A DNA stretch of 64,000 nucleotides from Lysobacter sp. ISL-50 (GTDB lineage Bacteria > Pseudomonadota > Gammaproteobacteria > Xanthomonadales > Xanthomonadaceae), in NCBI RefSeq assembly GCF_018612875.1, contig NZ_JAGGRI010000007.1:186001-250000 (forward strand), in the 5' to 3' direction. The position numbers and the translations under genes are program-made. The notes under the pieces were generated by a model. It ran no database searches. It was not told where the DNA came from and was given only the letters and a program-made list of their open reading frames with translations. Within the stretch, counting starts at the first letter, position 1. Each line of letters starts with the position of its first letter. This document shows positions 1-64,000 of this stretch, in pieces.

Positions 1-1
1 C

Positions 2-412
2 TACGCCAAGCAGATCGTGCCCGAAGCGCGCGGCGACGCGCAGCGCATCCGCACCACCGCCGAGGGCTACAAGACCTCGGTCGTGGCGCGCGCGCAAGGC
101 GACGCGACCCGCTTCTCGCTGCTGGTCGATCAGTACAAGAACGCGCCGGACGTCACCCGCAAGCGCTTGTGGCTGGACACCGTGCAGGACGTGCTGAGCC
201 AGAACCGCAAGATCGTCGGCGGCGATTCGCGCCAGATGATCTACGTGCCGATGTCCGATCGCGGCGGCGTGCCGGTCACGCCGGGTCCGGTCAGCGTGCC
301 GCTGGCCCAGCCCGAGCTGCTGAGCCCGGTCACCGCGACCGACTCGCTCTCCACCGTTCCCAACGTCGGCCGTCCGCCGCGTCCGAAGACCCGCGATGAG
401 GTGATGCGATGA
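2..412 (+). CDS. hflK: HflK, FtsH protease modulator (3' part)
   Basis: This is the C-terminal part of HflK, the SPFH/band-7 inner-membrane protein that forms a complex with HflC around the FtsH protease. The frame is open from base 2, so the start lies outside the window. About 136 residues remain. They comprise the end of the charged SPFH helix (residues such as EARGDAQRIRTTAEGYK) and a variable Pro-rich tail. The stop overlaps the hflC start (ATGA at 409-412), which is the usual coupling of this pair. Identification rests on the tail plus the following hflC, DUF2065 and purA genes, a conserved gammaproteobacterial order. Confidence 0.9.
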   Translation, partial: YAKQIVPEARGDAQRIRTTAEGYKTSVVARAQGDATRFSLLVDQYKNAPDVTRKRLWLDTVQDVLSQNRKIVGGDSRQMIYVPMSDRGGVPVTPGPVSVPLAQPELLSPVTATDSLSTVPNVGRPPRPKTRDEVMR

Positions 413-1275
413 GAGTTCCTGCCCTGATTGCAGCGGGCGTGGCCCTGCTGCTGGCCTTGCTGGGATCGGTGTTCGTGGTCAAGGCGGGCCAGAGCGCGAT
501 CGTGTTCCGCCTGGGCACCATCGTCAGCGGCGAAGAGCTGGGTCCCGGCCTGCACTTCAAGTGGCCGCTGATCGAATCCGCGCGCGTGTTCGACCGCCGC
601 CTGAAGATCCTCAACTCCGAGCCCGAGCGTTACCTGACCGCGGACAAGCTCGACGTCAGCGTGGATTTCTTCGCGCTGGGCCAGATCGACGACATGCGCA
701 AGTTCTTCCAGGCCACCGGCGGCGACGAAGACGTCGCGGTCGAGCGCGTCGCGCCGATCATCCGCGATTCGCTGCGCAACGAGATCAACTCGCTCAAGCT
801 GCTCGAAGTGGTCAAGGGCGATCGCGAAGCGGTGATCGGCAAGCAACTGGAAACCATCAACAAGGGCGCGGCGACGCTCGGCATCAAGATCAAGGACATC
901 CGCATCAAGCGCATCGACCTGCCGCAGGACAGCAACGTGCTGGCGTCGGTCTACAACCAGATGCGCTCGCAGCGTCTGCAGGTCGCCAGCCAGCTGCGCG
1001 CCGAGGGCGTGGAGCAGGCGCAGGCGATCCGCGCCACCGCCGACCGCGACAAGACCGTGATCCTGGCCGAAGCCGAGCGCGACGCCCAGCGTCAACGCGG
1101 CGAAGGCGATGCCGAGGCCACCCGCCTGTACGGCGAGGCCGCGTCCAAGGACCCGGCGTTCTTCGCCTTCCAGCGCAGCCTGGAGTCGTATCGCAAGTCC
1201 TTCGCCGATGGCCAGAGCGTGATCGTGCTCGACCGCGACGATCCGTTCCTGCAATACCTCAAGTCCGATCGCTGA
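409..1275 (+). CDS. hflC: HflC, FtsH protease modulator
   Basis: HflC has 288 residues, close to the usual family length. It partners HflK at the inner membrane and modulates FtsH proteolysis of membrane proteins. An N-terminal membrane segment (about residues 5-25, rich in A, L and V) precedes the SPFH/band-7 domain. The region QSAIVFRLG followed by GPGLHFKWPLIE is typical of the family, as is the long charged helix containing RAEGVEQAQAIRATADRDK. The ATG overlaps the hflK stop, so the two are translationally coupled. A small DUF2065 gene follows after six bases. Confidence 0.97.
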   Translation: MRVPALIAAGVALLLALLGSVFVVKAGQSAIVFRLGTIVSGEELGPGLHFKWPLIESARVFDRRLKILNSEPERYLTADKLDVSVDFFALGQIDDMRKFFQATGGDEDVAVERVAPIIRDSLRNEINSLKLLEVVKGDREAVIGKQLETINKGAATLGIKIKDIRIKRIDLPQDSNVLASVYNQMRSQRLQVASQLRAEGVEQAQAIRATADRDKTVILAEAERDAQRQRGEGDAEATRLYGEAASKDPAFFAFQRSLESYRKSFADGQSVIVLDRDDPFLQYLKSDR

Positions 1276-1281
1276 TCGGAC

Positions 1282-1473
1282 GTGATCGGCGAATTGATCC
1301 GGGCGCTGTGCTTGGTCGCAGTGCTCGAAGGCCTGTTCCTGTTCGTAGCGCCGGGCGGCTGGAAACGCGCGGCCGAACAGTTGCAGGCGCTGCCCGATAA
1401 ACAGCTGCGCATCGTCGGCGGGATCGTGGTGGCGGTGGCGGTGATCGCGTTGTGGGTGTTGCGCGCGGTCTGA
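1282..1473 (+). CDS. DUF2065 (YjeT-like) small membrane protein
   Basis: The product is a 63-residue protein with two hydrophobic segments (about residues 4-24 and 44-62) around a short polar loop containing PDKQLRIVGG. The size, topology and loop match DUF2065, whose genes commonly lie between hflC and purA. The start is GTG, six bases after the hflC stop, so it is probably in the same transcript. The function of the family is not established. Confidence 0.85.
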   Translation: MIGELIRALCLVAVLEGLFLFVAPGGWKRAAEQLQALPDKQLRIVGGIVVAVAVIALWVLRAV

Positions 1474-2028
1474 GCGAAAGCCTGCGGGCGCGTCGCGCGT
1501 TCGGCGGGCCGGCTCATGTGCGCGGTTCGGTCGGGCGATTCGGCGCGCCGATTCAGCCGGACGATCCGCTCGCCGTTTCGGCCCATTCATTCCGGCCATC
1601 CATTCAGTCGTGGGACTCAGCCGTGTGGTTCGACCGGCCGATTCAGCGCGCGCGCGGCCGCAACCTGCCGCCCCGTGTCCATGCCGGCGCGCACTCGCAT
1701 GAACCTCCCGCATTCGACAGCGACGATAATCGCGGCGTGACCGTGGTCACTCCACTGCGACGATCGCCCGCGACAATGCGAAAGCGTCCCTTTGCGTCCA
1801 CAATCGTTCCCGCGTTCGCGCGGTTTCCGGCGCGAACGCGCGCCTGAAACCGACGGTGATACAGCGAGCGCGGCGCCTGCGTGCCGGCCCTGGAATGCAT
1901 CGCGCACTGTCCGGTTTTCGTCGCGATCGCAGGGCTCCGGATTGGCGCGCCGCCGCGCTTGAACGACGGCGGCGCCGGATGCGGTCGCGACGCAACCTGG
2001 CTGTACCATCGACCTTTGGAGTAGTCCC
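1474..2028. other. intergenic region without recognised gene
   Basis: About 555 bases lie between the DUF2065 gene and the metalloprotease. Open frames on both strands are Arg-rich and low in complexity, as expected for chance frames in GC-rich DNA. I recognise no product. The last 20 bases carry a short purine stretch (GGAG, about 2016-2019) that could be the ribosome binding site of the next gene. Confidence 0.5.
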
Positions 2029-3729
2029 ATGAAGGAATCATCGTCATTGCGCCGCAGCGCGCTGGCTCTCGCGTTGTTGTCGTTGAGCGGTTCGGCCTTG
2101 GCCGCCAGTTGCGCGTCCGCGCATCCGGACGAGAAGACGCACAAGCTGTATCTGCTGTTTCCGTCCGCGCCGCTGAGCTATCCCTCGTTCGGCTTTTCCG
2201 CCGCCTCGGCGACCGATCCGGCGGCGCGGTTCTCCGCCGCCGACCTGGCGGGTTTCAGCGGCTCCACCGGCGCGCTGCGCGCGGCGATCACCGACGCGGT
2301 CGCGCAGGATTACTGCGGACTCAACGTGCAGGTGCTGGACACCGCAAGCCTGCCGCCGGCGATCCACGCGCATCGCAATGTCGTCGCGGTGACCACCGCG
2401 TCCGACGTCTCCGAGGGTCTGTTCGGCTATGCGCAGAACGTCGATGTCGGCGATCGCGAAGCGATCGATTATTCCTACGTCTGGGCCAAGACGTATCAGG
2501 ACTGGGCCGGCGGCGCGCTGAGCGGCGCCAACTCGACGCTGCAGCGCTGGGCCAACGCGATCGCCGGCACCGCAGCGCACGAATCCGGACATAACTACGG
2601 ACTGGGGCACGGCGCGGCGATCGACAAGGCCGATGCGCGCCAGAATCTGATGGCGGCCGGCAGCGGCGTGGACGCGGAAACCCGCGCCGGCGGCGACCGC
2701 TATTTCGGCGACAGGGAGTATTCGTGGCTGGCCGCCAATCTCGGCCTGTCGATGCAGACCATGTGGAACTGGGAACTGGTCAATCCCAACGCCACCGCGG
2801 CGCACAGTATCGAATTGCGCGTGCTGCATCCCTCGCGCACCGCGCCTTCGCTCGACGGCGCCTACGCCGGTTGCGCCAGCCCCTGGCTCGCGCCGGTGAT
2901 GACCGGCCCGGTCGGCCCGGCCGAAAGCGCGCAGGGCGGCAGCTACTACCCGTATCTGATCACCTGGAGCGCGCCGAATCCGACCTGGGGCACGGGCGAG
3001 TGCGCCGGTGCGACGGGCGCGCCGGGGCAGGCGGCGGGCGGTGCGCGGTTCTATGTCGGCGCTTCGTTCATGGCGAGCAAGTTCGATTTGTCCACGCCCG
3101 AATCGTTGCTGTTGCAAAGCGTGGTGCTGCGCGACGGCGCGGGCAAGACGATGGGTTTGAATCCGCGCGTGCACGCCTTCGACTCGGGCAGCTTCGATGA
3201 GGCCGGCAACTGGAATATCGGCGTGTCCAACCCGGGAGCGGTGCCGCTGCGCGTGCAGAACCTGCGCATGCGCGAACTGCCGCGGCCGCTGGCGCAGGAG
3301 CAGTTGACCGTGCGCGGCCGCCTGCTGGATCTGCACGGGCGCGATGTCCTGGTCTGGCCGGGTGGCGATCACGACTTCGGCGGCGTGGTCACACCGCCTT
3401 CGGAAGTCTGGACGGTGCCGGCGGGCAAGGTCGGGGAGGAGCGGCACGACTACGACGTGGTCGATGCGTCCGATTGCGGAGACAGCTTCCTGTCCATCGC
3501 CGACGCGATGCGATGCGGCAGCGGCGCGGTGGTCGGTCTGTTCCCGTCCACGGCGGTCTATTTCACCGCCGACAGCACCGACCCGCAGGCGACTTACTGG
3601 GACCCGGGCAAGCGCCAGTACCTGCGCGGCGCGCTGACCACGCGCACCTACTACCAGCTCAGCGGCCATCGCCTGGATCGCAACCGCAACGGCATCGACG
3701 ACTACATCGAGGCGCGCCAGGTCCGGTGA
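2029..3729 (+). CDS. secreted zinc metalloprotease, metzincin type
   Basis: The protein has 566 residues and a clear Sec signal peptide (about residues 1-25, ending SALA-A). The motif HESGHNYGLGH at residues 184-194 fits the extended metzincin zinc site HExxHxxGxxH, with His184, His188 and His194 as ligands and Glu185 as catalytic base. The C-terminus has a short calcium-loop-like segment (DRNRNGIDDYIE). It is therefore probably an exported zinc endopeptidase. The exact MEROPS family is not clear to me. A diverged copy of the last 38 residues lies downstream at 4030-4172, and a hairpin follows the stop at 3777-3793. Confidence 0.8.
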   Translation: MKESSSLRRSALALALLSLSGSALAASCASAHPDEKTHKLYLLFPSAPLSYPSFGFSAASATDPAARFSAADLAGFSGSTGALRAAITDAVAQDYCGLNVQVLDTASLPPAIHAHRNVVAVTTASDVSEGLFGYAQNVDVGDREAIDYSYVWAKTYQDWAGGALSGANSTLQRWANAIAGTAAHESGHNYGLGHGAAIDKADARQNLMAAGSGVDAETRAGGDRYFGDREYSWLAANLGLSMQTMWNWELVNPNATAAHSIELRVLHPSRTAPSLDGAYAGCASPWLAPVMTGPVGPAESAQGGSYYPYLITWSAPNPTWGTGECAGATGAPGQAAGGARFYVGASFMASKFDLSTPESLLLQSVVLRDGAGKTMGLNPRVHAFDSGSFDEAGNWNIGVSNPGAVPLRVQNLRMRELPRPLAQEQLTVRGRLLDLHGRDVLVWPGGDHDFGGVVTPPSEVWTVPAGKVGEERHDYDVVDASDCGDSFLSIADAMRCGSGAVVGLFPSTAVYFTADSTDPQATYWDPGKRQYLRGALTTRTYYQLSGHRLDRNRNGIDDYIEARQVR

Positions 3730-3769
3730 CCTCGGCTATGTGAGGCCGCGCCGCGTGGATCGCGGCGCG

Positions 3770-3805
3770 GCGGCGGCCCGGCGCAAGGCCGGGTTCGCGT
3801 TTTAT
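3770..3805 (+). terminator. hairpin after the metalloprotease gene
   Basis: CCCGGC (3777-3782) pairs with GCCGGG (3788-3793) around a GCAAG loop, followed by a short T-rich stretch (GTTTTAT). The same hairpin core with a longer stem recurs at 4216-4242 behind the duplicated C-terminal fragment. Confidence 0.55.
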
Positions 3806-4029
3806 CGCGCTTGCGCGTCGGGCGTCGGCGCGCTCGCGTCGCCGTCGCGCGCCGCCGGAATCGCATCCGGCGGCGGCTCACGCACTCTCTCCGCAGCCGA
3901 CGCCGATCAAGCCGGCAGCGAGACCCGCATCACCGCCGCGCAGTCGCGGTCGCGAAACCTTCCCAGCCTGTCCCGGGCGCGACCCGGTTTCGCCCTGTCG
4001 CGCGGGCCATCGCGGGCCTAGAACGGAAC

Positions 4030-4172
4030 GCGGAAAAACGCGAATACGTGGAGGGACCGCTGGCCACGCGCACCTATTACCCGCTCAGCGGACGGCGCCT
4101 GGATCAGAACAAGAACGGCATCGACGACTGCATCGACGCACGCCAGGCGCCCGCGCCGGGCAAGTCAGGAGG
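4030..4172 (+). pseudogene. remnant copy of the metalloprotease C-terminus
   Basis: Translation of this stretch includes EKREYVEGPLATRTYY, then PLSGRRLDQNKNGIDDCID. It aligns with the last 38 residues of the metalloprotease upstream (KRQYLRGALTTRTYY, then QLSGHRLDRNRNGIDDYIE). About two thirds of residues match, so the copy is not recent. There is no signal peptide, no zinc motif and no upstream domain. It reads as the surviving 3' end of a tandem paralogue, and the hairpin behind the parent gene is also duplicated behind it. Confidence 0.75.
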
Positions 4173-4183
4173 TAAGCGTTTGA

Positions 4184-5827
<1,644 letters not shown>

Positions 5828-5850
5828 GCGGCTGCGTTGTCGTTTTATCG

Positions 5851-5876
5851 AAAAGCCCCGCGAGCGGGGTTTTTCT
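5851..5876 (+). terminator. purA terminator
   Basis: CCCCG (5856-5860) and CGGGG (5865-5869) form a tight hairpin, with A-tract before and TTTTTCTTTT after. It lies 25 bases after the purA stop. Confidence 0.85.
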
Positions 5877-6088
5877 TTTGCGCGGCCGCGGCCGGCGTTG
5901 CGGCGGGTGGCGGCGTGGCCGGGCAGGCGGGCGGGCGGCCCAATGTTCGCGCCGTTGCTGCGGTTACGGTGTTCGTCGATCAAGGTTGGATTGGTTCCTG
6001 ATGCTCCCCGATGAAGGGTCCGTGGCGAACCCTGCGTAGCGCGATGCGACTGTATCGTTGGGCCCTTCGCATCTTCCTTCCCGCCGCC

Positions 6089-6931
6089 ATGAACTCCGAA
6101 TCGCCGCACACCGCCATCGACCGCAAACGCGTGCTGATCGTCTACGCCCATCCGGAACCGGCCTCGTTGAACGGCGCGCTCAAGGACGCGATGCGCGAGC
6201 ATCTGCTCGCGCGCGGGCACGAGGTCGAGGTCAGCGATCTGTATGCGCAGAACTGGAAAGCCAGCGTCGACGGCGACGATTTTCCTTTGCGCGACGCCGC
6301 CGCGAAGCTGATCGTTCCCGCCGATTCGCGCCGCGCCTTCGACAGCGACTCGCTGACCGACGACGTGCGCGGCGAGCAGGACAAGCTGCGCTGGGCCGAT
6401 GCGGTGATCCTGCAGTTTCCGCTGTGGTGGTTCTCGATGCCGGCGATCCTCAAGGGCTGGGTCGATCGCGTCTACGCCTACGGTTTCGCCTACGGCGTGG
6501 GCGAACATTCCGACCGGCGCTGGGGCGATCGCTACGGCGAAGGCCGGATGGCCGGCAAGCGCGCGATGCTGTCGGTCACCGCCGGCGGTTGGGAAGAACA
6601 CTACGGCCCGCGCGGAATCAACGGCCCGATCGACGACATGCTGTTCCCGATCAATCACGGCGTGCTGCATTACCCGGGCTTCGAGGTGATGCCGTCGTTC
6701 GTGGTCTACCGGACCGATCGCATGGGCGAGGACCAGTTCGCGGGAATCCGCGAACGGCTGATCCAGCGCCTGGATGGTTTGTGGAGCGATGCGCCGATCG
6801 CTTTCCGCCAGCAGAACGCGGGCGATTACGAGGTGCCGTCGATGACGCTCAGGCCCGGGCTGGAACCCGCGGGAACGCAAGGCTTCGCCCTGCACGTGGC
6901 CGCCGGTACCGGACTGACCGGTCGCGATTGA
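6089..6931 (+). CDS. NAD(P)H dehydrogenase (quinone), NQO1/MdaB-like flavodoxin fold
   Basis: The product is a 280-residue flavoprotein of the NQO1-like flavodoxin-2 family, which carries out two-electron reduction of quinones or similar acceptors using FMN or FAD. The N-terminal strand and loop RVLIVYAHPEPASLNGAL, the central FPLWWFSMPAILKGWVDRV and the later TAGGWEEHYGP are family hallmarks. I chose the ATG at 6089. Upstream in-frame starts (6011) add residues with no family similarity. The gene stands alone after the purA terminator. The physiological substrate cannot be read from sequence. Confidence 0.88.
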   Translation: MNSESPHTAIDRKRVLIVYAHPEPASLNGALKDAMREHLLARGHEVEVSDLYAQNWKASVDGDDFPLRDAAAKLIVPADSRRAFDSDSLTDDVRGEQDKLRWADAVILQFPLWWFSMPAILKGWVDRVYAYGFAYGVGEHSDRRWGDRYGEGRMAGKRAMLSVTAGGWEEHYGPRGINGPIDDMLFPINHGVLHYPGFEVMPSFVVYRTDRMGEDQFAGIRERLIQRLDGLWSDAPIAFRQQNAGDYEVPSMTLRPGLEPAGTQGFALHVAAGTGLTGRD

Positions 6932-7001
6932 TACACGCCGCGATGGCCGCTCGCGCCGGCGCCGGGCGTTGTCCTGAGCGGGAAGGCACAAGGAGCGGGC
7001 C

Positions 7002-7949
7002 GTGGTCGCGTATTCATCGTGGTGGGGCAAGCGCGGCTTGCCGCTGGCGTTGTCGCTGGCCGTTTGCACGTTGGCCGCCGCTCCGGCGCGCGGCGCCCAG
7101 TGCGGCATGAGCCTGTCGTTTCAGCAAGCCGACGGCAACGCGCACGGCGGCAGCACCGCGGTGTGGGCCGATCCGCAATCGGCGTCGCTGCTGTTCGTGG
7201 AAGCGCTCAACGTCAACACCGACGGTACGCGCCGCTCGTATCGCGTGGACGACTTCTGGGGCGAGCGGGTCGCGCTCAACAATCTGTGCAATGCGATGAG
7301 CGATGCTTGCGCGGGTTTATCGAACACGCAGTTGCGCGCGCGCCGCATCGCGACCGAGCAGGCCAGCGCCGCCGGCTGGCCCGCGGCGCAATTGCAGGCG
7401 ACGCGGATTTCCTCTTCGATCATTCCCTTCCGCAACGGCAAGCCGTGTCCGGCGGTCGATGGCTTCCTGGTCTCGGCCACCGCGCTGCATGCGCCGGGCA
7501 TGACCGATGCCTGCGACATCGGCAACTACGTCGATGCCTTGCTGACGCCGGCGCTGGTGATTCCCAAGGCGCCGTCCGCGTTCGCCGCGCGCGCCAAGAT
7601 CGGCGATCTGGCGGTGACGATGGTGCCCGGCACGAACCGCGTGGTGTTCGCGGTGGTCGGCGATTCCGGGCCGTCGCGGCAATTGGGCGAGGCGTCGATC
7701 GCGTTGAACGGCAAGCTGCTGGGCCGCGAAGGCTTGTCGCAGAACTATCTGGAAGTGCGCGGCAAGCCGCCGTTCGTGGGCCGCGGCTGGACGTTGCCGC
7801 GCGCGGCGGTATTGATCTTCCCCGGCACCCGCGACACACAACGGCCGTTCATGACGCCCGAACGCATCGACGCGGCGGCGCGTGTTCGCTTCGAGCAATG
7901 GGGCGGGGTGGAGCGGTTGGCGAAGTGCGTGGGCGATTATTCGTCTTGA
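7002..7949 (+). CDS. secreted chitosanase-like protein, GH75 type
   Basis: The protein has 315 residues and a GTG start preceded by AAGGAG. A signal peptide covers about residues 11-32 (leader ending AAPARGA). The body resembles the GH75 chitosanase domain: VDGFLVSATAL (152-162), then VVGDSGPSRQLGEASIALN, where Asp221 and Glu230 would be the catalytic pair. If active, it would hydrolyse beta-1,4 glucosamine linkages in chitosan outside the cell. The family assignment is made from motif memory and not from an alignment. Confidence 0.7.
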   Translation: MVAYSSWWGKRGLPLALSLAVCTLAAAPARGAQCGMSLSFQQADGNAHGGSTAVWADPQSASLLFVEALNVNTDGTRRSYRVDDFWGERVALNNLCNAMSDACAGLSNTQLRARRIATEQASAAGWPAAQLQATRISSSIIPFRNGKPCPAVDGFLVSATALHAPGMTDACDIGNYVDALLTPALVIPKAPSAFAARAKIGDLAVTMVPGTNRVVFAVVGDSGPSRQLGEASIALNGKLLGREGLSQNYLEVRGKPPFVGRGWTLPRAAVLIFPGTRDTQRPFMTPERIDAAARVRFEQWGGVERLAKCVGDYSS

Positions 7950-8065
7950 GTTTGGGGTGTAGGTGTCGGCTTGGGTCGCGCCATTGTGTGGCGTAGAAAC
8001 ATCGGTTCTGGCGTGCTCTCTCCATAGCCGCTGATAGAACCATCTGAGTGCCCGAGGTTCTTGAA

Positions 8066-8186
8066 GCCCCTCTCCCGCTTGCTGGGTGAGGGCGCGACTC
8101 GCAGAAATCCGGCAAGTGCATTCGCGCCTGCGGCGCTCACCCCCTCACCCCGGCCCTCTCCCGCAAGCGGGAGAGGGAGAGGGCAC
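8066..8186. repeat. palindromic repeat, CCCTCTCCCGC family, copy 1
   Basis: About 120 bases are bounded by inverted CCTCTCCCGC/GCGGGAGAGG arms and contain a recognisable core (GCAGAAATCCGGCAAG and GCGCCTGCGGCGCTCA). A second copy in the opposite orientation lies at 23590-23719, and a more diverged relative at 17645-17745. The element fills part of the 500-base gap between the chitosanase-like gene and the Calx-beta/DUF11 gene. The rest of the gap (7950-8065 and 8187-8430) holds nothing I recognise. Confidence 0.85.
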
Positions 8187-8448
8187 GGTTCTCGGACCGC
8201 TACGGCCCTCGCCTCAGACCACGACGGCCCCTCTGTCCCCGGACTCCTACACAATCCTCACGCTTCCTCATCTAAAAAGTGTGCTGTTCGGCACATTTAT
8301 AGCCGGGCTCAGATGATTCCGGCGGCGTCTGGTCGCCTGCAGGTCGAGGGGCGACCGCCGCGAGCGCGGCGCCGGCCCGGGTCCGCCGACGACGGCGGAC
8401 GGTACTGCGGTGGCTGCGCGCCTGCCTCACAGGGGGAGTAGGCGACTC

Positions 8449-10356
8449 ATGGTTACAGACAACGCGTGGCGCTCTGCGCGCCGAGGGTATGGGGCCGCGC
8501 TGGCCGCATTGATCGCGGCGGCGGTGTTGCCGGCGCAGGCGCAGGTCCAGCGCACCTTCGTCAATCTCGGTTTCGAACAGCCCGACCTGGGCACCGGCGC
8601 CTGCGTCGCGTTCCTGGTCGGGCCGCAACAGGTCAGCGGCTGGAACACCACCCATCCCTCCGGCGTCGCCGGCGGTTGCGGGGTGACGCCCAACCCGGCC
8701 AGCGGGCCGGTCGTGGAACTGTGGGGCAACAGCTTCAACGCCACGCCCGCGCGCGCCGGCAAGCAGCATGCCGAGCTCAATGCCAGCCAGGCCTCGCGCA
8801 TCTTCCAGAACATCTGCCTGACCAACAGCGAAGTGATCGGCTGGCGGCTGAGCCATCGCGGCCGCAACTCGGCGACGACGCCGGACGTGATGAGCTTCGG
8901 CGTCAACGCATCGGGCAGCACCGCCACCGCGGTGACCAGCGCGATCGCCCAGATCGGCACCACCAACGACGGCACCGACCGCGTCGATACCACTGGCACG
9001 CCGTCCTCGGCCAGCCAGGGCACGCTGAGCATCGGCGCCAGCAGCAACGGCTGGCGCGACTACAGCGGCACCTTCACCTTTAGCGGAACCTCGGGCGTGC
9101 AGCAGGTCGGATTCGCCGCGGTCAGCAGCAGCGGCGGTATTTCGCTGGGCAATTTCCTCGACGAAATCCAGATCACCCTGCGCCCTTACATCGAATTCGA
9201 CGCGGCCAACTACAGCACCCGCGAAGGCCAGACGGCGACGTTGCCGCGGCTGCGCGTCATCGGCACCGTGCCGTCCGGCGGCATCGTGGTTCCGGTGCGC
9301 ATCACCGGCGGCACCGCCGCCCTCGGCAGCGATTTCAGCGTGACCAGCGGCAGCGGCAACATCGTCAACGTCAGCATTCCGGCCGGCAGTTACGACAACA
9401 CCAGTTTCGACTTGCCGATCAGCGTCATCGACGACGCAGTGATCGAGAACAACGAAACCGTGCAGTTCACCGCGCAGCCCAGCGCCAACGACTACACCCT
9501 GACCTCCACCACCAGTTGCGCGAGCGGCAGCGCCGGGCAGACGACGGCGACGCTCACCATCGTGGACAACGATGTCGATCTGCAGGCCGCCAAGCAGGTC
9601 GATAACGCCGCGCCGGCGCCCGGCGGCAACGTGCAGTTCACCGTCACCTATCGCAACAACACCGCGCGGCCGACGCTGGGCGACACCAGCGCGCACGACG
9701 CGGTGGTGAACCTGTCCGACGCGGTGCCGGCCGGACTTGCCTTCACCTCGTGGACTTGCACGCCGATCGGCGCGGCGACCTGTCCGGCCGCGAGCGGCAG
9801 CGGCGCGATCGCCGCCACCGCCACCTTGCCGGCCGGAAACGCCGTGGCCGGCGCGGGGCTCAGGTACACGATCAACGCGACCCTGGGCGCCGGCCAATGC
9901 GCGGCCATCGTCAACACCGCGACCATCGCCGCCGGCGCGCCGTTAGCCGAAGGCAGTTCGGCGCAAGCCGGCTTCGTCACCCCCGTGCCCGGCGGCGGCG
10001 CCGACAACAGCGCCGCGGCCACGGTCGATGCGGTGTGCGTGTCGTTGTCGCTGAGCAAGAACGACAGCAATACGAGCTATACCCCGGGCGGGCAGGCCGA
10101 CTACGTCGTGCGCGCCTGCAACGCCAACGGCCCGGATGCGGCCAGCGGCGCGGTCATTCGCGACAACCTGCCCAACGGCGCGCGTCTGCGCGCGCCGTGG
10201 TCGTGCGCGCCCGCCAGCGGCGGCGGCACCTGTCCGGCCGGCGGCGGCGCGGTCAACGACAACGCGATCGCGGTCAGCGGCGTGGTGTTGCCGGTGGGCG
10301 CCTGTGTGGACATCACCGTGCCGGTGCGCTTCAGCCCGAACCCCGCCGACTACTGA
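8449..10356 (+). CDS. secreted Calx-beta/DUF11 repeat protein
   Basis: The product has 635 residues. The ATG at 8449 follows GGGGGAG (8432-8438), and a signal peptide ends near residue 37 (LPAQAQ). An N-terminal beta-rich region (about 40-245) contains VNLGFEQPDLGTG. It is followed by a Calx-beta-like domain (about 250-374, ending TATLTIVDND) and two DUF11-type repeats (about 377-524 and 531-635) with blocks such as KQVDNAAPAPGGNVQFTVTY and SKNDSNTSYTPGGQADYVV. Such repeats form extracellular or surface stalks. No sorting signal or anchor is visible. No function beyond an exported structural or adhesive role can be supported. Confidence 0.8.
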   Translation: MVTDNAWRSARRGYGAALAALIAAAVLPAQAQVQRTFVNLGFEQPDLGTGACVAFLVGPQQVSGWNTTHPSGVAGGCGVTPNPASGPVVELWGNSFNATPARAGKQHAELNASQASRIFQNICLTNSEVIGWRLSHRGRNSATTPDVMSFGVNASGSTATAVTSAIAQIGTTNDGTDRVDTTGTPSSASQGTLSIGASSNGWRDYSGTFTFSGTSGVQQVGFAAVSSSGGISLGNFLDEIQITLRPYIEFDAANYSTREGQTATLPRLRVIGTVPSGGIVVPVRITGGTAALGSDFSVTSGSGNIVNVSIPAGSYDNTSFDLPISVIDDAVIENNETVQFTAQPSANDYTLTSTTSCASGSAGQTTATLTIVDNDVDLQAAKQVDNAAPAPGGNVQFTVTYRNNTARPTLGDTSAHDAVVNLSDAVPAGLAFTSWTCTPIGAATCPAASGSGAIAATATLPAGNAVAGAGLRYTINATLGAGQCAAIVNTATIAAGAPLAEGSSAQAGFVTPVPGGGADNSAAATVDAVCVSLSLSKNDSNTSYTPGGQADYVVRACNANGPDAASGAVIRDNLPNGARLRAPWSCAPASGGGTCPAGGGAVNDNAIAVSGVVLPVGACVDITVPVRFSPNPADY

Positions 10357-10436
10357 CCGGCCTGTCGATGCGCGCCGCGGCTTTCGCGGCGCGGCGGCGG
10401 CGCTTAAGCTCGTGCGCGACTGCCAGGGGACCCAAC

Positions 10437-11132
10437 ATGAAAGCCGGCGATTTCATCATTCTCCAAGACGACAACGGCGACTGGCGCACGGTGCGCATTG
10501 TCGAAACCGACACTTGGCCCGATGGCAGCGAAGTCTTCCATTGCACGAGTTATCGGCCGACCCGCGAACGTCCCCGCGCGGATGCGCTGCACAGGCTGGA
10601 GATCGCGGTGCATCACGCGCCGATCGATGCGGCCGATTTCAAGGCGCGCTGGAGCGTGCTGCACTCGCAACCGCTCACCGACGCGGACAGGGCCGGCTTC
10701 TTCGAATACCTCAAGCACACCGATTTCCCGCGCTATGTCGAAGCCACCGGCCAGGACCTGAGCGGGCTCATCGCCGAGGCCAACGCGCAATACCGCCAGG
10801 GCTGCGCGTTGAGCGAACAGGCCCAGCCGCAACGCGCGATCGAACACTACGAGCGCGCGTTCGATCTGTTCCCGCTGTTCTTCGAGGCGATCGACAACCG
10901 CGCTTTCAGCTTCATGGAACTGGGCGACTACGCCGCGGCCCTGAGCGGCTTCGAGCATTCCCTGCGGGTGAATCCGCAAGGCGACGCGGCGACGTTTTCG
11001 CGCGGCGAATGCCTGCTCAAGCTCGGCCGCCACGCCGAAGCCGAGGCGGTGTTCCGCGACGGCGCGCAGCGTCCCGGCGAGCATCAGGCGCTGTACCGGC
11101 AATTCGAAGAAACCGCGCGCAGTCAGCGTTGA
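10437..11132 (+). CDS. TPR-repeat protein
   Basis: This cytoplasmic-looking protein has 231 residues and starts at ATG 10437. The N-terminal 100 residues (GDFIILQDDNGDWRTVRI onward) look like a small beta domain and are not recognised. From about residue 118 there are at least three TPR-like helical pairs (AIEHYERAFDLFPLFFEAIDNRAF, then ALSGFEHSLRVNPQG, then a third). It is probably an adaptor or scaffold. It precedes the ankyrin and XVIPCD-lipase genes on the same strand, but a 340-base gap makes a common operon uncertain. Confidence 0.75.
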   Translation: MKAGDFIILQDDNGDWRTVRIVETDTWPDGSEVFHCTSYRPTRERPRADALHRLEIAVHHAPIDAADFKARWSVLHSQPLTDADRAGFFEYLKHTDFPRYVEATGQDLSGLIAEANAQYRQGCALSEQAQPQRAIEHYERAFDLFPLFFEAIDNRAFSFMELGDYAAALSGFEHSLRVNPQGDAATFSRGECLLKLGRHAEAEAVFRDGAQRPGEHQALYRQFEETARSQR

Positions 11133-11476
11133 TGGGCGGCGCATGGTAAGCAGGTCCGGCACGGATCGGCCGAACGGATCGAGCGCGTAGCGACGCTCCG
11201 CCATCACCGGATTCCGCACGCCATTCCCTATCGGCGTCGACGCCGATATTCGCGACATCGCCCCACGCGAATTCGCCCGCCAGCGTGCCGCGCGGCACAA
11301 AACTGTGACGCAGTCCCGGCTGCAATGGCACCCAGTTCTTGCTAGGCTCCCCGGGCCACGGTACGTGGCCGTATGTCGCAAGGCGCTACGGCAGGGGTGT
11401 ACGTGCGCTTCGCAAGACCTCCCGCCTTCAGGCGGGCCTCGGGGAAAGCCCGCAAGGTGCTCAGGAGGAGTCCAGG

Positions 11477-12136
11477 ATGTCGGAAGCAGTGACGCATCAG
11501 GTATTCGCAGATCCGCGCGTGGCCGAACTGGCCGACGCCGTCGCCGCGGGCGATCGCGCCGATATCCGCCGCCTGGCCGCGGACGTGGAGCTGTCCGCGC
11601 GCGGCGACAGGCAGGTGACCCTGCTCGAATGGGCAGTGTTCAATCAAAGCCTGGACGGGCTGAGCGCGCTGCTGGAACTCGGCGCCGATCCGGCCTGGCC
11701 CGGCGTGGACGGCGGCACCGTCGTGCATCTGGCGGCGATGGCGAAAGATCCCGCGTTCCTGGAGGCGTTGCTCGCGCACGGCGCCGATCCGGACACGCGG
11801 CATTCGGTGACCGGCGCGACGCCGCTCAGCGCCGCGTTGATGGGCGAAAGGCCGGTGCAGTTCAAGCGCTTGTTGAGCGCGGGCGCCGATCCCAATCACG
11901 CCGACCGCATGGGCAATACCGCGCTGCACGTGGCCGGCAAGATCAACCAGCCCGATCACGCGCTGGCGCTGCTCAAGGCCGGCGCCGACGCCACCGCGCG
12001 TAACGCTCAGGGCGTGACGTTCCAGCGCTACGCGTTCATGACGCCGCCGAGCCTGCTCAACGCGCGCACCCGCGCCGATCGCGACGCGCTGCATGCGTGG
12101 TTGCGCGAGCACGGCATCACGCTGGAACGCGGCTGA
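11477..12136 (+). CDS. ankyrin-repeat protein, candidate immunity or accessory protein
   Basis: The protein has 219 residues and a strong AGGAGGAG binding site (11463-11470). About four ankyrin repeats span residues 45-185, with signatures LLELGADPAWPG, LLAHGADPDTRHSVTGATPLSAAL, LLSAGADPNHADRMGNTALHVA and LLKAGADATARNAQG. There is no signal peptide. It sits 67 bases upstream of the XVIPCD lipase, so it may be co-transcribed with it. Ankyrin proteins are sometimes paired with secreted lipases or toxins, so a protective or chaperone role is possible. That role is inference only. Confidence 0.8.
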   Translation: MSEAVTHQVFADPRVAELADAVAAGDRADIRRLAADVELSARGDRQVTLLEWAVFNQSLDGLSALLELGADPAWPGVDGGTVVHLAAMAKDPAFLEALLAHGADPDTRHSVTGATPLSAALMGERPVQFKRLLSAGADPNHADRMGNTALHVAGKINQPDHALALLKAGADATARNAQGVTFQRYAFMTPPSLLNARTRADRDALHAWLREHGITLERG

Positions 12137-12203
12137 GGCAGCGGCGACATCACGCCCGACATCAGGAACTACGGCACACCAAGGAATTCAGGGAGACCGC
12201 AGC

Positions 12204-13424
12204 ATGAGCCAGTCAAGCCAACCGCCCGCGAGCGAGCAGCCGCAGTCCTTCGCCGATCAAGTGCGCGGCCAGCAGGCCAAGCCGATCGACAAGACCATCG
12301 CCCGGCTGATGGACGATCTCTACGATCAGGGCCCCGGCGCCGACGGTTTCAAACCGTTGAACGCCGAGCAACTGAGCGCGGCCGGCATCGATCCGTCCAG
12401 CCTGGAAAACAAGGACTCGGGTTTTCTCGCGCGCATCTACGGCGACGAACACGGCCACTACGTGCTGGCCTATTCGGGCACCGACGAAGGCAAGGACTGG
12501 GTGACCAATTTCCGCCAGGGCCTGGGCTTCGAGGATGCGCAGTACAACCAGGCCATCGCGCTCGCGCGCGAAGCCAGCGTGGCCTTCGGCGATGAGGTGG
12601 TGATCACCGGCCATTCGCTCGGCGGCGGCCTGGCCGGCGTGGCTTCGATCAGCAGCGGCATTCCGGCGGTGACCTTCAACGCCTCGGGCGTGCACGACAA
12701 GACCCTCGAACGCATCGGCATCGACGCCGACGCGGCCAAGCGCGAGGTCGCCGACAACGGCCAGATCCGTCGTTACGCGGTGAAGAACGAAATCCTCACC
12801 GATCTGCAGGAGCACAGCATCCCGTTGAAATGGGCGATGCCCGACGCGGTCGGACACAAGATCGAACTGCCCGATCCGGACCCGCAATCGTTCTGGGAGC
12901 GCATGGTGCCCGGCAACGGCATCAAGCACGGCGTGCAGATCCACTACATCGAAGCGGTGATCAAGGCGCAGGAAATGGCGATGCCCGGCCCGGAGCAGCA
13001 CGACGCCGGCCGCGGCCGCGTCGCCGGCGAACCCGGCGTGGTGCTGGCGCCGCAGGCACAGCCTGGGCCCGCGGACCCGGCCCATCCCGGCCACGCGCTC
13101 TACGATCAGGCGCTGCGCGGCTTGCGCGGCCTGGAGCCGGGCGCGCTGGATTTCCGCGGCGAGCAAGGCTATCGCAACGCCGCCAGCCACAGCGCGGTGG
13201 ACGCCCGCGCGCAGGGCATGGAGCGCATCGATCACGTCATCCCCGGCCGCGACGGCGGCGGTTTCTTCCTGGTCCAGGGCGGGCTGGACGATCCCGGCCA
13301 TCGCCGCGTGTTCCTCGACCAGCAGCGCGCGGTGTCGCAACCGCCGGACAACGCCGCGCTGGCCCAGGCCGCGCCGGCCGAAGCGCCCGCGCACAGCGAG
13401 CAACGCCGCGCGATGAGCACCTGA
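12204..13424 (+). CDS. putative T4SS effector: lipase domain plus XVIPCD tail
   Basis: The protein has 406 residues and no signal peptide. Residues about 25-270 form an alpha/beta-hydrolase of the lipase-3 kind, with LAYSGTDEGKDWVTNFRQG and the nucleophile elbow GHSLGGGLAG (Ser138). A His in IKHGVQIHY may complete the triad. From about residue 290 the tail has the features of XVIPCD, the C-terminal signal that targets effectors to the Xanthomonadales bacterial-killing T4SS: DPAHPGHALYDQALRGLRGL, then ERIDHVIPG, then FFLVQGGLDDPGHRRV. The prediction is a phospholipase or lipase delivered into rival cells. An ankyrin gene precedes it and an ankyrin/bactofilin-like gene follows. Confidence 0.85.
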   Translation: MSQSSQPPASEQPQSFADQVRGQQAKPIDKTIARLMDDLYDQGPGADGFKPLNAEQLSAAGIDPSSLENKDSGFLARIYGDEHGHYVLAYSGTDEGKDWVTNFRQGLGFEDAQYNQAIALAREASVAFGDEVVITGHSLGGGLAGVASISSGIPAVTFNASGVHDKTLERIGIDADAAKREVADNGQIRRYAVKNEILTDLQEHSIPLKWAMPDAVGHKIELPDPDPQSFWERMVPGNGIKHGVQIHYIEAVIKAQEMAMPGPEQHDAGRGRVAGEPGVVLAPQAQPGPADPAHPGHALYDQALRGLRGLEPGALDFRGEQGYRNAASHSAVDARAQGMERIDHVIPGRDGGGFFLVQGGLDDPGHRRVFLDQQRAVSQPPDNAALAQAAPAEAPAHSEQRRAMST

Positions 13425-13569
13425 GCCGCATCGCCGGCGGCGGCCCGCGCCGCCGCCGGCTGGTCCGAGTTCACGCTTTGCCGGTTCCGATCCGCGCGCG
13501 ATGCGGGATGCGGGGCCGTTGCTTCGTCTGCATAAGGAAGTCCATCTCCCGACAGGACGTTCCCGCGTC

Positions 13570-15381
13570 ATGACGCCGATTTCCTCGCCCGACCTGCCGC
13601 GCGCGCAGGCCGAGCTGCTCAAGCCCGATTCCAGCAACAGCAACCGCCGCCGCGTCGCCGACGCCCACCTCAAGCGCTATCCGCGCGATCCGGTGGTGTT
13701 GTACGCCTACATCGCCAGCCACATGCGCGACACGATCAAGTGGAGCATCGGCAACGACGACCGCACCCGGTATCCGTGGGCGCTGGGCCGCGCGCTGGCG
13801 ACCGCGTTCGAAGTGCTGGCGCAGCCCGATGCGCAGGCCTCGCCGATCCGTCCGGCGCTGGCGCGCGCGACCAACGTCGCCGCCGCGCTGCTGGCGCTGG
13901 AAGACCGCCCCGACGCGGCCGCGCTGGAACAGGCCGGCCTGCGCCTGGACGCGTACAAGGCCCTGGACGCGCAGCCGTTCCAGGACTACGAACGCGAGCA
14001 ATGGTTTCCCGACAGCCACTACCGTGCCGCGCGCGGGCGCTTGCGCGCGTGGCAGGCGGTGCTGGACAGCGAAACCTGCGCGCAGCCGCAATTCGGTTTC
14101 GTCGCGGATTACCTCGAATCGCGCGATCTGCGCTGGGCCTTCGATCCGCTGGTGCTGCGGCCGCAGTTCCAGGCCTGGGCGCGGCGCGAACTGCGCGAAC
14201 GCCGCGGCCGACGCGCCGGCGGCGCGATCGAATTCGATTGCGTGGACTCCTATCGCAATCACGCCACCGTGCCGGAAAAGCAGATGCCGGCCTTGATCGT
14301 CGGCCGCCTGCTCGCGGCCTTGCTCGCCGGCATGCCCAACCCGGTTTCGAACGCGTGGCGGCTGAGCCTGTTCAAGCTGCCCGGCACGGCGATCTATCTG
14401 GATGCCTTGTTCGCTGCCGGCCTGGACCCCAACGCGACCATGCGCGACGGCCATCCCTTGCTGCATTACGCGGTGGAGAAGGGCGATACGGTCGCGGTGC
14501 AGGCCTACCTCGCCGCCGGCGCCGATCCCTTGCGCGAAGTCGGCAACGACAACGCCCTGGATTACGCCAATTCGGTCGCGGTGAAAAAACTGCTGGAAGA
14601 CGCCACGCGCCCGCGCGCGGCGCCGGCCGACGTGGCGTTGTCGCAGTCGGGCGCCAAGCGCCTGAACCCGGCCGAAGCGGATTTCTGGGCCGGCCTGTAC
14701 GGCGACAACGCCGGCGACTTCGACGCCACGCTCTGCGAACTGCAGCGCGCGCCGCCGGAGAGTTGGAACGACGCGCTCGGCGGCGCGCTGTCCCAGCGCG
14801 CGCCGTGGCATCACCTGCTGCTGGCGCGTAGTCTGGCGCTGACCGGCGTGCGTCAGCCGCCGTGCGGAACGCCGGGCCGCGAACCGATGTGGGTCTGCGG
14901 CGATCTGCACATCAACGGCCCCTTGGAACTGAGCCATCCGCTGGTGGTGACCGGCGATCTGACCGTCGATGGGCCGATCCTGGACTGCGACGAAAGCCTG
15001 CTGGTGGTGGCCGGCTCGCTCAAGGCGCGCGCCTTGATCACCGAAGGCGCGCTGCTGGTCGGCGGCGATTGCGAACTGGGCGAATTCCTGTGGGGCGATT
15101 ACAACGATCAGCAGCTGATCGTGCGCGGCGCCTTGTCGGTGCCGTTGCTGGTGTTGAGCGACCACGTCGCCCGCATCGGCGACGAGGACCGGGTCGGCTA
15201 TCGGCTCGACGATCCGGATCAGGCCGGATTGTCGGCCTGGTTCGTGCGCCAGGCCTTCGAGAACGAATGGTTGTCGCGCGATCGCATCGCGCGCTTGTTC
15301 AAGTCCGGCCAGCCGGTGCTGCGCGCGCGCAACGCGCCGACACCGGTGTTCGCCAGCGCGCTGTCGTGCTCGCGCCTGTGA
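13570..15381 (+). CDS. ankyrin plus bactofilin-like beta-helix protein
   Basis: The product has 603 residues from ATG 13570. An in-frame ATG at 13501 would add 23 residues, and neither start has a strong binding site. The N-terminal 270 residues are unrecognised and helical. Residues about 276-340 contain an ankyrin-like pair (LFAAGLDPNATMRDGHPLLHYA, YLAAGADPLREVGND). Residues about 441-534 show short alternating hydrophobic strands (VCGDLHINGPLELSHP, LVVTGDLTVDGPI, LLVVAGSLKARALI) like the right-handed beta-helix of polymer-forming bactofilins. It lies 145 bases behind the XVIPCD lipase. It may be the immunity or accessory partner of that effector, which is unproven. Confidence 0.65.
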   Translation: MTPISSPDLPRAQAELLKPDSSNSNRRRVADAHLKRYPRDPVVLYAYIASHMRDTIKWSIGNDDRTRYPWALGRALATAFEVLAQPDAQASPIRPALARATNVAAALLALEDRPDAAALEQAGLRLDAYKALDAQPFQDYEREQWFPDSHYRAARGRLRAWQAVLDSETCAQPQFGFVADYLESRDLRWAFDPLVLRPQFQAWARRELRERRGRRAGGAIEFDCVDSYRNHATVPEKQMPALIVGRLLAALLAGMPNPVSNAWRLSLFKLPGTAIYLDALFAAGLDPNATMRDGHPLLHYAVEKGDTVAVQAYLAAGADPLREVGNDNALDYANSVAVKKLLEDATRPRAAPADVALSQSGAKRLNPAEADFWAGLYGDNAGDFDATLCELQRAPPESWNDALGGALSQRAPWHHLLLARSLALTGVRQPPCGTPGREPMWVCGDLHINGPLELSHPLVVTGDLTVDGPILDCDESLLVVAGSLKARALITEGALLVGGDCELGEFLWGDYNDQQLIVRGALSVPLLVLSDHVARIGDEDRVGYRLDDPDQAGLSAWFVRQAFENEWLSRDRIARLFKSGQPVLRARNAPTPVFASALSCSRL

Positions 15382-15447
15382 TCGCGCCTGCATGGGGGCG
15401 CGTGCGCGCGGCGCGTCATCAGCGCCGCGCACGTGCTGGGTTGCCGC

Positions 15448-15912
15448 TCACGCCTTCCAGGAACCCACCGGCTGCTTCACCGCGACGTTGAGCCGGTTCC
15501 AGACATTGATGTTGGCGATCGCCACCACCAGCGCCGACAGCGCGGCTTCGTCGTAATGGCGCGCGGCTTCGTCCCAGATATCGTCGGAGACCGACTCGGG
15601 GCGATCGCTGATCCGGGTCAGCGCTTCGGTGAGCGCCAGCGCCGCGCGCTCGGCGTCGTCGAAGTAGGGCGCTTCGCGCCAGGCCGCGACCGCGAACAGG
15701 CGCTCGTCGGTTTCGCCTGCCTTCTTGCCGGCCTTGGCGTGCATGTCCACGCACGCGCCGCAGCCGTTGATCTGGCTGGCGCGCAGTTCGATCAAAATCA
15801 GCGTGGCATCGGGCACGCCCTTGCGCTCGACCGACGCCTTCAGCGCCCACAGCGCCTTCATCGTTTCGGGCAGCACCACGGCGGGGTGGTTCATGCGGGC
15901 TTGGAGGGTCAT
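15448..15912 (-). CDS. AhpD-like carboxymuconolactone decarboxylase family protein
   Basis: The product has 154 residues. The redox motif CGACVDMH (Cys51, Cys54, His58), preceded by Glu42, matches the catalytic set of AhpD-type alkylhydroperoxidases. The rest is all helical, as expected. It probably reduces peroxides or acts in a related redox relay in the cytoplasm. A minus-strand GGAG-like stretch lies just upstream (GAGATCCACCC). It stands alone, with a repeat-rich region upstream of its start. Confidence 0.9.
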   Translation of the reverse strand: MTLQARMNHPAVVLPETMKALWALKASVERKGVPDATLILIELRASQINGCGACVDMHAKAGKKAGETDERLFAVAAWREAPYFDDAERAALALTEALTRISDRPESVSDDIWDEAARHYDEAALSALVVAIANINVWNRLNVAVKQPVGSWKA

Positions 15913-15960
15913 GGGTGGATCTCCTGTCTGGGTGAGGGGTGTCGGATCGGGTATTCACAG

Positions 15961-16147
15961 GTCTGACGAAGCAGGCGGCGCGAACGTGACATCGGCTGAG
16001 TGAATATTTACGCCGCGTTCGCATCGGCCTTACACGGGTCTGACGAAGCAGGCGGCGCGAACGTGACATCGGCTGGGTGAATATTTCCGCCGCGCTCGCA
16101 TCGGCCTTACACCGGGTCTGACGAAGCAGGTAGCGCGAACGTGACAT
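15961..16147. repeat. 77-bp tandem direct repeat, about 2.4 copies
   Basis: Units beginning GTCTGACGAAGCAGG start at 15961, 16038 and 16116, so the period is 77-78 bases. The third unit is cut short after about 32 bases (GTGACATG). Units differ at only a few positions. The repeat lies just upstream of the AhpD-like gene start, so it may affect that promoter. Confidence 0.9.
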
Positions 16148-16159
16148 GCCCCCCGCAAA

Positions 16160-16192
16160 GAAAACGGCCGTGCATCGAGCACGGCCGTTCTC
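16160..16192. terminator. bidirectional hairpin
   Basis: AACGGCCGTGC (16163-16173) pairs perfectly with GCACGGCCGTT (16179-16189) around ATCGA, with A-tract before and a short T-containing tail after. It sits between the tandem repeat and the CATTCCCGCG repeat array. Confidence 0.7.
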
Positions 16193-16219
16193 GTTTGATG
16201 CGTACAGTCCGCCTTCGCT

Positions 16220-16560
16220 TTTGCTCGTCATTCCCGCGAACGCGGGAATCCAGAGACTTCAGCGTCATCTTTCCAGTCCGTCATTCCCGCGGACGCGGGA
16301 ATCCAGGGCCTTTCGTGCGAGAACGTTTGAAGTCTCTGGATGTTCGGCTCCGCCGAAGTAAAGCGGAGCCCGCCTTCGCGGGAATGACGGACTGGGGGTG
16401 ACGCTGAAGTTTCTGGATGTTCGGCTCCGTCGAAGTAAGCGGAGCCCGCATTCGCTTTTTGCTCGTCATTCCCGCGAACGCGGGAATCCAGGGCCTTTCG
16501 TGCGAGAACCTTTGAAGTCGCTGGATTCCCGCCTTCGCGGGAATGACGGACTGGGGGGTG
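16220..16560. repeat. array of CATTCCCGCG palindromic repeats
   Basis: Several copies of a palindrome with the core CGTCATTCCCGCGAACG occur here (16226-16252, 16279-16305, 16464-16490), plus inverted halves (CGCGGGAATGACGG near 16377 and 16537). They are joined by repeated spacers containing GGCCTTTCGTGCGAGAAC and CTGGATGTTCGGCTCCG. Related copies lie at 37789-37818 and 48420-48532. The arrangement resembles REP or BIME elements, which can act as terminators or mRNA stabilisers. Confidence 0.85.
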
Positions 16561-16793
16561 AGCCGAGCGCCGCGTGCGCCGGTCGCATCGATACGCCCCC
16601 GTGTAGTCGCACGCCATCGCGCCTCGACATGGCGGTTTCCATAACGGCCGCTAAACCCAAACGGCCTTTCTTGTTTTATATCTCCAGAAGGCGCCCGGGT
16701 TTAAAGAACTCTTAAACCGCGCCCGCTAGCGTCGCGTGGTGCGAAGGCCGCGTCGCGTTCCTCGCGCTCCCCACTCCCCGACAGGATTATTCC

Positions 16794-17597
16794 ATGCGCA
16801 TCGTTCGCCTCGTATCGCCGTTGCTGTTGTTGCTTCCCTTCGCAGTGTCGGCCCAGGTACGCCAGGAGGGCGAGGAACGCGCCGACGTCGCACCTTCCAA
16901 CTGGAGCCTCGGCGTCGCCGGCGCCATCCGCACCGAGCTGTATGCCGGCGAGGGCAATCACACCCGCGCCATTCCGTTCTTCGGCTACGAAGGCGAGCGC
17001 TTCTATTTCCGCGGCATCAGCGCCGGCTACCACCTGGTCAAGAGCGACAGCTTCGTTCTCGACGGCTTCGTGTCGGGCCGCCTGGACGCGATGGACGCGG
17101 ACGATTTCGGCCGCCGCGAACTGGCCCGCCGCGGCATCAACCGCGATCTGCTCGAAGACCGCGACGACAGCGTCGATGCCGGCGTTTCGGCGAGCTGGCG
17201 CGGCACCGCCGGCGAAATCCAGGTCGAGCTGAAGGCCGACATCGCCGATGTCAGCGGCGGTTACGAGGCCGATGTCAGCTATCGCTATCCGATGCAGGCC
17301 GGCGGCTGGCTGTTCACGCCCAGCGTCGGCGTGAGCGCGCTGTCGAAGGATCTGGCCAATTACTACTACGGCACCCTGGACAAGGAAGTCGTGCGCGGCG
17401 TGGTCAGCTACCGCCCGGGCAGCGTGACCATTCCCCACATCGGCGTGACCGTGGCCAAGCCCTTCGCCGAGAAGTGGCGCTTCATCGCCAACGTGAGCTA
17501 TCAGGTGCTGCCGGACGAGATCAGCGACAGCCCGCTGGTGGCGGAGAACACCGACGGCGTCGGCCAGGCATTCTTCGGTATTTCGCGCAGCTTCTGA
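16794..17597 (+). CDS. MipA/OmpV family outer-membrane protein
   Basis: The product has 267 residues. A signal peptide covers residues 1-20 (ending VSAQ). The rest alternates polar and hydrophobic residues like a beta-barrel and ends in Phe, the usual outer-membrane assembly signal. Blocks WSLGVAGAIRTELYAGEG, PFFGYEGERFYFRGISAGYHL and the final GQAFFGISRSF fit MipA/OmpV. Family members are scaffold-like or porin-like barrels, and the specific role here is not known. Repeats lie on both sides. Confidence 0.87.
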   Translation: MRIVRLVSPLLLLLPFAVSAQVRQEGEERADVAPSNWSLGVAGAIRTELYAGEGNHTRAIPFFGYEGERFYFRGISAGYHLVKSDSFVLDGFVSGRLDAMDADDFGRRELARRGINRDLLEDRDDSVDAGVSASWRGTAGEIQVELKADIADVSGGYEADVSYRYPMQAGGWLFTPSVGVSALSKDLANYYYGTLDKEVVRGVVSYRPGSVTIPHIGVTVAKPFAEKWRFIANVSYQVLPDEISDSPLVAENTDGVGQAFFGISRSF

Positions 17598-17644
17598 GCG
17601 GTGTGCTTCGGGCATTGCCTGAGTTGAGCGAAGCAAGGCTGCGG

Positions 17645-17745
17645 TTCTCGCCCGCTGACGGGCGAGGGCCGGGGCGAATTCGTAACCGGTGTATGTCATC
17701 GAGCGACCGCCTTCGCCCGTCAGCGGGTGAAGGCGCCCGAAGAGC
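17645..17745. repeat. diverged palindromic repeat, CCCTCTCCCGC family
   Basis: Inverted arms CGCCCGCTGACGGGCGAGG and CTTCGCCCGTCAGCGGG flank about 50 bases. The layout and the GGCCGGGG block resemble the elements at 8066-8186 and 23590-23719, but the core differs. It fills most of the gap before the siderophore-interacting protein gene. Confidence 0.6.
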
Positions 17746-17819
17746 CTGCTCCGCGCGAGCGCGGGACGGTTGAAGAGGCTCTTCGCAATCCATTGCGATC
17801 GAATCAGGAGTCCGAACTC

Positions 17820-18557
17820 ATGCATCAATCCGCGCTACCCGCACCACAGGCGCCCGGCGCCGGACTGTTTGAACGCGCGTTTACCCGCCTGATGATGCGG
17901 CCGGTGCAGATCACCTCGGTACAGGCGCCCGACCCGGATTTCCGCCTGATCGCGATGCAGGGCGAGGCGCTCAAACGCAGCGCCTGGTCGCCGGGCGACA
18001 AGGTCCAGCTCAAGCTCGACGGCGGATTGCGGACGCGTACATTCACCCCGATCGAACTCGATCCGGCCAGCGGCCGCATGCGCATCCTGGCCTACTGCCA
18101 CGGCGGCGGTCCCGCCTCGGATTGGGCGCGCGGCGTGGCCGAGGGCGAAGTGCGGCAGGTCTTCGGCCCGCGCGGCTCGCTGAATCTGCAGAACCTGGCG
18201 TCGTGCACGGTGGTGTTCGGCGATGAGACCTCGTTCGCGCTGGCGGCGGCGTTGCAGCGCGACGAACCCGGCCTGCGGTGCGTGTTCGAAGTCGCCTCGC
18301 CGGCGCGATCGCAGCGGGTCCTGGACCTGCTGGGCATCGGCCGGGCGCGCCTGATCGAACGCCGCGCCGACGATACGCATCTGGATCAGACCCTCGATGC
18401 GATCCAGCGCAGCGCCGAGATCCGCACCAGCTTCGTTCTGACCGGCCGCGCCCCGGCCGTCCAGCGCATCGGCCGCGCGCTCAAGGCCCAGGGCCTGGGC
18501 GGCGGCGCCTTGCGGATCAAGCCGTACTGGGCGCCGGGACGCACCGGGCTGGATTGA
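17820..18557 (+). CDS. siderophore-interacting protein (FAD-dependent ferric reductase family)
   Basis: The product has 245 residues, and AGGAG (17807-17811) precedes the ATG at 17820. The flavin-binding motif RTFTPI (from Arg73), a C-terminal KPYWAPGRTGLD and the overall layout match the SIP/ViuB family, which reduces ferric siderophores in the cytoplasm to release iron. Usual members carry RxYT. Here Phe replaces Tyr, a tolerated change. No siderophore transport or synthesis gene is adjacent. Confidence 0.88.
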   Translation: MHQSALPAPQAPGAGLFERAFTRLMMRPVQITSVQAPDPDFRLIAMQGEALKRSAWSPGDKVQLKLDGGLRTRTFTPIELDPASGRMRILAYCHGGGPASDWARGVAEGEVRQVFGPRGSLNLQNLASCTVVFGDETSFALAAALQRDEPGLRCVFEVASPARSQRVLDLLGIGRARLIERRADDTHLDQTLDAIQRSAEIRTSFVLTGRAPAVQRIGRALKAQGLGGGALRIKPYWAPGRTGLD

Positions 18558-18611
18558 ACGCCTGCCTCACCGCAAGTATTCGCGATCGCGCGACCGCTGC
18601 CGCCGCGTGCT

Positions 18612-19985
18612 TCAGTACAACGGCGTGCCCGCCTCGTAGGCCTCGACGAAGGCCCGCCAATCCAGCTGAGTCTGCGCGGCGTAGTCGAACGCGAACGCGC
18701 GCAGTTCCGACTTCAGCCCGCTCTTGCTGGTCGCCGCTTCCGTGACCTGCTTGTCGATGCTGTAGCTGACCACCGACACGTCGTAGTCCTGATCGGCCAA
18801 GGCATGCGCGCTGGCCAATGCCTGGCCCAGATACGTCGCCGCGGTATCGAGCTTGCCGGCGCTGTCGAGCTTGCTGACGTCGAAGTCTTCCTGGAACGGC
18901 GACTTCTCATGCACGTAATACGGCTGGCCGGCGATGCTGGCATAGCCGATCAACACGTCGGCATCGAGGGTCTGCGCCTTGGCGGTGCGCGCCACGCGCT
19001 GGCCCTGATGATCGCCGTAAGCGGTGGCGGGCATGCGGCCGGGCGCGGCGATCGCGACCACGCTCGCGGCCTGCTGCTTGAACTCCAGGATCACATCGTC
19101 CGCGGTCGCAGAGGTCGGCCCTTCGATCAGCACGTAATAGCGCAGCTTGCCCAGGCTGCCGACGCCGGAGCCGAGCTTCTGGCGCACGTCCTTCACGGTG
19201 TAGTAGCTGCTGGCATAGCGCTTGGACGCGGCGATGGTGCCGACGTAGGCGGCCATCGAGCCGCTCACCGCGCTGTAGCCGGCGGCCGGCAGCGCGACCA
19301 GGTTGGACAGGTTCTGGAAGCGGCGCGCGCTGCCGCTGAGCGCGGTGTATTTCGACAACAGACTCGACCGGCTCTTGCCGTCGGCCTTGGCGATGGTGTC
19401 GTCCACCACGCCGGTGGTGTTGTCCTTGGTCAGGCGCAGGCTCGCTTCGCCGTCGCTGCCCTTGAACGCGGACATCTGATCCAGATACGCGCCGACCAGG
19501 GTGTCGATGGCCGCGCCGATGTCGCTGTCGCTCAGGCCGTTGTCGCGGCCGGCCAGGACCATGCTGGCGGCGAGCCGGCGCAGATCCCACACGTACTGGC
19601 CCAGATAACCTTCGTCGTAGTCGGCGGCTCGGAACACGGCCTTGCCGCTGGCGTCGCGCGCAGCGTCGAAGTTGCCCAGGTGGGTATCGCCGCCGAGCCA
19701 GGTGTAGCCGGTCTGCGCGCTGGTATAGGCCGAGGCCGGGCGGGTCAGCATGTCCTGATAGAACAGATGATCGGCGCCGCGATAGAAGTCGTAGGCGCTG
19801 CCAGCCATCGTCGCCAGCTTGGTGTCCAGCTCGTTGCTCGCGGTGGCGGCGTAGGGATGGTTGTAGTCGCGGATCTGCGCGACCACCCAGCTCTTGCGCG
19901 CGCTGGCGGCGCCGGCATCGGGAGCGTTGGCGCAGGCAGCGAGGGCCAGGGCGAGAGCGAGCAAGGGAGCGCTGCGAGGCGGCAT
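18612..19985 (-). CDS. DUF2252 family lipoprotein
   Basis: The product has 457 residues from ATG 19985. A lipoprotein signal with LALAAC near residue 18 suggests membrane anchoring. DUF2252 signatures are GGDTHLGNFDAARD and AADYDEGYLGQYVWDLRRLA, which resemble phosphotransferase-fold catalytic loops. The function of the family is unknown. Frames upstream of 19985 are low in complexity and were not used. The gene is divergent from the M28 peptidase. Confidence 0.85.
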   Translation of the reverse strand: MPPRSAPLLALALALAACANAPDAGAASARKSWVVAQIRDYNHPYAATASNELDTKLATMAGSAYDFYRGADHLFYQDMLTRPASAYTSAQTGYTWLGGDTHLGNFDAARDASGKAVFRAADYDEGYLGQYVWDLRRLAASMVLAGRDNGLSDSDIGAAIDTLVGAYLDQMSAFKGSDGEASLRLTKDNTTGVVDDTIAKADGKSRSSLLSKYTALSGSARRFQNLSNLVALPAAGYSAVSGSMAAYVGTIAASKRYASSYYTVKDVRQKLGSGVGSLGKLRYYVLIEGPTSATADDVILEFKQQAASVVAIAAPGRMPATAYGDHQGQRVARTAKAQTLDADVLIGYASIAGQPYYVHEKSPFQEDFDVSKLDSAGKLDTAATYLGQALASAHALADQDYDVSVVSYSIDKQVTEAATSKSGLKSELRAFAFDYAAQTQLDWRAFVEAYEAGTPLY

Positions 19986-20170
19986 GCGGGCGATTCCGGA
20001 CGGAAGAGGGACGCGCACCGGCCCACGGAAGGTTCCAATGCGCCGCGACAGTCGACCACGCGCCCATGTCAGCGGCATGAATCCCGGCGTGGGCCGCGAT
20101 GGCGCTACGACGCGAACTGCGGTTTGATGGAGCGCCGGAGCGGTTCCGGCGACGGCAAGGAGGCTGGACC

Positions 20171-21187
20171 GTGCGACGCCTGCGACATCTGCTGTACCTG
20201 CTGCTGATCCTCGCCGCGCTCGCCGCCCTGGCGCTGGCCCTGGTCGTGCAGCCCTTCGTCGCGCCGCGGCCCTCGCATCCGCCGGCCGCCGATCCGCAAC
20301 GGCTGCGCGCCGACGTCAGGCATCTGTCGGTGGACCTGTATCCGCGCAGCTACGATCAGTTCGACAACATCGAACTCGCCGCGCGCTACATCCACGAACA
20401 ATTGCGGCTTAGCGGCGCGCAGGTGAGCTATCAGGACGTGGTGGTGGAAGGCGTCACTTACCGCAACGTCATCGCGCGTTTCGGCCCGCAAACCGGGGCG
20501 CTGCGGGTGATCGGCGCGCATTACGATTCCTTCGCCGATGTCGGCCGCGACAGCGACGATGCGCGCGGCTATTCGCCCAAGACCCACACCCCCGGCGCGG
20601 ACGACAACGCCAGCGGCGTCGCCGGGCTGCTGGAACTCGCGCGCCTGCTGGGCCGCGGCCCGCAGACGCGGCCGATCGAACTGGTGGCCTATACCCTGGA
20701 AGAGCCGCCGCATTTTCGCAGCGAACACATGGGCAGCGCCTGGCATGCGCGCGCGCTGCGCGAGGCCGGCCGCGAGGTCGATTTCATGCTGTCGCTGGAA
20801 ATGATCGGCCGCTTCAGCGACCGTCCCGGCAGCCAGCGCTATCCCGTGCGCGGTATGCACCGCTTGTATTCCGACCGCGGCGATTTCGTCGTCGTCACCG
20901 GCCGCATGAGCGACTTCGGCGCGACCCGCCGGATCAAGGCGGCGATGGCCGTCGCCGGCGACCTGCCGGTGTATTCGATCAACGCGCCGCCGCTGCTGGT
21001 GCAGGGCGTGGATTTCTCCGATCACCTCAGCTACTGGCACGAAGGCTACCCGGCGCTGATGATCAGCGACACCGCGTTCCTGCGCAGCGACACCTACCAT
21101 CAGGCCAGCGACACCTACGACAAGCTCGACTACGCGCGCATGGCGAAGGTGGTGCAGGCGGTGTATGCGGTGACTCAGCAGCCGTGA
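20171..21187 (+). CDS. M28-family metallopeptidase, membrane anchored
   Basis: The product has 338 residues. The GTG start at 20171 follows AAGGAGG (20157-20163), a strong reason to prefer it to the upstream ATG at 20099. One membrane segment (about residues 7-28) precedes a periplasmic aminopeptidase domain. Metal-site blocks are GAHYDSF (His117), GADDNASG (Asp144/145), EEPPHF (Glu177/178) and the late DTYHQASDT. This fits a di-zinc M28 aminopeptidase or carboxypeptidase. It is convergent with the next gene. Confidence 0.9.
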   Translation: MRRLRHLLYLLLILAALAALALALVVQPFVAPRPSHPPAADPQRLRADVRHLSVDLYPRSYDQFDNIELAARYIHEQLRLSGAQVSYQDVVVEGVTYRNVIARFGPQTGALRVIGAHYDSFADVGRDSDDARGYSPKTHTPGADDNASGVAGLLELARLLGRGPQTRPIELVAYTLEEPPHFRSEHMGSAWHARALREAGREVDFMLSLEMIGRFSDRPGSQRYPVRGMHRLYSDRGDFVVVTGRMSDFGATRRIKAAMAVAGDLPVYSINAPPLLVQGVDFSDHLSYWHEGYPALMISDTAFLRSDTYHQASDTYDKLDYARMAKVVQAVYAVTQQP

Positions 21188-21189
21188 GC

Positions 21190-21224
21190 GGCGAGGCGGC
21201 GGGTTTTCCGCACCGCCTCGCTCG
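21190..21224. terminator. hairpin between convergent genes
   Basis: GCGAGGCGG (21191-21199) and CCGCCTCGC (21213-21221) pair around a loop containing TTTT. There is no T-run after the stem, so it is a weak intrinsic terminator candidate serving both convergent genes. Confidence 0.45.
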
Positions 21225-21229
21225 CGGCA

Positions 21230-21781
21230 TCAATCGATGCGATAAACCCGCGCCTTCGGCGTGTCCTCATCGACCTGCAGGAACCAGCGGCCGGCGACGC
21301 CGGGGATGACCACGATCTCGGGTTTGATCATCGGCTTGGGCAGTTTCATGGCGCCCTTGAGCACCTTCCACTGCTGGCCGTTCTCCAGCTCGAACACCGT
21401 GCCCGGCTCCCAGCCGGCGACGTCGTGCTTGAGGCGGCTCTTGATCGGCTCGTCGTTGAGGCCGATGAACTGGCCCGCGCCGGGGCGGTGAGCGGGCGGC
21501 GCGCCGGCGCCGACGGCGGGACCGGCGGCCTGCGGCGCACCCGCGCCGATCGCCGGACCGGGCGCCGGCGCCGCGGCTTCGGCCACGGCCGGCGCGGTCT
21601 TGTCGTCGGCTTCGCGCAGCATGCGGTTGAGCGTCGCCAACTGCTCGGCCGACAGGCCGACTTCGCGCAATTGCTCCGGCGTCAGGCGTTGTTCGATCTC
21701 GACATACGGCGGTTTGGCCACGGCCAACGGCGACAGCAACGCCAGCGCCAGCAATACGGAAACGAGTTTGAACAAACGCAT
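21230..21781 (-). CDS. exported hypothetical protein with Ala/Pro-rich linker
   Basis: The product has 183 residues from ATG 21781. A signal peptide covers residues 1-22 (ending AVAK). A short helical section (LTPEQLREVGLSAEQLATLNRML) is followed by an Ala/Pro/Gly linker (about 60-105). A C-terminal domain contains PGTVFELENGQQWKVLKG and GRWFLQVDEDTPKARVYRID, which resembles small SH3-like or beta-barrel tails in other Xanthomonadaceae proteins. I do not recognise a function. Confidence 0.75.
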   Translation of the reverse strand: MRLFKLVSVLLALALLSPLAVAKPPYVEIEQRLTPEQLREVGLSAEQLATLNRMLREADDKTAPAVAEAAAPAPGPAIGAGAPQAAGPAVGAGAPPAHRPGAGQFIGLNDEPIKSRLKHDVAGWEPGTVFELENGQQWKVLKGAMKLPKPMIKPEIVVIPGVAGRWFLQVDEDTPKARVYRID

Positions 21782-22274
21782 GGGGGAATGGCCTGTGAAG
21801 AGAACCGGCGACCGGACAGGTCCGCAGCGGAGACTGCCGTCGTGGGATGACGGCAATTTATGGCTGTTGCGTGACAATTCGAAGACAAGGGGCCGGCCGG
21901 GCCGGTCCGATCGCTGCCGCAGCCGCGGCGAGGCGGCGGTCCGATGCCGCCGTGCGCGACGAGGATCAGCGCGGCGGTGCGGCGTTGCGGCGCCGACCAC
22001 GGCCGAGTGCATGCCAGAGGCGGCGAGCGTCGGCGGTGCATGCATGGTATCGAGCCGGAGATTCGGCCAATAGCGACCGACCGCCGCCGACCGCGAGAGC
22101 GCTGACGGTGGCGGCCGCAGCGCTTACTCTGTCGCCACTCGCCGCCCGCTTGCGCAAGCCGCGCGGTTTCAACCTCGGATGCGAAATGGGCGGAAGCGGC
22201 AACACACAGCGGATCGCCGCGACGGCGCGGCATCGCGACGGCGGCCGAGGCCGTTCCGAGCCGGAGGCGGCGGC
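21782..22274. other. intergenic region without recognised gene
   Basis: About 490 bases of very GC-rich DNA lie between the divergent exported protein and the methyltransferase. It has several short CG-rich inverted repeats but no supported frame, RNA or known repeat element. It presumably contains both promoters. Confidence 0.4.
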
Positions 22275-23162
22275 ATGAGCGAGGCCTTGTCCGCCTTGAT
22301 CGAACACTTGCGCGTCGACCTCGCGCTGGACCGGCCCGAGCGTCTGCGCGAGCGCGTGGACGCGCTCGACCGGATGGAGCGGCTGAGCCTGTACCTGTCC
22401 GATACGCCCGACACGCGGGCGCTGAGCGCAGACGTCGCCGCCCAGCAAGCGCGTCTGGACGCCGTCAACGAACGGCTCTATCGGAACCTGCGCGACGCCA
22501 TCCGCCGCGGCGACGGCGCCGAGTGCCTGCGCGAATGGATGCCGCGCGCCGAACACGCCGACACGGACACCCGCATCGCGCAAGGCGAGGGCTACGATCA
22601 TCTCGACGCGCTGCTCGGCGGCATCCTGCAATTGCACGAGCCCGCCGACGACGTCGCCGCGCCGGCGCCGGAGATGGTGTTCTACCAGCCGACTCCGGCC
22701 CGGCACATTTTCGATCTGATCCGGCGCCTTGCTCCGGGCGCGGACGACGTGCTGCTGGATGTCGGCTCGGGCCTCGGTCACATTCCCTTGCTGGTCGGTG
22801 CCTGCACGTCCGCGCGCTGCGTCGGCGTCGAACTGGAGCCGGCCTATGTCGCCAGCGCGCGCGCCGCTGCCGCCGACTTGCGTCTGAGCCGGGTGAGTTT
22901 TATCCAGGCCGACGCGCGCGCGGCCGATCTGTCGCAGGCGACGGTGTTCTATCTGTACACGCCGTTCACCGGCGGCGTTCTGGGCGAGATGCTCGAACGC
23001 ATTCGCGAGCAGGCGCAGTGGCGCGACATCCGCCTATGCAGCCTCGGGCCGTGCACACAGGTGCTGGCGGCGCAACATTGGTTGCGATCGATCGACGCGG
23101 AATTGCGCAGCGATCGCATCGCCGTGTTCGTGCCGCGCCGGAACGGCGATCCCGCAGCCTGA
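22275..23162 (+). CDS. SAM-dependent methyltransferase
   Basis: The product has 295 residues. The N-terminal 130 residues are helical and charged. A class I methyltransferase fold follows, with motif I LLDVGSGLGHIPLL (162-168 core), the acidic end of strand 2 in GVELEPAY and the motif-II-like FIQADARAADL. The substrate is not evident. The N-terminal extension is unlike small-molecule methyltransferases. Upstream frames without a clear start were ignored. A small opposite-strand gene may overlap the 3' end. Confidence 0.8.
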   Translation: MSEALSALIEHLRVDLALDRPERLRERVDALDRMERLSLYLSDTPDTRALSADVAAQQARLDAVNERLYRNLRDAIRRGDGAECLREWMPRAEHADTDTRIAQGEGYDHLDALLGGILQLHEPADDVAAPAPEMVFYQPTPARHIFDLIRRLAPGADDVLLDVGSGLGHIPLLVGACTSARCVGVELEPAYVASARAAAADLRLSRVSFIQADARAADLSQATVFYLYTPFTGGVLGEMLERIREQAQWRDIRLCSLGPCTQVLAAQHWLRSIDAELRSDRIAVFVPRRNGDPAA

Positions 23163-23438
23163 TCGCGCGCTCGCATCGGCGGCGCGCACCGGAGAAGCCA
23201 GCGCCGCGGCGGTCAGCAACGCCACCGCGATCCAGCAGGCGATTTCGTGCAGCGAACGCCGTCGCCGCTTCAACCGCTCCGGATCGCGTCCGGCCAGCTT
23301 GAGCCGATACAGGTGGTCGAGCCGGCTGGTATCGCGGACCGGCACCCGCCGGCGTGAATCGGCTTCGTCGATCGTTTGTCCCGGCAGTACCCGACTCGCA
23401 CCGCGCAGGCGGTAGTCGTCTTGTTCAAACAGTTCCAT
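23034..23438 (-). CDS. small membrane protein, hypothetical
   Basis: The 134-residue frame starts at ATG 23438 after a strong GGAGGGG site. The first 90 residues look real: acidic N-terminus, Arg-rich linker (ERLKRRRRS), then one hydrophobic segment (about 66-84). The C-terminal 40 residues overlap the methyltransferase gene on the other strand by 129 bases and are low in complexity. The stop may therefore reflect a chance extension. I do not recognise a family. Confidence 0.45.
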   Translation of the reverse strand: MELFEQDDYRLRGASRVLPGQTIDEADSRRRVPVRDTSRLDHLYRLKLAGRDPERLKRRRRSLHEIACWIAVALLTAAALASPVRAADASARSGCGIAVPARHEHGDAIAAQFRVDRSQPMLRRQHLCARPEAA

Positions 23439-23589
23439 GTTCCCCTCCCGCCGTGCGGCCGATCGGTCCTTGCATGACCTAGACAACGCGGGGGATACGG
23501 CGGGGCGGACAGTTCAATTTTGCAACGTGCGGGGTTTCGGCTGGGGCGTGGGATTGAGCGTGGATCGGCTAACTAAGTCTCCCCATTTC

Positions 23590-23719
23590 TCTCCCTCTCC
23601 CGCTAGCGGGAGAGGGCCGGGGTGAGGGGATGAGCGCCGCAGGCGCGAATGCTCTTGCTGGATTTCTGCGGCTGCTCGCACCCTCACCCCAACCCCTCTC
23701 CCGCGAGCGGGAGAGGGGC
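23590..23719. repeat. palindromic repeat, CCCTCTCCCGC family, copy 2
   Basis: About 130 bases are bounded by CCCTCTCCCGCTAGCGGGAG and CCCCTCTCCCGCGAGCGGG. The inner core (GCGCCGCAGGCGCGAATGC, GGATTTCTGCGGCTG) is the reverse complement of the copy at 8066-8186. It abuts the stop codon of the following minus-strand gene. Confidence 0.88.
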
Positions 23720-24145
23720 TCAATCAGCGCTCCTTTGTTCAGGTGGTTGCTCACCCGCGCCCTGTCGCGCCAACGCCTTGCAATCCACCCCAACCGTATC
23801 GCCCTTATCGCTGACGCACAGCGTGAACCCCGGCGCGATGTCGATGATTTCGCGCGTGGCGCCGGCCGCCAGATCGAACCGTTCGAACGCCGTCTCGGTG
23901 CAATGCGAGGCTGGTGCCGGCTTGGCCTTGGCGGCGCCGGCGCATTGGCTCCGGAACAAAGAGTAATGGCAGGTGCCGCTGCGACTGGCTCGGCATTCGA
24001 ACTTGGCGATCTGTTCGCTGATGCGCACCTGGCTGTCGATGATATCCACGCCGTTGTCGTTGCTGCGATGGACGATCGTGGTTCCGCCCACGTCGCACCC
24101 GAGCAGGGCGCACAAGTAGTACAGCAAGGCCATCATGTTACGCAT
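23720..24145 (-). CDS. putative lipoprotein, hypothetical
   Basis: The product has 141 residues from ATG 24145. The N-terminal leader ends in LLGC, a plausible lipobox (Cys18). Six or more further Cys residues suggest disulphides in an exported domain. Its stop codon directly touches the palindromic repeat at 23590-23719, so the last residues (EQPPEQRSAD) may have been altered by that insertion. No family is recognised. A more distant upstream start would only add a shadow of the LytTR gene. Confidence 0.65.
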   Translation of the reverse strand: MRNMMALLYYLCALLGCDVGGTTIVHRSNDNGVDIIDSQVRISEQIAKFECRASRSGTCHYSLFRSQCAGAAKAKPAPASHCTETAFERFDLAAGATREIIDIAPGFTLCVSDKGDTVGVDCKALARQGAGEQPPEQRSAD

Positions 24146-24357
24146 GTCCAACTCCCTGGTCTGCTTTGAATGAATCGTGGCGCCGTGCAGGCCGCATGGT
24201 TCGAGCGGGCCCGGAAACGCGTCGCGTCGCCGCGCCGAGGTCCCCGAGCCATTGCCGCGCGCAGCGATCTGCGCAGACGCGTCCGCAGACGCGACGTGGC
24301 CGAGGCGGGATTTGTGACCGGGACGGACGGGCGCGCGCGCGGCCGGCGTCCGGGGGC

Positions 24358-25155
24358 TTACATCGTCTTGAACAAGGCCATGAACGGTTGGCTCACCGTC
24401 AGGGTTTCGGGCCGGTTGCGCAGGCGCACCGTGCCCTTGCCGCTGTCGTCGCGGACGATGCCGGCGATGGCCTTGAGGTTGACGATGGTGGAGCGGTGAA
24501 TCTGCTTGAAGCGGCTGCCGTCGAGCACATCCAGCAATTCGCGGATCGGCTTGCGCAGCAGCGCTTCGCCGTCGGCGGTGACGACGGTGGTGTATTTGTT
24601 GTCGGCGCGGAAATAGGCGACGTCGTCGATCAGGATCAGGCGGGTTTCGCGGCCGGCGCTGGCGGTGATCCAGGTCAATGCCGGCTTGTCGTCGCGCGCG
24701 GATTGTTTGGCGGCCAGGCGCTGGGCGAGTTCGGTCAGCGCATCGCGCTCGCTCTGGTCGCGATTGCGGCGCGCCTGCAGGCGCTGCACGGTGACCGCGA
24801 GCCGCTCGGGCGTGACCGGCTTGAGCAGATAATCGATGGCGCCGTGTTCGAACGCATCGATCGCATGCTGGTCGTAGGCGGTGACGAACACGATCTGGGT
24901 CTGCGGGCTGACATCGGCCGCCGCCGCGGCGACATCCAGGCCGGTCAGGCCGGGCATGCGGATGTCGAGAAAAGCGACATCGGGACAATGCTCGGCGAGC
25001 GCTTCCAGCGCTTCGGCGCCGTCCTCGCACTGCGCGACGATGCGCAACTGCGGCCAGCCCACCTGCAGCGTTTCGACCAGCGCCCGGCGCAGCAGGGTTT
25101 CGTCTTCGGCGACCAGCGCGGTCAGCACCGGCGCAGTGTTGGCGGAATCAGACAC
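24358..25155 (-). CDS. LytTR-type response regulator
   Basis: The product has 265 residues. The receiver domain (about 12-125) has phospho-acceptor Asp64 in FLDIRMPG and the conserved Lys in YLLKPVTP. The LytTR DNA-binding domain (about 162-262) contains IDDVAYFRADNKYTTVV and FKQIHRSTIVNLKAI. It overlaps the upstream histidine kinase by eight bases, so the two form a LytS/LytR-type two-component system. Its target genes are not evident here. Confidence 0.95.
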   Translation of the reverse strand: MSDSANTAPVLTALVAEDETLLRRALVETLQVGWPQLRIVAQCEDGAEALEALAEHCPDVAFLDIRMPGLTGLDVAAAAADVSPQTQIVFVTAYDQHAIDAFEHGAIDYLLKPVTPERLAVTVQRLQARRNRDQSERDALTELAQRLAAKQSARDDKPALTWITASAGRETRLILIDDVAYFRADNKYTTVVTADGEALLRKPIRELLDVLDGSRFKQIHRSTIVNLKAIAGIVRDDSGKGTVRLRNRPETLTVSQPFMALFKTM

Positions 25156-26407
25156 TTTGCGTCTCCGTAACCGGTTGCGCTGGCACGACGATGGTGGCGG
25201 CGACGCCGTTGGGGAAGTTGGCCACGATCGACAACTGCGCCTGCGCTCCGTAGACCAGTTGCAAGCGTTCGCGCACGTTGCGCAAGCCGATGCCGGTGCC
25301 GGAGTTGAGCACGTTGAATCCCAGGCCGTCGTCGGCGACGGTGATGGCGATCGAATCCTCGTTGCGGCGCGCCAGTATCCACACGGTGCCGCCGCCGGGC
25401 TTGGGTTCCAGGCCGTGCTTGATCGCGTTCTCGACCAGGGTCTGCAGCATCATCGGCGGCAGCGCGATGGTGCGCAGTTCGTCGGCGACGTCCAGTTGCA
25501 GCTCCAGGCGCGGGCCCATGCGCAGCTTGAGGATTTCCAGGTAAGCGCGCGAACGGTCGAGTTCGTCGCCCAGGGTGGACAGCGCGTCCTCGGTGCGCGG
25601 CAGCGAGCGGCGCAGGAATTCGATCAGGTGCCCCAGCATTTCGTCGGCCAGCGGCGGATCGTTGCGGGTCAGGTACTGCGCGCTGGCCAGGGTGTTGTAG
25701 AGAAAGTGCGGCTCGACCTGGGCGTGCAGCAGGCTGAGCTTGGCCACGGCGAGCTCTTTCTCGGTCGAGGTGCGCGCCGCGTCGGCGCGTTCGTTGCGGC
25801 GGCGCTCGGCGATGCGGCGGTTGATCGCGCGCACGATCGCCTCGGCGTTTTCCAGGTTGGCGCCGTGATCCACGCGGAACCAGTCGCTCCACCCGCCCGA
25901 TTCGGGCTCGCAGATCAGGGTGATGCGGCTGATCTCGCCATCGGGGGTGACGGTGGCGAGAATCTGGTTGCGGGTCGTGCTCATCCACCAGTTGTAGAGG
26001 TTGGCCGTGCCGGGCGTGCTGTTCGATCCGGCCTCGGCGCTGTCGACCTTGGCCCGCACCTGCAGGCTGTCGCGCGCGCTTTCGACGTTCAGCGTGCGCG
26101 GCAGCTCGCGGATCGCCGCGTCGAGCAGGTGGAAGGTTTCCTCGTCGTCCAGCGGCACGTCGATCTGGCGGCGCTGGCGATTGCCGATGGCGTTGGCGTC
26201 GATCCGTCCGCTGATCAGGCGCACCCGGCGCAGGTGCGAGAACGCGGTGATCACCACGATGATGGTCACCACGGTCGCGATCAGGAACAGCGGCCCGGTG
26301 TCCTGGTGCTGGAGCACCGGCATGGCCTGGGCGAGTAGCGCCAGCATCACGAACAGGCCGAACCATGCGGCGGCGAGACGTGCGACGAAGAACAGGCTGC
26401 GAATCAC
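25148..26407 (-). CDS. sensor histidine kinase, LytS/YehU type
   Basis: The product has 419 residues. Two N-terminal membrane segments (about 8-28 and 41-58) are followed by a variable region. The His_kinase domain has the H-box LLHAQVEPHFLYNTLA (His234), an N-box LVENAIKHGLEPK and the G-box-like DDGLGFNVL. It is predicted to autophosphorylate and pass phosphate to the LytTR regulator encoded immediately downstream. The short sensor part suggests it senses the membrane or an intramembrane signal. Confidence 0.95.
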   Translation of the reverse strand: MIRSLFFVARLAAAWFGLFVMLALLAQAMPVLQHQDTGPLFLIATVVTIIVVITAFSHLRRVRLISGRIDANAIGNRQRRQIDVPLDDEETFHLLDAAIRELPRTLNVESARDSLQVRAKVDSAEAGSNSTPGTANLYNWWMSTTRNQILATVTPDGEISRITLICEPESGGWSDWFRVDHGANLENAEAIVRAINRRIAERRRNERADAARTSTEKELAVAKLSLLHAQVEPHFLYNTLASAQYLTRNDPPLADEMLGHLIEFLRRSLPRTEDALSTLGDELDRSRAYLEILKLRMGPRLELQLDVADELRTIALPPMMLQTLVENAIKHGLEPKPGGGTVWILARRNEDSIAITVADDGLGFNVLNSGTGIGLRNVRERLQLVYGAQAQLSIVANFPNGVAATIVVPAQPVTETQSV

Positions 26408-26772
26408 GTGAGGGTCCGGGAGGCGTGTGGCTTGCTACGCAGCATAGTGATCCCCCGCGCCAGGGGAAGCGGGGGCGCGACGAAGTCGGGCCGGGCGCGA
26501 TGAAACCGGGATGCGGGGGAGCGAAACCGGGGCGTAAGGCGCCTGTCGGTGGGGCGCGGGCGCTGGAGCTGCTCGTTTTAGCCTGGCTGAGCCCGATGGC
26601 GCGGGCGGTGCCGGGTCCGCCGAGTGCGCCCTGGCCCTGCCGGACGCAAGTCGCGCCGCGACCGCGCCGGCTCAGCCGCCGTTGCCGGCGAGGGTTTCAT
26701 CCGGCGCTAGACCCCGGGAGTGTCCGGCTTGCGGCGGGGGTACTGCGAATTCATCGCTACCGCGACGCAACC
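26408..26772. other. intergenic region without recognised gene
   Basis: About 365 bases lie between the histidine kinase start and the end of the membrane protein gene. A repeated GAAACCGGG motif (near 26503 and 26522) is visible. There is no supported frame and no copy of the repeat families found elsewhere. Confidence 0.4.
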
Positions 26773-27321
26773 TCACATCGTAACGACCCGGGTCCGGGCG
26801 ACACCGCGCGTGCATTGTTCCAACTCGCGCAGAATTCGCCGGTGTGCGAACCCGCCAACGAACAACCGCATCGCAGTCCACGCCAATACAAAGCCGTAGA
26901 TCGGCAGCAGTTCAGGGACGCGGTAGGTCAGAGTAATAGGCTGTATCAACAACAAGACGATGAAAGGAAGAACCCAGCCCGAGATGAGAACGCGTTGCTG
27001 GTAGCGGCTGCGTTGGCGCAATTCGTCCAGTTCGGGAATCCTGGCGGTATTCCATCGGTCGAGAATGTAGCGGCGCACCGAGCGCGCGAAGCGCGTTTCC
27101 AGATACGCCGCGCGGAAATAGGCGATAGCCGAGAACAGCGTGCATAGGCCGCCGACATAGGTCAGCGGCAACATCCGGACTTTAAACGCGATGACGGCCA
27201 GGCAGATGGTGAGCAGCAGGCATAGCAAACCGATTCTGGCGGCCTGAAGCATCGTCTGAGCACAGACCTCCAACTCGGGAAGCTCGGGTGTCTGCATCTT
27301 TGTACGGGTGCCGGAGCCCAT
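26773..27321 (-). CDS. small inner-membrane protein, hypothetical
   Basis: The product has 182 residues from ATG 27321. That ATG overlaps the stop of the upstream gene (TGATG), so translation is probably coupled. An alternative ATG is at 27297. There are four hydrophobic segments (about 29-48, 52-68, 112-130, 136-154) with a charged cytoplasmic loop between the second and third. No family is recognised. It lies at the end of the T4SS/DUF4189 gene series. Confidence 0.7.
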   Translation of the reverse strand: MGSGTRTKMQTPELPELEVCAQTMLQAARIGLLCLLLTICLAVIAFKVRMLPLTYVGGLCTLFSAIAYFRAAYLETRFARSVRRYILDRWNTARIPELDELRQRSRYQQRVLISGWVLPFIVLLLIQPITLTYRVPELLPIYGFVLAWTAMRLFVGGFAHRRILRELEQCTRGVARTRVVTM

Positions 27322-27629
27322 CAGGAGCCTTTGGCCCGATCGCTCGGTTTGTACGGCGCTCCACCGCCCGCCGGGCGGAAACCAGCCGGACAGATGTACA
27401 TATACGTTGGAACCCAATACAAATTCGGATATTGCCGCGTCGCTGTCCAGGCGCCGGTACGCGGGTTCGTGGCGATCCAGCCGTCCTCGGGCATGCCGAA
27501 CGTGCAGAACAAGAAGGGATTGTTGTTGTAGGGAACTTGGGTGTAGACGCCGGGAGGAATTTTGTGTGCGAAGGCCGGCAGCAAGCAGGCCGCAACGGAA
27601 AGAGAGAGGAATGCGATAGCGGATTTCAT
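27321..27629 (-). CDS. small exported protein, hypothetical
   Basis: The product has 102 residues from ATG 27629, preceded by GGAG. A signal peptide covers residues 1-22 (ending AFAHK). The mature part is rich in Pro, Tyr and Asn (PPGVYTQVPYNNNPFLFCTFG, WIATNPRTGAW) with two Cys. It overlaps the following membrane protein gene. The family is unknown. It may have the same role as the neighbouring exported DUF4189 proteins, but it lacks that domain. Confidence 0.65.
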   Translation of the reverse strand: MKSAIAFLSLSVAACLLPAFAHKIPPGVYTQVPYNNNPFLFCTFGMPEDGWIATNPRTGAWTATRQYPNLYWVPTYMYICPAGFRPAGGGAPYKPSDRAKGS

Positions 27630-27744
27630 AGCGTCGTCTCCGGGACGGATGGTGATGCGCCGATGTCTTGAGCGTTTACCGGATTCACTTGGGGAGCCGC
27701 ATCCGGGATAAACAGGTTGCAATGCATGGTGAAGGCACTGCTGC

Positions 27745-28235
27745 CTACCGGACTTGCTCTGGGTAGCTGCAATTGGAGAATAGAACCTCGCAGTTGCTGT
27801 CTCCGGATTGCTTGCACTTCTCTAACCCGAGCTGGGTTGCTTTCTCTGTCGACGCGGCGCCGTGTACTGCGGAGCTGCGCTCGCTCCAGACAATGACTGC
27901 GCATTGGTTGTAGTAGGTGAACTTCACTTTGCATCGCGCGATGCCCTTGTTTCGGCAGTCCTTGAGTGCGGCTCTTTCGGCTTGTCCTTTGCGTTTCATG
28001 GCGGAAGCAGAACCGATACCGGCAGCGACATTGGACTATCTACGGCGATAGCGCCCCAGCGATCCGCCCAGATTTCTCGGGATGTCGAGTACGAGTGAGC
28101 ACTGGGCCCTGTGCCGGGCGCCGGAGCGCATCCTTGCCACCCGATGCCTTGCTGTGGGACCGTTCCGGGCAGGCACGCAACTGCGCTGGCTATCGGGAAA
28201 ATTGCCAAGATTAAAATCATCCATAAAGAGCGCAT
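27745..28235 (-). pseudogene. DUF4189 paralogue 6, frameshifted
   Basis: The leader and first half (MRSLWMILILAIFPIASAVA, then PGTVPQQGIGWQGCAPAPG, then WADRWGAIAVD) are in one frame. The second half (MKRKGQAERAALKDCRNKG onward) is in another. Against the intact paralogue at 30194-30685, one base is missing after the GAIAVD block: GACAAATCC there, GATAGTCC here, near 28036-28039. The shift leads to an early stop at 27996. The downstream part is otherwise intact, so decay is recent, unless the base was lost in sequencing. Confidence 0.85.
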
Positions 28236-28358
28236 GTCACGATTCCTATTGACGTGGCTCATCCGGCCTTCTTATCTCGTCTTTCTGTGGGCGACAGTGT
28301 CTATCCGGTTTTCTGCATGAGTGCCCGCTGCGCCTTGGAAGCAGATCGTCGTGGCGCG

Positions 28359-28871
28359 TCATCGGGCAGGGGAGTAGGGCCTATCGGATCTGCTTTGGGG
28401 ACTGCAGTCAGAGAAATACACCTCGCAGTTGGTGTCTTTTGCTTTGTTGCATTTCTCCATGCCGATCTGAGTTGCCTTCTCTATTGTCGGGGCGCCAGTG
28501 GCATTGAATCCGTGATCTCTCCAAACAAGGACCGCGCATTGACTGTAGTAAGTCAGCTTAATCGCGCACCGGGTTCCGCCTTTTTTCTTGCATGCAGTGA
28601 GCGCCGCCTTTTCGGCTTGCCCTTTTCGCCTCATATCGGAAGCCGAGCCGATGCCGACACCATTGTCTATATCGTCCACTGCTATTGCGCCCCAACGATC
28701 CTCCCAGACTGGTTCGGAATTGCCGGGCTGTGAGGCGTTTCCTGACATGCCAGGCATTGGTACGCACATCTGCCAGCCGGCACCTTGCTGCAGCCACTCA
28801 CCTGGAGCGCAGGCAATCGCGCCGCAAACCGGAAAAGCGGCTAACGCGAACATCATCCCCAAAGGGCGCAT
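28359..28871 (-). CDS. DUF4189 paralogue 5, exported
   Basis: The product has 170 residues from ATG 28871. A signal peptide of about 20 residues is followed by a Cys-containing linker (PGEWLQQGAGWQMCVPMPGM) and the DUF4189 domain (WGAIAVD onward, with Cys in ACKKKGGTRC, YYSQCAVLVW and TNCEVYFSDC). The C-terminus is odd. Loss of one base near 28403 would explain why it reads SPQSRSDRPYSPAR in place of the paralogue ending (FPERIQ then stop). The ancestral stop would be 28381-28383. Function of DUF4189 is not established. Confidence 0.8.
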   Translation of the reverse strand: MRPLGMMFALAAFPVCGAIACAPGEWLQQGAGWQMCVPMPGMSGNASQPGNSEPVWEDRWGAIAVDDIDNGVGIGSASDMRRKGQAEKAALTACKKKGGTRCAIKLTYYSQCAVLVWRDHGFNATGAPTIEKATQIGMEKCNKAKDTNCEVYFSDCSPQSRSDRPYSPAR

Positions 28872-28946
28872 GTTGAGTATCCTGCGACCGAAAGCGCGCG
28901 CGATCAGATAAATGTTGGACGATTTCAGGCTCTTCATCACGTCGGT

Positions 28947-29441
28947 TTATTTGATTCGCTGGGGAAGGCTGCAGCCGGAATAAACTATTTCGCAATTGGT
29001 GTCATTGGCGCGATTGCATTTTTCCAGGCTGCGTTGTTTAGCTAATTCTTCTGATGGTGCGCCACTGGTGTTGATGGTTCGATCTCCCCACATCAGAACA
29101 GCGCATTGGTTGTAGTATGCGATCATGATTTCGCATTGCTTTCCGCCTTTTTCTCGACAAGATTTTAGTGCCGATTTTTCAGTCTGTCCCTTACGCTTCA
29201 TTCCTGTTACAGCGGAGAAGCCAACGCTTCCGGTAGGAATTGTGTCTACCGCGATTGCGCCCCAACGATCGGCCCAAACCTCTTGTGGTTGTGAGCGCGA
29301 AGACGGACCCGAAGCTGTACCTGGGGCAGGGGCGCACCCCTGCCAGCCCACGCCTTGTTGTGGGACTGTTCCGGGAGGGCAAGCAATTGCACTGCCGACT
29401 GGTAAAGATGCGAGTAACAATATCTTCCGCAAGAAGCTCAT
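28947..29441 (-). CDS. DUF4189 paralogue 4, exported
   Basis: The product has 164 residues from ATG 29441. It has a signal peptide (ending GSAIA-C), then PGTVPQQGVGWQGCAPAPGT, a Ser-rich linker and the DUF4189 domain (WGAIAVDTIPTGSVGFSAVTG, KSCREKGGKQC, YYNQCAVLMWGDR, TNCEIVYSGCS). It is intact. It is the most diverged of the complete copies. Six regularly placed Cys suggest disulphides in the periplasm or outside. Confidence 0.85.
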   Translation of the reverse strand: MSFLRKILLLASLPVGSAIACPPGTVPQQGVGWQGCAPAPGTASGPSSRSQPQEVWADRWGAIAVDTIPTGSVGFSAVTGMKRKGQTEKSALKSCREKGGKQCEIMIAYYNQCAVLMWGDRTINTSGAPSEELAKQRSLEKCNRANDTNCEIVYSGCSLPQRIK

Positions 29442-29471
29442 GTCACGACTCCTATCGTCGAGGATCGTCAA

Positions 29472-29957
29472 TCACTCTGATCCTTCAGCAAAACTGCAGT
29501 CGGAGAAATAGACATGGCAGTTGGAGTCGCCGGCATCCAAGCATTTCTTCAATCCCTGCTGCTCAGCTTCCTCCTTCGAATTGGCTGCAGTGGTATTGAA
29601 TCATTGGCTTCCCCAAATAAGAGATGCGCATTGATTGGAGTATGTGATCCTGACGCTACATCGAGTGCCGCCTTTATCTTTACATGCGAGTAGAGCGGAT
29701 TTTTCAGCTTGATCTTCCTTCTTCATTCCGGAGGCTGATCCGATTCCTACGCCGCCGTTCGTAAGGTCGACTGCAATTGTTCCCCATCGATTGGACCAAG
29801 ATCGCCTAGCCGAAGGTGCGCGGTTGGAGGTGCCGGGGCTGGGGGCGCATCCCTGTCAGCCAATGCCCCGTTGCGGAACAGTGCCTGGAGGGCAAGAGAA
29901 ACATGGCTGCGATAAAACAATCAGTAAGGTCGATAATTTTAAGAGTGCCGTTTCCAT
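29472..29957 (-). pseudogene. DUF4189 paralogue 3, two nonsense codons
   Basis: The minus-strand frame from ATG 29957 keeps the full paralogue layout: leader, PGTVPQRGIG, NRWGTIAVD, SASGMKKEDQAEKSALLACK, CHVYFSDCSFAEG. It has TGA in place of the Trp codon of the GIGWQGC block, and a second TGA after LIWGSQ where paralogues have Gly. No frame change is needed to follow the homology over its whole length. It is a point-mutated pseudogene. Confidence 0.88.
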
Positions 29958-29966
29958 CCGATCCTC

Positions 29967-30185
29967 CTATCCGAGCTGTTTCTTCTTAATCAGTTCGGCT
30001 TGTTGCTCAATGTGCGTCATCAGTCTGGACGCATGGGTCGGTGCGGGTGCTGTTACTTGTTCTGGGCCTTTTGCATGTTGGACACTTAAATTCCTGCTAG
30101 AAGTCTGTGGATGCTGGATGGCTTGCCCCGGCATCTCCGGCTTGCTGGGCGACGAATCCGCCCCCAACGCCGAGTAATGCATGAA
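29967..30185 (-). pseudogene. detached copy of the VirB6 C-terminal tail
   Basis: The frame reads SFMHYSALGADSSPSKPEMP at its beginning. It matches the VirB6 tail SFMHYSAFGADSSPSKPETP encoded near 31450-31510, and DNA identity is high over about 60 bases. The rest of the tail is different (Gln/Ala/Pro-rich, ending ELIKKKQLG then stop). There is no start codon or membrane part. It lies between two DUF4189 copies, as if a virB6-tail/DUF4189 unit had been duplicated. Confidence 0.85.
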
Positions 30186-30193
30186 GCTGAGGT

Positions 30194-30685
30194 CTATCGG
30201 ATTCGTTCTGGGAAGCTGCAATCAGAAAAGTACACTTCGCAGTTGGTGTCTTTCGCTTGGAAGCATCTATCCATGCCTATTTGAATCGCTTGTTCCTTGC
30301 TTGGGGCGCTATTGATGCTCGAACTATGATCGCCCCATACAAGAGCGGCGCATTGGCTGTAATAAGCCAGCTTCACTTTGCATCGCGCGATGCCCTTGTT
30401 CTGGCAGTCCTTGAGCGCGGCTCTTTCGGCTTGCCCCTTGCGTTTCATGCCGGAAGCCGAGCCAATACCGGCAGCGACATTGGATTTGTCTACGGCGATA
30501 GCGCCCCAGCGATCTGCCCAGACGGGGGTAGACGTTACTGGCTGCTGATTGTTTCCGGACATGCCGGGCATGGGTACGCACATCTCCCAGCCGGCACCTT
30601 GCTGTAACCACTCGCCTGGAGCGCAGGCGATTGCACTGCAAGCCGGAAAAGCGGCTAACGCGAAGGTCATCCACAAAGAGCGCAT
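30194..30685 (-). CDS. DUF4189 paralogue 2, exported
   Basis: The product has 163 residues from ATG 30685. It has a signal peptide (MRSLWMTFALAAFPACSAIA), the linker PGEWLQQGAGWEMCVPMPGM, then DUF4189 (WADRWGAIAVDKSNVAAGIG, AALKDCQNKGIARC, YYSQCAALVWGD, TNCEVYFSDCSFPERIR). It is intact. Its leader and linker are of one type (shared with 28359-28871). Its C-terminal half is of another type (shared with 27745-28235), so the copies are mosaics. Confidence 0.88.
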   Translation of the reverse strand: MRSLWMTFALAAFPACSAIACAPGEWLQQGAGWEMCVPMPGMSGNNQQPVTSTPVWADRWGAIAVDKSNVAAGIGSASGMKRKGQAERAALKDCQNKGIARCKVKLAYYSQCAALVWGDHSSSINSAPSKEQAIQIGMDRCFQAKDTNCEVYFSDCSFPERIR

Positions 30686-30732
30686 TTCGATTGTCCTATA
30701 AGCGAAAATACGCACGATCAGACGAATAACGT

Positions 30733-31224
30733 TTATTGGATTCGTTCTGGGAAGCTGCAGTCAGAAAAGTACACCTCGCAATGGGTGTCTTTTGCTTGAT
30801 TGCATTTTTCCACGCCTATTTGTGCTGCTTTCTCTATTGTGGGAGCGCCGTTGATAGTGAATCCATGATCTCCCCAGACAAGAGCGGCGCACTGACTGTA
30901 GTAAGCCAGCTTGACTTCGCATCTAGCGCCGCCCTTTTTCTTGCAAGCTGTGAGCGCCGCCTTTTCGGCTTGCCCTTTTCGTTTCATGCCGGAAGCGGAG
31001 CCGATGCCAACGCCATTGGCTGTATCGTCTACCGCTACTGCACCCCAACGGTCCTCCCAAATTTCCTTGGGCGCAGAATGCGAGGAGGTACTTGGTCCGG
31101 TGCCTGGTACAGGGGCACATCCCTGCCAGCCAACGCCTTGCTGAGGGACTGTTCCGGGAGGGCAAGCAAATACACTGCCGACTGGTAAAGCTGCGAGTAA
31201 CAGCATGTCCCGTAAAAAATGCAT
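30733..31224 (-). CDS. DUF4189 paralogue 1, exported
   Basis: The product has 163 residues from ATG 31224, preceded by AGGAG. It has a signal peptide (ending GSVFA-C), the linker PGTVPQQGVGWQGCAPVPGT, then DUF4189 (WEDRWGAVAVDDTANGVGIG, AALTACKKKGGARC, YYSQCAALVWGDHG, THCEVYFSDCSFPERIQ). It is intact and is the first DUF4189 gene behind virB6, ten bases from the virB6 stop. It is therefore very likely co-transcribed with the T4SS genes. Confidence 0.88.
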   Translation of the reverse strand: MHFLRDMLLLAALPVGSVFACPPGTVPQQGVGWQGCAPVPGTGPSTSSHSAPKEIWEDRWGAVAVDDTANGVGIGSASGMKRKGQAEKAALTACKKKGGARCEVKLAYYSQCAALVWGDHGFTINGAPTIEKAAQIGVEKCNQAKDTHCEVYFSDCSFPERIQ

Positions 31225-31234
31225 ATTACGACTC

Positions 31235-32428
31235 CTACAGGCGATGGTCGTTGGGTTGCTTGGTCTCATTTTTTTGTGAAGCAATGGCATTCACCCTGTC
31301 GTTGGCGTGTGTGTTGGCCCGTTCATTGTTGGGCCTGCTTGTCCCGCCATATGGGGTACCTGGATTGCCTGAATTCGTATATTTATTTTGGCCAGATCCT
31401 CGTTGACCCTCAGAGCTTCCGGGCATTTCCGGCCTATAACCGCTTTGCCCCGGCGTCTCCGGCTTACTGGGCGACGAATCCGCCCCAAACGCCGAGTAAT
31501 GCATGAAGCTGCCCACCGCGCCTTGGAAGAAGTTGGCGGCCATCGGCGGAATCGACACGATCAACACGGTCAGGAAAATTCCCAGCCCGCCTTGCTGCAA
31601 GGCCATGGTATTGACGCCGGCCGAGGCGCTGTCGCCCGCCGCCATCATCACCAGATACTGCGCCGCGAAGTTGCCCGCCACTCCGGCGACGATCTTCATC
31701 GACACCGTCACCGTGAAGCTCAGCACCGCCATCGAGAACATCGTGCCGACGCCGTACTGCAGCCAGCGCGGGAACATCGCCTTGGTCTGCTCGAACATCA
31801 GGCTGAGAATGAACAGCGGCCCCAGGCCGACGAACAAGGCCATGGCGAACTTGTACATGACCAGCAGTGCGCCGCCGACTACCGCCGGGCCGGCGACGCC
31901 GATGCCGGTGAGCAGCAGCGCGCGGTCCTTGTCTTCCTTGATGCCGGGGTTGTCCAGCGCGGGCAGCGCGTCGATGGCGGCCATCGCCAATTGCATCTTG
32001 CTCAGGCCGCGGTCGATGGTGTCGGCCGGGTCCTGATCCTTACCGGTCACCGCCTTGGTGATCGCGCGCGGCAGGTCGGAGCCCAGCGTGTCGTAGATGT
32101 TGGTGCTGCCGACCATCAGGGTGGTGGCGGCGATGATGATCATCACGTTTCGCAACGAACTGACCAGCAGCCCCATCATCGGATCGCGCGACTGGCCGGT
32201 GAGAATGCGGTAGCCCTGGGTGGCTATCCACAGCGTCATCAGGATCGCCGACATACTGGCGACCCACATGGTCATTTCGTGAACCATGGTCTCGCGAAAC
32301 GCGAGAATCTCGTTGTCCAGAAAATCGAAGATGATGCGGAAGAAGACCCATTGGCCGAGGCTTTCAAACTGCGCATGAAAGCTGGGCAATAGTTCGGGCA
32401 GGCGGCTAAGTAGCGATTGACTCGACAT
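31235..32428 (-). CDS. virB6: VirB6/TrbL-type T4SS inner-membrane protein
   Basis: The product has 397 residues. It has several membrane segments (about 50-70, 85-105, 180-205, 210-228, 240-262, 285-312) and central blocks GPLFILSLMFEQTKAMFPRWLQYGVG, typical of VirB6. VirB6 forms part of the inner-membrane channel of type IV secretion systems. The last 90 residues are hydrophilic and rich in Gly, Asn, Pro and Ser. This tail is the segment copied at 29967-30185. The virB5-like gene is 46 bases upstream. No other T4SS gene is in the window. Confidence 0.88.
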   Translation of the reverse strand: MSSQSLLSRLPELLPSFHAQFESLGQWVFFRIIFDFLDNEILAFRETMVHEMTMWVASMSAILMTLWIATQGYRILTGQSRDPMMGLLVSSLRNVMIIIAATTLMVGSTNIYDTLGSDLPRAITKAVTGKDQDPADTIDRGLSKMQLAMAAIDALPALDNPGIKEDKDRALLLTGIGVAGPAVVGGALLVMYKFAMALFVGLGPLFILSLMFEQTKAMFPRWLQYGVGTMFSMAVLSFTVTVSMKIVAGVAGNFAAQYLVMMAAGDSASAGVNTMALQQGGLGIFLTVLIVSIPPMAANFFQGAVGSFMHYSAFGADSSPSKPETPGQSGYRPEMPGSSEGQRGSGQNKYTNSGNPGTPYGGTSRPNNERANTHANDRVNAIASQKNETKQPNDHRL

Positions 32429-32474
32429 GTGCTGCGTCCAGGTTGGCTATGCGGGTAACGAAGTGTCGAGAAAC

Positions 32475-33230
32475 TCAGCGCCAGCCAGACTCTCGCCGTG
32501 GGCTCTTGAGAGACTCCAGCGTGGCTTTCATGAGCAAGATGCCGGCCAGGCCCGCGGCGGCTTTGCCGCCGCCCGACACGCCGCCACCGCCAGCACCAGC
32601 GCTTCCACCGTCCTTGCCGCGCAACACCTCATGGCTGAGCATGTCGCGCACGGAGCGCAGATACGTCAGGCGTGCGCTGTAGGCATCCATGTAGGCGCTG
32701 CGCTGTTGCTGGTCCACTTCCATGCGCGAAAGCAGGGCCAGAAGTTTGTTGTTGTTGTCTTGCAGCTTGCCTTGATCTTCGCCGCCGAGATTGGAGCGCT
32801 CGTTCTCGATTTCCTTCAGGCGCTTCTGCCGCTCGAGAGCCAGTTTGTACATGGCCATCGAGTACTTGTACTGGGCGAGTTCGGTCTTGGCGATGTCCTG
32901 GCACAACTGCCATTGCTGCTGCGCCGCCCCGCTGGTGGCGCCGGGGTTGGGGCACCGGTCTTCCACGGTCTTGTCGACCTGACTGCTGGGGGTCTGCTCG
33001 TTCAGTTTCTCCTCGGGCTCTTTCGCGTCGTCGCCGCTGTTTTTCGCACTGCCGAGCTTGGTCAGCTTCTTGAGGTTGCCATTGACCGTACCGTCGTCGC
33101 CGATTCGTTTTTCGATTTCCTCGAGATGGTCATTGGCGTGCTGATCGTGAACCTCCCAGGCGCTCTGGGCGGCAGCGGGGCCGCAGATCAATGCGCCGGC
33201 AAGGGCGGGGACGAGCAGTTTCGCGATCAT
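32475..33230 (-). CDS. VirB5-like exported coiled-coil T4SS protein
   Basis: The product has 251 residues from ATG 33230. A signal peptide covers residues 1-20 (ending AAAQ). Long charged helices follow (about 20-65 and 110-205), with two Cys in RCPNPG and LCQDIAK and a Gly-rich C-terminal section. The position just ahead of virB6, the size, the signal peptide and the helical content suggest VirB5, the minor pilus component. Sequence motifs for VirB5 are weak, so the name rests largely on context. The ORF could start further upstream, but that part has no leader-like features. Confidence 0.65.
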   Translation of the reverse strand: MIAKLLVPALAGALICGPAAAQSAWEVHDQHANDHLEEIEKRIGDDGTVNGNLKKLTKLGSAKNSGDDAKEPEEKLNEQTPSSQVDKTVEDRCPNPGATSGAAQQQWQLCQDIAKTELAQYKYSMAMYKLALERQKRLKEIENERSNLGGEDQGKLQDNNNKLLALLSRMEVDQQQRSAYMDAYSARLTYLRSVRDMLSHEVLRGKDGGSAGAGGGGVSGGGKAAAGLAGILLMKATLESLKSPRRESGWR

Positions 33231-33877
33231 GGTGGATTTCCCCTGGGGTTGAATCTGATGCACGTCTGGCTTGGCCAGGAACCCAGCGGCCTGGCCGTTG
33301 CGATCGTTTGCGCGCACCAGAGCAAACGGCGGTGATGAGCGATGCAATGCCAAGACCTGAATGCGGCGCAGGCGAGTAAGCAAGCGAGCAGGCGTGGCGA
33401 CAGTCGGCGAAATCGCCGAGTGCGTTGCGAACAAGCGAATCCGGAACCTCGAATAAAGCGAAATGTCCAGCATGCAGAACTTCCTGTTCTATTGGGGTTC
33501 CCGATAGCCGCACTGCGGAGTGGTGCGGCGTGAATGGCGCGAGACTGCACGGTGTTGCCAAGGTTGCATCGTGGCGCGATCACACATGAGGAAAATGCTA
33601 TTGATTTTCTTCTTGGGGCGATAGGCGCGGGCGGCGTGATTTTTTATGCGGATACATACGCGCAGAATGCGTATGTATTGGCAACAGTGTGCCGGCGTGT
33701 GAATTTTTTCTGCGAAGCCGAAATCGCATCCGGCCGGGTTTTATACGCAGAAAGGCAGTGTTGTCCCGAAGTTGGCGAGATTCAGCGCCGCGCGCTTTTT
33801 GTTGGCGCGCGCAAGCGCACCAGGATCATGCAGCCTGGTGCGTTTATGTATTCGCTTGTATTGCGCGTATCGCGACG
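33231..33877. other. low-GC intergenic region
   Basis: About 650 bases lie upstream of the virB5-like gene. From about 33590 to 33860 the DNA is much more AT-rich than its surroundings. The plus-strand frame at 33534-33926 shows no family resemblance and overlaps the GGDEF remnant, so I do not call it. A perfect inverted repeat is present at 33652-33678. The virB5-virB6 promoter is presumably here. Confidence 0.5.
33652..33678. promoter_or_regulatory. perfect 10-bp inverted repeat in AT-rich DNA
   Basis: ATACATACGC (33652-33661) and GCGTATGTAT (33669-33678) are perfect inverted copies separated by seven bases. The dyad symmetry and AT-rich setting upstream of the T4SS genes suggest an operator or recombination-related site. 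No T-run follows, so it is not an obvious terminator. Confidence 0.4.
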
Positions 33878-34350
33878 TCAGTCGCGCGCGGCTTTCTTCG
33901 AACGCTTCATCCGATACATCGCCTGATCGGCCTTCTCCAGCAGCACGCCCAGGTCTTCGCCATCGTCGGGATAGACCGCGCAACCGATGTTGGCATCCAG
34001 AGTGATCGGACGATCCTCGAATTCGAACCGCAGCGACTGCGCGATCCGCTGCATCTGCGCGGCGACGCCCTCGGCGTGTTCGACCCGCGGCAGGATCACC
34101 GCGAACTCGTCGCCGCCGATGCGCGCGACCGTGTCGCCACCTTGAGCACGCCGACCACCGAGTCGTGATGCTTGAGTGGAACCACGATCATCGAGCGCAG
34201 GCCGACCGCGCGACAGGCGTCGAGGCCCACGATGTCGGCAGGTTCCGCTACTTCGATACCAGACTGGGGCCGGTCACCGGTGCTGCGAACGCCAATGCCC
34301 ATGATGAAATACAGCACGCCATCGACCTTATCGAGCGCGATCAGTCGTGT
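33878..34350 (-). pseudogene. decayed GAF-GGDEF diguanylate cyclase
   Basis: Two minus-strand frames belong together. One (from about 34350) carries the end of a GAF domain (GLRSMIVVPLKHHDSVVGVLKV). The other carries a GGDEF domain from GDTVARIGGDEFAVILPRV to its end (IGCAVYPDDGEDLGVLLEKADQAMY). They meet near 34140 in different frames, and the first third of the GGDEF domain is missing. A deletion with a frame change is the simplest reading. The GGDEF signature itself is intact, but the fragment lacks a start. Confidence 0.8.
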
Positions 34351-34427
34351 GCGGGGCGGGGCCACTGACCGAATTCGACGGGCGGTCCGCGCGCGCGGCC
34401 GCGGGCTTGCGCCCACACAGAGCCGAC

Positions 34428-34460
34428 CAAAAAAACAGGCCCCGCACGAGCGGGGCCTGT
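34428..34460 (-). terminator. gcvP terminator
   Basis: A perfect 10-bp stem (CAGGCCCCGC at 34436-34445 and GCGGGGCCTG at 34450-34459) with a four-base loop is followed, on the minus strand, by seven T residues (34429-34435). It lies about 26 bases after the gcvP stop. Confidence 0.9.
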
Positions 34461-34485
34461 TCTGTTCGGTCGGCTGCCGGGCGGC

Positions 34486-37347
<2,862 letters not shown>

Positions 37348-37392
37348 GGGCAGGGGGCGTCCTAAGGCAACGTGCGGTGCCGCACGCGAGGC

Positions 37393-37643
37393 GCCCCTCT
37401 GTCCTTTTGCCTGAGAGTTTGGAAGCGTGCTGCGGTCAGGCAGCCGGGGGAGGGGAGGGCCGTGGGGCCGCACCTGTCCGCGCTCGCTTCGTGCCCCTTC
37501 GGCGCCGGTTCCGTCCGGTTCTTGCTCGGGCGGTCGGTCTCTCCAGAGTTTTGTACACGCGGCGGTATGGGGCCTGAGCGATTACGGGCGTTGCGCCTTC
37601 GGCAGCGGGCTCTGGCTTGAGGGCCGGGCCGCTTCTCCCACCG
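37393..37643 (-). promoter_or_regulatory. tandem glycine riboswitch controlling gcvP
   Basis: On the minus strand the leader contains two glycine aptamers in series. The first runs from GGTGGGAGAAGCGG, through GCCGAAGGCGCAA and AATCGCTCAGGC, to ACTCTGGAGAGACC. The second includes GCCGAAGGGGCACGAAGCG and ends in AACTCTCAGGCAAAAGGAC. These are conserved glycine-aptamer blocks (the GAAGG-type joining region and CAGGCAAAAGG). Glycine binding is known to switch such leaders, usually turning glycine cleavage genes on. Confidence 0.92.
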
Positions 37644-37660
37644 GGTGTTTCAAGACCGGG

Positions 37661-37666
37661 ATTATA
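37661..37666 (-). promoter_or_regulatory. -10 promoter element for the gcvP leader
   Basis: A perfect TATAAT occurs on the minus strand about 20 bases before the first conserved riboswitch block. No good -35 hexamer is seen 17 bases further upstream. Confidence 0.55.
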
Positions 37667-37788
37667 GCGGTTGATGGGGCGTGAGGGGACGGGGTGGGGC
37701 TGTTCAGGTGATGGGGTTGGGGCGGCTACGGTTGGGCTGCGGGGGCTTGATGCGGCCCCGCCAAGTCGGCGAGCGGCCCACCGCAAGC

Positions 37789-37818
37789 CCGTCATTCCCG
37801 CGAACGCGGGAATGACGG
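37789..37818. repeat. isolated CATTCCCGCG palindrome
   Basis: CCGTCATTCCCGCG (37789-37802) and CGCGGGAATGACGG (37805-37818) are perfect 14-base inverted copies around AA. It is the same unit as in the array at 16220-16560, here as a single hairpin between the gcvP leader and the VOC gene. Confidence 0.9.
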
Positions 37819-37971
37819 CTTTTGTAGCGGCGCGGACTCGGCCGCGAATTGCGTTGAGCCTTGTGCCTGCAACCGTCCGACAGCCGACACATAGAAACAA
37901 CTTCGCAACCCGATCGCGCACGCCCGCGGCGTTATGCTGTCGGCCCTCCTCAGCCCGCAACGGATGCCCGC

Positions 37972-38427
37972 ATGAGCGCCCGGCCTTTCCAGTTATTGCA
38001 ACTCGACCACGTGGTGCTGCGCGTGCGCGACACCGCGGCGATGGTCGCCTTCTATTGCGATGTCCTGGGCTGCAGCGTCGAGCGGCGCCAGGACGCGATC
38101 GGCCTGGTGCAGTTGCGCGCCGGTTCCTCGCTGATCGATCTGGTCGATGTCGAAGGCAAGATCGGCCGCATGGGCGGCGCCGCGCCCGGCGAGCAAGCGC
38201 GCAACATGGATCATCTGTGCCTGCGCGCCGAACCCTTCGACCGCGACGCCATCGTCGAACATCTGCAGGCCCACGGCGTGCGCATCGGCGAATTCGGCTC
38301 GCGCTACGGCGCCGAGGGCGAAGGCCCGTCGCAGTATCTGTTCGATCCGGAAGGCAATCTGGTCGAACTCAAGGGTCCGCCGGACCAAGTGCCGATCGAC
38401 ACTCACGCCCCCAACGCAGCAACCTGA
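37972..38427 (+). CDS. VOC-superfamily (glyoxalase/dioxygenase fold) protein
   Basis: The product has 151 residues. Paired beta-alpha-beta modules carry LDHVVLRVRDTAAMVAFYCDVLGC at the N-terminus, MDHLCLRAEPFD in the middle and YLFDPEGNLVELKG near the end. His13, His74-equivalent and the late Glu would be metal ligands. Family members include glyoxalase I, fosfomycin-resistance thiol transferases and extradiol dioxygenases. Which one applies cannot be told. Its stop overlaps the start of an MFS efflux gene (TGATGA), so the two may share a resistance role. Confidence 0.87.
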   Translation: MSARPFQLLQLDHVVLRVRDTAAMVAFYCDVLGCSVERRQDAIGLVQLRAGSSLIDLVDVEGKIGRMGGAAPGEQARNMDHLCLRAEPFDRDAIVEHLQAHGVRIGEFGSRYGAEGEGPSQYLFDPEGNLVELKGPPDQVPIDTHAPNAAT

Positions 38428-39692
38428 TGAGCCCCGACGCCGGAACCCCCGTGAAAACCTCGTTGTCGCTGCGCCGGCTGGCTTTGCTGCTCGGCGGCCT
38501 GGCCATGTTCGGGCCGTTCTCGATCGACACCATCTTCCCGGCGTTCGCGGTGATGGGCGCGGAGTTGAACGCCGACAAGCTGCAGATGCAGCAGACCATC
38601 AGCGTCTATCTGGCCGCGTATGCGCTGATGAGCATCGTGCATGGGCCGCTGTCGGATGCGATCGGGCGGCGCAAGGTGATCATCGGCGGGTTGACGGTGT
38701 TCACCCTGGCTTCGGCGGCTTGCGCCTTGTCCACCGATCTGCCCACTTTGCTTTTTTGTCGCGCGATCCAAGGGCTGTCGGCCGGTGTTGGCCTCATCGT
38801 CGGCCGCGCGGTGATCCGCGACCTGCTGCACGGCGACGATGCGCAGCGGTTGATGAGCCAGGTGATGATGATCTTCGGCATCGCTCCGGCGATCGCGCCG
38901 ATCATTGGCGAATGGATCCTGGGCCGGGCGCATTGGCCGGCGATCTTCTGGTTCCTGGTCGCCTTCTCGGTGCTGCTGCTGGCCTCGGTGATCTTTCTTC
39001 TGCCGGAAACCCATCCGCCGCAGGCGCGGCTGGCGCTCAAGCCCAAGCGTCTGCTGCGCGACTATGTCGCGATCTTCCTCAATCCGCGGTTCCAGCGCCT
39101 GACCGCGGTCGGCGCCTTCAATTTCGGCGCGCTGTTCCTCTACATCGCCTCGGCGCCGGCGTTCGTGTACGACCTGCTGAAGGTGGAGTCGCTGGCGTGG
39201 TTCTTCGTGCCGACCATCGGCGGCATGGTGCTGGGTTCGTTCGTATCCGGGCGCGCGGCCGGCAAGATCAGCGGCGACCGTCTGGTCAACTTCGGCTTCG
39301 GTTTCTGCGCGCTCGCGCTGGCGATCAACCTGGGCTACAACCTGTGGACCGATACGCCGCAGGTGCCGTGGGCGGTGGTGCCGATGTGCATCGGCGCGTT
39401 CGGCATCGCCCTGGTGTTTCCAATCGTGACGCTGTCGATCCTGGACATGTATCCGCATCAGCGCGGCTCGGCCTCGTCGCTGCAGGCCTTCGCCGGATTG
39501 GTGGTCAATGCGCTGATGGCCGGGGCGATCTCGCCTTTGCTCAGCGACAGCGCGCTGCATCTGGCGATCGCCGCTTCGGTGTTGACTGCGCTGGCCTGGG
39601 GGTTCTGGCGTTGGGAGGCGTGGGTGTCGAAGACCGCTTGCGCGCGTATTCCGGAAGACGCGGTGGTGGTGGAGCCGCAGGATTCGATTTGA
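38427..39692 (+). CDS. MFS multidrug transporter, Bcr/CflA type
   Basis: The product has 421 residues and about 12 membrane segments. The loop between helices 2 and 3 has GPLSDAIGRRKVIIGG, and helix 4 has RAIQGLSAGVGLIVGRAVIRDL. Both are typical of drug:H+ antiporters of the Bcr/CflA group. It sits in the inner membrane and probably exports drugs or other small compounds. The ATG overlaps the VOC gene stop. A GTG a few codons later is an alternative start. Confidence 0.92.
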   Translation: MSPDAGTPVKTSLSLRRLALLLGGLAMFGPFSIDTIFPAFAVMGAELNADKLQMQQTISVYLAAYALMSIVHGPLSDAIGRRKVIIGGLTVFTLASAACALSTDLPTLLFCRAIQGLSAGVGLIVGRAVIRDLLHGDDAQRLMSQVMMIFGIAPAIAPIIGEWILGRAHWPAIFWFLVAFSVLLLASVIFLLPETHPPQARLALKPKRLLRDYVAIFLNPRFQRLTAVGAFNFGALFLYIASAPAFVYDLLKVESLAWFFVPTIGGMVLGSFVSGRAAGKISGDRLVNFGFGFCALALAINLGYNLWTDTPQVPWAVVPMCIGAFGIALVFPIVTLSILDMYPHQRGSASSLQAFAGLVVNALMAGAISPLLSDSALHLAIAASVLTALAWGFWRWEAWVSKTACARIPEDAVVVEPQDSI

Positions 39693-39720
39693 GCGGCGCT
39701 CGGACACGGAGCGAGTGAAT

Positions 39721-39860
39721 TCGCCCCCTTTGAAAAAGGGGGCGGCGCGCTGCGTTGTACGAAGGGCTAGGTGGATCGGCCGCGCGGGGGATTTGCTTTG
39801 CTTGATCGAAGAGCAAAAGCGAATCCCCCCTAGCCCCCCTTTTTCAAAGGGGGGAACTGC
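39721..39860. repeat. TTTGAAAAAGGGGG inverted-repeat element, copy 1
   Basis: Terminal inverted segments (CGCCCCCTTTGAAAAAGGGG and CCCCCTTTTTCAAAGGGGGG) bound about 140 bases with a less conserved middle. A second copy is at 59260-59379. It looks like a small non-autonomous mobile element. Each terminus can also fold and read T-runs, so it may terminate transcription of the converging genes on its two sides. Confidence 0.88.
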
Positions 39861-39887
39861 TTCGGGCTTTCGATCGGGCCTCGCCGA

Positions 39888-41990
39888 TCAGATCAACCCC
39901 GGATCGGTAATGCCATGCTCACCGGTCTCCAGGCGCCCCGCCACCCGGCGGTAATACTCCGGATCGTTCGCATCGGTCAGCACGAAGTCGTACCACTGCT
40001 GGCTTTCGTCCAGCTTGATCGCGCGATAACGCAACGCGCCGGCGCCCAGCCGCTCCAGGCGCGATTCGTACAAGCCGTATTGATCCGCGATGTCCAACCG
40101 CAGCGGCTTGCGATGTGGGTTGCGCAACGCCAGGATCAGCTTGCGACGGCGCAGGCGCAGGTCGGGCACGGTGGTCACGCTTGGGTTGACGCCGTGCAAG
40201 GAACCGCGGAATTCACGGTAGAAACCGTTCGGCGCGAACACCTTCAAGGCGTAGGCGCGGGCGCCGTCGGTCTTCAGCGACCACTCGCCGTGCAGCGACT
40301 TGCCCGGCTCGACCGTGTAGCGGCGCGGAATCGCATTGGGATCGAGCAGGTCGTAAACATGGAACACCACCGCGACCCGGCCGCTGTTGGCGAAGCTCAG
40401 GCGCAGGCGGCGGTTGTCGCGGTCCACGCGCTCGCCGACCTGCAAGTCGTACGGCAACGCGCGCGAAGGCTTGATTCCGCGTTCCTGCTGCGGCGCGCCG
40501 GACACCGCCGGCGGCTTCGGCGCGGGCAGGCGGCTTTGTTCGGCGACGATGCGATCGGCGTCGCTGGTGTCGGGCAGGCTCGGGATCGGCTCGTGGTTGG
40601 GATCGAAGAAATTGAACGCGGTGGTCAGGTCGCCGCAAACCGCGCGGCGCCAGGCGCTGATGTTGGGCTCGACCACGCCGAAGCGTTTTTCCAGGAAGCG
40701 GATCACCGAGGTGTGGTCGAACACCTGCGAGTTGATCCAGCCGCCGCGGCTCCACGGCGAGATCACGTACATCGGCACGCGCGGGCCCAGGCCGTAGGGG
40801 CGGTTGTAGTAGATCGCCGGGTCGCTGGAGGTGCCGTGCGAGGGGCCGCTGCGCGCGGTGTGGTGCTCGCCGCGCAGATCGACCGTGGAGCCGCCGATCT
40901 GCGCGTTGTTCGCGTCCAGCGCCGGCGGCGCCGGCGGCGGCACGTGGTCGAAGAAGCCGTCGTTCTCGTCGAAGTTGACGATCAGCACCGTGCTCGCCCA
41001 CACGTCCGGATCGGCGGTGAGCGCGTCGAGCACGCGCGCGGTGTAGTCCGCGCCCCAGATCGGCGCCGACGGGCCGGGATGCTCGGAATACTTCGCCGGC
41101 GCGACCAGCCACGACACCTGCGGCAACTGGCCGCTGCGCACGTCCGCGGCCAGGTCTTCCAAGGTCCAGGTTTTAAGGGCTTTTTCCGCCAGGCCCGAGC
41201 CCGGCAGCGCGGCGCGGAACTGGCGGAAACCTTCCAGCGGGTTGTCGGAGAAGTTGTCGTCCATGTCCTGGTACAACTTCCAGCTCACCCCGGCCTGTTC
41301 CAGGCGCTCGGGATAGGTAGTCCAGAAATAGCCTTCGCTGGCCGGGCCGGAATCGTCGAAGGTGTTGACGATGGCCGGGCCGCCGCGGTCGGCGGCCGGG
41401 TTGTTGGTGCCGGTCCACAGGAACAGGCGATTGGGATTGGTGCCGGTCTGCTGCGAGCAGTGGTAGGCGTCGCACAGGGTGAAGGCGTTGGCGAGCGCGT
41501 ACTGGAACGGGATGTCGGCTTGTTGGTAATGGCCGAGCGAGCGTTCGGTCTTGGCCGGCAGCCACTTGTCCATCAGGCCGTGGTTCCAGGCCGCCTGCGC
41601 GTCGGGCCAGGTGTGCGGGGTGCCGCCGATGCGCTGCGCGCTCGTGGTCTTGGTGTCGATGTGATACGGCTGGATCTCGCGGCCTTGCGCGGTGGCTTGC
41701 TGCCACACCGGCTTGCCGCTGGGCAGCGGAATCGGGAAGCGATCGCCGAAGCCGCGCACGCCGCGCATCGCGCCGAAGTAATGATCGAACGAGCGGTTCT
41801 CCTGCATCAGGATCACCACGTGCTTGACGTCGCGGATGGTGCCGGTGACGCGCGCGGCGGGGATCGCGAGCGCTCTTTGGATAGCGGGCGGGAACAGGTT
41901 CAGGACCACGCCGGCGGCGGTAGCGCCGGCGGCGCCGCGCAGGAAGTCGCGACGCTGGGTGTCGCGCGGGGAGTCGGGCTGATCGGTCAT
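39888..41990 (-). CDS. phospholipase C, phosphocholine-specific family
   Basis: The product has 700 residues from ATG 41990. A twin-arginine signal (RRDFLRG, 13-19) precedes a hydrophobic stretch, so the folded enzyme is Tat-exported. The phosphoesterase core has ENRSFDHYFGAMRGVRGF (64-81), and further blocks include NFDENDGFFDHVPPPAPP and SRGGWINSQVFDHTS. Two C-terminal beta domains (about 480-690) match the family. It releases phosphocholine or phosphoethanolamine from phospholipids outside the cell. Permease and Rieske oxygenase genes follow upstream on the same strand. Confidence 0.93.
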   Translation of the reverse strand: MTDQPDSPRDTQRRDFLRGAAGATAAGVVLNLFPPAIQRALAIPAARVTGTIRDVKHVVILMQENRSFDHYFGAMRGVRGFGDRFPIPLPSGKPVWQQATAQGREIQPYHIDTKTTSAQRIGGTPHTWPDAQAAWNHGLMDKWLPAKTERSLGHYQQADIPFQYALANAFTLCDAYHCSQQTGTNPNRLFLWTGTNNPAADRGGPAIVNTFDDSGPASEGYFWTTYPERLEQAGVSWKLYQDMDDNFSDNPLEGFRQFRAALPGSGLAEKALKTWTLEDLAADVRSGQLPQVSWLVAPAKYSEHPGPSAPIWGADYTARVLDALTADPDVWASTVLIVNFDENDGFFDHVPPPAPPALDANNAQIGGSTVDLRGEHHTARSGPSHGTSSDPAIYYNRPYGLGPRVPMYVISPWSRGGWINSQVFDHTSVIRFLEKRFGVVEPNISAWRRAVCGDLTTAFNFFDPNHEPIPSLPDTSDADRIVAEQSRLPAPKPPAVSGAPQQERGIKPSRALPYDLQVGERVDRDNRRLRLSFANSGRVAVVFHVYDLLDPNAIPRRYTVEPGKSLHGEWSLKTDGARAYALKVFAPNGFYREFRGSLHGVNPSVTTVPDLRLRRRKLILALRNPHRKPLRLDIADQYGLYESRLERLGAGALRYRAIKLDESQQWYDFVLTDANDPEYYRRVAGRLETGEHGITDPGLI

Positions 41991-42101
41991 AAATATCCGG
42001 GCAAAAGCGGCTGGGGGAGCGGCGGGCGACCGCTGCCGCAGCGTGCTGCGCGCAGATGGCATCGCGGTTACCGCTTGTAGACCCGTGCGCGGACTTGTGC
42101 G

Positions 42102-43445
42102 CTAGCTCGCGGAACCCTGCGACCTTTGTCGCAGCCGCAGCAGCAGATGAACAGGCAAGCCCGCCGCGACCAGCAGCGCGCCCCACAACAGCGCTTCGGC
42201 GCCGATGCCGGCCAGCGCATAGACGCTGAATGCCAGCGCGAAGGCGGCGACGATGCGGCTGCGGCCTTCGCCGCGCAACAGCCAGACCGCGCTGCCGGCG
42301 ACGTAGGGCAGCAAGGTCGCCGCGGTCGATAGCAGGATCGAGAACACGAACACCTGCACCAGCGAGCGGCTGAAATTCGCCAGCACCAGGATCGAGGCCA
42401 GCGCGCTGCCGATCAACACGCCCAGCCACGGCGTGCCGCGCCGATCGACACGGGCGAAGAACGCCGGGAACACCCGATCGCGCGCGGCCGCCAGCGGCAA
42501 CTGCCCCGACAACAGCGTCCAGCCGTTGAGCGCGCCCAGGCACGACACCGCCGACACCGCCGCCAACGCCAGCCCCGCGCCCGGCCCCCACAACATGCTG
42601 GCGGCGTCGGCCATCGGCGATTGCGATTGCCTGAGGCTGTCGGCCGGCAACAGACCGACCACCACGCTGCAAGCCAGCACGGTGGCGATGCCGGCCAGCA
42701 GGGTTCCGGACACGGTCGCGCGCGGCACGTTGCGTTCGGGATCGCGGATCGCACCGGCCGGCACCGTCGCCGCTTCCAGGCCCAGCAGCGCCCACAGCGT
42801 CAACGCCGCGGTCGCGTGCGCGGCCTGCGGCAGCGATTGCCCGCTGGGATTGAACGGGCGGAACGCCTGCGCGCCGTCCAGCCACCACAGCGCGACCACG
42901 CCGAACAACAGCAACGGCAGCAGCTTCAGGGCGGTGGTGACGATCTGCACGCGGCCGGCCTCGCGCACGCCGAGCAGATTGATCGCGGTGCACAGCCACA
43001 ACGCGGCCAGCGCGCACGCGGCCGCGCGCGCCGGCGTCGCGGTCAGCGCCGGCATCAGCGCGCCGATGCTGCCGGCGAAGGCGACCGCGATGGCGGCGTT
43101 GGCGCACCACAGCGAAATCCAGTAACTCCACGCGATGACGAATCCGACCGTATCGCCGAAGGCGCGGTGCGCGTAGGTGTAGGGGCCGCCGCTCTGCGGC
43201 CAGCGCATGGCCATGCGGGCGAAGGTGAAGGCCAGCAGCAGCGCGCCGCACAAGGTGATGGCCCAGCCGATCAGGCTGGCGCCGCCGTATGGCGCCAAGG
43301 CCGCGGGCAGCAGGAACACGCCGCTGCCGATCATGTTGCCGACCACCAGCGCGATCGCCGCCCACAACCCCAGGGGGCGGCGCTGAGCGGGATCGGGCGA
43401 AGGGTTTTCCACCGGCGAGGGATCTGCCAAGCCGCCGGCGCTCAT
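42102..43445 (-). CDS. APC-family amino acid/amine permease
   Basis: The product has 447 residues from ATG 43445 and about 12 membrane segments. The first helix carries ALVVGNMIGSGVFLLPAAL, the signature substrate-site glycine motif of the APC superfamily. A later block is SGGPYTYAHRAFGDTVGF. The substrate is not determinable. The start is five bases after the Rieske oxygenase stop, so the two are one transcript. The permease may import the oxygenase substrate. Confidence 0.92.
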   Translation of the reverse strand: MSAGGLADPSPVENPSPDPAQRRPLGLWAAIALVVGNMIGSGVFLLPAALAPYGGASLIGWAITLCGALLLAFTFARMAMRWPQSGGPYTYAHRAFGDTVGFVIAWSYWISLWCANAAIAVAFAGSIGALMPALTATPARAAACALAALWLCTAINLLGVREAGRVQIVTTALKLLPLLLFGVVALWWLDGAQAFRPFNPSGQSLPQAAHATAALTLWALLGLEAATVPAGAIRDPERNVPRATVSGTLLAGIATVLACSVVVGLLPADSLRQSQSPMADAASMLWGPGAGLALAAVSAVSCLGALNGWTLLSGQLPLAAARDRVFPAFFARVDRRGTPWLGVLIGSALASILVLANFSRSLVQVFVFSILLSTAATLLPYVAGSAVWLLRGEGRSRIVAAFALAFSVYALAGIGAEALLWGALLVAAGLPVHLLLRLRQRSQGSAS

Positions 43446-43450
43446 CAGTT

Positions 43451-44575
43451 TCAGCCTTGTCCCGGAGCCGACGCGGCGCGATAGGCCTCGCGCAACAGTT
43501 CCTGGAAATGATGCACGGCGTTTTCGCGCAGCGGGTTCAGGCGACCGGCCACGTACGAACCCGAGTTCAAGCCGCGCTGCACGTCCTCGCAGATGGTCAG
43601 GTCTTCCAACTGCACTTCGTCGCTGAAGGCCAGATCGGCTTCGCGGCGCGCGCGCGCCGGTCCGGAATCGTCCGCGGTGTAATAGAAATCGAACTCGACC
43701 CGGCAGCGGTCCACCCCGACCGGCACGATGCGATTGGTCTGCAGCCGCCCGGGCAGGATGTTGAGCATGGTGTTGGGCCACATCCAGTAGTACAGCGCGT
43801 CGCCGCTGCCGTACAGGCTATCGCCGCTTTCCAGCGGGCTCCACTGGTAGGAATACCAGCGCGCGGTTTGCGTGACGTAGCTGCGGTAGTCCAGCAAGCG
43901 GTTGAGGCCGGGATGGATATGCGGGACGTGATAACCCTCCAGGTAGTTATCGACGTAGACCTTCCAGTTGCAGGCGACGTCGTAACCGACCCGGTGGTGA
44001 TGGCCGTACTCGGCCAGGCCGCGCGCATCGCCGATGCGCTGCGCGATGCCGTCGACGAATTCGTCGAAATCCAGCGCGGCGGCCGCGGAGGCGGCGAACA
44101 CCAGTCCCTGCCACACCCGCACCTGCAACTGCGGCAGACGCACCTGGGCGGGATCGAAATCCGGCGCGTGATTCATTTCCGGCGCCGAGCGCAGCACCCC
44201 GTCCAGGCCGTAGGTCCAGCCGTGATAGCGGCAGCGCAGCGAACGCGCGGCCAAGCCGTCGCAGCTGGCGATCGGCCCGGCGCGATGGCGGCAGACGTTG
44301 TGGAAGACCCGGATCTCGCCGTCGTCGCCGCGCACCGCGATCACCGGCAGGCCGGCGAAATCGGCGACGACATGGTCGCCGGCTTCGCGCAACTGGCACA
44401 GGTGGGCGATCAACTGCCAGCCGCGATCGAACACCGCCGCGCGGTCGAGCGCGGCCATGCCGGCGGCCACGTAGTAGCGCGCGGGCAGGGCGGTGGCGTG
44501 GCTCAGGGGCTGCGGCGCGAGATCCGGTTGTCCGGGCGCGATGGCGGCGATGACGCTGGCGGCGGGCTCGGTCAT
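43451..44575 (-). CDS. Rieske non-heme iron oxygenase, choline/betaine-type
   Basis: The product has 374 residues. The Rieske cluster motif is C95-R-H97 with C115-R-Y-H118, and the mononuclear iron site lies in DNYLEGYHVPHIH (His216 and His221). The layout resembles choline monooxygenase, glycine-betaine demethylase (GbcA) and carnitine oxygenase alpha subunits. A reductase partner is not adjacent. The permease follows after five bases, and a phosphocholine-releasing phospholipase C is next, which makes a quaternary-amine substrate plausible. Confidence 0.88.
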   Translation of the reverse strand: MTEPAASVIAAIAPGQPDLAPQPLSHATALPARYYVAAGMAALDRAAVFDRGWQLIAHLCQLREAGDHVVADFAGLPVIAVRGDDGEIRVFHNVCRHRAGPIASCDGLAARSLRCRYHGWTYGLDGVLRSAPEMNHAPDFDPAQVRLPQLQVRVWQGLVFAASAAAALDFDEFVDGIAQRIGDARGLAEYGHHHRVGYDVACNWKVYVDNYLEGYHVPHIHPGLNRLLDYRSYVTQTARWYSYQWSPLESGDSLYGSGDALYYWMWPNTMLNILPGRLQTNRIVPVGVDRCRVEFDFYYTADDSGPARARREADLAFSDEVQLEDLTICEDVQRGLNSGSYVAGRLNPLRENAVHHFQELLREAYRAASAPGQG

Positions 44576-44704
44576 GGCCGCAGTATCCGCCGCGCCGGCG
44601 CGGCGCGCAAAGCCGGCGGTCGCGGTCTGAGCGCCACCGCGACCCGCGCACCCATGGCCCGGTCGTGGCTATACTCGGGCGCATATCCAATGCAAGGGAA
44701 TGCC

Positions 44705-45388
44705 ATGAATCAGCCCGTCATCCCCGACGTCGCCCTGGTGGACAACACCGAGCAGCGCACCCCGCTGGTGCTGGTGCTGGACTGCTCCGGCAGCATGATG
44801 GGTCCGCCGATCCAGCAGTTGAACGAAGGCCTCAAGTTGTTGGAGACCGAACTCAAGGGCGATGTGATCGCGGCCAAGCGCGTGCGCGTGCTGGTCGTGC
44901 GCTACGGCGGTTTCGACCATGCCGAAGTGGTCGGCGACTGGTGCGACGCGATGGATTTCAGCGCGCCCAACCTCGAAGCCGACGGCACCACCCCGACCGG
45001 GCGCGCGATCGATCTGGCCCTGGTCGAGGTCGAGAACGAAAAGCAGCGCTTCAAGGCCGCCGGCATCGCCTACACCCGGCCGTGGCTGTTCCTGATGTCC
45101 GACGGCACGCCGACCGACGCCTGGGAAGCGGCAGCCAAGCGCGCCTGCGACGCCGAGCGCGCCAACAAGGTGGCGATCTTCCCGATCGCGGTCGGCGAAG
45201 GCGCCGACGACGCGATCATGAGCCAGTTCAGCAGCAAGGGCCCGGGCGGTGTGAAGCGCCTGCACGGTCTGCAGTTCCGCGAGCTGTTCCTGTGGCTCAG
45301 CGCGAGCATGCAGGTGGTGTCGCAATCGCGTCCCGGCGGCCAGGCGCAGCTGCCCTCGACCGACACCTGGTCGGCGGTACCGACCTGA
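44705..45388 (+). CDS. VWA-domain protein, TerY-type
   Basis: The product has 227 residues, with AAGGGA ahead of ATG 44705. A single von Willebrand A domain fills the protein. Its MIDAS motif is DCSGSM (Asp26, Ser28, Ser30), with the later Thr in GTTPTGRAID and Asp in LMSDGTPTD. No signal peptide is present. It heads an operon with a PP2C-type phosphatase and a protein kinase. That trio is known as the TerY-P triad and is linked by comparative genomics to tellurite/stress and phage-response regions. Confidence 0.9.
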   Translation: MNQPVIPDVALVDNTEQRTPLVLVLDCSGSMMGPPIQQLNEGLKLLETELKGDVIAAKRVRVLVVRYGGFDHAEVVGDWCDAMDFSAPNLEADGTTPTGRAIDLALVEVENEKQRFKAAGIAYTRPWLFLMSDGTPTDAWEAAAKRACDAERANKVAIFPIAVGEGADDAIMSQFSSKGPGGVKRLHGLQFRELFLWLSASMQVVSQSRPGGQAQLPSTDTWSAVPT

Positions 45389-45405
45389 GCGGCGGGGTCG
45401 CGGGC

Positions 45406-46179
45406 ATGAGCTGGCGAATTTACGCCGCATCGGCGACCGGAACCTCCCACATCGACAAAGGTATTCCCTGCCAGGACGCGTTCGCGTTCCATGCGGCCGG
45501 CGATGTGCTGGTCGCGGTGGTATGCGACGGCGCCGGCTCGGCGCCGCGCAGCGATGAAGGCTCGCGCCTGCTCGCCGATACCGTCGCGCGGATATTGGGC
45601 GATCGTTGCGAGCGCGAACCCGAATGCCTCGGCGTTGATGCCGAGGCCTGGTTCGCCATCGTCGCCGAAGTGGTGACGGTCGCGCGCGATGCGCTGAGCC
45701 AGACCGCGCAGGCCGCGCAGGCGCCGCTGTCGAACTATGCCGCGACCTTGGTCGGCTACGCCGGCGACGGCCAGCGCGGCTGGTTCTTCCATATCGGCGA
45801 CGGCATCGGCGTGGCCGAGCCGGCGACGCTGGACGATGGCGAGGACAGCGCCGCGGCGTCGGTGTCGCTGCCGTCGAACGGCGAGTACGCGAACGAAACC
45901 TACTTCGTCACCGGCGACTCCTGGCGCGAGCATCTGCGCGTGTTGCCGGTGACGGCGCCGGTCGCGCATCTGGCGCTGATGTCCGACGGCGCGATGCCGT
46001 TCGCGATGCAGAAGAACAACGCCGGCCTGTTCAAGCCGTTCTTCGAACCGGTCGCGCGCTATCTTGCGTCGGTGGACGAAGACCAGGGCAGCCGCGCGCT
46101 GCTGGCCACGCTAGAGGACCCGCGCACGCACGGCATCACCTCCGACGACAAGACTCTGCTGATCGCATTGCGGAGCTGA
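45406..46179 (+). CDS. PP2C-type protein phosphatase
   Basis: The product has 257 residues. Metal-binding aspartates are visible in PCQDAFAF (Asp24), VVCDGAGSA (Asp41), LMSDGAMPF and TSDDKTLLIA. There is no signal peptide. It probably dephosphorylates the Ser/Thr kinase encoded next, or that kinase's substrates. It starts 17 bases after the VWA gene and ends eight bases before the kinase gene. Confidence 0.9.
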   Translation: MSWRIYAASATGTSHIDKGIPCQDAFAFHAAGDVLVAVVCDGAGSAPRSDEGSRLLADTVARILGDRCEREPECLGVDAEAWFAIVAEVVTVARDALSQTAQAAQAPLSNYAATLVGYAGDGQRGWFFHIGDGIGVAEPATLDDGEDSAAASVSLPSNGEYANETYFVTGDSWREHLRVLPVTAPVAHLALMSDGAMPFAMQKNNAGLFKPFFEPVARYLASVDEDQGSRALLATLEDPRTHGITSDDKTLLIALRS

Positions 46180-46187
46180 GCGCGGCG

Positions 46188-47672
46188 ATGAGCAGCCCCA
46201 GCACCGGCAGCCGCATCCAGATCGGCCCGCGCCCCAGCCGGCTCGGGCCGTTGATCAAGAGCGGCGGCGCCGGCAGCGTTTATCTGCTGCCGGACTATCC
46301 CGACAGCGTGGCCAAGATCTATCACGCGCGGGTGGACCCGCCCAGCTACACCGATCGCGTCGAGGCGATGCTGCAACTGCGGCCGAAACTGCCGGATCAG
46401 CTGGAAGGCGGCAAGCGCTACGTGCAGATCGCCTGGCCCGACGCGGTGGTGCGCGACGAGCGCGGACGCTTCATCGGTTTCACCATGCCGGCGCTGGACG
46501 TGGACTCGACTTCGGAAGTCGAGCAAGTCCTGCAGGAACGCCAGGCGCGCGCCGCCGGTCTGCCGGTCGGTCTGGGCCACAAGGTCACCCTGGCGGCGAA
46601 TCTGGCCTCGGTGCTGGCGGCCTTGCATGCGCAGCACCATTACGTGGTCGATCTCAAGCCGGTGAACCTGCGCTTCTATCGCGCTTCGCTGTATATCGCC
46701 TTGCTCGACTGCGACGGTTTCAGCATCCAGGGCCTCGGCCGGCGCTTTCACGCACCGCAGTTCACGCCCGACTATCTGGCGCCGGAATACCAGGTCCACA
46801 CGCTGACCGAAGCCGGCGAGGAAACCCAGGACCGGTTCGCTTTGGCGGTGGTGATTTTCCAGTTGCTGAATTTCGGCATCCATCCTTACAGCGGCCGGCC
46901 CAGGCACGACCGCGTGCCCACCGATGTGCCCGGGCGCATTCGCGAACGCTGCTACGCCTACGGCCGCCGCGGCAATCCGGCGATGGAGCCCAACCCGGTC
47001 AGCGCGCACGCGATGATGCCGGGGCAATTGCGCGATCTGTTCGATCGCGCCTTCGGCGACACGCCGTCGGCGAGGCCCAGTTCGGCCGAGTGGGGCGATG
47101 CCTTGCGCGCCTACGCGCAGCCCTCGCGCGGGCTGATCGTGGTGTGCGCGAAGCATCGCGAACACCAGCACTACGCCGGCCAGTCCTGCGCCTCGTGCAT
47201 GCGCCAGGAACTGCTGACCCGCACCGCGCGCAACGCGGTGCCGCGGCCGAAGACGGTGTCGCCGCTGCCGCCGATCTGGACCGCGGCCGCCCGCGCCGCG
47301 GCCGCGCGCGGCGCCCGGCCCACCCGCGCGCAACTGCAGGCGCAGTTGCAAGCGCAGTTGCAGTTGCAGGCGCAAATGCAGGCGCAAATGCAGGCGGCGC
47401 AGGCCAGGCCGGCGCCGGCGGTGGCGCGCGCGTCGGGCCGGATGTCGCGTTTCTCCAGCCGCATGCGGGTGGTGCTGGCGCTGCTGTTCCCGCTGGCGTT
47501 CGCCTTCATCGCCCAGTTCGTCCAGGGCTATTACGCGGCCTTGCGCGCGGCCGCGCAGTCGCCGTTCGACGGATGGATGAACGCGATCCTGATGACGTAT
47601 CTGGGTTTGGCCTTCGTCGTCGGCTGTTATTTCTTCGTCGTGGCGGTGCCGCGCATGTTGAACAACCGATGA
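46188..47672 (+). CDS. Ser/Thr protein kinase-like membrane protein
   Basis: The product has 494 residues. A glycine loop (IKSGGAGSVY), Lys43 in VAKIY, the catalytic-loop VVDLKPVN (Asp155) and DCDGFSI (Asp176, DFG-like) define a divergent kinase domain to about residue 300. A Cys/His cluster (KHREHQHYAGQSCASC) follows. A low-complexity Gln/Ala stretch (about 375-405) comes next, then two C-terminal membrane segments (about 427-447 and 465-487). It completes the VWA/phosphatase/kinase set. Its stop overlaps the next gene. Confidence 0.88.
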   Translation: MSSPSTGSRIQIGPRPSRLGPLIKSGGAGSVYLLPDYPDSVAKIYHARVDPPSYTDRVEAMLQLRPKLPDQLEGGKRYVQIAWPDAVVRDERGRFIGFTMPALDVDSTSEVEQVLQERQARAAGLPVGLGHKVTLAANLASVLAALHAQHHYVVDLKPVNLRFYRASLYIALLDCDGFSIQGLGRRFHAPQFTPDYLAPEYQVHTLTEAGEETQDRFALAVVIFQLLNFGIHPYSGRPRHDRVPTDVPGRIRERCYAYGRRGNPAMEPNPVSAHAMMPGQLRDLFDRAFGDTPSARPSSAEWGDALRAYAQPSRGLIVVCAKHREHQHYAGQSCASCMRQELLTRTARNAVPRPKTVSPLPPIWTAAARAAAARGARPTRAQLQAQLQAQLQLQAQMQAQMQAAQARPAPAVARASGRMSRFSSRMRVVLALLFPLAFAFIAQFVQGYYAALRAAAQSPFDGWMNAILMTYLGLAFVVGCYFFVVAVPRMLNNR

Positions 47673-48145
47673 GCTGGCGCGGGCCGCCGTCGCGATGGCA
47701 GCGCATGCGCGTGCCGACCCTGTTCCCGTGGCTGAAGGTGGCGATCCTGGCTTTTTTCACCGTGCTGGTGATGGCGCCGATCACCGGCTGGCTGATGTCG
47801 CTGCCGATGTGGGCGATGGACGTGCTGGGCTATCTGCTGTCCTCGCCGCTGCACACCCAGTCCGAGCGCTGGTTCCGCGCCGGGCTGGTGCTGGCCGGCG
47901 TGCCGAGCCTGATCGCGGTGGGCTGGCGCGCGCGCCAGGATCGCGATTTCGATATGGGTGTGATGACCGCGATAGCGACGCTGATCCTGATGGTGGGCTT
48001 GATCGCGCATTACCGCTGGATCGAGATGAAACGCGGTGGGCGCGAGAACGCGGTGATCGAGCGGATCGAACCGCGCGCCATCGACGTCGCCCCGAAGTCT
48101 TTTGTAGGAGGGGCTTCAGCCCCGATGCTTTTCTTTCAGCGCTGA
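47669..48145 (+). CDS. small membrane protein whose C-terminus is repeat-derived
   Basis: The product has 158 residues. The start overlaps the kinase stop (ATGA), so it is the fourth gene of the TerY-P-type operon. It has three hydrophobic segments (about 22-44, 66-84, 90-112). The last 17 residues (PKSFVGGASAPMLFFQR) are encoded by the GGGGCTTCAGCCCC repeat that begins at about 48096. The native C-terminus has therefore been replaced. No family is recognised. Confidence 0.75.
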   Translation: MSWRGPPSRWQRMRVPTLFPWLKVAILAFFTVLVMAPITGWLMSLPMWAMDVLGYLLSSPLHTQSERWFRAGLVLAGVPSLIAVGWRARQDRDFDMGVMTAIATLILMVGLIAHYRWIEMKRGGRENAVIERIEPRAIDVAPKSFVGGASAPMLFFQR

Positions 48146-48200
48146 AAGATTCACCGCCTCGGATCGAAAAGCATCGGGGCTGAAGCCCCTCCCACAAGAG
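48096..48200. repeat. GGGGCTTCAGCCCC repeat, copy 1
   Basis: Inverted arms TGTAGGAGGGGCTTCAGCCC and GGGGCTGAAGCCCCTCCCAC, with CGATGCTTTT and AAAAGCATCG inside, enclose about 35 unique bases. Three further copies lie at 51424-51772. The left arm is in the reading frame of the preceding membrane protein. Confidence 0.9.
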
Positions 48201-48419
48201 TCGCGCTCATTCGATCGCGATGCCCGGCCGATGCGCGCCGGCCCCCTGCCGCACGCGCATCGGCCGGATCGCCGGAACCGGCTCCTGCAAGCCGCGTCCC
48301 CGACTGACCGCCGATACGCAACGCATCGTCGCTGTACGATGCCTGCCCTTCGTTCGGATCACTGCGCATCCGCTGGGCTGCACGCAATGATCCGGGCGGT
48401 CAATTCTTCGATCCGTCAG

Positions 48420-48532
48420 TCCGTCATTCCCGCGAACGCGGGCTCCGCTTTACTTCAGCGGAGCCGAACATCCAGCGACTTCAAACGTTCTCGCACGAAA
48501 GGCCCTGGATTCCCGCGTTCGCGGGAATGACG
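48420..48532. repeat. CATTCCCGCG composite repeat
   Basis: CCGTCATTCCCGCGAACGCG and the inverse CGCGTTCGCGGGAATGACG flank the spacer containing GGCTCCGCTTTACTTCAGCG and GTTCTCGCACGAAAGGCC. The same spacer, inverted, is present in the array at 16220-16560, so this is a composite REP-type unit moved as a whole. The rest of 48201-48589 has nothing I recognise. Confidence 0.88.
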
Positions 48533-48589
48533 ACCTGGGAACGGCGCAATCACACCGGAGCATCACGCAACTCCGACACCGTCACCCCA

Positions 48590-50008
48590 TCACACCGAAG
48601 CATTAGGCAACTCCGAAACCGTAGCCCCGATAATCAACGGCCGCCGCGAAGTCGTAGTGCCGCTGAACGTCTGCGTCGCCGCATCGGCCTTCCAGCCCGC
48701 GGCGAGGCTGCCGCCTTCGGCCTCGAAGGTGAAAGGCCCCACGCGCAGGCCGGTCGCGGCCTTGAACGGATCGACGAAGCGGCGGAAGGTCGAGGTAGTG
48801 GTGCGGATCACGAACGAAGGCTTGTAGCCCACGCACATGCCGTTCTTGATCAAACCGAAGAAGCCTTTCTCGCCGAACACCGGCTGGCCGCGGGTCTCGA
48901 TGGAATCGCCGCCGAACGGGCTGTAGCCGGGCATGAAGGGGCCGTCGATCATGCTGCGGGCGAAGTCGCCGTCGAACCAGGCGCCCGGGCGGATGCCGAT
49001 GCGGTCCACCGCCTGGAAATCCAGCGACAGTTCCAGCTTGTTGTCGAATTCGAATTCGTCGATGCGCTCCCAGCGGCCGTTGATGCGCACCTGCCAGAAC
49101 AACTGGCGGATGCGGCCGCGGCGTCCGGCCCAGGTCTGGGCGAAATCGTACGGCGCTTCGCGATTGCTGAAACCCAGGGTGACGCCGGCCGGGCCTTCGC
49201 CGGCTTCGACCTTGGCCACCCAGTCGGCGGCGTTCTGATCGATCTGCCAGTCCGGCACCTTGGGCAGGCGGATCAGGTTGAGGTCGGCGTAGCGCACGTG
49301 GAAGTTTTCGTTGCCGCAGCGGCGCTGGGCGTCGCCGAGTTCGGGCTGCTCGCACTGGGCGATCAGGTTGCTGTAGTGCGCCTGCGCCTGATTCATCGCC
49401 ACCTGCGCGGCGACGATGCGGTTCTGGTAGCTGCGCCCGCGCGGGCTGCCCAACCATTCGCTGAAGCTCGGCGGATGGTCTTCGACCTGATTGGCGTAGG
49501 CCGACGCGGCCGAGGTCGTCGCCAGGGTGTAGTGATTGGTCGCCACCACCAGCGCGTCGTCGGCGTCGTGCAGGTGCTGGCGCAGGCTGCGGTACTCGGT
49601 CTGCGCCGGAATCACGTTGAGGAACTGCTGATAGGCCTGATGCACGGTGTCGCCGCTGGAGACGTAGGCGCCGATCGCGCTCCACTGCGGCGCGGTCGCG
49701 CAGAAGTCGTATTGGGCGGCGGGGATGAAGCCGGCCTGGGCGCGGCTCCAGTCCCACTGGGTCGAGGGGTAGGTCAGCTGGAAGTCGTCCGGCGACAGGC
49801 CGATCGAATCGATCAGCGCGCGGTACAGCAGCCCCCAGGGCTTGTCGTCGAAGTCGCTGTTGGCGGCGATGATGCCCGCGTCCAGGCGCGCCAGTTCCAG
49901 CAACCGCCGGTCCTGGGCGCCGTGGCGGAATTGCGAGAGCGCGCCGACGTCGTCCTGGGAATTCAGCGTGTCTTCGCTGCCGGTGAAGGGAAATTCGGAC
50001 TCGGACAT
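48590..50008 (-). CDS. hypothetical protein, unrecognised
   Basis: The product has 472 residues from ATG 50008 and no signal peptide. The first half is helical and Gln/Ala-rich (VHQAYQQFLNVIPAQTEYRSLRQHLHDADDALVV). The second half is beta-rich with many aromatic residues (FEFDNKLELSLDFQAVDRIGI, RGQPVFGEKGFFGLIKNG). Composition and length indicate a real gene. I do not recognise the fold. An exported or structural role is possible, but there is no leader to support export. Confidence 0.75.
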   Translation of the reverse strand: MSESEFPFTGSEDTLNSQDDVGALSQFRHGAQDRRLLELARLDAGIIAANSDFDDKPWGLLYRALIDSIGLSPDDFQLTYPSTQWDWSRAQAGFIPAAQYDFCATAPQWSAIGAYVSSGDTVHQAYQQFLNVIPAQTEYRSLRQHLHDADDALVVATNHYTLATTSAASAYANQVEDHPPSFSEWLGSPRGRSYQNRIVAAQVAMNQAQAHYSNLIAQCEQPELGDAQRRCGNENFHVRYADLNLIRLPKVPDWQIDQNAADWVAKVEAGEGPAGVTLGFSNREAPYDFAQTWAGRRGRIRQLFWQVRINGRWERIDEFEFDNKLELSLDFQAVDRIGIRPGAWFDGDFARSMIDGPFMPGYSPFGGDSIETRGQPVFGEKGFFGLIKNGMCVGYKPSFVIRTTTSTFRRFVDPFKAATGLRVGPFTFEAEGGSLAAGWKADAATQTFSGTTTSRRPLIIGATVSELPNASV

Positions 50009-50135
50009 GGCCTGGCTCCTGCATCGCCGCGAAGCGGCGTTGCGTGCCGGGTACCGCGCGCCCCGGGCGCTTCGGCTCCGGACGCGGCACGCGGCGATCC
50101 GGGTGGAGCGCAGGGTGGGCGCGCGATCCCCAGAT

Positions 50136-50352
50136 CGCCTTACGGCAACCTTACGGAGTTGGATCGGCTTTCGATTCAACGACTTGGGGCGATCCGGGCG
50201 CGCCTTCGTCAGGTGCGGACAGGCGCAATCCAGCGCTTTCGCGACGCCCCGCGCAGTTTCGCGGTGAGCCGGCGCAGGGCGAAAGTGAGGCTGAGTGAAG
50301 CGGCCGGCGCGCGGCCCAGCCCGCCGGCCAACCGTAAGGTTGCGGTAAGGCG
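50136..50352. repeat. pair of 21-bp inverted repeats
   Basis: CGCCTTACGGCAACCTTACGG (50136-50156) has an inverted copy at 50332-50352, differing at one base. The two enclose about 175 bases. The segment lies in the gap between the divergent unrecognised protein (start 50008) and the RNase-like gene (50455). It may be a small mobile element or a long-range hairpin. Confidence 0.7.
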
Positions 50353-50454
50353 CCGCCCTGGCCGGGGCGGCGAGGGTGTGCGGGCGGCCCATGTCGCGGT
50401 GCGCAAGCCGACCGGAATCGCCGGGGCCCGCGCCTCACCCAATCGGAGAAACCC

Positions 50455-50841
50455 ATGAACGCCACGTTCGCGAAGTGCATGCTGTCCGCCGTCATCAGTC
50501 TCGCCGCACTGCCCGCGATGGCGGGCGACCCGCCGGCCTGCGTCTCGAAGCTGCCCAAGAGCGTGCAGAAGATGGTGGCGTCGTTCAACGACTGCGCCCG
50601 CGCCGACAACCCGACCGCCGCTTGTGAAAAGCTCGAACTCAATGCCCGCGGTTACGACAACGCCCAGGGCCTGCTGCCCAAGCTCGGCGCGCTGGGACCG
50701 AAGTACTGGCGCGCCGCGCCGCGTCTGCTCGGCTCGCCGCAGGGGCTGGTCTATCTGGTCCAGGAAGGTTCCCAGGGCAAGCCGATCACCCAGCGCTATT
50801 ACACCGCCGACCAGTTCGCGAGCTTCTGCCGTATCAGGTAA
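50455..50841 (+). CDS. exported barnase-fold paralogue lacking catalytic residues
   Basis: The product has 128 residues. A signal peptide covers residues 1-23 (ending AMAG). The C-terminal half (LLPKLGALGPKYWRAAPRL, then GLVYLV, then RYYTADQFASFC) aligns with the RNase-like paralogue encoded 160 bases downstream. The general-base Glu is replaced by Arg/Ala, the Arg of RLVYL by Gly, and the His of DHY by Gln. It is therefore probably not a nuclease. It may bind, regulate or mimic the active paralogue. Confidence 0.7.
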   Translation: MNATFAKCMLSAVISLAALPAMAGDPPACVSKLPKSVQKMVASFNDCARADNPTAACEKLELNARGYDNAQGLLPKLGALGPKYWRAAPRLLGSPQGLVYLVQEGSQGKPITQRYYTADQFASFCRIR

Positions 50842-51001
50842 GCCGCGCCCGCGCAGTGCTCAGGAGTCGGGTCGGCCTTGTGCCGGCCCGATCTCGTATG
50901 CGGTGCCCGGCCGGTCGCCAATCACGGCGCGCTTTTCACGCCGCCGCCGCCGCTCGCGCGTTCTGCAAGGCGTTCTACCCTATTTTTCAAGGAGTTTCGC
51001 C

Positions 51002-51382
51002 ATGAACGCCCATTACCGCTATGCGGCCGTCTTGTGCCTGGGCCTGCTCGCCGCGCCCGCGATGGCCAAGCCGCCGGTCTGCAAGGTCCTGCCGCCGGAC
51101 ATCAAGGAAGCGATGCGCACCATGTCGTTCTGCATGACCGTGGCCGATCCGGCGGCCGAATGCGGCCGTCAGGGCATGGACGTGCAGGTGTTCGACAACG
51201 ACGAAGGCAAACTGCCCAACCCGGGCCGCGGCCAGGAGTACTGGGAAGGCAAGATCCGCCACGACGGCGCCGCCGGTACGCGCCGGCTGGTGTATCTGAT
51301 GACCATGGCGGCGCGCAAGAATGTCGTCGTGAAGCGTTACTACACGCCGGATCATTACGCGACGTTCTGTCTGATCAACTGA
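51002..51382 (+). CDS. exported guanyl-specific ribonuclease, barnase/RNase Sa type
   Basis: The product has 126 residues, with AAGGAG before ATG 51002. A signal peptide covers residues 1-22 (ending AMAK). The block EGKLPNPGRGQEYWEGKI, then TRRLVYLM, then RYYTPDHYATF matches the microbial ribonuclease family (barnase LP.GR, E73, R87, DHY). Glu82, Arg95 and His118 are the predicted catalytic residues. It has four Cys (27, 44, 54, 123), so disulphides are likely. No barstar-like inhibitor is seen next to it, which is consistent with export before activity. Confidence 0.75.
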   Translation: MNAHYRYAAVLCLGLLAAPAMAKPPVCKVLPPDIKEAMRTMSFCMTVADPAAECGRQGMDVQVFDNDEGKLPNPGRGQEYWEGKIRHDGAAGTRRLVYLMTMAARKNVVVKRYYTPDHYATFCLIN

Positions 51383-51867
51383 GCTGGCGATCCCAGCGTA
51401 TCGTGTGGAAGGCGGCGTGGCACTGTGGGAGGGCTTCAGCCTCGACGCTTTTGATCGAAAGGCGTCGGGGCTGAAGCCCCTCCCACAAAAGACTTCGCGG
51501 CTTCCGCAAAATCTTGTGGTTCCCGATTCCCGATTCCCGATTTCCGGCTCTCGACTCCCAGGCCATCAGCGTGGACACCGAATTCTGGCTGTTTTGTGGG
51601 AGGGGCTTCAGCCCCGACGCTTTTCGATCAAAGGCGTCGGGGCTGAAGCCCCTCCTACAAAAAACTTCGCGGCTTCCACAAAATCTTGCGATTCCCGATT
51701 CCCGATTCCCGGCTCTCAAGCCCCAACGCCTTTGATCGAAAAGCATCGGGGCTGAAGCCCCTCCTACAAAAGACTTCGCGGCTTCCGCAAATCTTGCGAT
51801 TCCCGATTCCCGTTTCCCAGCCCTAAGCCCCAAACGCAGGCGGCAGCCCGCCGCCTGCGTGCGGAAC
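51383..51867. repeat. cluster of GGGGCTTCAGCCCC repeats and CGATTCC heptamers
   Basis: Two complete inverted-repeat copies (51424-51500, 51593-51662) and a half copy (51736-51772) share CGACGCTTTT/AAAGGCGTCG arms and the flank GACTTCGCGGCTTCC. Between them, runs of CGATTCC-type heptamers occur (about 51522-51545, 51690-51712, 51796-51815). A 22-base piece at 51568-51589 matches 51992-52013 inside the next gene with one difference. There is no gene here. Confidence 0.88.
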
Positions 51868-52347
51868 TCAACCGCGCTTCTTGCGCGCGGGGATGACCTG
51901 CGGATCGTTGCCGACCTGCGGATCGCAGGAGATCAAGTCCACGTCGTTGTAGGTGCTCAGCGAATCGCGCACCAGCACGGTGAAGAAAATCAGCGTGGAC
52001 ACCGAGTTCTGGTTGCGCATGCGCACGCGCCGGCCCTCGTCGAGAATCTCCGGCGTGCCGATCTGCTTGTAGGCATCGGAGTTGAGTACGTTGACGATCT
52101 GGAAGCGCGAGGAGACCTCGTCCTCGAATACGTATTCGAGCGTGATCGGGGTGCTGGTCTGCACCGTCACCACGTCCGGCGAAAAGCTGTAGAAATAATG
52201 GCCCTTGCCGGCGTTGCCGCCGAATCCGACGTGAGCCAGGGTCAGCTGGATGCTCAGCACCGGCACGTCTTCGCCCTTGCCTTTGCCTTTCTTGGTCTTG
52301 CCTTGCTTGCTCTGCTTGTCGGGAGCGGCGTCTTTCTTGCTGGCCAT
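51868..52347 (-). CDS. hypothetical protein with Lys-rich N-terminus
   Basis: The product has 159 residues from ATG 52347. The first 27 residues are Lys-rich and disordered (KQSKQGKTKKGKGKG). The rest is a compact beta-rich domain (VLSIQLTLAHVGFGGNAGKG, VQTSTPITLEYVFEDEV, MRNQNSVSTLIFFTVLVRD). No leader is present. It lies 16 bases after the stop of the large regulator gene on the same strand, so both are likely one transcript. No family is recognised. Confidence 0.75.
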   Translation of the reverse strand: MASKKDAAPDKQSKQGKTKKGKGKGEDVPVLSIQLTLAHVGFGGNAGKGHYFYSFSPDVVTVQTSTPITLEYVFEDEVSSRFQIVNVLNSDAYKQIGTPEILDEGRRVRMRNQNSVSTLIFFTVLVRDSLSTYNDVDLISCDPQVGNDPQVIPARKKRG

Positions 52348-52363
52348 GTTGAGTTCCTGTCGT

Positions 52364-55300
52364 TCAAGGGTGCAGCGGAACGGCTTCGTAGAAGGCAACG
52401 AAGCCGGGATTTCGGTAGCCGATGCGTTGCAGCCAGGCGATCTGGCGCGCGGCGCGGTCGCGCGCGCCCAGGCGTATCTGCGCGCGCGCCCAGGCGTCGA
52501 GCACGACGCGGCTGCGGCTGTCGACGACGGCATCGGCCAACAATCGATCGACCCGGCGCCAGTCCTGGCGCGCGCGGGCGGTGTCGCCAGCGGCGGCGTA
52601 GAACTCGCCGCGCCAAGCCAGCGCGCGGCTGAGGCCGGCGCGGTTGGGCATATCGTCCGGCGCGGCGCGATACAGCTTTTCCAGATCGGCGACCACCGCG
52701 TCGGCTTGCGCAGAGGTGGTCAGCGAGTCGGCCTGCGCCAGATGCAGGCGCACGTTGGCGTCGAGCAGACGCCATTCCGGCGGCGGATCGGTCTCGCGCA
52801 TGATCGGCGCGAGCGTGCGTTGGGCCGCGCGCAACCGCTCCACGGCGCGTTCGCGCACGCCGGAGAGCGCGGCGACCAGGCCAGCGTGGGAATAGGCGTG
52901 GCCGAGATTGCGCCGCCACACTTTGTTGTCCGGCTGCTGCTCGACCAGGGCGTCGAGCAAGGTCACGGCTTCGTCGATCTCGGCCTGCGCTTCATCGAGC
53001 CGTCCGCGATCCAGCGCCAGCACGGAACTGCGCAGCAGCGAGGTGGCGAGCTTGCGCCGCCACTCGTCGGCGTCGGGTTCGCTGTCGATCAATTCGCGCA
53101 GCATCTGCGTTTGCGCGGCGTAACCTTGCGCCGCTTCGGTCAGCAGGCCGCTCATGTCCTGCGCGCTGCTGAGCCAGGACAGGCTGTCGACCAATTCGAA
53201 GCGCAGCGATTTGTCGCCGGGCTTTTTCGCCAGCAGTTGCCGCTTGATCGCGACCGAACGGGCGAACAATTCGCCGGCCTCGTCGCTGCGCTGGCCGCTG
53301 AAGGCCAGGGTGCCCAGATTATTGAGCGCGTAGGACAACTCCAGTTGCCAGCGCGGATCGTTCGGCGCGCGTTCGACCAGGCGCTCGGAGGCTTTCAGAT
53401 ACGCCTGCCAATGGGTGCGGGCGCCGTCGAATTTCTTCTGCTGGTAGTCGTGATAGCCCAGCCAGTATGCGGTGGTGCCCGATTCGGCCAGCGCGTCCAG
53501 CGATTCCGGCGCGCCGGCCAAGGCCAGCGAGGAGGCCTCATGTGCGCGTTCGAACGCCGCGCGCGCCTCGGCGAAACGCGCCTGATTCATCAACACCTCG
53601 CCGACGGTGCGCAGCGCGCGCGCATGGCTGACCAACTCGCGCGGCTGCATGTCGGCTTCGGGCATGTGCTCCAGATAGGCCAGCGCCTGGCTGCCGACGC
53701 TGTCGAGCAGTTTCAGATTGCCGATCGGGCGCAGTTGCTCGGCCAGATCGCCGAGCATGAAGGCGACCAGTTGCTGCGCCTGATCGCGCCGTTGCTCGGC
53801 CTCGCGCCGCGCCTGCCAGGCCTGCAGGCCCAGGCCGATCGAGACCAGCGCCAGCGCGCACAGCGCGCCGATCGCGCCGACCCGCAGCCATTGCTTGCGC
53901 CGCTGCTGGCGCTCGGAGGCGTGCAGGAACCGCAGGTCGTCGGCGTCCAGATCGTCGGGCAGGCGGCGCGCGGCTTCGCGCGCTTCGGCCAGCGGACGGC
54001 CGGGGTTGAGCAAATGATCGGCGCGCCGGCCCTCGGTGACCCAGCGCCGCGCCGCGCGTTGCAGGCGTTCGCGCGCCTGCAGCAGATGGCGGTTCTCGCG
54101 CACCCATTCGCGCGCGCGCGGCCATTGCCGCAGCAAGGCTTCGTGGGCGACGCCGAAACCGGGCTCGCCGCCGCTGAGTTCGCCGACGAACAGGCGCGCG
54201 CGCACGAAGGCTTCCGCCAACTCGCGCGCGGCCGCGTCGTCCAGGCTCGACCACAGCACGCGCCGGCCGGTGACCGCGTCGCTGTCGGGGCGGATCACGA
54301 TCAAGGCCGCGAGCACACGCTCCACGCTGGCTTGCGCGGCGGCCGGCAATTCGGCGTAGACCTGTTCCGCGCGATGCGCCAGCGCGCCTTCCAGGCCGCC
54401 GAGTTCGCGATAGGTGGACAGGCTCAGCACGCCGTCGCTGCTCTGGCGCTCGTACAACGCCTGCAGGGTGTGTTGCAGCAACGGCAGCGAATCGGGGTGT
54501 TCGGCGGCGGCGTCGCGCAGCACATCGTCCAGGCGGCTGGAGCCGTCCGGATCTTCCTCGAAACTCAGCCCGGCCAGCGCGGCCGGCGCGCGGATGATCT
54601 GGCCGATCTCGCCCAGGCGCGGCGTCAGCAGATCGATGTGGCCGTCGCCGGCCTTGAGTTCGGCCAGGCCGGGCACGCCTTCGATCAGCGCCGGATAGAA
54701 ATCGCTGCGGGTGATGGCGATCGTCGCCACCCGCGTGGACGCGCACAGCGCGGTCAGCGCCGCGCCCAGATCGCGGCGGTCGGCGTCGGTGATGCCGGGC
54801 GCGGCGACCGCGGCTTCGGCGTGATCGACCACCAGCGACAGATGCGCGCGTTCGGCCAAGGGCGCGGTGTGGCGCGCCAACGCGTCGTCGATGCGCGCAT
54901 GCAGCGCCGCCGGCGATTCGCGCAGTTGCCGGCTCAGCCATTCGCTCTCGCCGGGCAGGAACACCGGCCGCCCGTCCAGCGACCAGTCGCACAGCGATTG
55001 CGCCAGCCGGGCCAGCAGATCGCCGCCGCGGCAGGCGCCCAGATCGAAATAGGCGCTGGCCAGCGCGTGCAGGCCGTCGAAGCCGCCGTCCTGGCGCAGC
55101 AGCGGCATCACCCCGGCGCGCAGCAGCGAGGTCTTGCCGCAACCGCTGGCGCCGGAAACCAGGACGAACCGGCGCTGGCTGTCCATCTGTTCGCGCAACG
55201 TCGCCAGCAATTCCGCGGTGGCGCGGCTGCGGCCGAAGAACACGCCGGCATGGGATTCGTCGAACGAGCGCAGGCCGACGTAGGGACTGCCCTGGGTCCA

Positions 55301-55687
55301 CGCCGCCGCGCGCGGCAGGCCGCTGCGGTAGTCGTCGGGGAAACTCACCCGCGCGACCAGCCGGTAGCCGCGCTTGCGGATGGTTTCGATGTAGTCCGGC
55401 TCGCGGCTGCTGTCGCCCAGGCGGCGGCGCAACTGGGCGATGGTCTTGTGGACCGGGTTGTCGCCGTAGAAGGTGCCGCGCCAGATTTCGATCAGCAGTT
55501 GTTCGGCGCTGATCACTTCGCCGGCGCGCTCGGCCAGGGCGATCAGCACTTCCATCATCCGCGGTTCCAGCGCGGTGACCGCGCCGTCGCGCACGATCGC
55601 CAGGCGGTCGGGTTGGACCAGCAGCGCGCCGATGCGGAACTGCGACACCGCGGCCAGGTTCTTGATCCGATCGATGCGTTGGGGCAT
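52364..55687 (-). CDS. winged-helix/NTPase/TPR signalling protein
   Basis: The product has 1107 residues from ATG 55687. An OmpR-type winged helix (about 18-115, with FYGDNPVHKTIAQLRRRLGD and ETIRKRGYRLVARV) comes first. A STAND/AAA-like NTPase follows with P-loop GASGCGKTS (about 177-185) and a Walker-B-like LSLVVDHAEAA. A membrane segment (about 600-623) precedes a TPR array to the end. The order resembles CadC-like membrane-bound regulators fused to signal NTPases. It may sense an exported or envelope signal and regulate DNA nearby, possibly its co-transcribed neighbour at 51868. Confidence 0.85.
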   Translation of the reverse strand: MPQRIDRIKNLAAVSQFRIGALLVQPDRLAIVRDGAVTALEPRMMEVLIALAERAGEVISAEQLLIEIWRGTFYGDNPVHKTIAQLRRRLGDSSREPDYIETIRKRGYRLVARVSFPDDYRSGLPRAAAWTQGSPYVGLRSFDESHAGVFFGRSRATAELLATLREQMDSQRRFVLVSGASGCGKTSLLRAGVMPLLRQDGGFDGLHALASAYFDLGACRGGDLLARLAQSLCDWSLDGRPVFLPGESEWLSRQLRESPAALHARIDDALARHTAPLAERAHLSLVVDHAEAAVAAPGITDADRRDLGAALTALCASTRVATIAITRSDFYPALIEGVPGLAELKAGDGHIDLLTPRLGEIGQIIRAPAALAGLSFEEDPDGSSRLDDVLRDAAAEHPDSLPLLQHTLQALYERQSSDGVLSLSTYRELGGLEGALAHRAEQVYAELPAAAQASVERVLAALIVIRPDSDAVTGRRVLWSSLDDAAARELAEAFVRARLFVGELSGGEPGFGVAHEALLRQWPRAREWVRENRHLLQARERLQRAARRWVTEGRRADHLLNPGRPLAEAREAARRLPDDLDADDLRFLHASERQQRRKQWLRVGAIGALCALALVSIGLGLQAWQARREAEQRRDQAQQLVAFMLGDLAEQLRPIGNLKLLDSVGSQALAYLEHMPEADMQPRELVSHARALRTVGEVLMNQARFAEARAAFERAHEASSLALAGAPESLDALAESGTTAYWLGYHDYQQKKFDGARTHWQAYLKASERLVERAPNDPRWQLELSYALNNLGTLAFSGQRSDEAGELFARSVAIKRQLLAKKPGDKSLRFELVDSLSWLSSAQDMSGLLTEAAQGYAAQTQMLRELIDSEPDADEWRRKLATSLLRSSVLALDRGRLDEAQAEIDEAVTLLDALVEQQPDNKVWRRNLGHAYSHAGLVAALSGVRERAVERLRAAQRTLAPIMRETDPPPEWRLLDANVRLHLAQADSLTTSAQADAVVADLEKLYRAAPDDMPNRAGLSRALAWRGEFYAAAGDTARARQDWRRVDRLLADAVVDSRSRVVLDAWARAQIRLGARDRAARQIAWLQRIGYRNPGFVAFYEAVPLHP

Positions 55688-56065
55688 CGCAGCGTTCGCT
55701 CGCGTGTGCTTGTCAGCCGTCGGGGCCGGTGACGCATGAAGCCTCATGCGCGCCCCGCATCTGCGACGTCCGGCGACGGTAAGCACCGTGCGGCGTGACA
55801 GGCGAGAGGCCGCCATCGTCGTTGCGCCCCATCGCAACGTCAGGCGGGGTGTATTGCCTCACTAAAACTAACAAACCTTGCGCGTTTCGTCTGTAACGAG
55901 AGCGCCAAATCGGTGTCGATCGGCAGTATGCGAACGCGGCGGCTCATGGGTGTCCGGTGCCGGTCTCGTTTTACGTATCGCGCGCGCGGGCATCAATCGG
56001 GCCGGCGAGCGCATGGGCCTGCGTGCGCGTCGGCGCGAAGCGCGGCTGGCGGCGGCGCCGCACGG
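55688..56065. other. intergenic region without recognised gene
   Basis: About 380 bases lie upstream of the large regulator. It includes a moderately AT-rich patch (55850-55890) that may hold promoter elements. No supported frame, RNA or known repeat was seen. Confidence 0.4.
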
Positions 56066-56066
56066 G

Positions 56067-56107
56067 AATAAAAAAAAGCCGGCCGGGGGCCACCCCCCGC
56101 GGCCGGC
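56067..56107 (-). terminator. strong terminator of the Cys-rich peptide gene
   Basis: On the minus strand GCCGGCC (56107-56101) and GGCCGGC (56084-56078) pair, with an inner GGGGG/CCCCC stem, followed by eight T residues (56077-56070). It lies 23 bases behind the gene at 56130. Confidence 0.92.
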
Positions 56108-56129
56108 ACAGGCTTGCAGCCGAGGGGGA

Positions 56130-56351
56130 TCAGCCGCAGCAATAGCAAACCAAAGGACGTCCGGGACCGCCGGGGCCGAGTTCGCCGCCGAATTCGGCGC
56201 ACTCGGTGCGGCAGGCGAAGGCGTCGCACGATTCCGATTGCGCCGCCGCGCCGCCATTGCCGGCGACTACCTGGAAGGCGCCGAATCCCATCGCGGCCGT
56301 GAACAGCAAGCTTGCCAGGACGACTCGTACACCACGATTACGCTTGATCAT
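56130..56351 (-). CDS. small exported Cys-rich peptide
   Basis: The product has 73 residues from ATG 56351. A hydrophobic leader (about 9-30, ending VVAG) precedes a mature part of about 40 residues with six Cys (CDAFACRTECAEFGGELGPG, then VCYCCG). The gene ends with a strong terminator. The thioredoxin-like gene lies 193 bases upstream on the same strand. A role as a redox-handled secreted peptide is possible. No known peptide family is recognised. Confidence 0.65.
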   Translation of the reverse strand: MIKRNRGVRVVLASLLFTAAMGFGAFQVVAGNGGAAAQSESCDAFACRTECAEFGGELGPGGPGRPLVCYCCG

Positions 56352-56544
56352 TGCTCAGCTCCTGTCGATGTCGCCGCGGCCCATGCCGAAAGCTCCGGTG
56401 GACGCGGCGGTGGCGCCGGCCCGGCATGATCGCCGGTCCGGTCGGGCGGCGAGGCCGTGCCGTGGCCTCGCCCTGGTAACGAAATCCTGGAACTGCCGAC
56501 GGCGCCATCGCCCAAGCCGCGGCGAGAGCCCGTCGCGATCGCGC

Positions 56545-57174
56545 CTAACGGGCCGCGAGCGGTCGTTGCATTGTGGCCGGCGGCGCGGGTCGAGGCTGTG
56601 CCGCTGCCATCAGTTCGCGCAAGGTCTGTTTGTCGTTGATCGCGCCCACGTGCTGGTAACGCACGCGGCCGTCGCGGCCGATCACCAGCAGCGACGGCAC
56701 CTTGCGCGCGCGGAACAACGCGGAAGTGCGGCGGTCGTCGTGGGCGACCAGCGGAAAGTCGAGCCCGTGTTCGCGTGCGTAGGCGGCGGTCTGCGCGGGC
56801 GTGGCGAAGGCGACGCCGATCAGCTCGGTGCCGCTGGAGCCCGCGCGCAACTGCCCGGCCGCGCGCTTGAGCTGCGGCAGCGAGGCGCGGCAATGCGGGC
56901 AGGTGGTGGTGAAGAAGAACAGCACCTGGGTGTCGGCGCGCGGCTGTCCGAGCTCGCGGGTCTGTCCGTCCAGCGACGTCAGCGCGACTTTCGGCACGTA
57001 CATGCCGACGTAGGGCTGGGTGACGCGATCGACCAGCCAGCGCTGATCCGCGCGCATGCGTCCGACCTCCCAGCCCAACGCGAGTACGAGCGCGGTGGCG
57101 AGCGCCAGCGCCGCCCACAGCAGGCGCGGAGCGAGCCTGGACACTGGATTTTGGGTGTCGGGTGGCGACGACAT
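56545..57174 (-). CDS. membrane-anchored thioredoxin-like protein, TlpA type
   Basis: The product has 209 residues. One N-terminal membrane segment (about 17-37) is followed by a periplasmic redoxin domain with the active site TTTCPHCRASL (Cys92, Cys95). VPSLLVIGRDGRVRYQHVG carries the cis-Pro region. CPHC is the DsbA-like pair within a TlpA-like fold. It may act on disulphides of the Cys-rich peptide encoded downstream, which is inference from context. Confidence 0.88.
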   Translation of the reverse strand: MSSPPDTQNPVSRLAPRLLWAALALATALVLALGWEVGRMRADQRWLVDRVTQPYVGMYVPKVALTSLDGQTRELGQPRADTQVLFFFTTTCPHCRASLPQLKRAAGQLRAGSSGTELIGVAFATPAQTAAYAREHGLDFPLVAHDDRRTSALFRARKVPSLLVIGRDGRVRYQHVGAINDKQTLRELMAAAQPRPAPPATMQRPLAAR

Positions 57175-57438
57175 GCCTGCGACCCTAACAGCGCTCGCGG
57201 GCGGCGAACTTGACGCGGCTCACAATGGCGATGCGGACGCGCGCGAGCGGCGTTCGACGCCGACGACACCGGCGCGGCGGTCGCGCCGCTCGCGCCTGAC
57301 TCGGGAATTCAGCGCTTTCCGGCGCGTGCGCGAACGGCGCCGCGCGGCCCGGATCGGCGGGCCGCGCAGTGCGTTGTCATGACGATTGTCAGGCGCGGCC
57401 GGTGTTCGCCGTTCGCCGCGCCCGCGATTGCGCCGCGG

Positions 57439-58341
57439 TCAGCCCGCGCACTCGCGCGCCGTTTGCGGCGCGAGCGCCGGCTTCTGCCGCAGCGCCTGCG
57501 CGGTCGCCACGCCCAGCAGGGTGAGACCGCCGCCGATCCAGTGATAGGTCTGCAAGGGTTCGCCGAGCAGCAGCACCGCGAACACGGCGGTGAACACCGG
57601 GGTGAGGTTCATCAGCACCGCGGTCTTGTCCGCGCCCAGCCGCAGCAGGCCGTGCATCCAGAACCACGGCGCCAGGGTCGAGGCGAACACGCCGGCGTAC
57701 AGCACCAGCGGCAGGTTGTGCGCATCGAGCGCCACCGACGGCGCCAGCAGGAAACCCGGCAGCAACAGCACCGTGCCGCAGACGATCTGCAGGTACAGCG
57801 ATTCGCCGTTGGGAATCGGCAGCGCCCAGCGTTTGACCAGCACGCCGTACAGCGCATACGAGCACGCCGCCAGCAGCATCATCAACTCGCCGCGGCCCAG
57901 GCCTTGCTGCAGCAACCGCACCGGATGGCCGCCGCTGAGCAGCCAGCTCAGGCCGGCGAAGGAAATCGCCGCGCCGATCAACATTCCCGGCGACGGCCGG
58001 GTATTGAGCACCCGCATGCCGATCAGCATCGTCATCGGCGGAATCGCCGCGACGATCAGGCCCATCGACATCGCGCTGACGCTGTGCGCGGCGAAGTACG
58101 CCAGCGACTGATACATCACCATGCCCAGCGCGGACAGCACCAGCAGCTTGCGCCAGTACGGACGCACCTGCGCGCGCAGCTTCCATGCCCGCGGCAGCAT
58201 GTACGGGGTCAGCACCAGCAGCGCGACCAGCCAGCGGTAGAACGAGATCGCGGCCGGTTCGATGGCGCCGGCCGAGAGCTTGCTGACGATCGTGTTTCCG
58301 GCCCAGATCAGCGTGGCCAGGATCGGCAGTAACAGATGCAT
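57439..58341 (-). CDS. EamA/DMT-family transporter
   Basis: The product has 300 residues from ATG 58341, with ten membrane segments in two EamA repeats (LLPILATLIWAGNTIVSKLS at the start of the first, LMMLLAACSYALYGVLVKR at the start of the second). Such proteins usually export amino acids or metabolites. It is divergent from an AraC-type regulator over a 109-base gap with a clear dyad operator, so that regulator probably controls it. Confidence 0.93.
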   Translation of the reverse strand: MHLLLPILATLIWAGNTIVSKLSAGAIEPAAISFYRWLVALLVLTPYMLPRAWKLRAQVRPYWRKLLVLSALGMVMYQSLAYFAAHSVSAMSMGLIVAAIPPMTMLIGMRVLNTRPSPGMLIGAAISFAGLSWLLSGGHPVRLLQQGLGRGELMMLLAACSYALYGVLVKRWALPIPNGESLYLQIVCGTVLLLPGFLLAPSVALDAHNLPLVLYAGVFASTLAPWFWMHGLLRLGADKTAVLMNLTPVFTAVFAVLLLGEPLQTYHWIGGGLTLLGVATAQALRQKPALAPQTARECAG

Positions 58342-58392
58342 TGCGGGATTCCTTCGTACAACCGGTACAACGGTGGGGCGGCTTATTCTAGA

Positions 58393-58428
58393 ATGTCGGG
58401 TAATCGGCAGATGCCGATAACCCGACAT
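58393..58428. promoter_or_regulatory. dyad operator between DMT exporter and AraC regulator
   Basis: ATGTCGGGTAATCGG (58393-58407) and CCGATAACCCGACAT (58414-58428) are inverted copies differing at one base, separated by six bases. The site is in the divergent promoter region. It is a strong candidate binding site for the adjacent AraC-type regulator. Confidence 0.75.
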
Positions 58429-58450
58429 ACCGTAGCGAGGCCCGGACAAG

Positions 58451-59221
58451 ATGCGCCGCAGCCGCCAATTCCATTACCCCTACCGCTCGTTGCCGGGCCC
58501 GTTGCTGCTGCGCTACGAGGCGCTGGCGGTGGATACCGAAAGCGCGCTGCACCAGCATCCCTGGGGCCAGCTGGCGTTCGTGGAATCGGGCAGCATGGCC
58601 TTCGTGGTCGAGGGCCAGCCGTTCTTCGCGCCGCCCGGTTACGCGGTGTGGATTCCGCCGCGCATGGATCACACCTCGCACAACCGCCGCGAGGTGAAGT
58701 GCCGGCTGATCAATATCGCCGAGCGCTACACGCCGAGCCTGCCCAAGGCGCCGGGGATCGTGCGCCTGCATCCGTTGTTCATCGCCGGGGTCGAGGATTT
58801 GTTCGATCGCGGCGTGGAGATCCCCGACACCCCGGCCGACCGGCGCCTGGCGCGGGTGTTGATCGACAAGCTGTTGGCCACGCCGATGCTGCAGCGGTTC
58901 GTGCCGCAGAGCGAAGACCGCTTGCTCGGGCCGATCCTGGACGCCTTGCAGCACGCGCCCGGCGACAACAGCACGCTGGAGGAATGGGCGCAGCGGGTGC
59001 ACACCACCGAGCGCACCTTGAGCCGGCGTTGTCGCGACGAGTTGGGTATGTCCTTCAGTCAGTGGCGGCAGCGCTTGCGCTTTCAGCAATCGATCCCGTT
59101 GCTGGAGCAGGGCCGCAGCGTGCAGCAGGTCGCGGCGCAGATGGGCTATGCCAGTGCGTCGGCGTTCATCGCGATGTTTCAGCAGTTCAGTGGGACGACG
59201 CCGCAGAAGTTTCGGAAATGA
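58451..59221 (+). CDS. AraC-family transcriptional regulator
   Basis: The product has 256 residues. An N-terminal cupin sensor (HQHPWGQLAFVESGSMAFVVEG, then GYAVWIPPRMDHTSHNRR) is followed by a double helix-turn-helix (EWAQRVHTTERTLSRRCRDE, then QQVAAQMGYASASAFIAMFQ). It probably regulates the divergent DMT exporter and itself through the dyad at 58393-58428. This architecture is common for regulators of efflux genes. Confidence 0.93.
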   Translation: MRRSRQFHYPYRSLPGPLLLRYEALAVDTESALHQHPWGQLAFVESGSMAFVVEGQPFFAPPGYAVWIPPRMDHTSHNRREVKCRLINIAERYTPSLPKAPGIVRLHPLFIAGVEDLFDRGVEIPDTPADRRLARVLIDKLLATPMLQRFVPQSEDRLLGPILDALQHAPGDNSTLEEWAQRVHTTERTLSRRCRDELGMSFSQWRQRLRFQQSIPLLEQGRSVQQVAAQMGYASASAFIAMFQQFSGTTPQKFRK

Positions 59222-59259
59222 AGGGGCGTCCGTGCTGCCTCCTTTAACAGAGCACTTGC

Positions 59260-59379
59260 TGTTCCCCCCTTTGAAAAAGGGGGCAGGAGGGATTCCGCTT
59301 TTGCGGTTGCCGTATCCGCATGACCTGCCGGTCAAAGCAAATCCCCCCCTGCCCCCCTTTTTCAAAGGGGGGAACAGCA
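59260..59379. repeat. TTTGAAAAAGGGGG inverted-repeat element, copy 2
   Basis: TGTTCCCCCCTTTGAAAAAG at one end and CTTTTTCAAAGGGGGGAACA at the other are perfect inverted termini. The middle (about 60 bases) differs from copy 1 at 39721-39860 except for subterminal GGAGGGATTC/AATCCCCCC blocks. It sits between the convergent AraC and amidohydrolase genes. Confidence 0.92.
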
Positions 59380-59456
59380 AAGGCGGGGAGGGGAAGGAGG
59401 GGAGGAGAGGGGGACGATGCGGGGTGTGCGGGTAGGCGCGAACCACCTCGCCGACC

Positions 59457-60893
59457 TCACTCCACCTCGGCCGCCACGCGCTTGCGCACATCCTCCAACA
59501 TCGCATCCAAAGCCTCGCGGTCATAAACCTTGCCGCGCAACACGAAGGTATCGATCTTCCGAGTCGCGCCGATATCGCGCAGCGGATCGGCATCGAGCAG
59601 AACGATATCGGCGGCCTTGCCCGCCGCGAGCGAGCCGTGCAGCTTGTCCTGCCCCAGGAAGCGCGCGCCGTTGATGGTCGCCGCGCGCAAGGTCTGCAAC
59701 GGCGTCAGGCCGCTTTCGACGAAGCGCTGCATCTCGTCGTGCAGGCCCACGCCGGGGTAATTGAAGGAATTGAGGAAGCCCGCGTCGGTGCCCGCCAGGA
59801 TATTCACCCCCGACTGCTGCAGCAGCGGCAGAATCGCGGCGTCGCGCTCGTAGCGCGCATGCCGGCGTTCGATCGCCGCCGCGTCGTCCTTGGCCGCGCG
59901 TTCAACCCGCCAGGCATAGGTCGCGCGCAGGCCCGGCCCGATGTACTTGAGGTAATCGTCGCCGCGGTGATCGTTTCGATCCAGATAAGTAGTCACGAAG
60001 CTGCCGTTGAGCGTCGGGGTGACCGCGGTGCCGCGCCGGGCCAGGCGCCGGTACGCCGCGCGCGCGGTCTTTTCGTCGAAGCTCGCCTGGATGCGGTTCC
60101 AGCCTTCCTTGGCGTCGATCTCGCCGCGCCGGACCATCGCGCCGATTTCGGCCTCCCGGGTCGAGCCGGCCTTGTACGCGTAGTCGATGTGCTCGATCGA
60201 ACTCAGGCCCGCCGCGCTGACCTCGTCGATGGTCAGCGAGAACGGCACGTGCGCGGACACGCGCAAGCCGCGCGCATGCGCCTGCTTGAGCGCGTCCATG
60301 AACAATTCCGGCGAAAGGGTGTTGTCGGTGATCTTGACGAAATCGACCTTCCAGTCCTGCAACCGGTCCAGGGCCGCGGCGATTTCTTCGTGGCTGCCGA
60401 CTTCGATGTCGCCCGGCCAGATCGATTTGTAGCCCTCCAGCTTCGGGCCCGAGGTGAAGATCGTCGGGCCCTGCAGCGACCCGGCGGCGACCGCGTCGCG
60501 CCATTCGAACACGCTCGGGCTCAGGTCGCCGGCCGCATCGCGCACCGCGGCGATGCCGTGGGCCACGTACAGCGGCAACAGATTCTTGTTTTCCTCGATC
60601 AGCTTGTCGCCGCCGCCGAAATGCACGTGCATGTCCCACAGGCCCGGGATCGCGTACTTGCCTTGCGCATCGATGCTGCGCGCGGCGTCGAACGCGGCGG
60701 CCCGGGTGTCGGCTTCGATCGCGACGATGCGGTCGCCGCGCACGGCGATCAGCCGGTCCGGACGCAACTTGCCGGCGACGACGTCGATCACCGCGGCGTG
60801 GCGGATCAGCAGATCCACCGGTTCGGCGGCCGTGGCGGCGGCGGACGCACACAGCAACAGTAGCGCGGCGGACAGACGGGATTCGATGGGCAT
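59457..60893 (-). CDS. exported amidohydrolase-family protein
   Basis: The product has 478 residues from ATG 60893. A signal peptide covers residues 1-23 (ending TAAE). The amidohydrolase TIM barrel has the metal motif MHVHFGG (His89, His91), later SAHVPFS, SSIEHID and AGTDAGFLN. This resembles imidazolonepropionase-like or dipeptidase-like periplasmic enzymes. The substrate is unknown. The C-terminal beta region (GKAADIVLLDADPLRDI) completes the usual composite domain. Confidence 0.9.
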   Translation of the reverse strand: MPIESRLSAALLLLCASAAATAAEPVDLLIRHAAVIDVVAGKLRPDRLIAVRGDRIVAIEADTRAAAFDAARSIDAQGKYAIPGLWDMHVHFGGGDKLIEENKNLLPLYVAHGIAAVRDAAGDLSPSVFEWRDAVAAGSLQGPTIFTSGPKLEGYKSIWPGDIEVGSHEEIAAALDRLQDWKVDFVKITDNTLSPELFMDALKQAHARGLRVSAHVPFSLTIDEVSAAGLSSIEHIDYAYKAGSTREAEIGAMVRRGEIDAKEGWNRIQASFDEKTARAAYRRLARRGTAVTPTLNGSFVTTYLDRNDHRGDDYLKYIGPGLRATYAWRVERAAKDDAAAIERRHARYERDAAILPLLQQSGVNILAGTDAGFLNSFNYPGVGLHDEMQRFVESGLTPLQTLRAATINGARFLGQDKLHGSLAAGKAADIVLLDADPLRDIGATRKIDTFVLRGKVYDREALDAMLEDVRKRVAAEVE

Positions 60894-61112
60894 GCGGACT
60901 CCTGACAGGGCCGGTGGACGAAAAACGGAAACGGCCCGCCCCATTGTGCCGCAGCGCGGCCGCGCGCCGGGCCGGCGACCGCCAACACGGTCTTATTCCG
61001 CCAGACCCGGGCATGTCCATAATGGCGGCCGTGCCGCGACGATGCGGCCTCAATCGATCCGATCCGATTCGCGCCGGCACGCTGGCGCCGCCGCGCCCAA
61101 GGGAGGGGCTGG

Positions 61113-63296
61113 ATGAGGAAAGTAAAGCCGGTCGCGATACCCGCGTCCCTGCGCAGGCCCGAACTGCTGGACTGGGCCCGCGATATCACCGAGTTCTATG
61201 CCCGGCCGGAGGACATCCGGGCGCGCCAGCGCCCGCCGTTCGAGCGATACGAATCCCTGTTTCTGACGACGGCCACGATCGAGGCCCTGCGGCACCAGTT
61301 CAACGGCAAATGCGCCTACTGCGAATCGGCGTTGAGGCCGCACGAGGAAGTGGTCGAACGGTTCCGGCCGCTCATGGCGGCATGGGATCCCAGCAGCGGA
61401 CAGGAAAGCGCCGACCATTACGGCTGGTTCGCCTTCGAATGGCGCAATCTGATGCTCGCCTGCCGCGACTGCGCTTCGATCAAGCGCAATCAGTTCCCGC
61501 TCGACACGCCGCGCGCCATGCCGATGACGGCATGGCGGCTGGCCGTGGCCAGCGAGGGGGCGATGTTGATCGATCCGTATCGCGATGATCCCGCCCGGCA
61601 TCTTGGCGTTGTCGGCGATGGTGTGGTGGTGGCGCGCAGCGAGAAAGGACAAGCCACGATCAACGTGCTCGACCTCAATCGGCCCGCGCTGGTGGAGGCG
61701 CGGCGGGCGAGCGTGAAGCTCATGCTTGAATTCGTCGTCGCCCAGCTCGCCCCCGGCACGAGATCGCTTTCTGTGGATTTTCTCGAGACGCTCGACGAAA
61801 AGCCGCATTCGGGAACGGTCATGGCAGCGCTGCAGGCGGTTCATGCGGAGTGCCTGCGACGGCTTGGCCTGGTGGTTCGCCTGCTGCGTACGAGCCACGA
61901 CCTGATGCGATTGAATGGACGCGCTGAACTGTGGCGTGAGGTGTCCAAGTGGTTTCTGGCGAAACGCTCGGCCGAATTCGCGGAGAGTTCGCCGCCGCTT
62001 GCCGCATCCTCGCGTAACCCCAGAGTTTCGGTGCGAAGGCTCGATCCCGCTCATGTGCAAAGCCTCCGGATTGAGAACTTCAAGGGCATTGACTCTCTTG
62101 AACTGGATTTCTCCCGGTCGAACTCGCCGGTCGGTGGCACGGCCGGGGCGATGCTGCTGGGGGAGAACGCCGCGGGAAAGAGCACGGTGCTGCAGGCGCT
62201 GGCGTTGGCGCTGATGAGCGAGCGCGAACGAAAATTGAGCCGCGCCCAGGGAGAGGACTTTCTGCCGCGCGAGCGCGAGGGCTGGAAGGTACTTGCCGAG
62301 CGCCCTTCGGTCGAGTTGATGCTGTCGTCGGGTCGCCGCAGGCGATTGGAAGTCGATGCGTTAGGGCGACTCGTGTCGAAGCAGGACAAGAACAGAGTAA
62401 TGATGCTCGCCTATGGCGCGCGTCGTTTCTTCCGCACCACTGCGCCGACGAAAGCGAGCAATCGCAGTCTGTTCGACCCCTTCGCGGTCCTTGAAGACCC
62501 GACGCCCTGGCTTACTCAGGCCCAGACGGGCTTGTTCGATGCAGTGGCTCGGGCCATGCGCGAAATCCTGGCGCTACGCGACGACGGCTATGTCTATCGA
62601 GGCCAGGGCGGGCACGTGCTGGTGCGCGCGCACGGGCGCTCGACCCCGATCGAGCGCATGAGCGACGGCTATCGCGCTCTGTTCGCGATGGCCGTGGACA
62701 TCATGCGCAGGATGGTCGAGGTCTGGGGCAATCTGGAGTATGCGCAGGGCGTGGTATTGATCGACGAGATCGACGTGCACCTGCACCCGCGCTGGAAGAT
62801 CGAAGTAATGTCGGCGTTGCGCCGGGCCATGCCGGGCGTACAGTTCATCGTCACCGCCCACGACGCCCTGTGCCTGCGCGGCATGCGCGACGGCGAGGTG
62901 CAGGTGCTGTACCGCGACGAACACGACCGCATCCGCTTGCGCGAGGATCTGCCCAACATCGAGTTGATGCGCACCGATCAGTTGCTGACCTCGGACCTGT
63001 TCGGCCTGCTCAGCACCGCCCGGCCCGAGGTCGATGCGCATCTGCATCGTTACGCGTATCTGCTCGGCAAGCCGGAACTCGATGCCGGCGAACGGCGCGA
63101 GCGCGAGTCGCTGGCCGGGCATGTGTCGGCGTTGCCGCTGGGCGACACGCCGACCGAGCAGTTGATCGGCGAGGCCACTGAGCGTTATCTGCGCGGGCGC
63201 CGCAGCAAACCCGTGGCCGAACGCGCGAGCATGCGCGAGGACGCCCTGCGCGAAATCGTCGCCTTGCTCGAAGCCGGCGCGGAGCGGGAGGCATGA
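61113..63296 (+). CDS. ATPase with fused degenerate HNH module (PtuA-like)
   Basis: The product has 727 residues, with GGGAGG ahead of ATG 61113. Residues 60-210 resemble the HNH protein encoded next: Cys pairs CAYC (67-70) and CRDC (117-120), and INVLDLNRPALVEARRAS. The catalytic EHYRPK of that family is ERFRPL here (82-87), so the module is probably inactive as a nuclease. The ATPase part has LRIENFKGI, Walker A GENAAGKST (350-358), signature-like RMSDGYRALF (515-524), Walker B GVVLIDEIDVHLHP (546-559) and TAHD (581-584). It overlaps the HNH gene. The arrangement recalls Septu (PtuA/PtuB). Confidence 0.85.
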   Translation: MRKVKPVAIPASLRRPELLDWARDITEFYARPEDIRARQRPPFERYESLFLTTATIEALRHQFNGKCAYCESALRPHEEVVERFRPLMAAWDPSSGQESADHYGWFAFEWRNLMLACRDCASIKRNQFPLDTPRAMPMTAWRLAVASEGAMLIDPYRDDPARHLGVVGDGVVVARSEKGQATINVLDLNRPALVEARRASVKLMLEFVVAQLAPGTRSLSVDFLETLDEKPHSGTVMAALQAVHAECLRRLGLVVRLLRTSHDLMRLNGRAELWREVSKWFLAKRSAEFAESSPPLAASSRNPRVSVRRLDPAHVQSLRIENFKGIDSLELDFSRSNSPVGGTAGAMLLGENAAGKSTVLQALALALMSERERKLSRAQGEDFLPREREGWKVLAERPSVELMLSSGRRRRLEVDALGRLVSKQDKNRVMMLAYGARRFFRTTAPTKASNRSLFDPFAVLEDPTPWLTQAQTGLFDAVARAMREILALRDDGYVYRGQGGHVLVRAHGRSTPIERMSDGYRALFAMAVDIMRRMVEVWGNLEYAQGVVLIDEIDVHLHPRWKIEVMSALRRAMPGVQFIVTAHDALCLRGMRDGEVQVLYRDEHDRIRLREDLPNIELMRTDQLLTSDLFGLLSTARPEVDAHLHRYAYLLGKPELDAGERRERESLAGHVSALPLGDTPTEQLIGEATERYLRGRRSKPVAERASMREDALREIVALLEAGAEREA

Positions 63297-64000
63297 GGTA
63301 TGTCGATCGCGGCCGCATCGCGGCGCCGGCTTCGTTGAGCGATCCCGGCGGCGCGGGTGCGCGCGAACGTGCCGATGCCGAGGTTCACTACCGCGATCCG
63401 CGGGCCGGCGCGTACAAGTTCAAGGCCTACAAGGGCGATGACGTCAAACAGGCATTGCGGACCTTGTTCGACGGCAAATGCGCGTACTGCGAGTCGCGCC
63501 ACGAATCGACTTCGCCGGCCGACATCGAGCATTACCGGCCCAAGGCGGGCGTGGTCGGCGAGGCCGGTCATCGCGGCTATTGGTGGCTGGCGGCCGATTG
63601 GACCAATCTGCTGCGCAGCTGCATCAGCTGCAATCGCGTCGAAGGCCACCGGATCGCGGCGGTCGGCATGAGCGCCGCGCAGATCGCCGCGCAGGCCACG
63701 CGCAACGCCGGCAAGGGCAATCTGTTTCCGATCGCCGCCGCGCGCGCGTTCCAGCCCGGCGACGACTGCGACGGCGAAGACCCGCTGCTGATCGATCCGA
63801 CCCGGCGCGATCCGGCCGCGCATCTGCGCTGGCACGTGGTCGACGATTTGTCGCTGCTGGCGCCGCGTTTCGACGACAGCGGCGCGGATGCCTACGGCGA
63901 GCGTACCGTCGAGATCATGGCCTTGAACCGGCAAGCGCTGGTGGAAGCGCGCAGCCGGCATCTGCAGCGGTTGAACGAGTCGCTGCTGGACTTGGAGGAA
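63293..64000 (+). CDS. HNH endonuclease (PtuB-like), 3' end outside window
   Basis: The frame starts at ATG 63293, overlapping the ATPase stop (ATGA), and stays open to the window edge, giving 236 residues. An intact HNH core is present: CAYC (63-66), DIEHYRPK (77-84, His80 as catalytic base), then NLLRSCISCN (105-114). Downstream LLIDPTRRDPAAHL and IMALNRQALVEARS parallel the N-terminal module of the ATPase. It is probably a DNA or RNA nuclease activated with the ATPase in phage defence. The rest of the gene must be read beyond base 64000. Confidence 0.85.
   Translation, partial: MRYVDRGRIAAPASLSDPGGAGARERADAEVHYRDPRAGAYKFKAYKGDDVKQALRTLFDGKCAYCESRHESTSPADIEHYRPKAGVVGEAGHRGYWWLAADWTNLLRSCISCNRVEGHRIAAVGMSAAQIAAQATRNAGKGNLFPIAAARAFQPGDDCDGEDPLLIDPTRRDPAAHLRWHVVDDLSLLAPRFDDSGADAYGERTVEIMALNRQALVEARSRHLQRLNESLLDLEE

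Follow-up and report, generated by a model that had tools for sequence, protein, structure and literature searches.

What does a PtuB-like HNH module do on a PtuA ATPase that is already followed by a PtuB nuclease of its own? The question is raised by two overlapping genes at the right end of the 64,000-nucleotide stretch of DNA analyzed here (the window), which covers bases 186001 to 250000 of a contig 256,178 bases long in a 5.9-Mb genome. The first gene, fused ptuA (61113..63296, plus strand), encodes a 727-residue protein consisting of a PtuB-like HNH module and a PtuA ATPase. The second gene, free ptuB (63293..64000 and on to 64204 outside the window, L004:10205; plus strand), encodes a 303-residue HNH nuclease; its start overlaps the end of fused ptuA by 4 bases, and its stop lies 204 bases beyond the window end on the same contig.

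The gene pair is a Septu locus with an extra HNH-family module

The PADLOC PtuA model PDLC00288 (733 positions) covers residues 1 to 724 of the fused protein with 863.6 bits, and the PADLOC PtuB model PDLC00328 matches residues 1 to 292 of the free protein with 315.3 bits, the extent of a full-length PtuB. Because the PtuA model spans the whole fused protein, the locus is Septu, in keeping with the original prediction of a Septu-like pair: a PtuA-family ATPase with Walker A and Walker B motifs and an adjacent PtuB-family HNH nuclease with an intact motif form one two-gene unit. The overlapping reading frames and ATPase motifs were also found as predicted. By alignment, Walker A (residues 350 to 358, GENAAGKST) lies at 62160..62186 and Walker B (residues 546 to 552, the strand ending in D551-E552) at 62748..62768, both on the plus strand, and G350, E351, N352, G355, K356, D551, and E552 are invariant across the fused proteins in a 30-row alignment. 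The ATPase had been described as SMC/OLD type, but OLD is imprecise: the best Pfam match of the fused protein is AAA_21, and none of its 11 Pfam matches at E ≤ 1 is to the TOPRIM family, by which an OLD nuclease would be recognized. The NCBIfam models stay below their cut-offs (PtuA equivalog, 111.7 of 500 bits; PtuB equivalog, 44.9 of 150; TIGR02646, 41.5 of 52.15).

The N-terminal module (residues 1 to 285; 61113..61967, plus strand) contains the zinc cysteines C67, C70, C117, and C120, and its predicted homology to the free protein is borne out. A single BLASTP comparison gives 30% identity over fused residues 57 to 229 (E = 1e-17), PADLOC PtuB models also match the first ~220 residues of the fused protein, and a profile built from 30 fused proteins finds solved PtuB chains with its positions 47 to 214 (best value, 4.2e-11). 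The same profile matches solved PtuA chains with a best value of 1.7e-35 and a best stretch of 477 to 604. The AlphaFold2 model of the fused protein, built with 14 sequences (pLDDT 78.8), consists of the folded module, a flexible linker at residues 290 to 307 (61980..62033, plus strand) with pLDDT values below 50, and the ATPase; its pTM of 0.48 leaves the placement of the module relative to the ATPase unfixed. When this model was used in a Foldseek search, all 50 matches listed were chains of Septu or retron PtuA or PtuAB entries, and a fold search with the model of free PtuB returned no match at E ≤ 0.001.

Past the window end, an intergenic tandem repeat lies before the min genes (L004, about 13390 to 13960), and ORF translations across it carry a repeated peptide (SYEIFCGRGFSPDAFRSALL and similar).

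The fused form is uncommon and is followed by a free PtuB in all loci compared

The fused protein is matched in 4 of 398 genomes sampled across the phylum (1e-60), whereas TIGR02646 is matched in 67 of the same 398 (1e-5), the 4 fused-form genomes among them, which agrees with the view that the fused module is unusual. It is found in 8 of 20 genomes of the genus and in 9 of 297 of the sampled family, and PDLC00288 at E ≤ 1e-40 is matched within the class in the source genome only (1 of 369). Among plasmids, matches at 1e-30 occur in 30 of 72,556 records, chiefly from Rhizobium and other alphaproteobacteria, and a search of phages gave no match of the fused protein at 1e-20. Viral contigs hold at least 68 loci, and among those listed, 12 have separate PtuA-like and PtuB-like ORFs and none has a fused ORF according to the HMMs of this analysis. 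The same HMMs detected no HNH module on the ATPases of the ordinary loci L046 to L109, which are part of the TIGR02646 matches; the ordinary PtuA ORFs used for comparison mostly have about 400 to 600 codons. The statement that Septu ATPases are normally without an HNH module stands for most Septu, but the fused form already falls within the PADLOC PtuA models, three of which are long (PDLC00288, PDLC00291, and PDLC00292) and cover it under the plain name PtuA1.

The pair is close to Septu type I (PtuA plus PtuB in PADLOC) in its order of ATPase and then HNH nuclease, in its overlapping two-gene unit, and in that no reverse transcriptase was seen beside it; it differs in that the ATPase has 727 residues with a PtuB-like module at the N terminus, while ordinary PtuA ORFs have no HNH match.

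For comparison, 37 fused-type loci were used. Of the 30 plasmid records, 21 were fetched and nine were omitted, most of them apparent repeats of a fetched record, and L014, L016, and L018, which repeat L005, L007, and L006, were not used. In all 37 loci a free ptuB lies directly downstream of fused ptuA on the same strand, overlapping it in 28. Three loci (L039, L040, and L042) lack the module or have it as a separate ORF; they were left out of the fused counts and kept in the free counts, and the remaining 34 are those with an alignable N-terminal module. In L039, the module is without its N part and is truncated at an IS630 transposase gene; in L040 and L042, an ORF of its own immediately ahead of the ATPase encodes the HNH module, an arrangement that is either a broken fusion or a natural three-gene form.

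Other genes accompany the pair on some plasmids. In 5 of the 21 fetched plasmid loci (L029, L038, L040, L041, and L043), the gene directly after free ptuB, with the same orientation, is annotated as a patatin-like phospholipase, possibly representing a three-gene version. On a Priestia plasmid (L035), the fused pair has as its neighbor a gene annotated as a retron St85 family reverse transcriptase, and on a Rhizobium plasmid (L033), a gene with a reverse transcriptase domain lies near the pair, each on the other strand.

Most fused modules have lost the catalytic histidine

In the fused module of the window, Arg83 (61359..61361, plus strand; motif alignment) stands where the E-H-x-R-P-K motif has its catalytic His, so that the module lacks the catalytic His of H-N-H. 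In the free PtuB, the motif E79-H80-Y-R-P-K84 is intact, with E79-H80, R82-P83-K84, and all four cysteines present. The same pattern recurs among the relatives: the four zinc cysteines and the asparagine of WxN are kept in 34 of 34 fused modules, and the His is kept in only 10, being replaced by Arg (10), Gln (8), Pro (2), Leu (2), Asn (1), or Phe (1). This His is present in 37 of 37 free partner PtuBs, which were chosen by similarity and position rather than by motif, and in 58 of 58 ordinary PtuBs, a set that may be biased toward His by the HMM seeds for finding PtuB-like ORFs, which were chosen with a His-favoring motif. The near-duplicates L011, L013, and L017 are inside the counts of 34 and 37; with these removed, the His is found in 9 of 31 fused modules and in 34 of 34 free partners. 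A study of Septu EcB88 reports that immunity is lost when PtuB H75 or N91 is mutated and that the ATPase and HNH motifs are both required (PMC13096335). H75 probably corresponds to the His column counted here, given the 16-residue spacing to the Asn in the alignment of retron Ec78 PtuB.

Fused modules are often also without the Lys and the second Asn (CxxCN), but these positions were dropped as markers of catalytic death: only 24 of the 58 ordinary PtuBs have His, Lys, and second Asn together, and since ordinary PtuBs vary there too, such losses are weak evidence. Two near-identical Pseudomonas modules (L008 and L011) keep every motif position counted, including His, Lys, and Asn, and may be active nucleases. 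A second active nuclease in the fused module is thus rejected for the protein of the window, on account of Arg83, and not for all of its relatives.

On an IQ-TREE quick tree from which the motif columns were left out, and in which many branches are weak, the His requires a minimum of 4 changes across the fused rows, and 8 losses are needed if it was never regained. The modules of three Rhizobium loci (L027, L032, and L033) lie apart from the other fused modules and near free PtuBs (98 SH-aLRT); they keep RPK or HPK and CxxCN and have lost the His (to Leu, Gln, and Gln, respectively), and they may stem from a second, independent fusion. The question of whether the fused form is a clade thus receives a divided answer: a single clade is not rejected (p-AU 0.588), yet the three Rhizobium modules stand apart in the tree.

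The fused module is maintained by selection

Repeated loss of the His is what would be expected if the module were vestigial, a former second nuclease that no longer has a function and decays as selection on it relaxes, and the truncation at the IS630 gene in L039 and the separate ORFs in L040 and L042 would fit such decay. Nine close pairs of loci were compared for selection on the module. In the six unswapped pairs with usable dS, its dN/dS is 0.05 to 0.23; it is 0.46 in the pair with the allele swap described below and not estimable in two pairs. The fused module is still under purifying selection. These low ratios, together with the four cysteines kept in all 34 modules, argue against decay, and we consider the vestige explanation very improbable.

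The retained positions could instead belong to a split nuclease, in which the fused module supplies the substrate-binding half (zinc site, Asn, and Arg-Pro) and free PtuB gives the catalytic His, the two attacking jointly and the module being neither lock nor sensor. The zinc cysteines and Asn persist in 34 of 34 modules despite the loss of the His, and the free and fused genes are adjacent in all 37 loci. In addition, ordinary PtuAB complexes contain fewer PtuB than PtuA (4:2 and 2-1 according to entry titles), and therefore the two fused modules of a PtuA dimer could each meet one PtuB. However, a half that binds an unchanging substrate should be at least as conserved as the other half, and in 415 of 496 locus pairs (32 loci; the pairs are not independent) the fused cores resemble each other less than the free cores do. 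The retention of the same PtuB across the allele swap also counts against joint attack, which we regard as possible but rather unlikely.

The pair occupies one chromosomal site but is not always present there

All 8 carrier genomes of the genus have the pair at the same place, flanked by an amidohydrolase gene and an M2 peptidase gene; in the window, the amidohydrolase forms the left flank at 59457..60944 on the minus strand (flank comparison and Pfam). The flanks occur without the pair in 7 of the 20 genomes, with a gap of 245 to 338 bases in four, 715 bases in one, and about 2.2 kb containing another gene in two; the remaining 5 of 20 gave no amidohydrolase match within the 10 kb taken. The cassette is optional, its position in the chromosome is fixed, and no integrase was seen there. 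Housekeeping neighbors had been named beforehand as a sign against a defense system. The neighbors are indeed housekeeping genes, but since the gene pair is inserted between them in some genomes and missing in others, they do not refute the defense reading.

Two genomes, G090 (L205) and G138 (L206), have one gene of ~470 to 510 residues at the amidohydrolase-M2 peptidase site instead, with the N terminus MPKNILIFADGTGQ, which we take to be reminiscent of DUF2235-type alpha/beta hydrolases; the site could be a hotspot that accepts different cargo. In two of the 20 genomes (G252 and G217), the M2 peptidase match contains one in-frame TGA each.

The module and the first half of the ATPase were exchanged together in one close pair

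In the nearest relative, genome G1038, the flanking proteins are 96 to 100% identical and PtuB is 96% identical. Its PtuA is a mosaic, with identities of 57% at residues 1 to 215, 29% at residues 216 to 312, 57% at residues 313 to 510, and 96% at residues 511 to 727. At the DNA level, the differing block covers 61029..62649 of the window; identity is 0.616 inside it (980 of 1590) and 0.926 to 0.98 around it, namely 0.954 to the left, 0.926 in the rest of ptuA, 0.95 in ptuB, and 0.98 in the M2 gene. The left edge lies about 85 bases before the ATG, and the right edge, placed to within about 30 to 100 bases, lies near codons 513 to 523, at the M-S-D-G-Y-R motif preceding Walker B. The swapped part thus comprises the first two-thirds of ptuA, that is, the module and the first half of the ATPase.

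Synonymous divergence in this pair (G000/G1038) is likewise raised inside the block (dS 0.92 and 1.30) compared with outside it (0.28 and 0.15). Fast evolution in place is rejected for this reason, and the block is, judging from the divergence pattern, a distant allele brought in by recombination. A chimeric assembly is unlikely as far as can be judged from the assemblies, in which both ORFs are intact and the G1038 locus lies on a 6.06-Mb contig. No comparably sharp step was seen in the other eight close pairs, so that the swap is found in 1 of 9 pairs compared. No donor of the block was found: the G1038 block is 55 to 64% identical over residues 1 to 215 to the other six distinct sequences compared.

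The exchange also bears on a purely structural role, in which the module does no more than tether or cap the PtuA oligomer, filling PtuB sites and limiting the number of live PtuB, without any recognition. Such a role, close to the original idea of a module that docks or doses the free nuclease, suits a fused part that is a complete PtuB-like domain on a flexible linker. It leaves unexplained why the module and the N-terminal half of the ATPase traveled together in the swap and why the module diverges faster, and we think it unlikely.

A candidate control or recognition unit for PtuB

Taken together, the loss of the His and the allele swap point to a control or recognition part rather than a second nuclease. 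The folded, mostly catalytically dead HNH module and the first half of the ATPase would, as read from these sequence comparisons, form an exchangeable control or recognition unit. Free PtuB would then be the sole working nuclease, and the fused pseudo-nuclease would be positioned on or near the PtuA/PtuB assembly via the flexible linker, where it may restrain the live nuclease or present a trigger or substrate to PtuB. Phage infection would lift the restraint, PtuB would cleave nucleic acid, and the infection would be stopped. Recognition would reside in the exchangeable part, made up of the module and the N-terminal lobe of the ATPase, and output in the conserved part, from the signature to the C terminus, with PtuB. 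As a whole, this explanation, in which a dead module controls or recognizes on behalf of a live PtuB that is the only working nuclease, is one that we favor tentatively, as plausible rather than probable.

Type I-A retrons, or Septu type II (Ec78 = Eco7 and Ec83 = Eco4), offer the closest comparison. They share the effector pair of PtuA ATPase and PtuB HNH nuclease, and the fused protein finds its best matches, by fold and by sequence, among solved PtuA chains. They differ in that here no reverse transcriptase is found in the contig flanks by ORF lists and Pfam and the NCBIfam equivalog cut-offs are unreached. A retron or reverse transcriptase past position 64000 had been entertained in the original prediction, but the remaining 6.2 kb of the contig past the window showed neither, as judged from the ORF list and from nine neighbor proteins searched against Pfam. 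The PtuAB proteins of Eco7 together, and neither alone, are reported to arrest growth and deplete tRNA-Tyr (PMC11555353), and the effector of Eco4 and Eco7 is reported to be released by degradation of msDNA (PMC12887533). The fused module and the ATPase N-lobe might play in cis the role that RT-msDNA plays in retron PtuAB. A bolder version would make the locus a stand-alone Septu in which the RT-msDNA lock has been replaced by a dead copy of the nuclease. The pseudo-HNH and ATPase N-lobe would be an exchangeable sensor that silences PtuB and chooses the phage signal that releases it, and lineages would change their phage range by swapping a 1.6-kb cassette through recombination in conserved flanks, with the effector and the genomic site fixed. 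We offer this version as a speculation that is somewhat doubtful as it stands.

A PtuA-like ATPase joined with other nuclease-type proteins is also known from ptuXYZ, but there, in the text available to us, the partners are separate proteins of the DUF262 and RelE types, and the ATPase has no HNH module (PMC11980606).

Implications

Septu itself and the long PtuA models in PADLOC are already known. A search of titles and abstracts, with preprints and most subscription papers outside it, found no published description of an HNH module fused to PtuA or of its His loss or exchange. The locus also shows a trap for annotation, as the profile library calls the protein PtuA and the extra module goes unmentioned. 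For the question of how stand-alone Septu is silenced and triggered, the built-in dead copy of the nuclease is a concrete and removable candidate for a lock or sensor, and the natural swapped alleles of G000 and G1038, which come with the same PtuB, provide a ready-made test of specificity.
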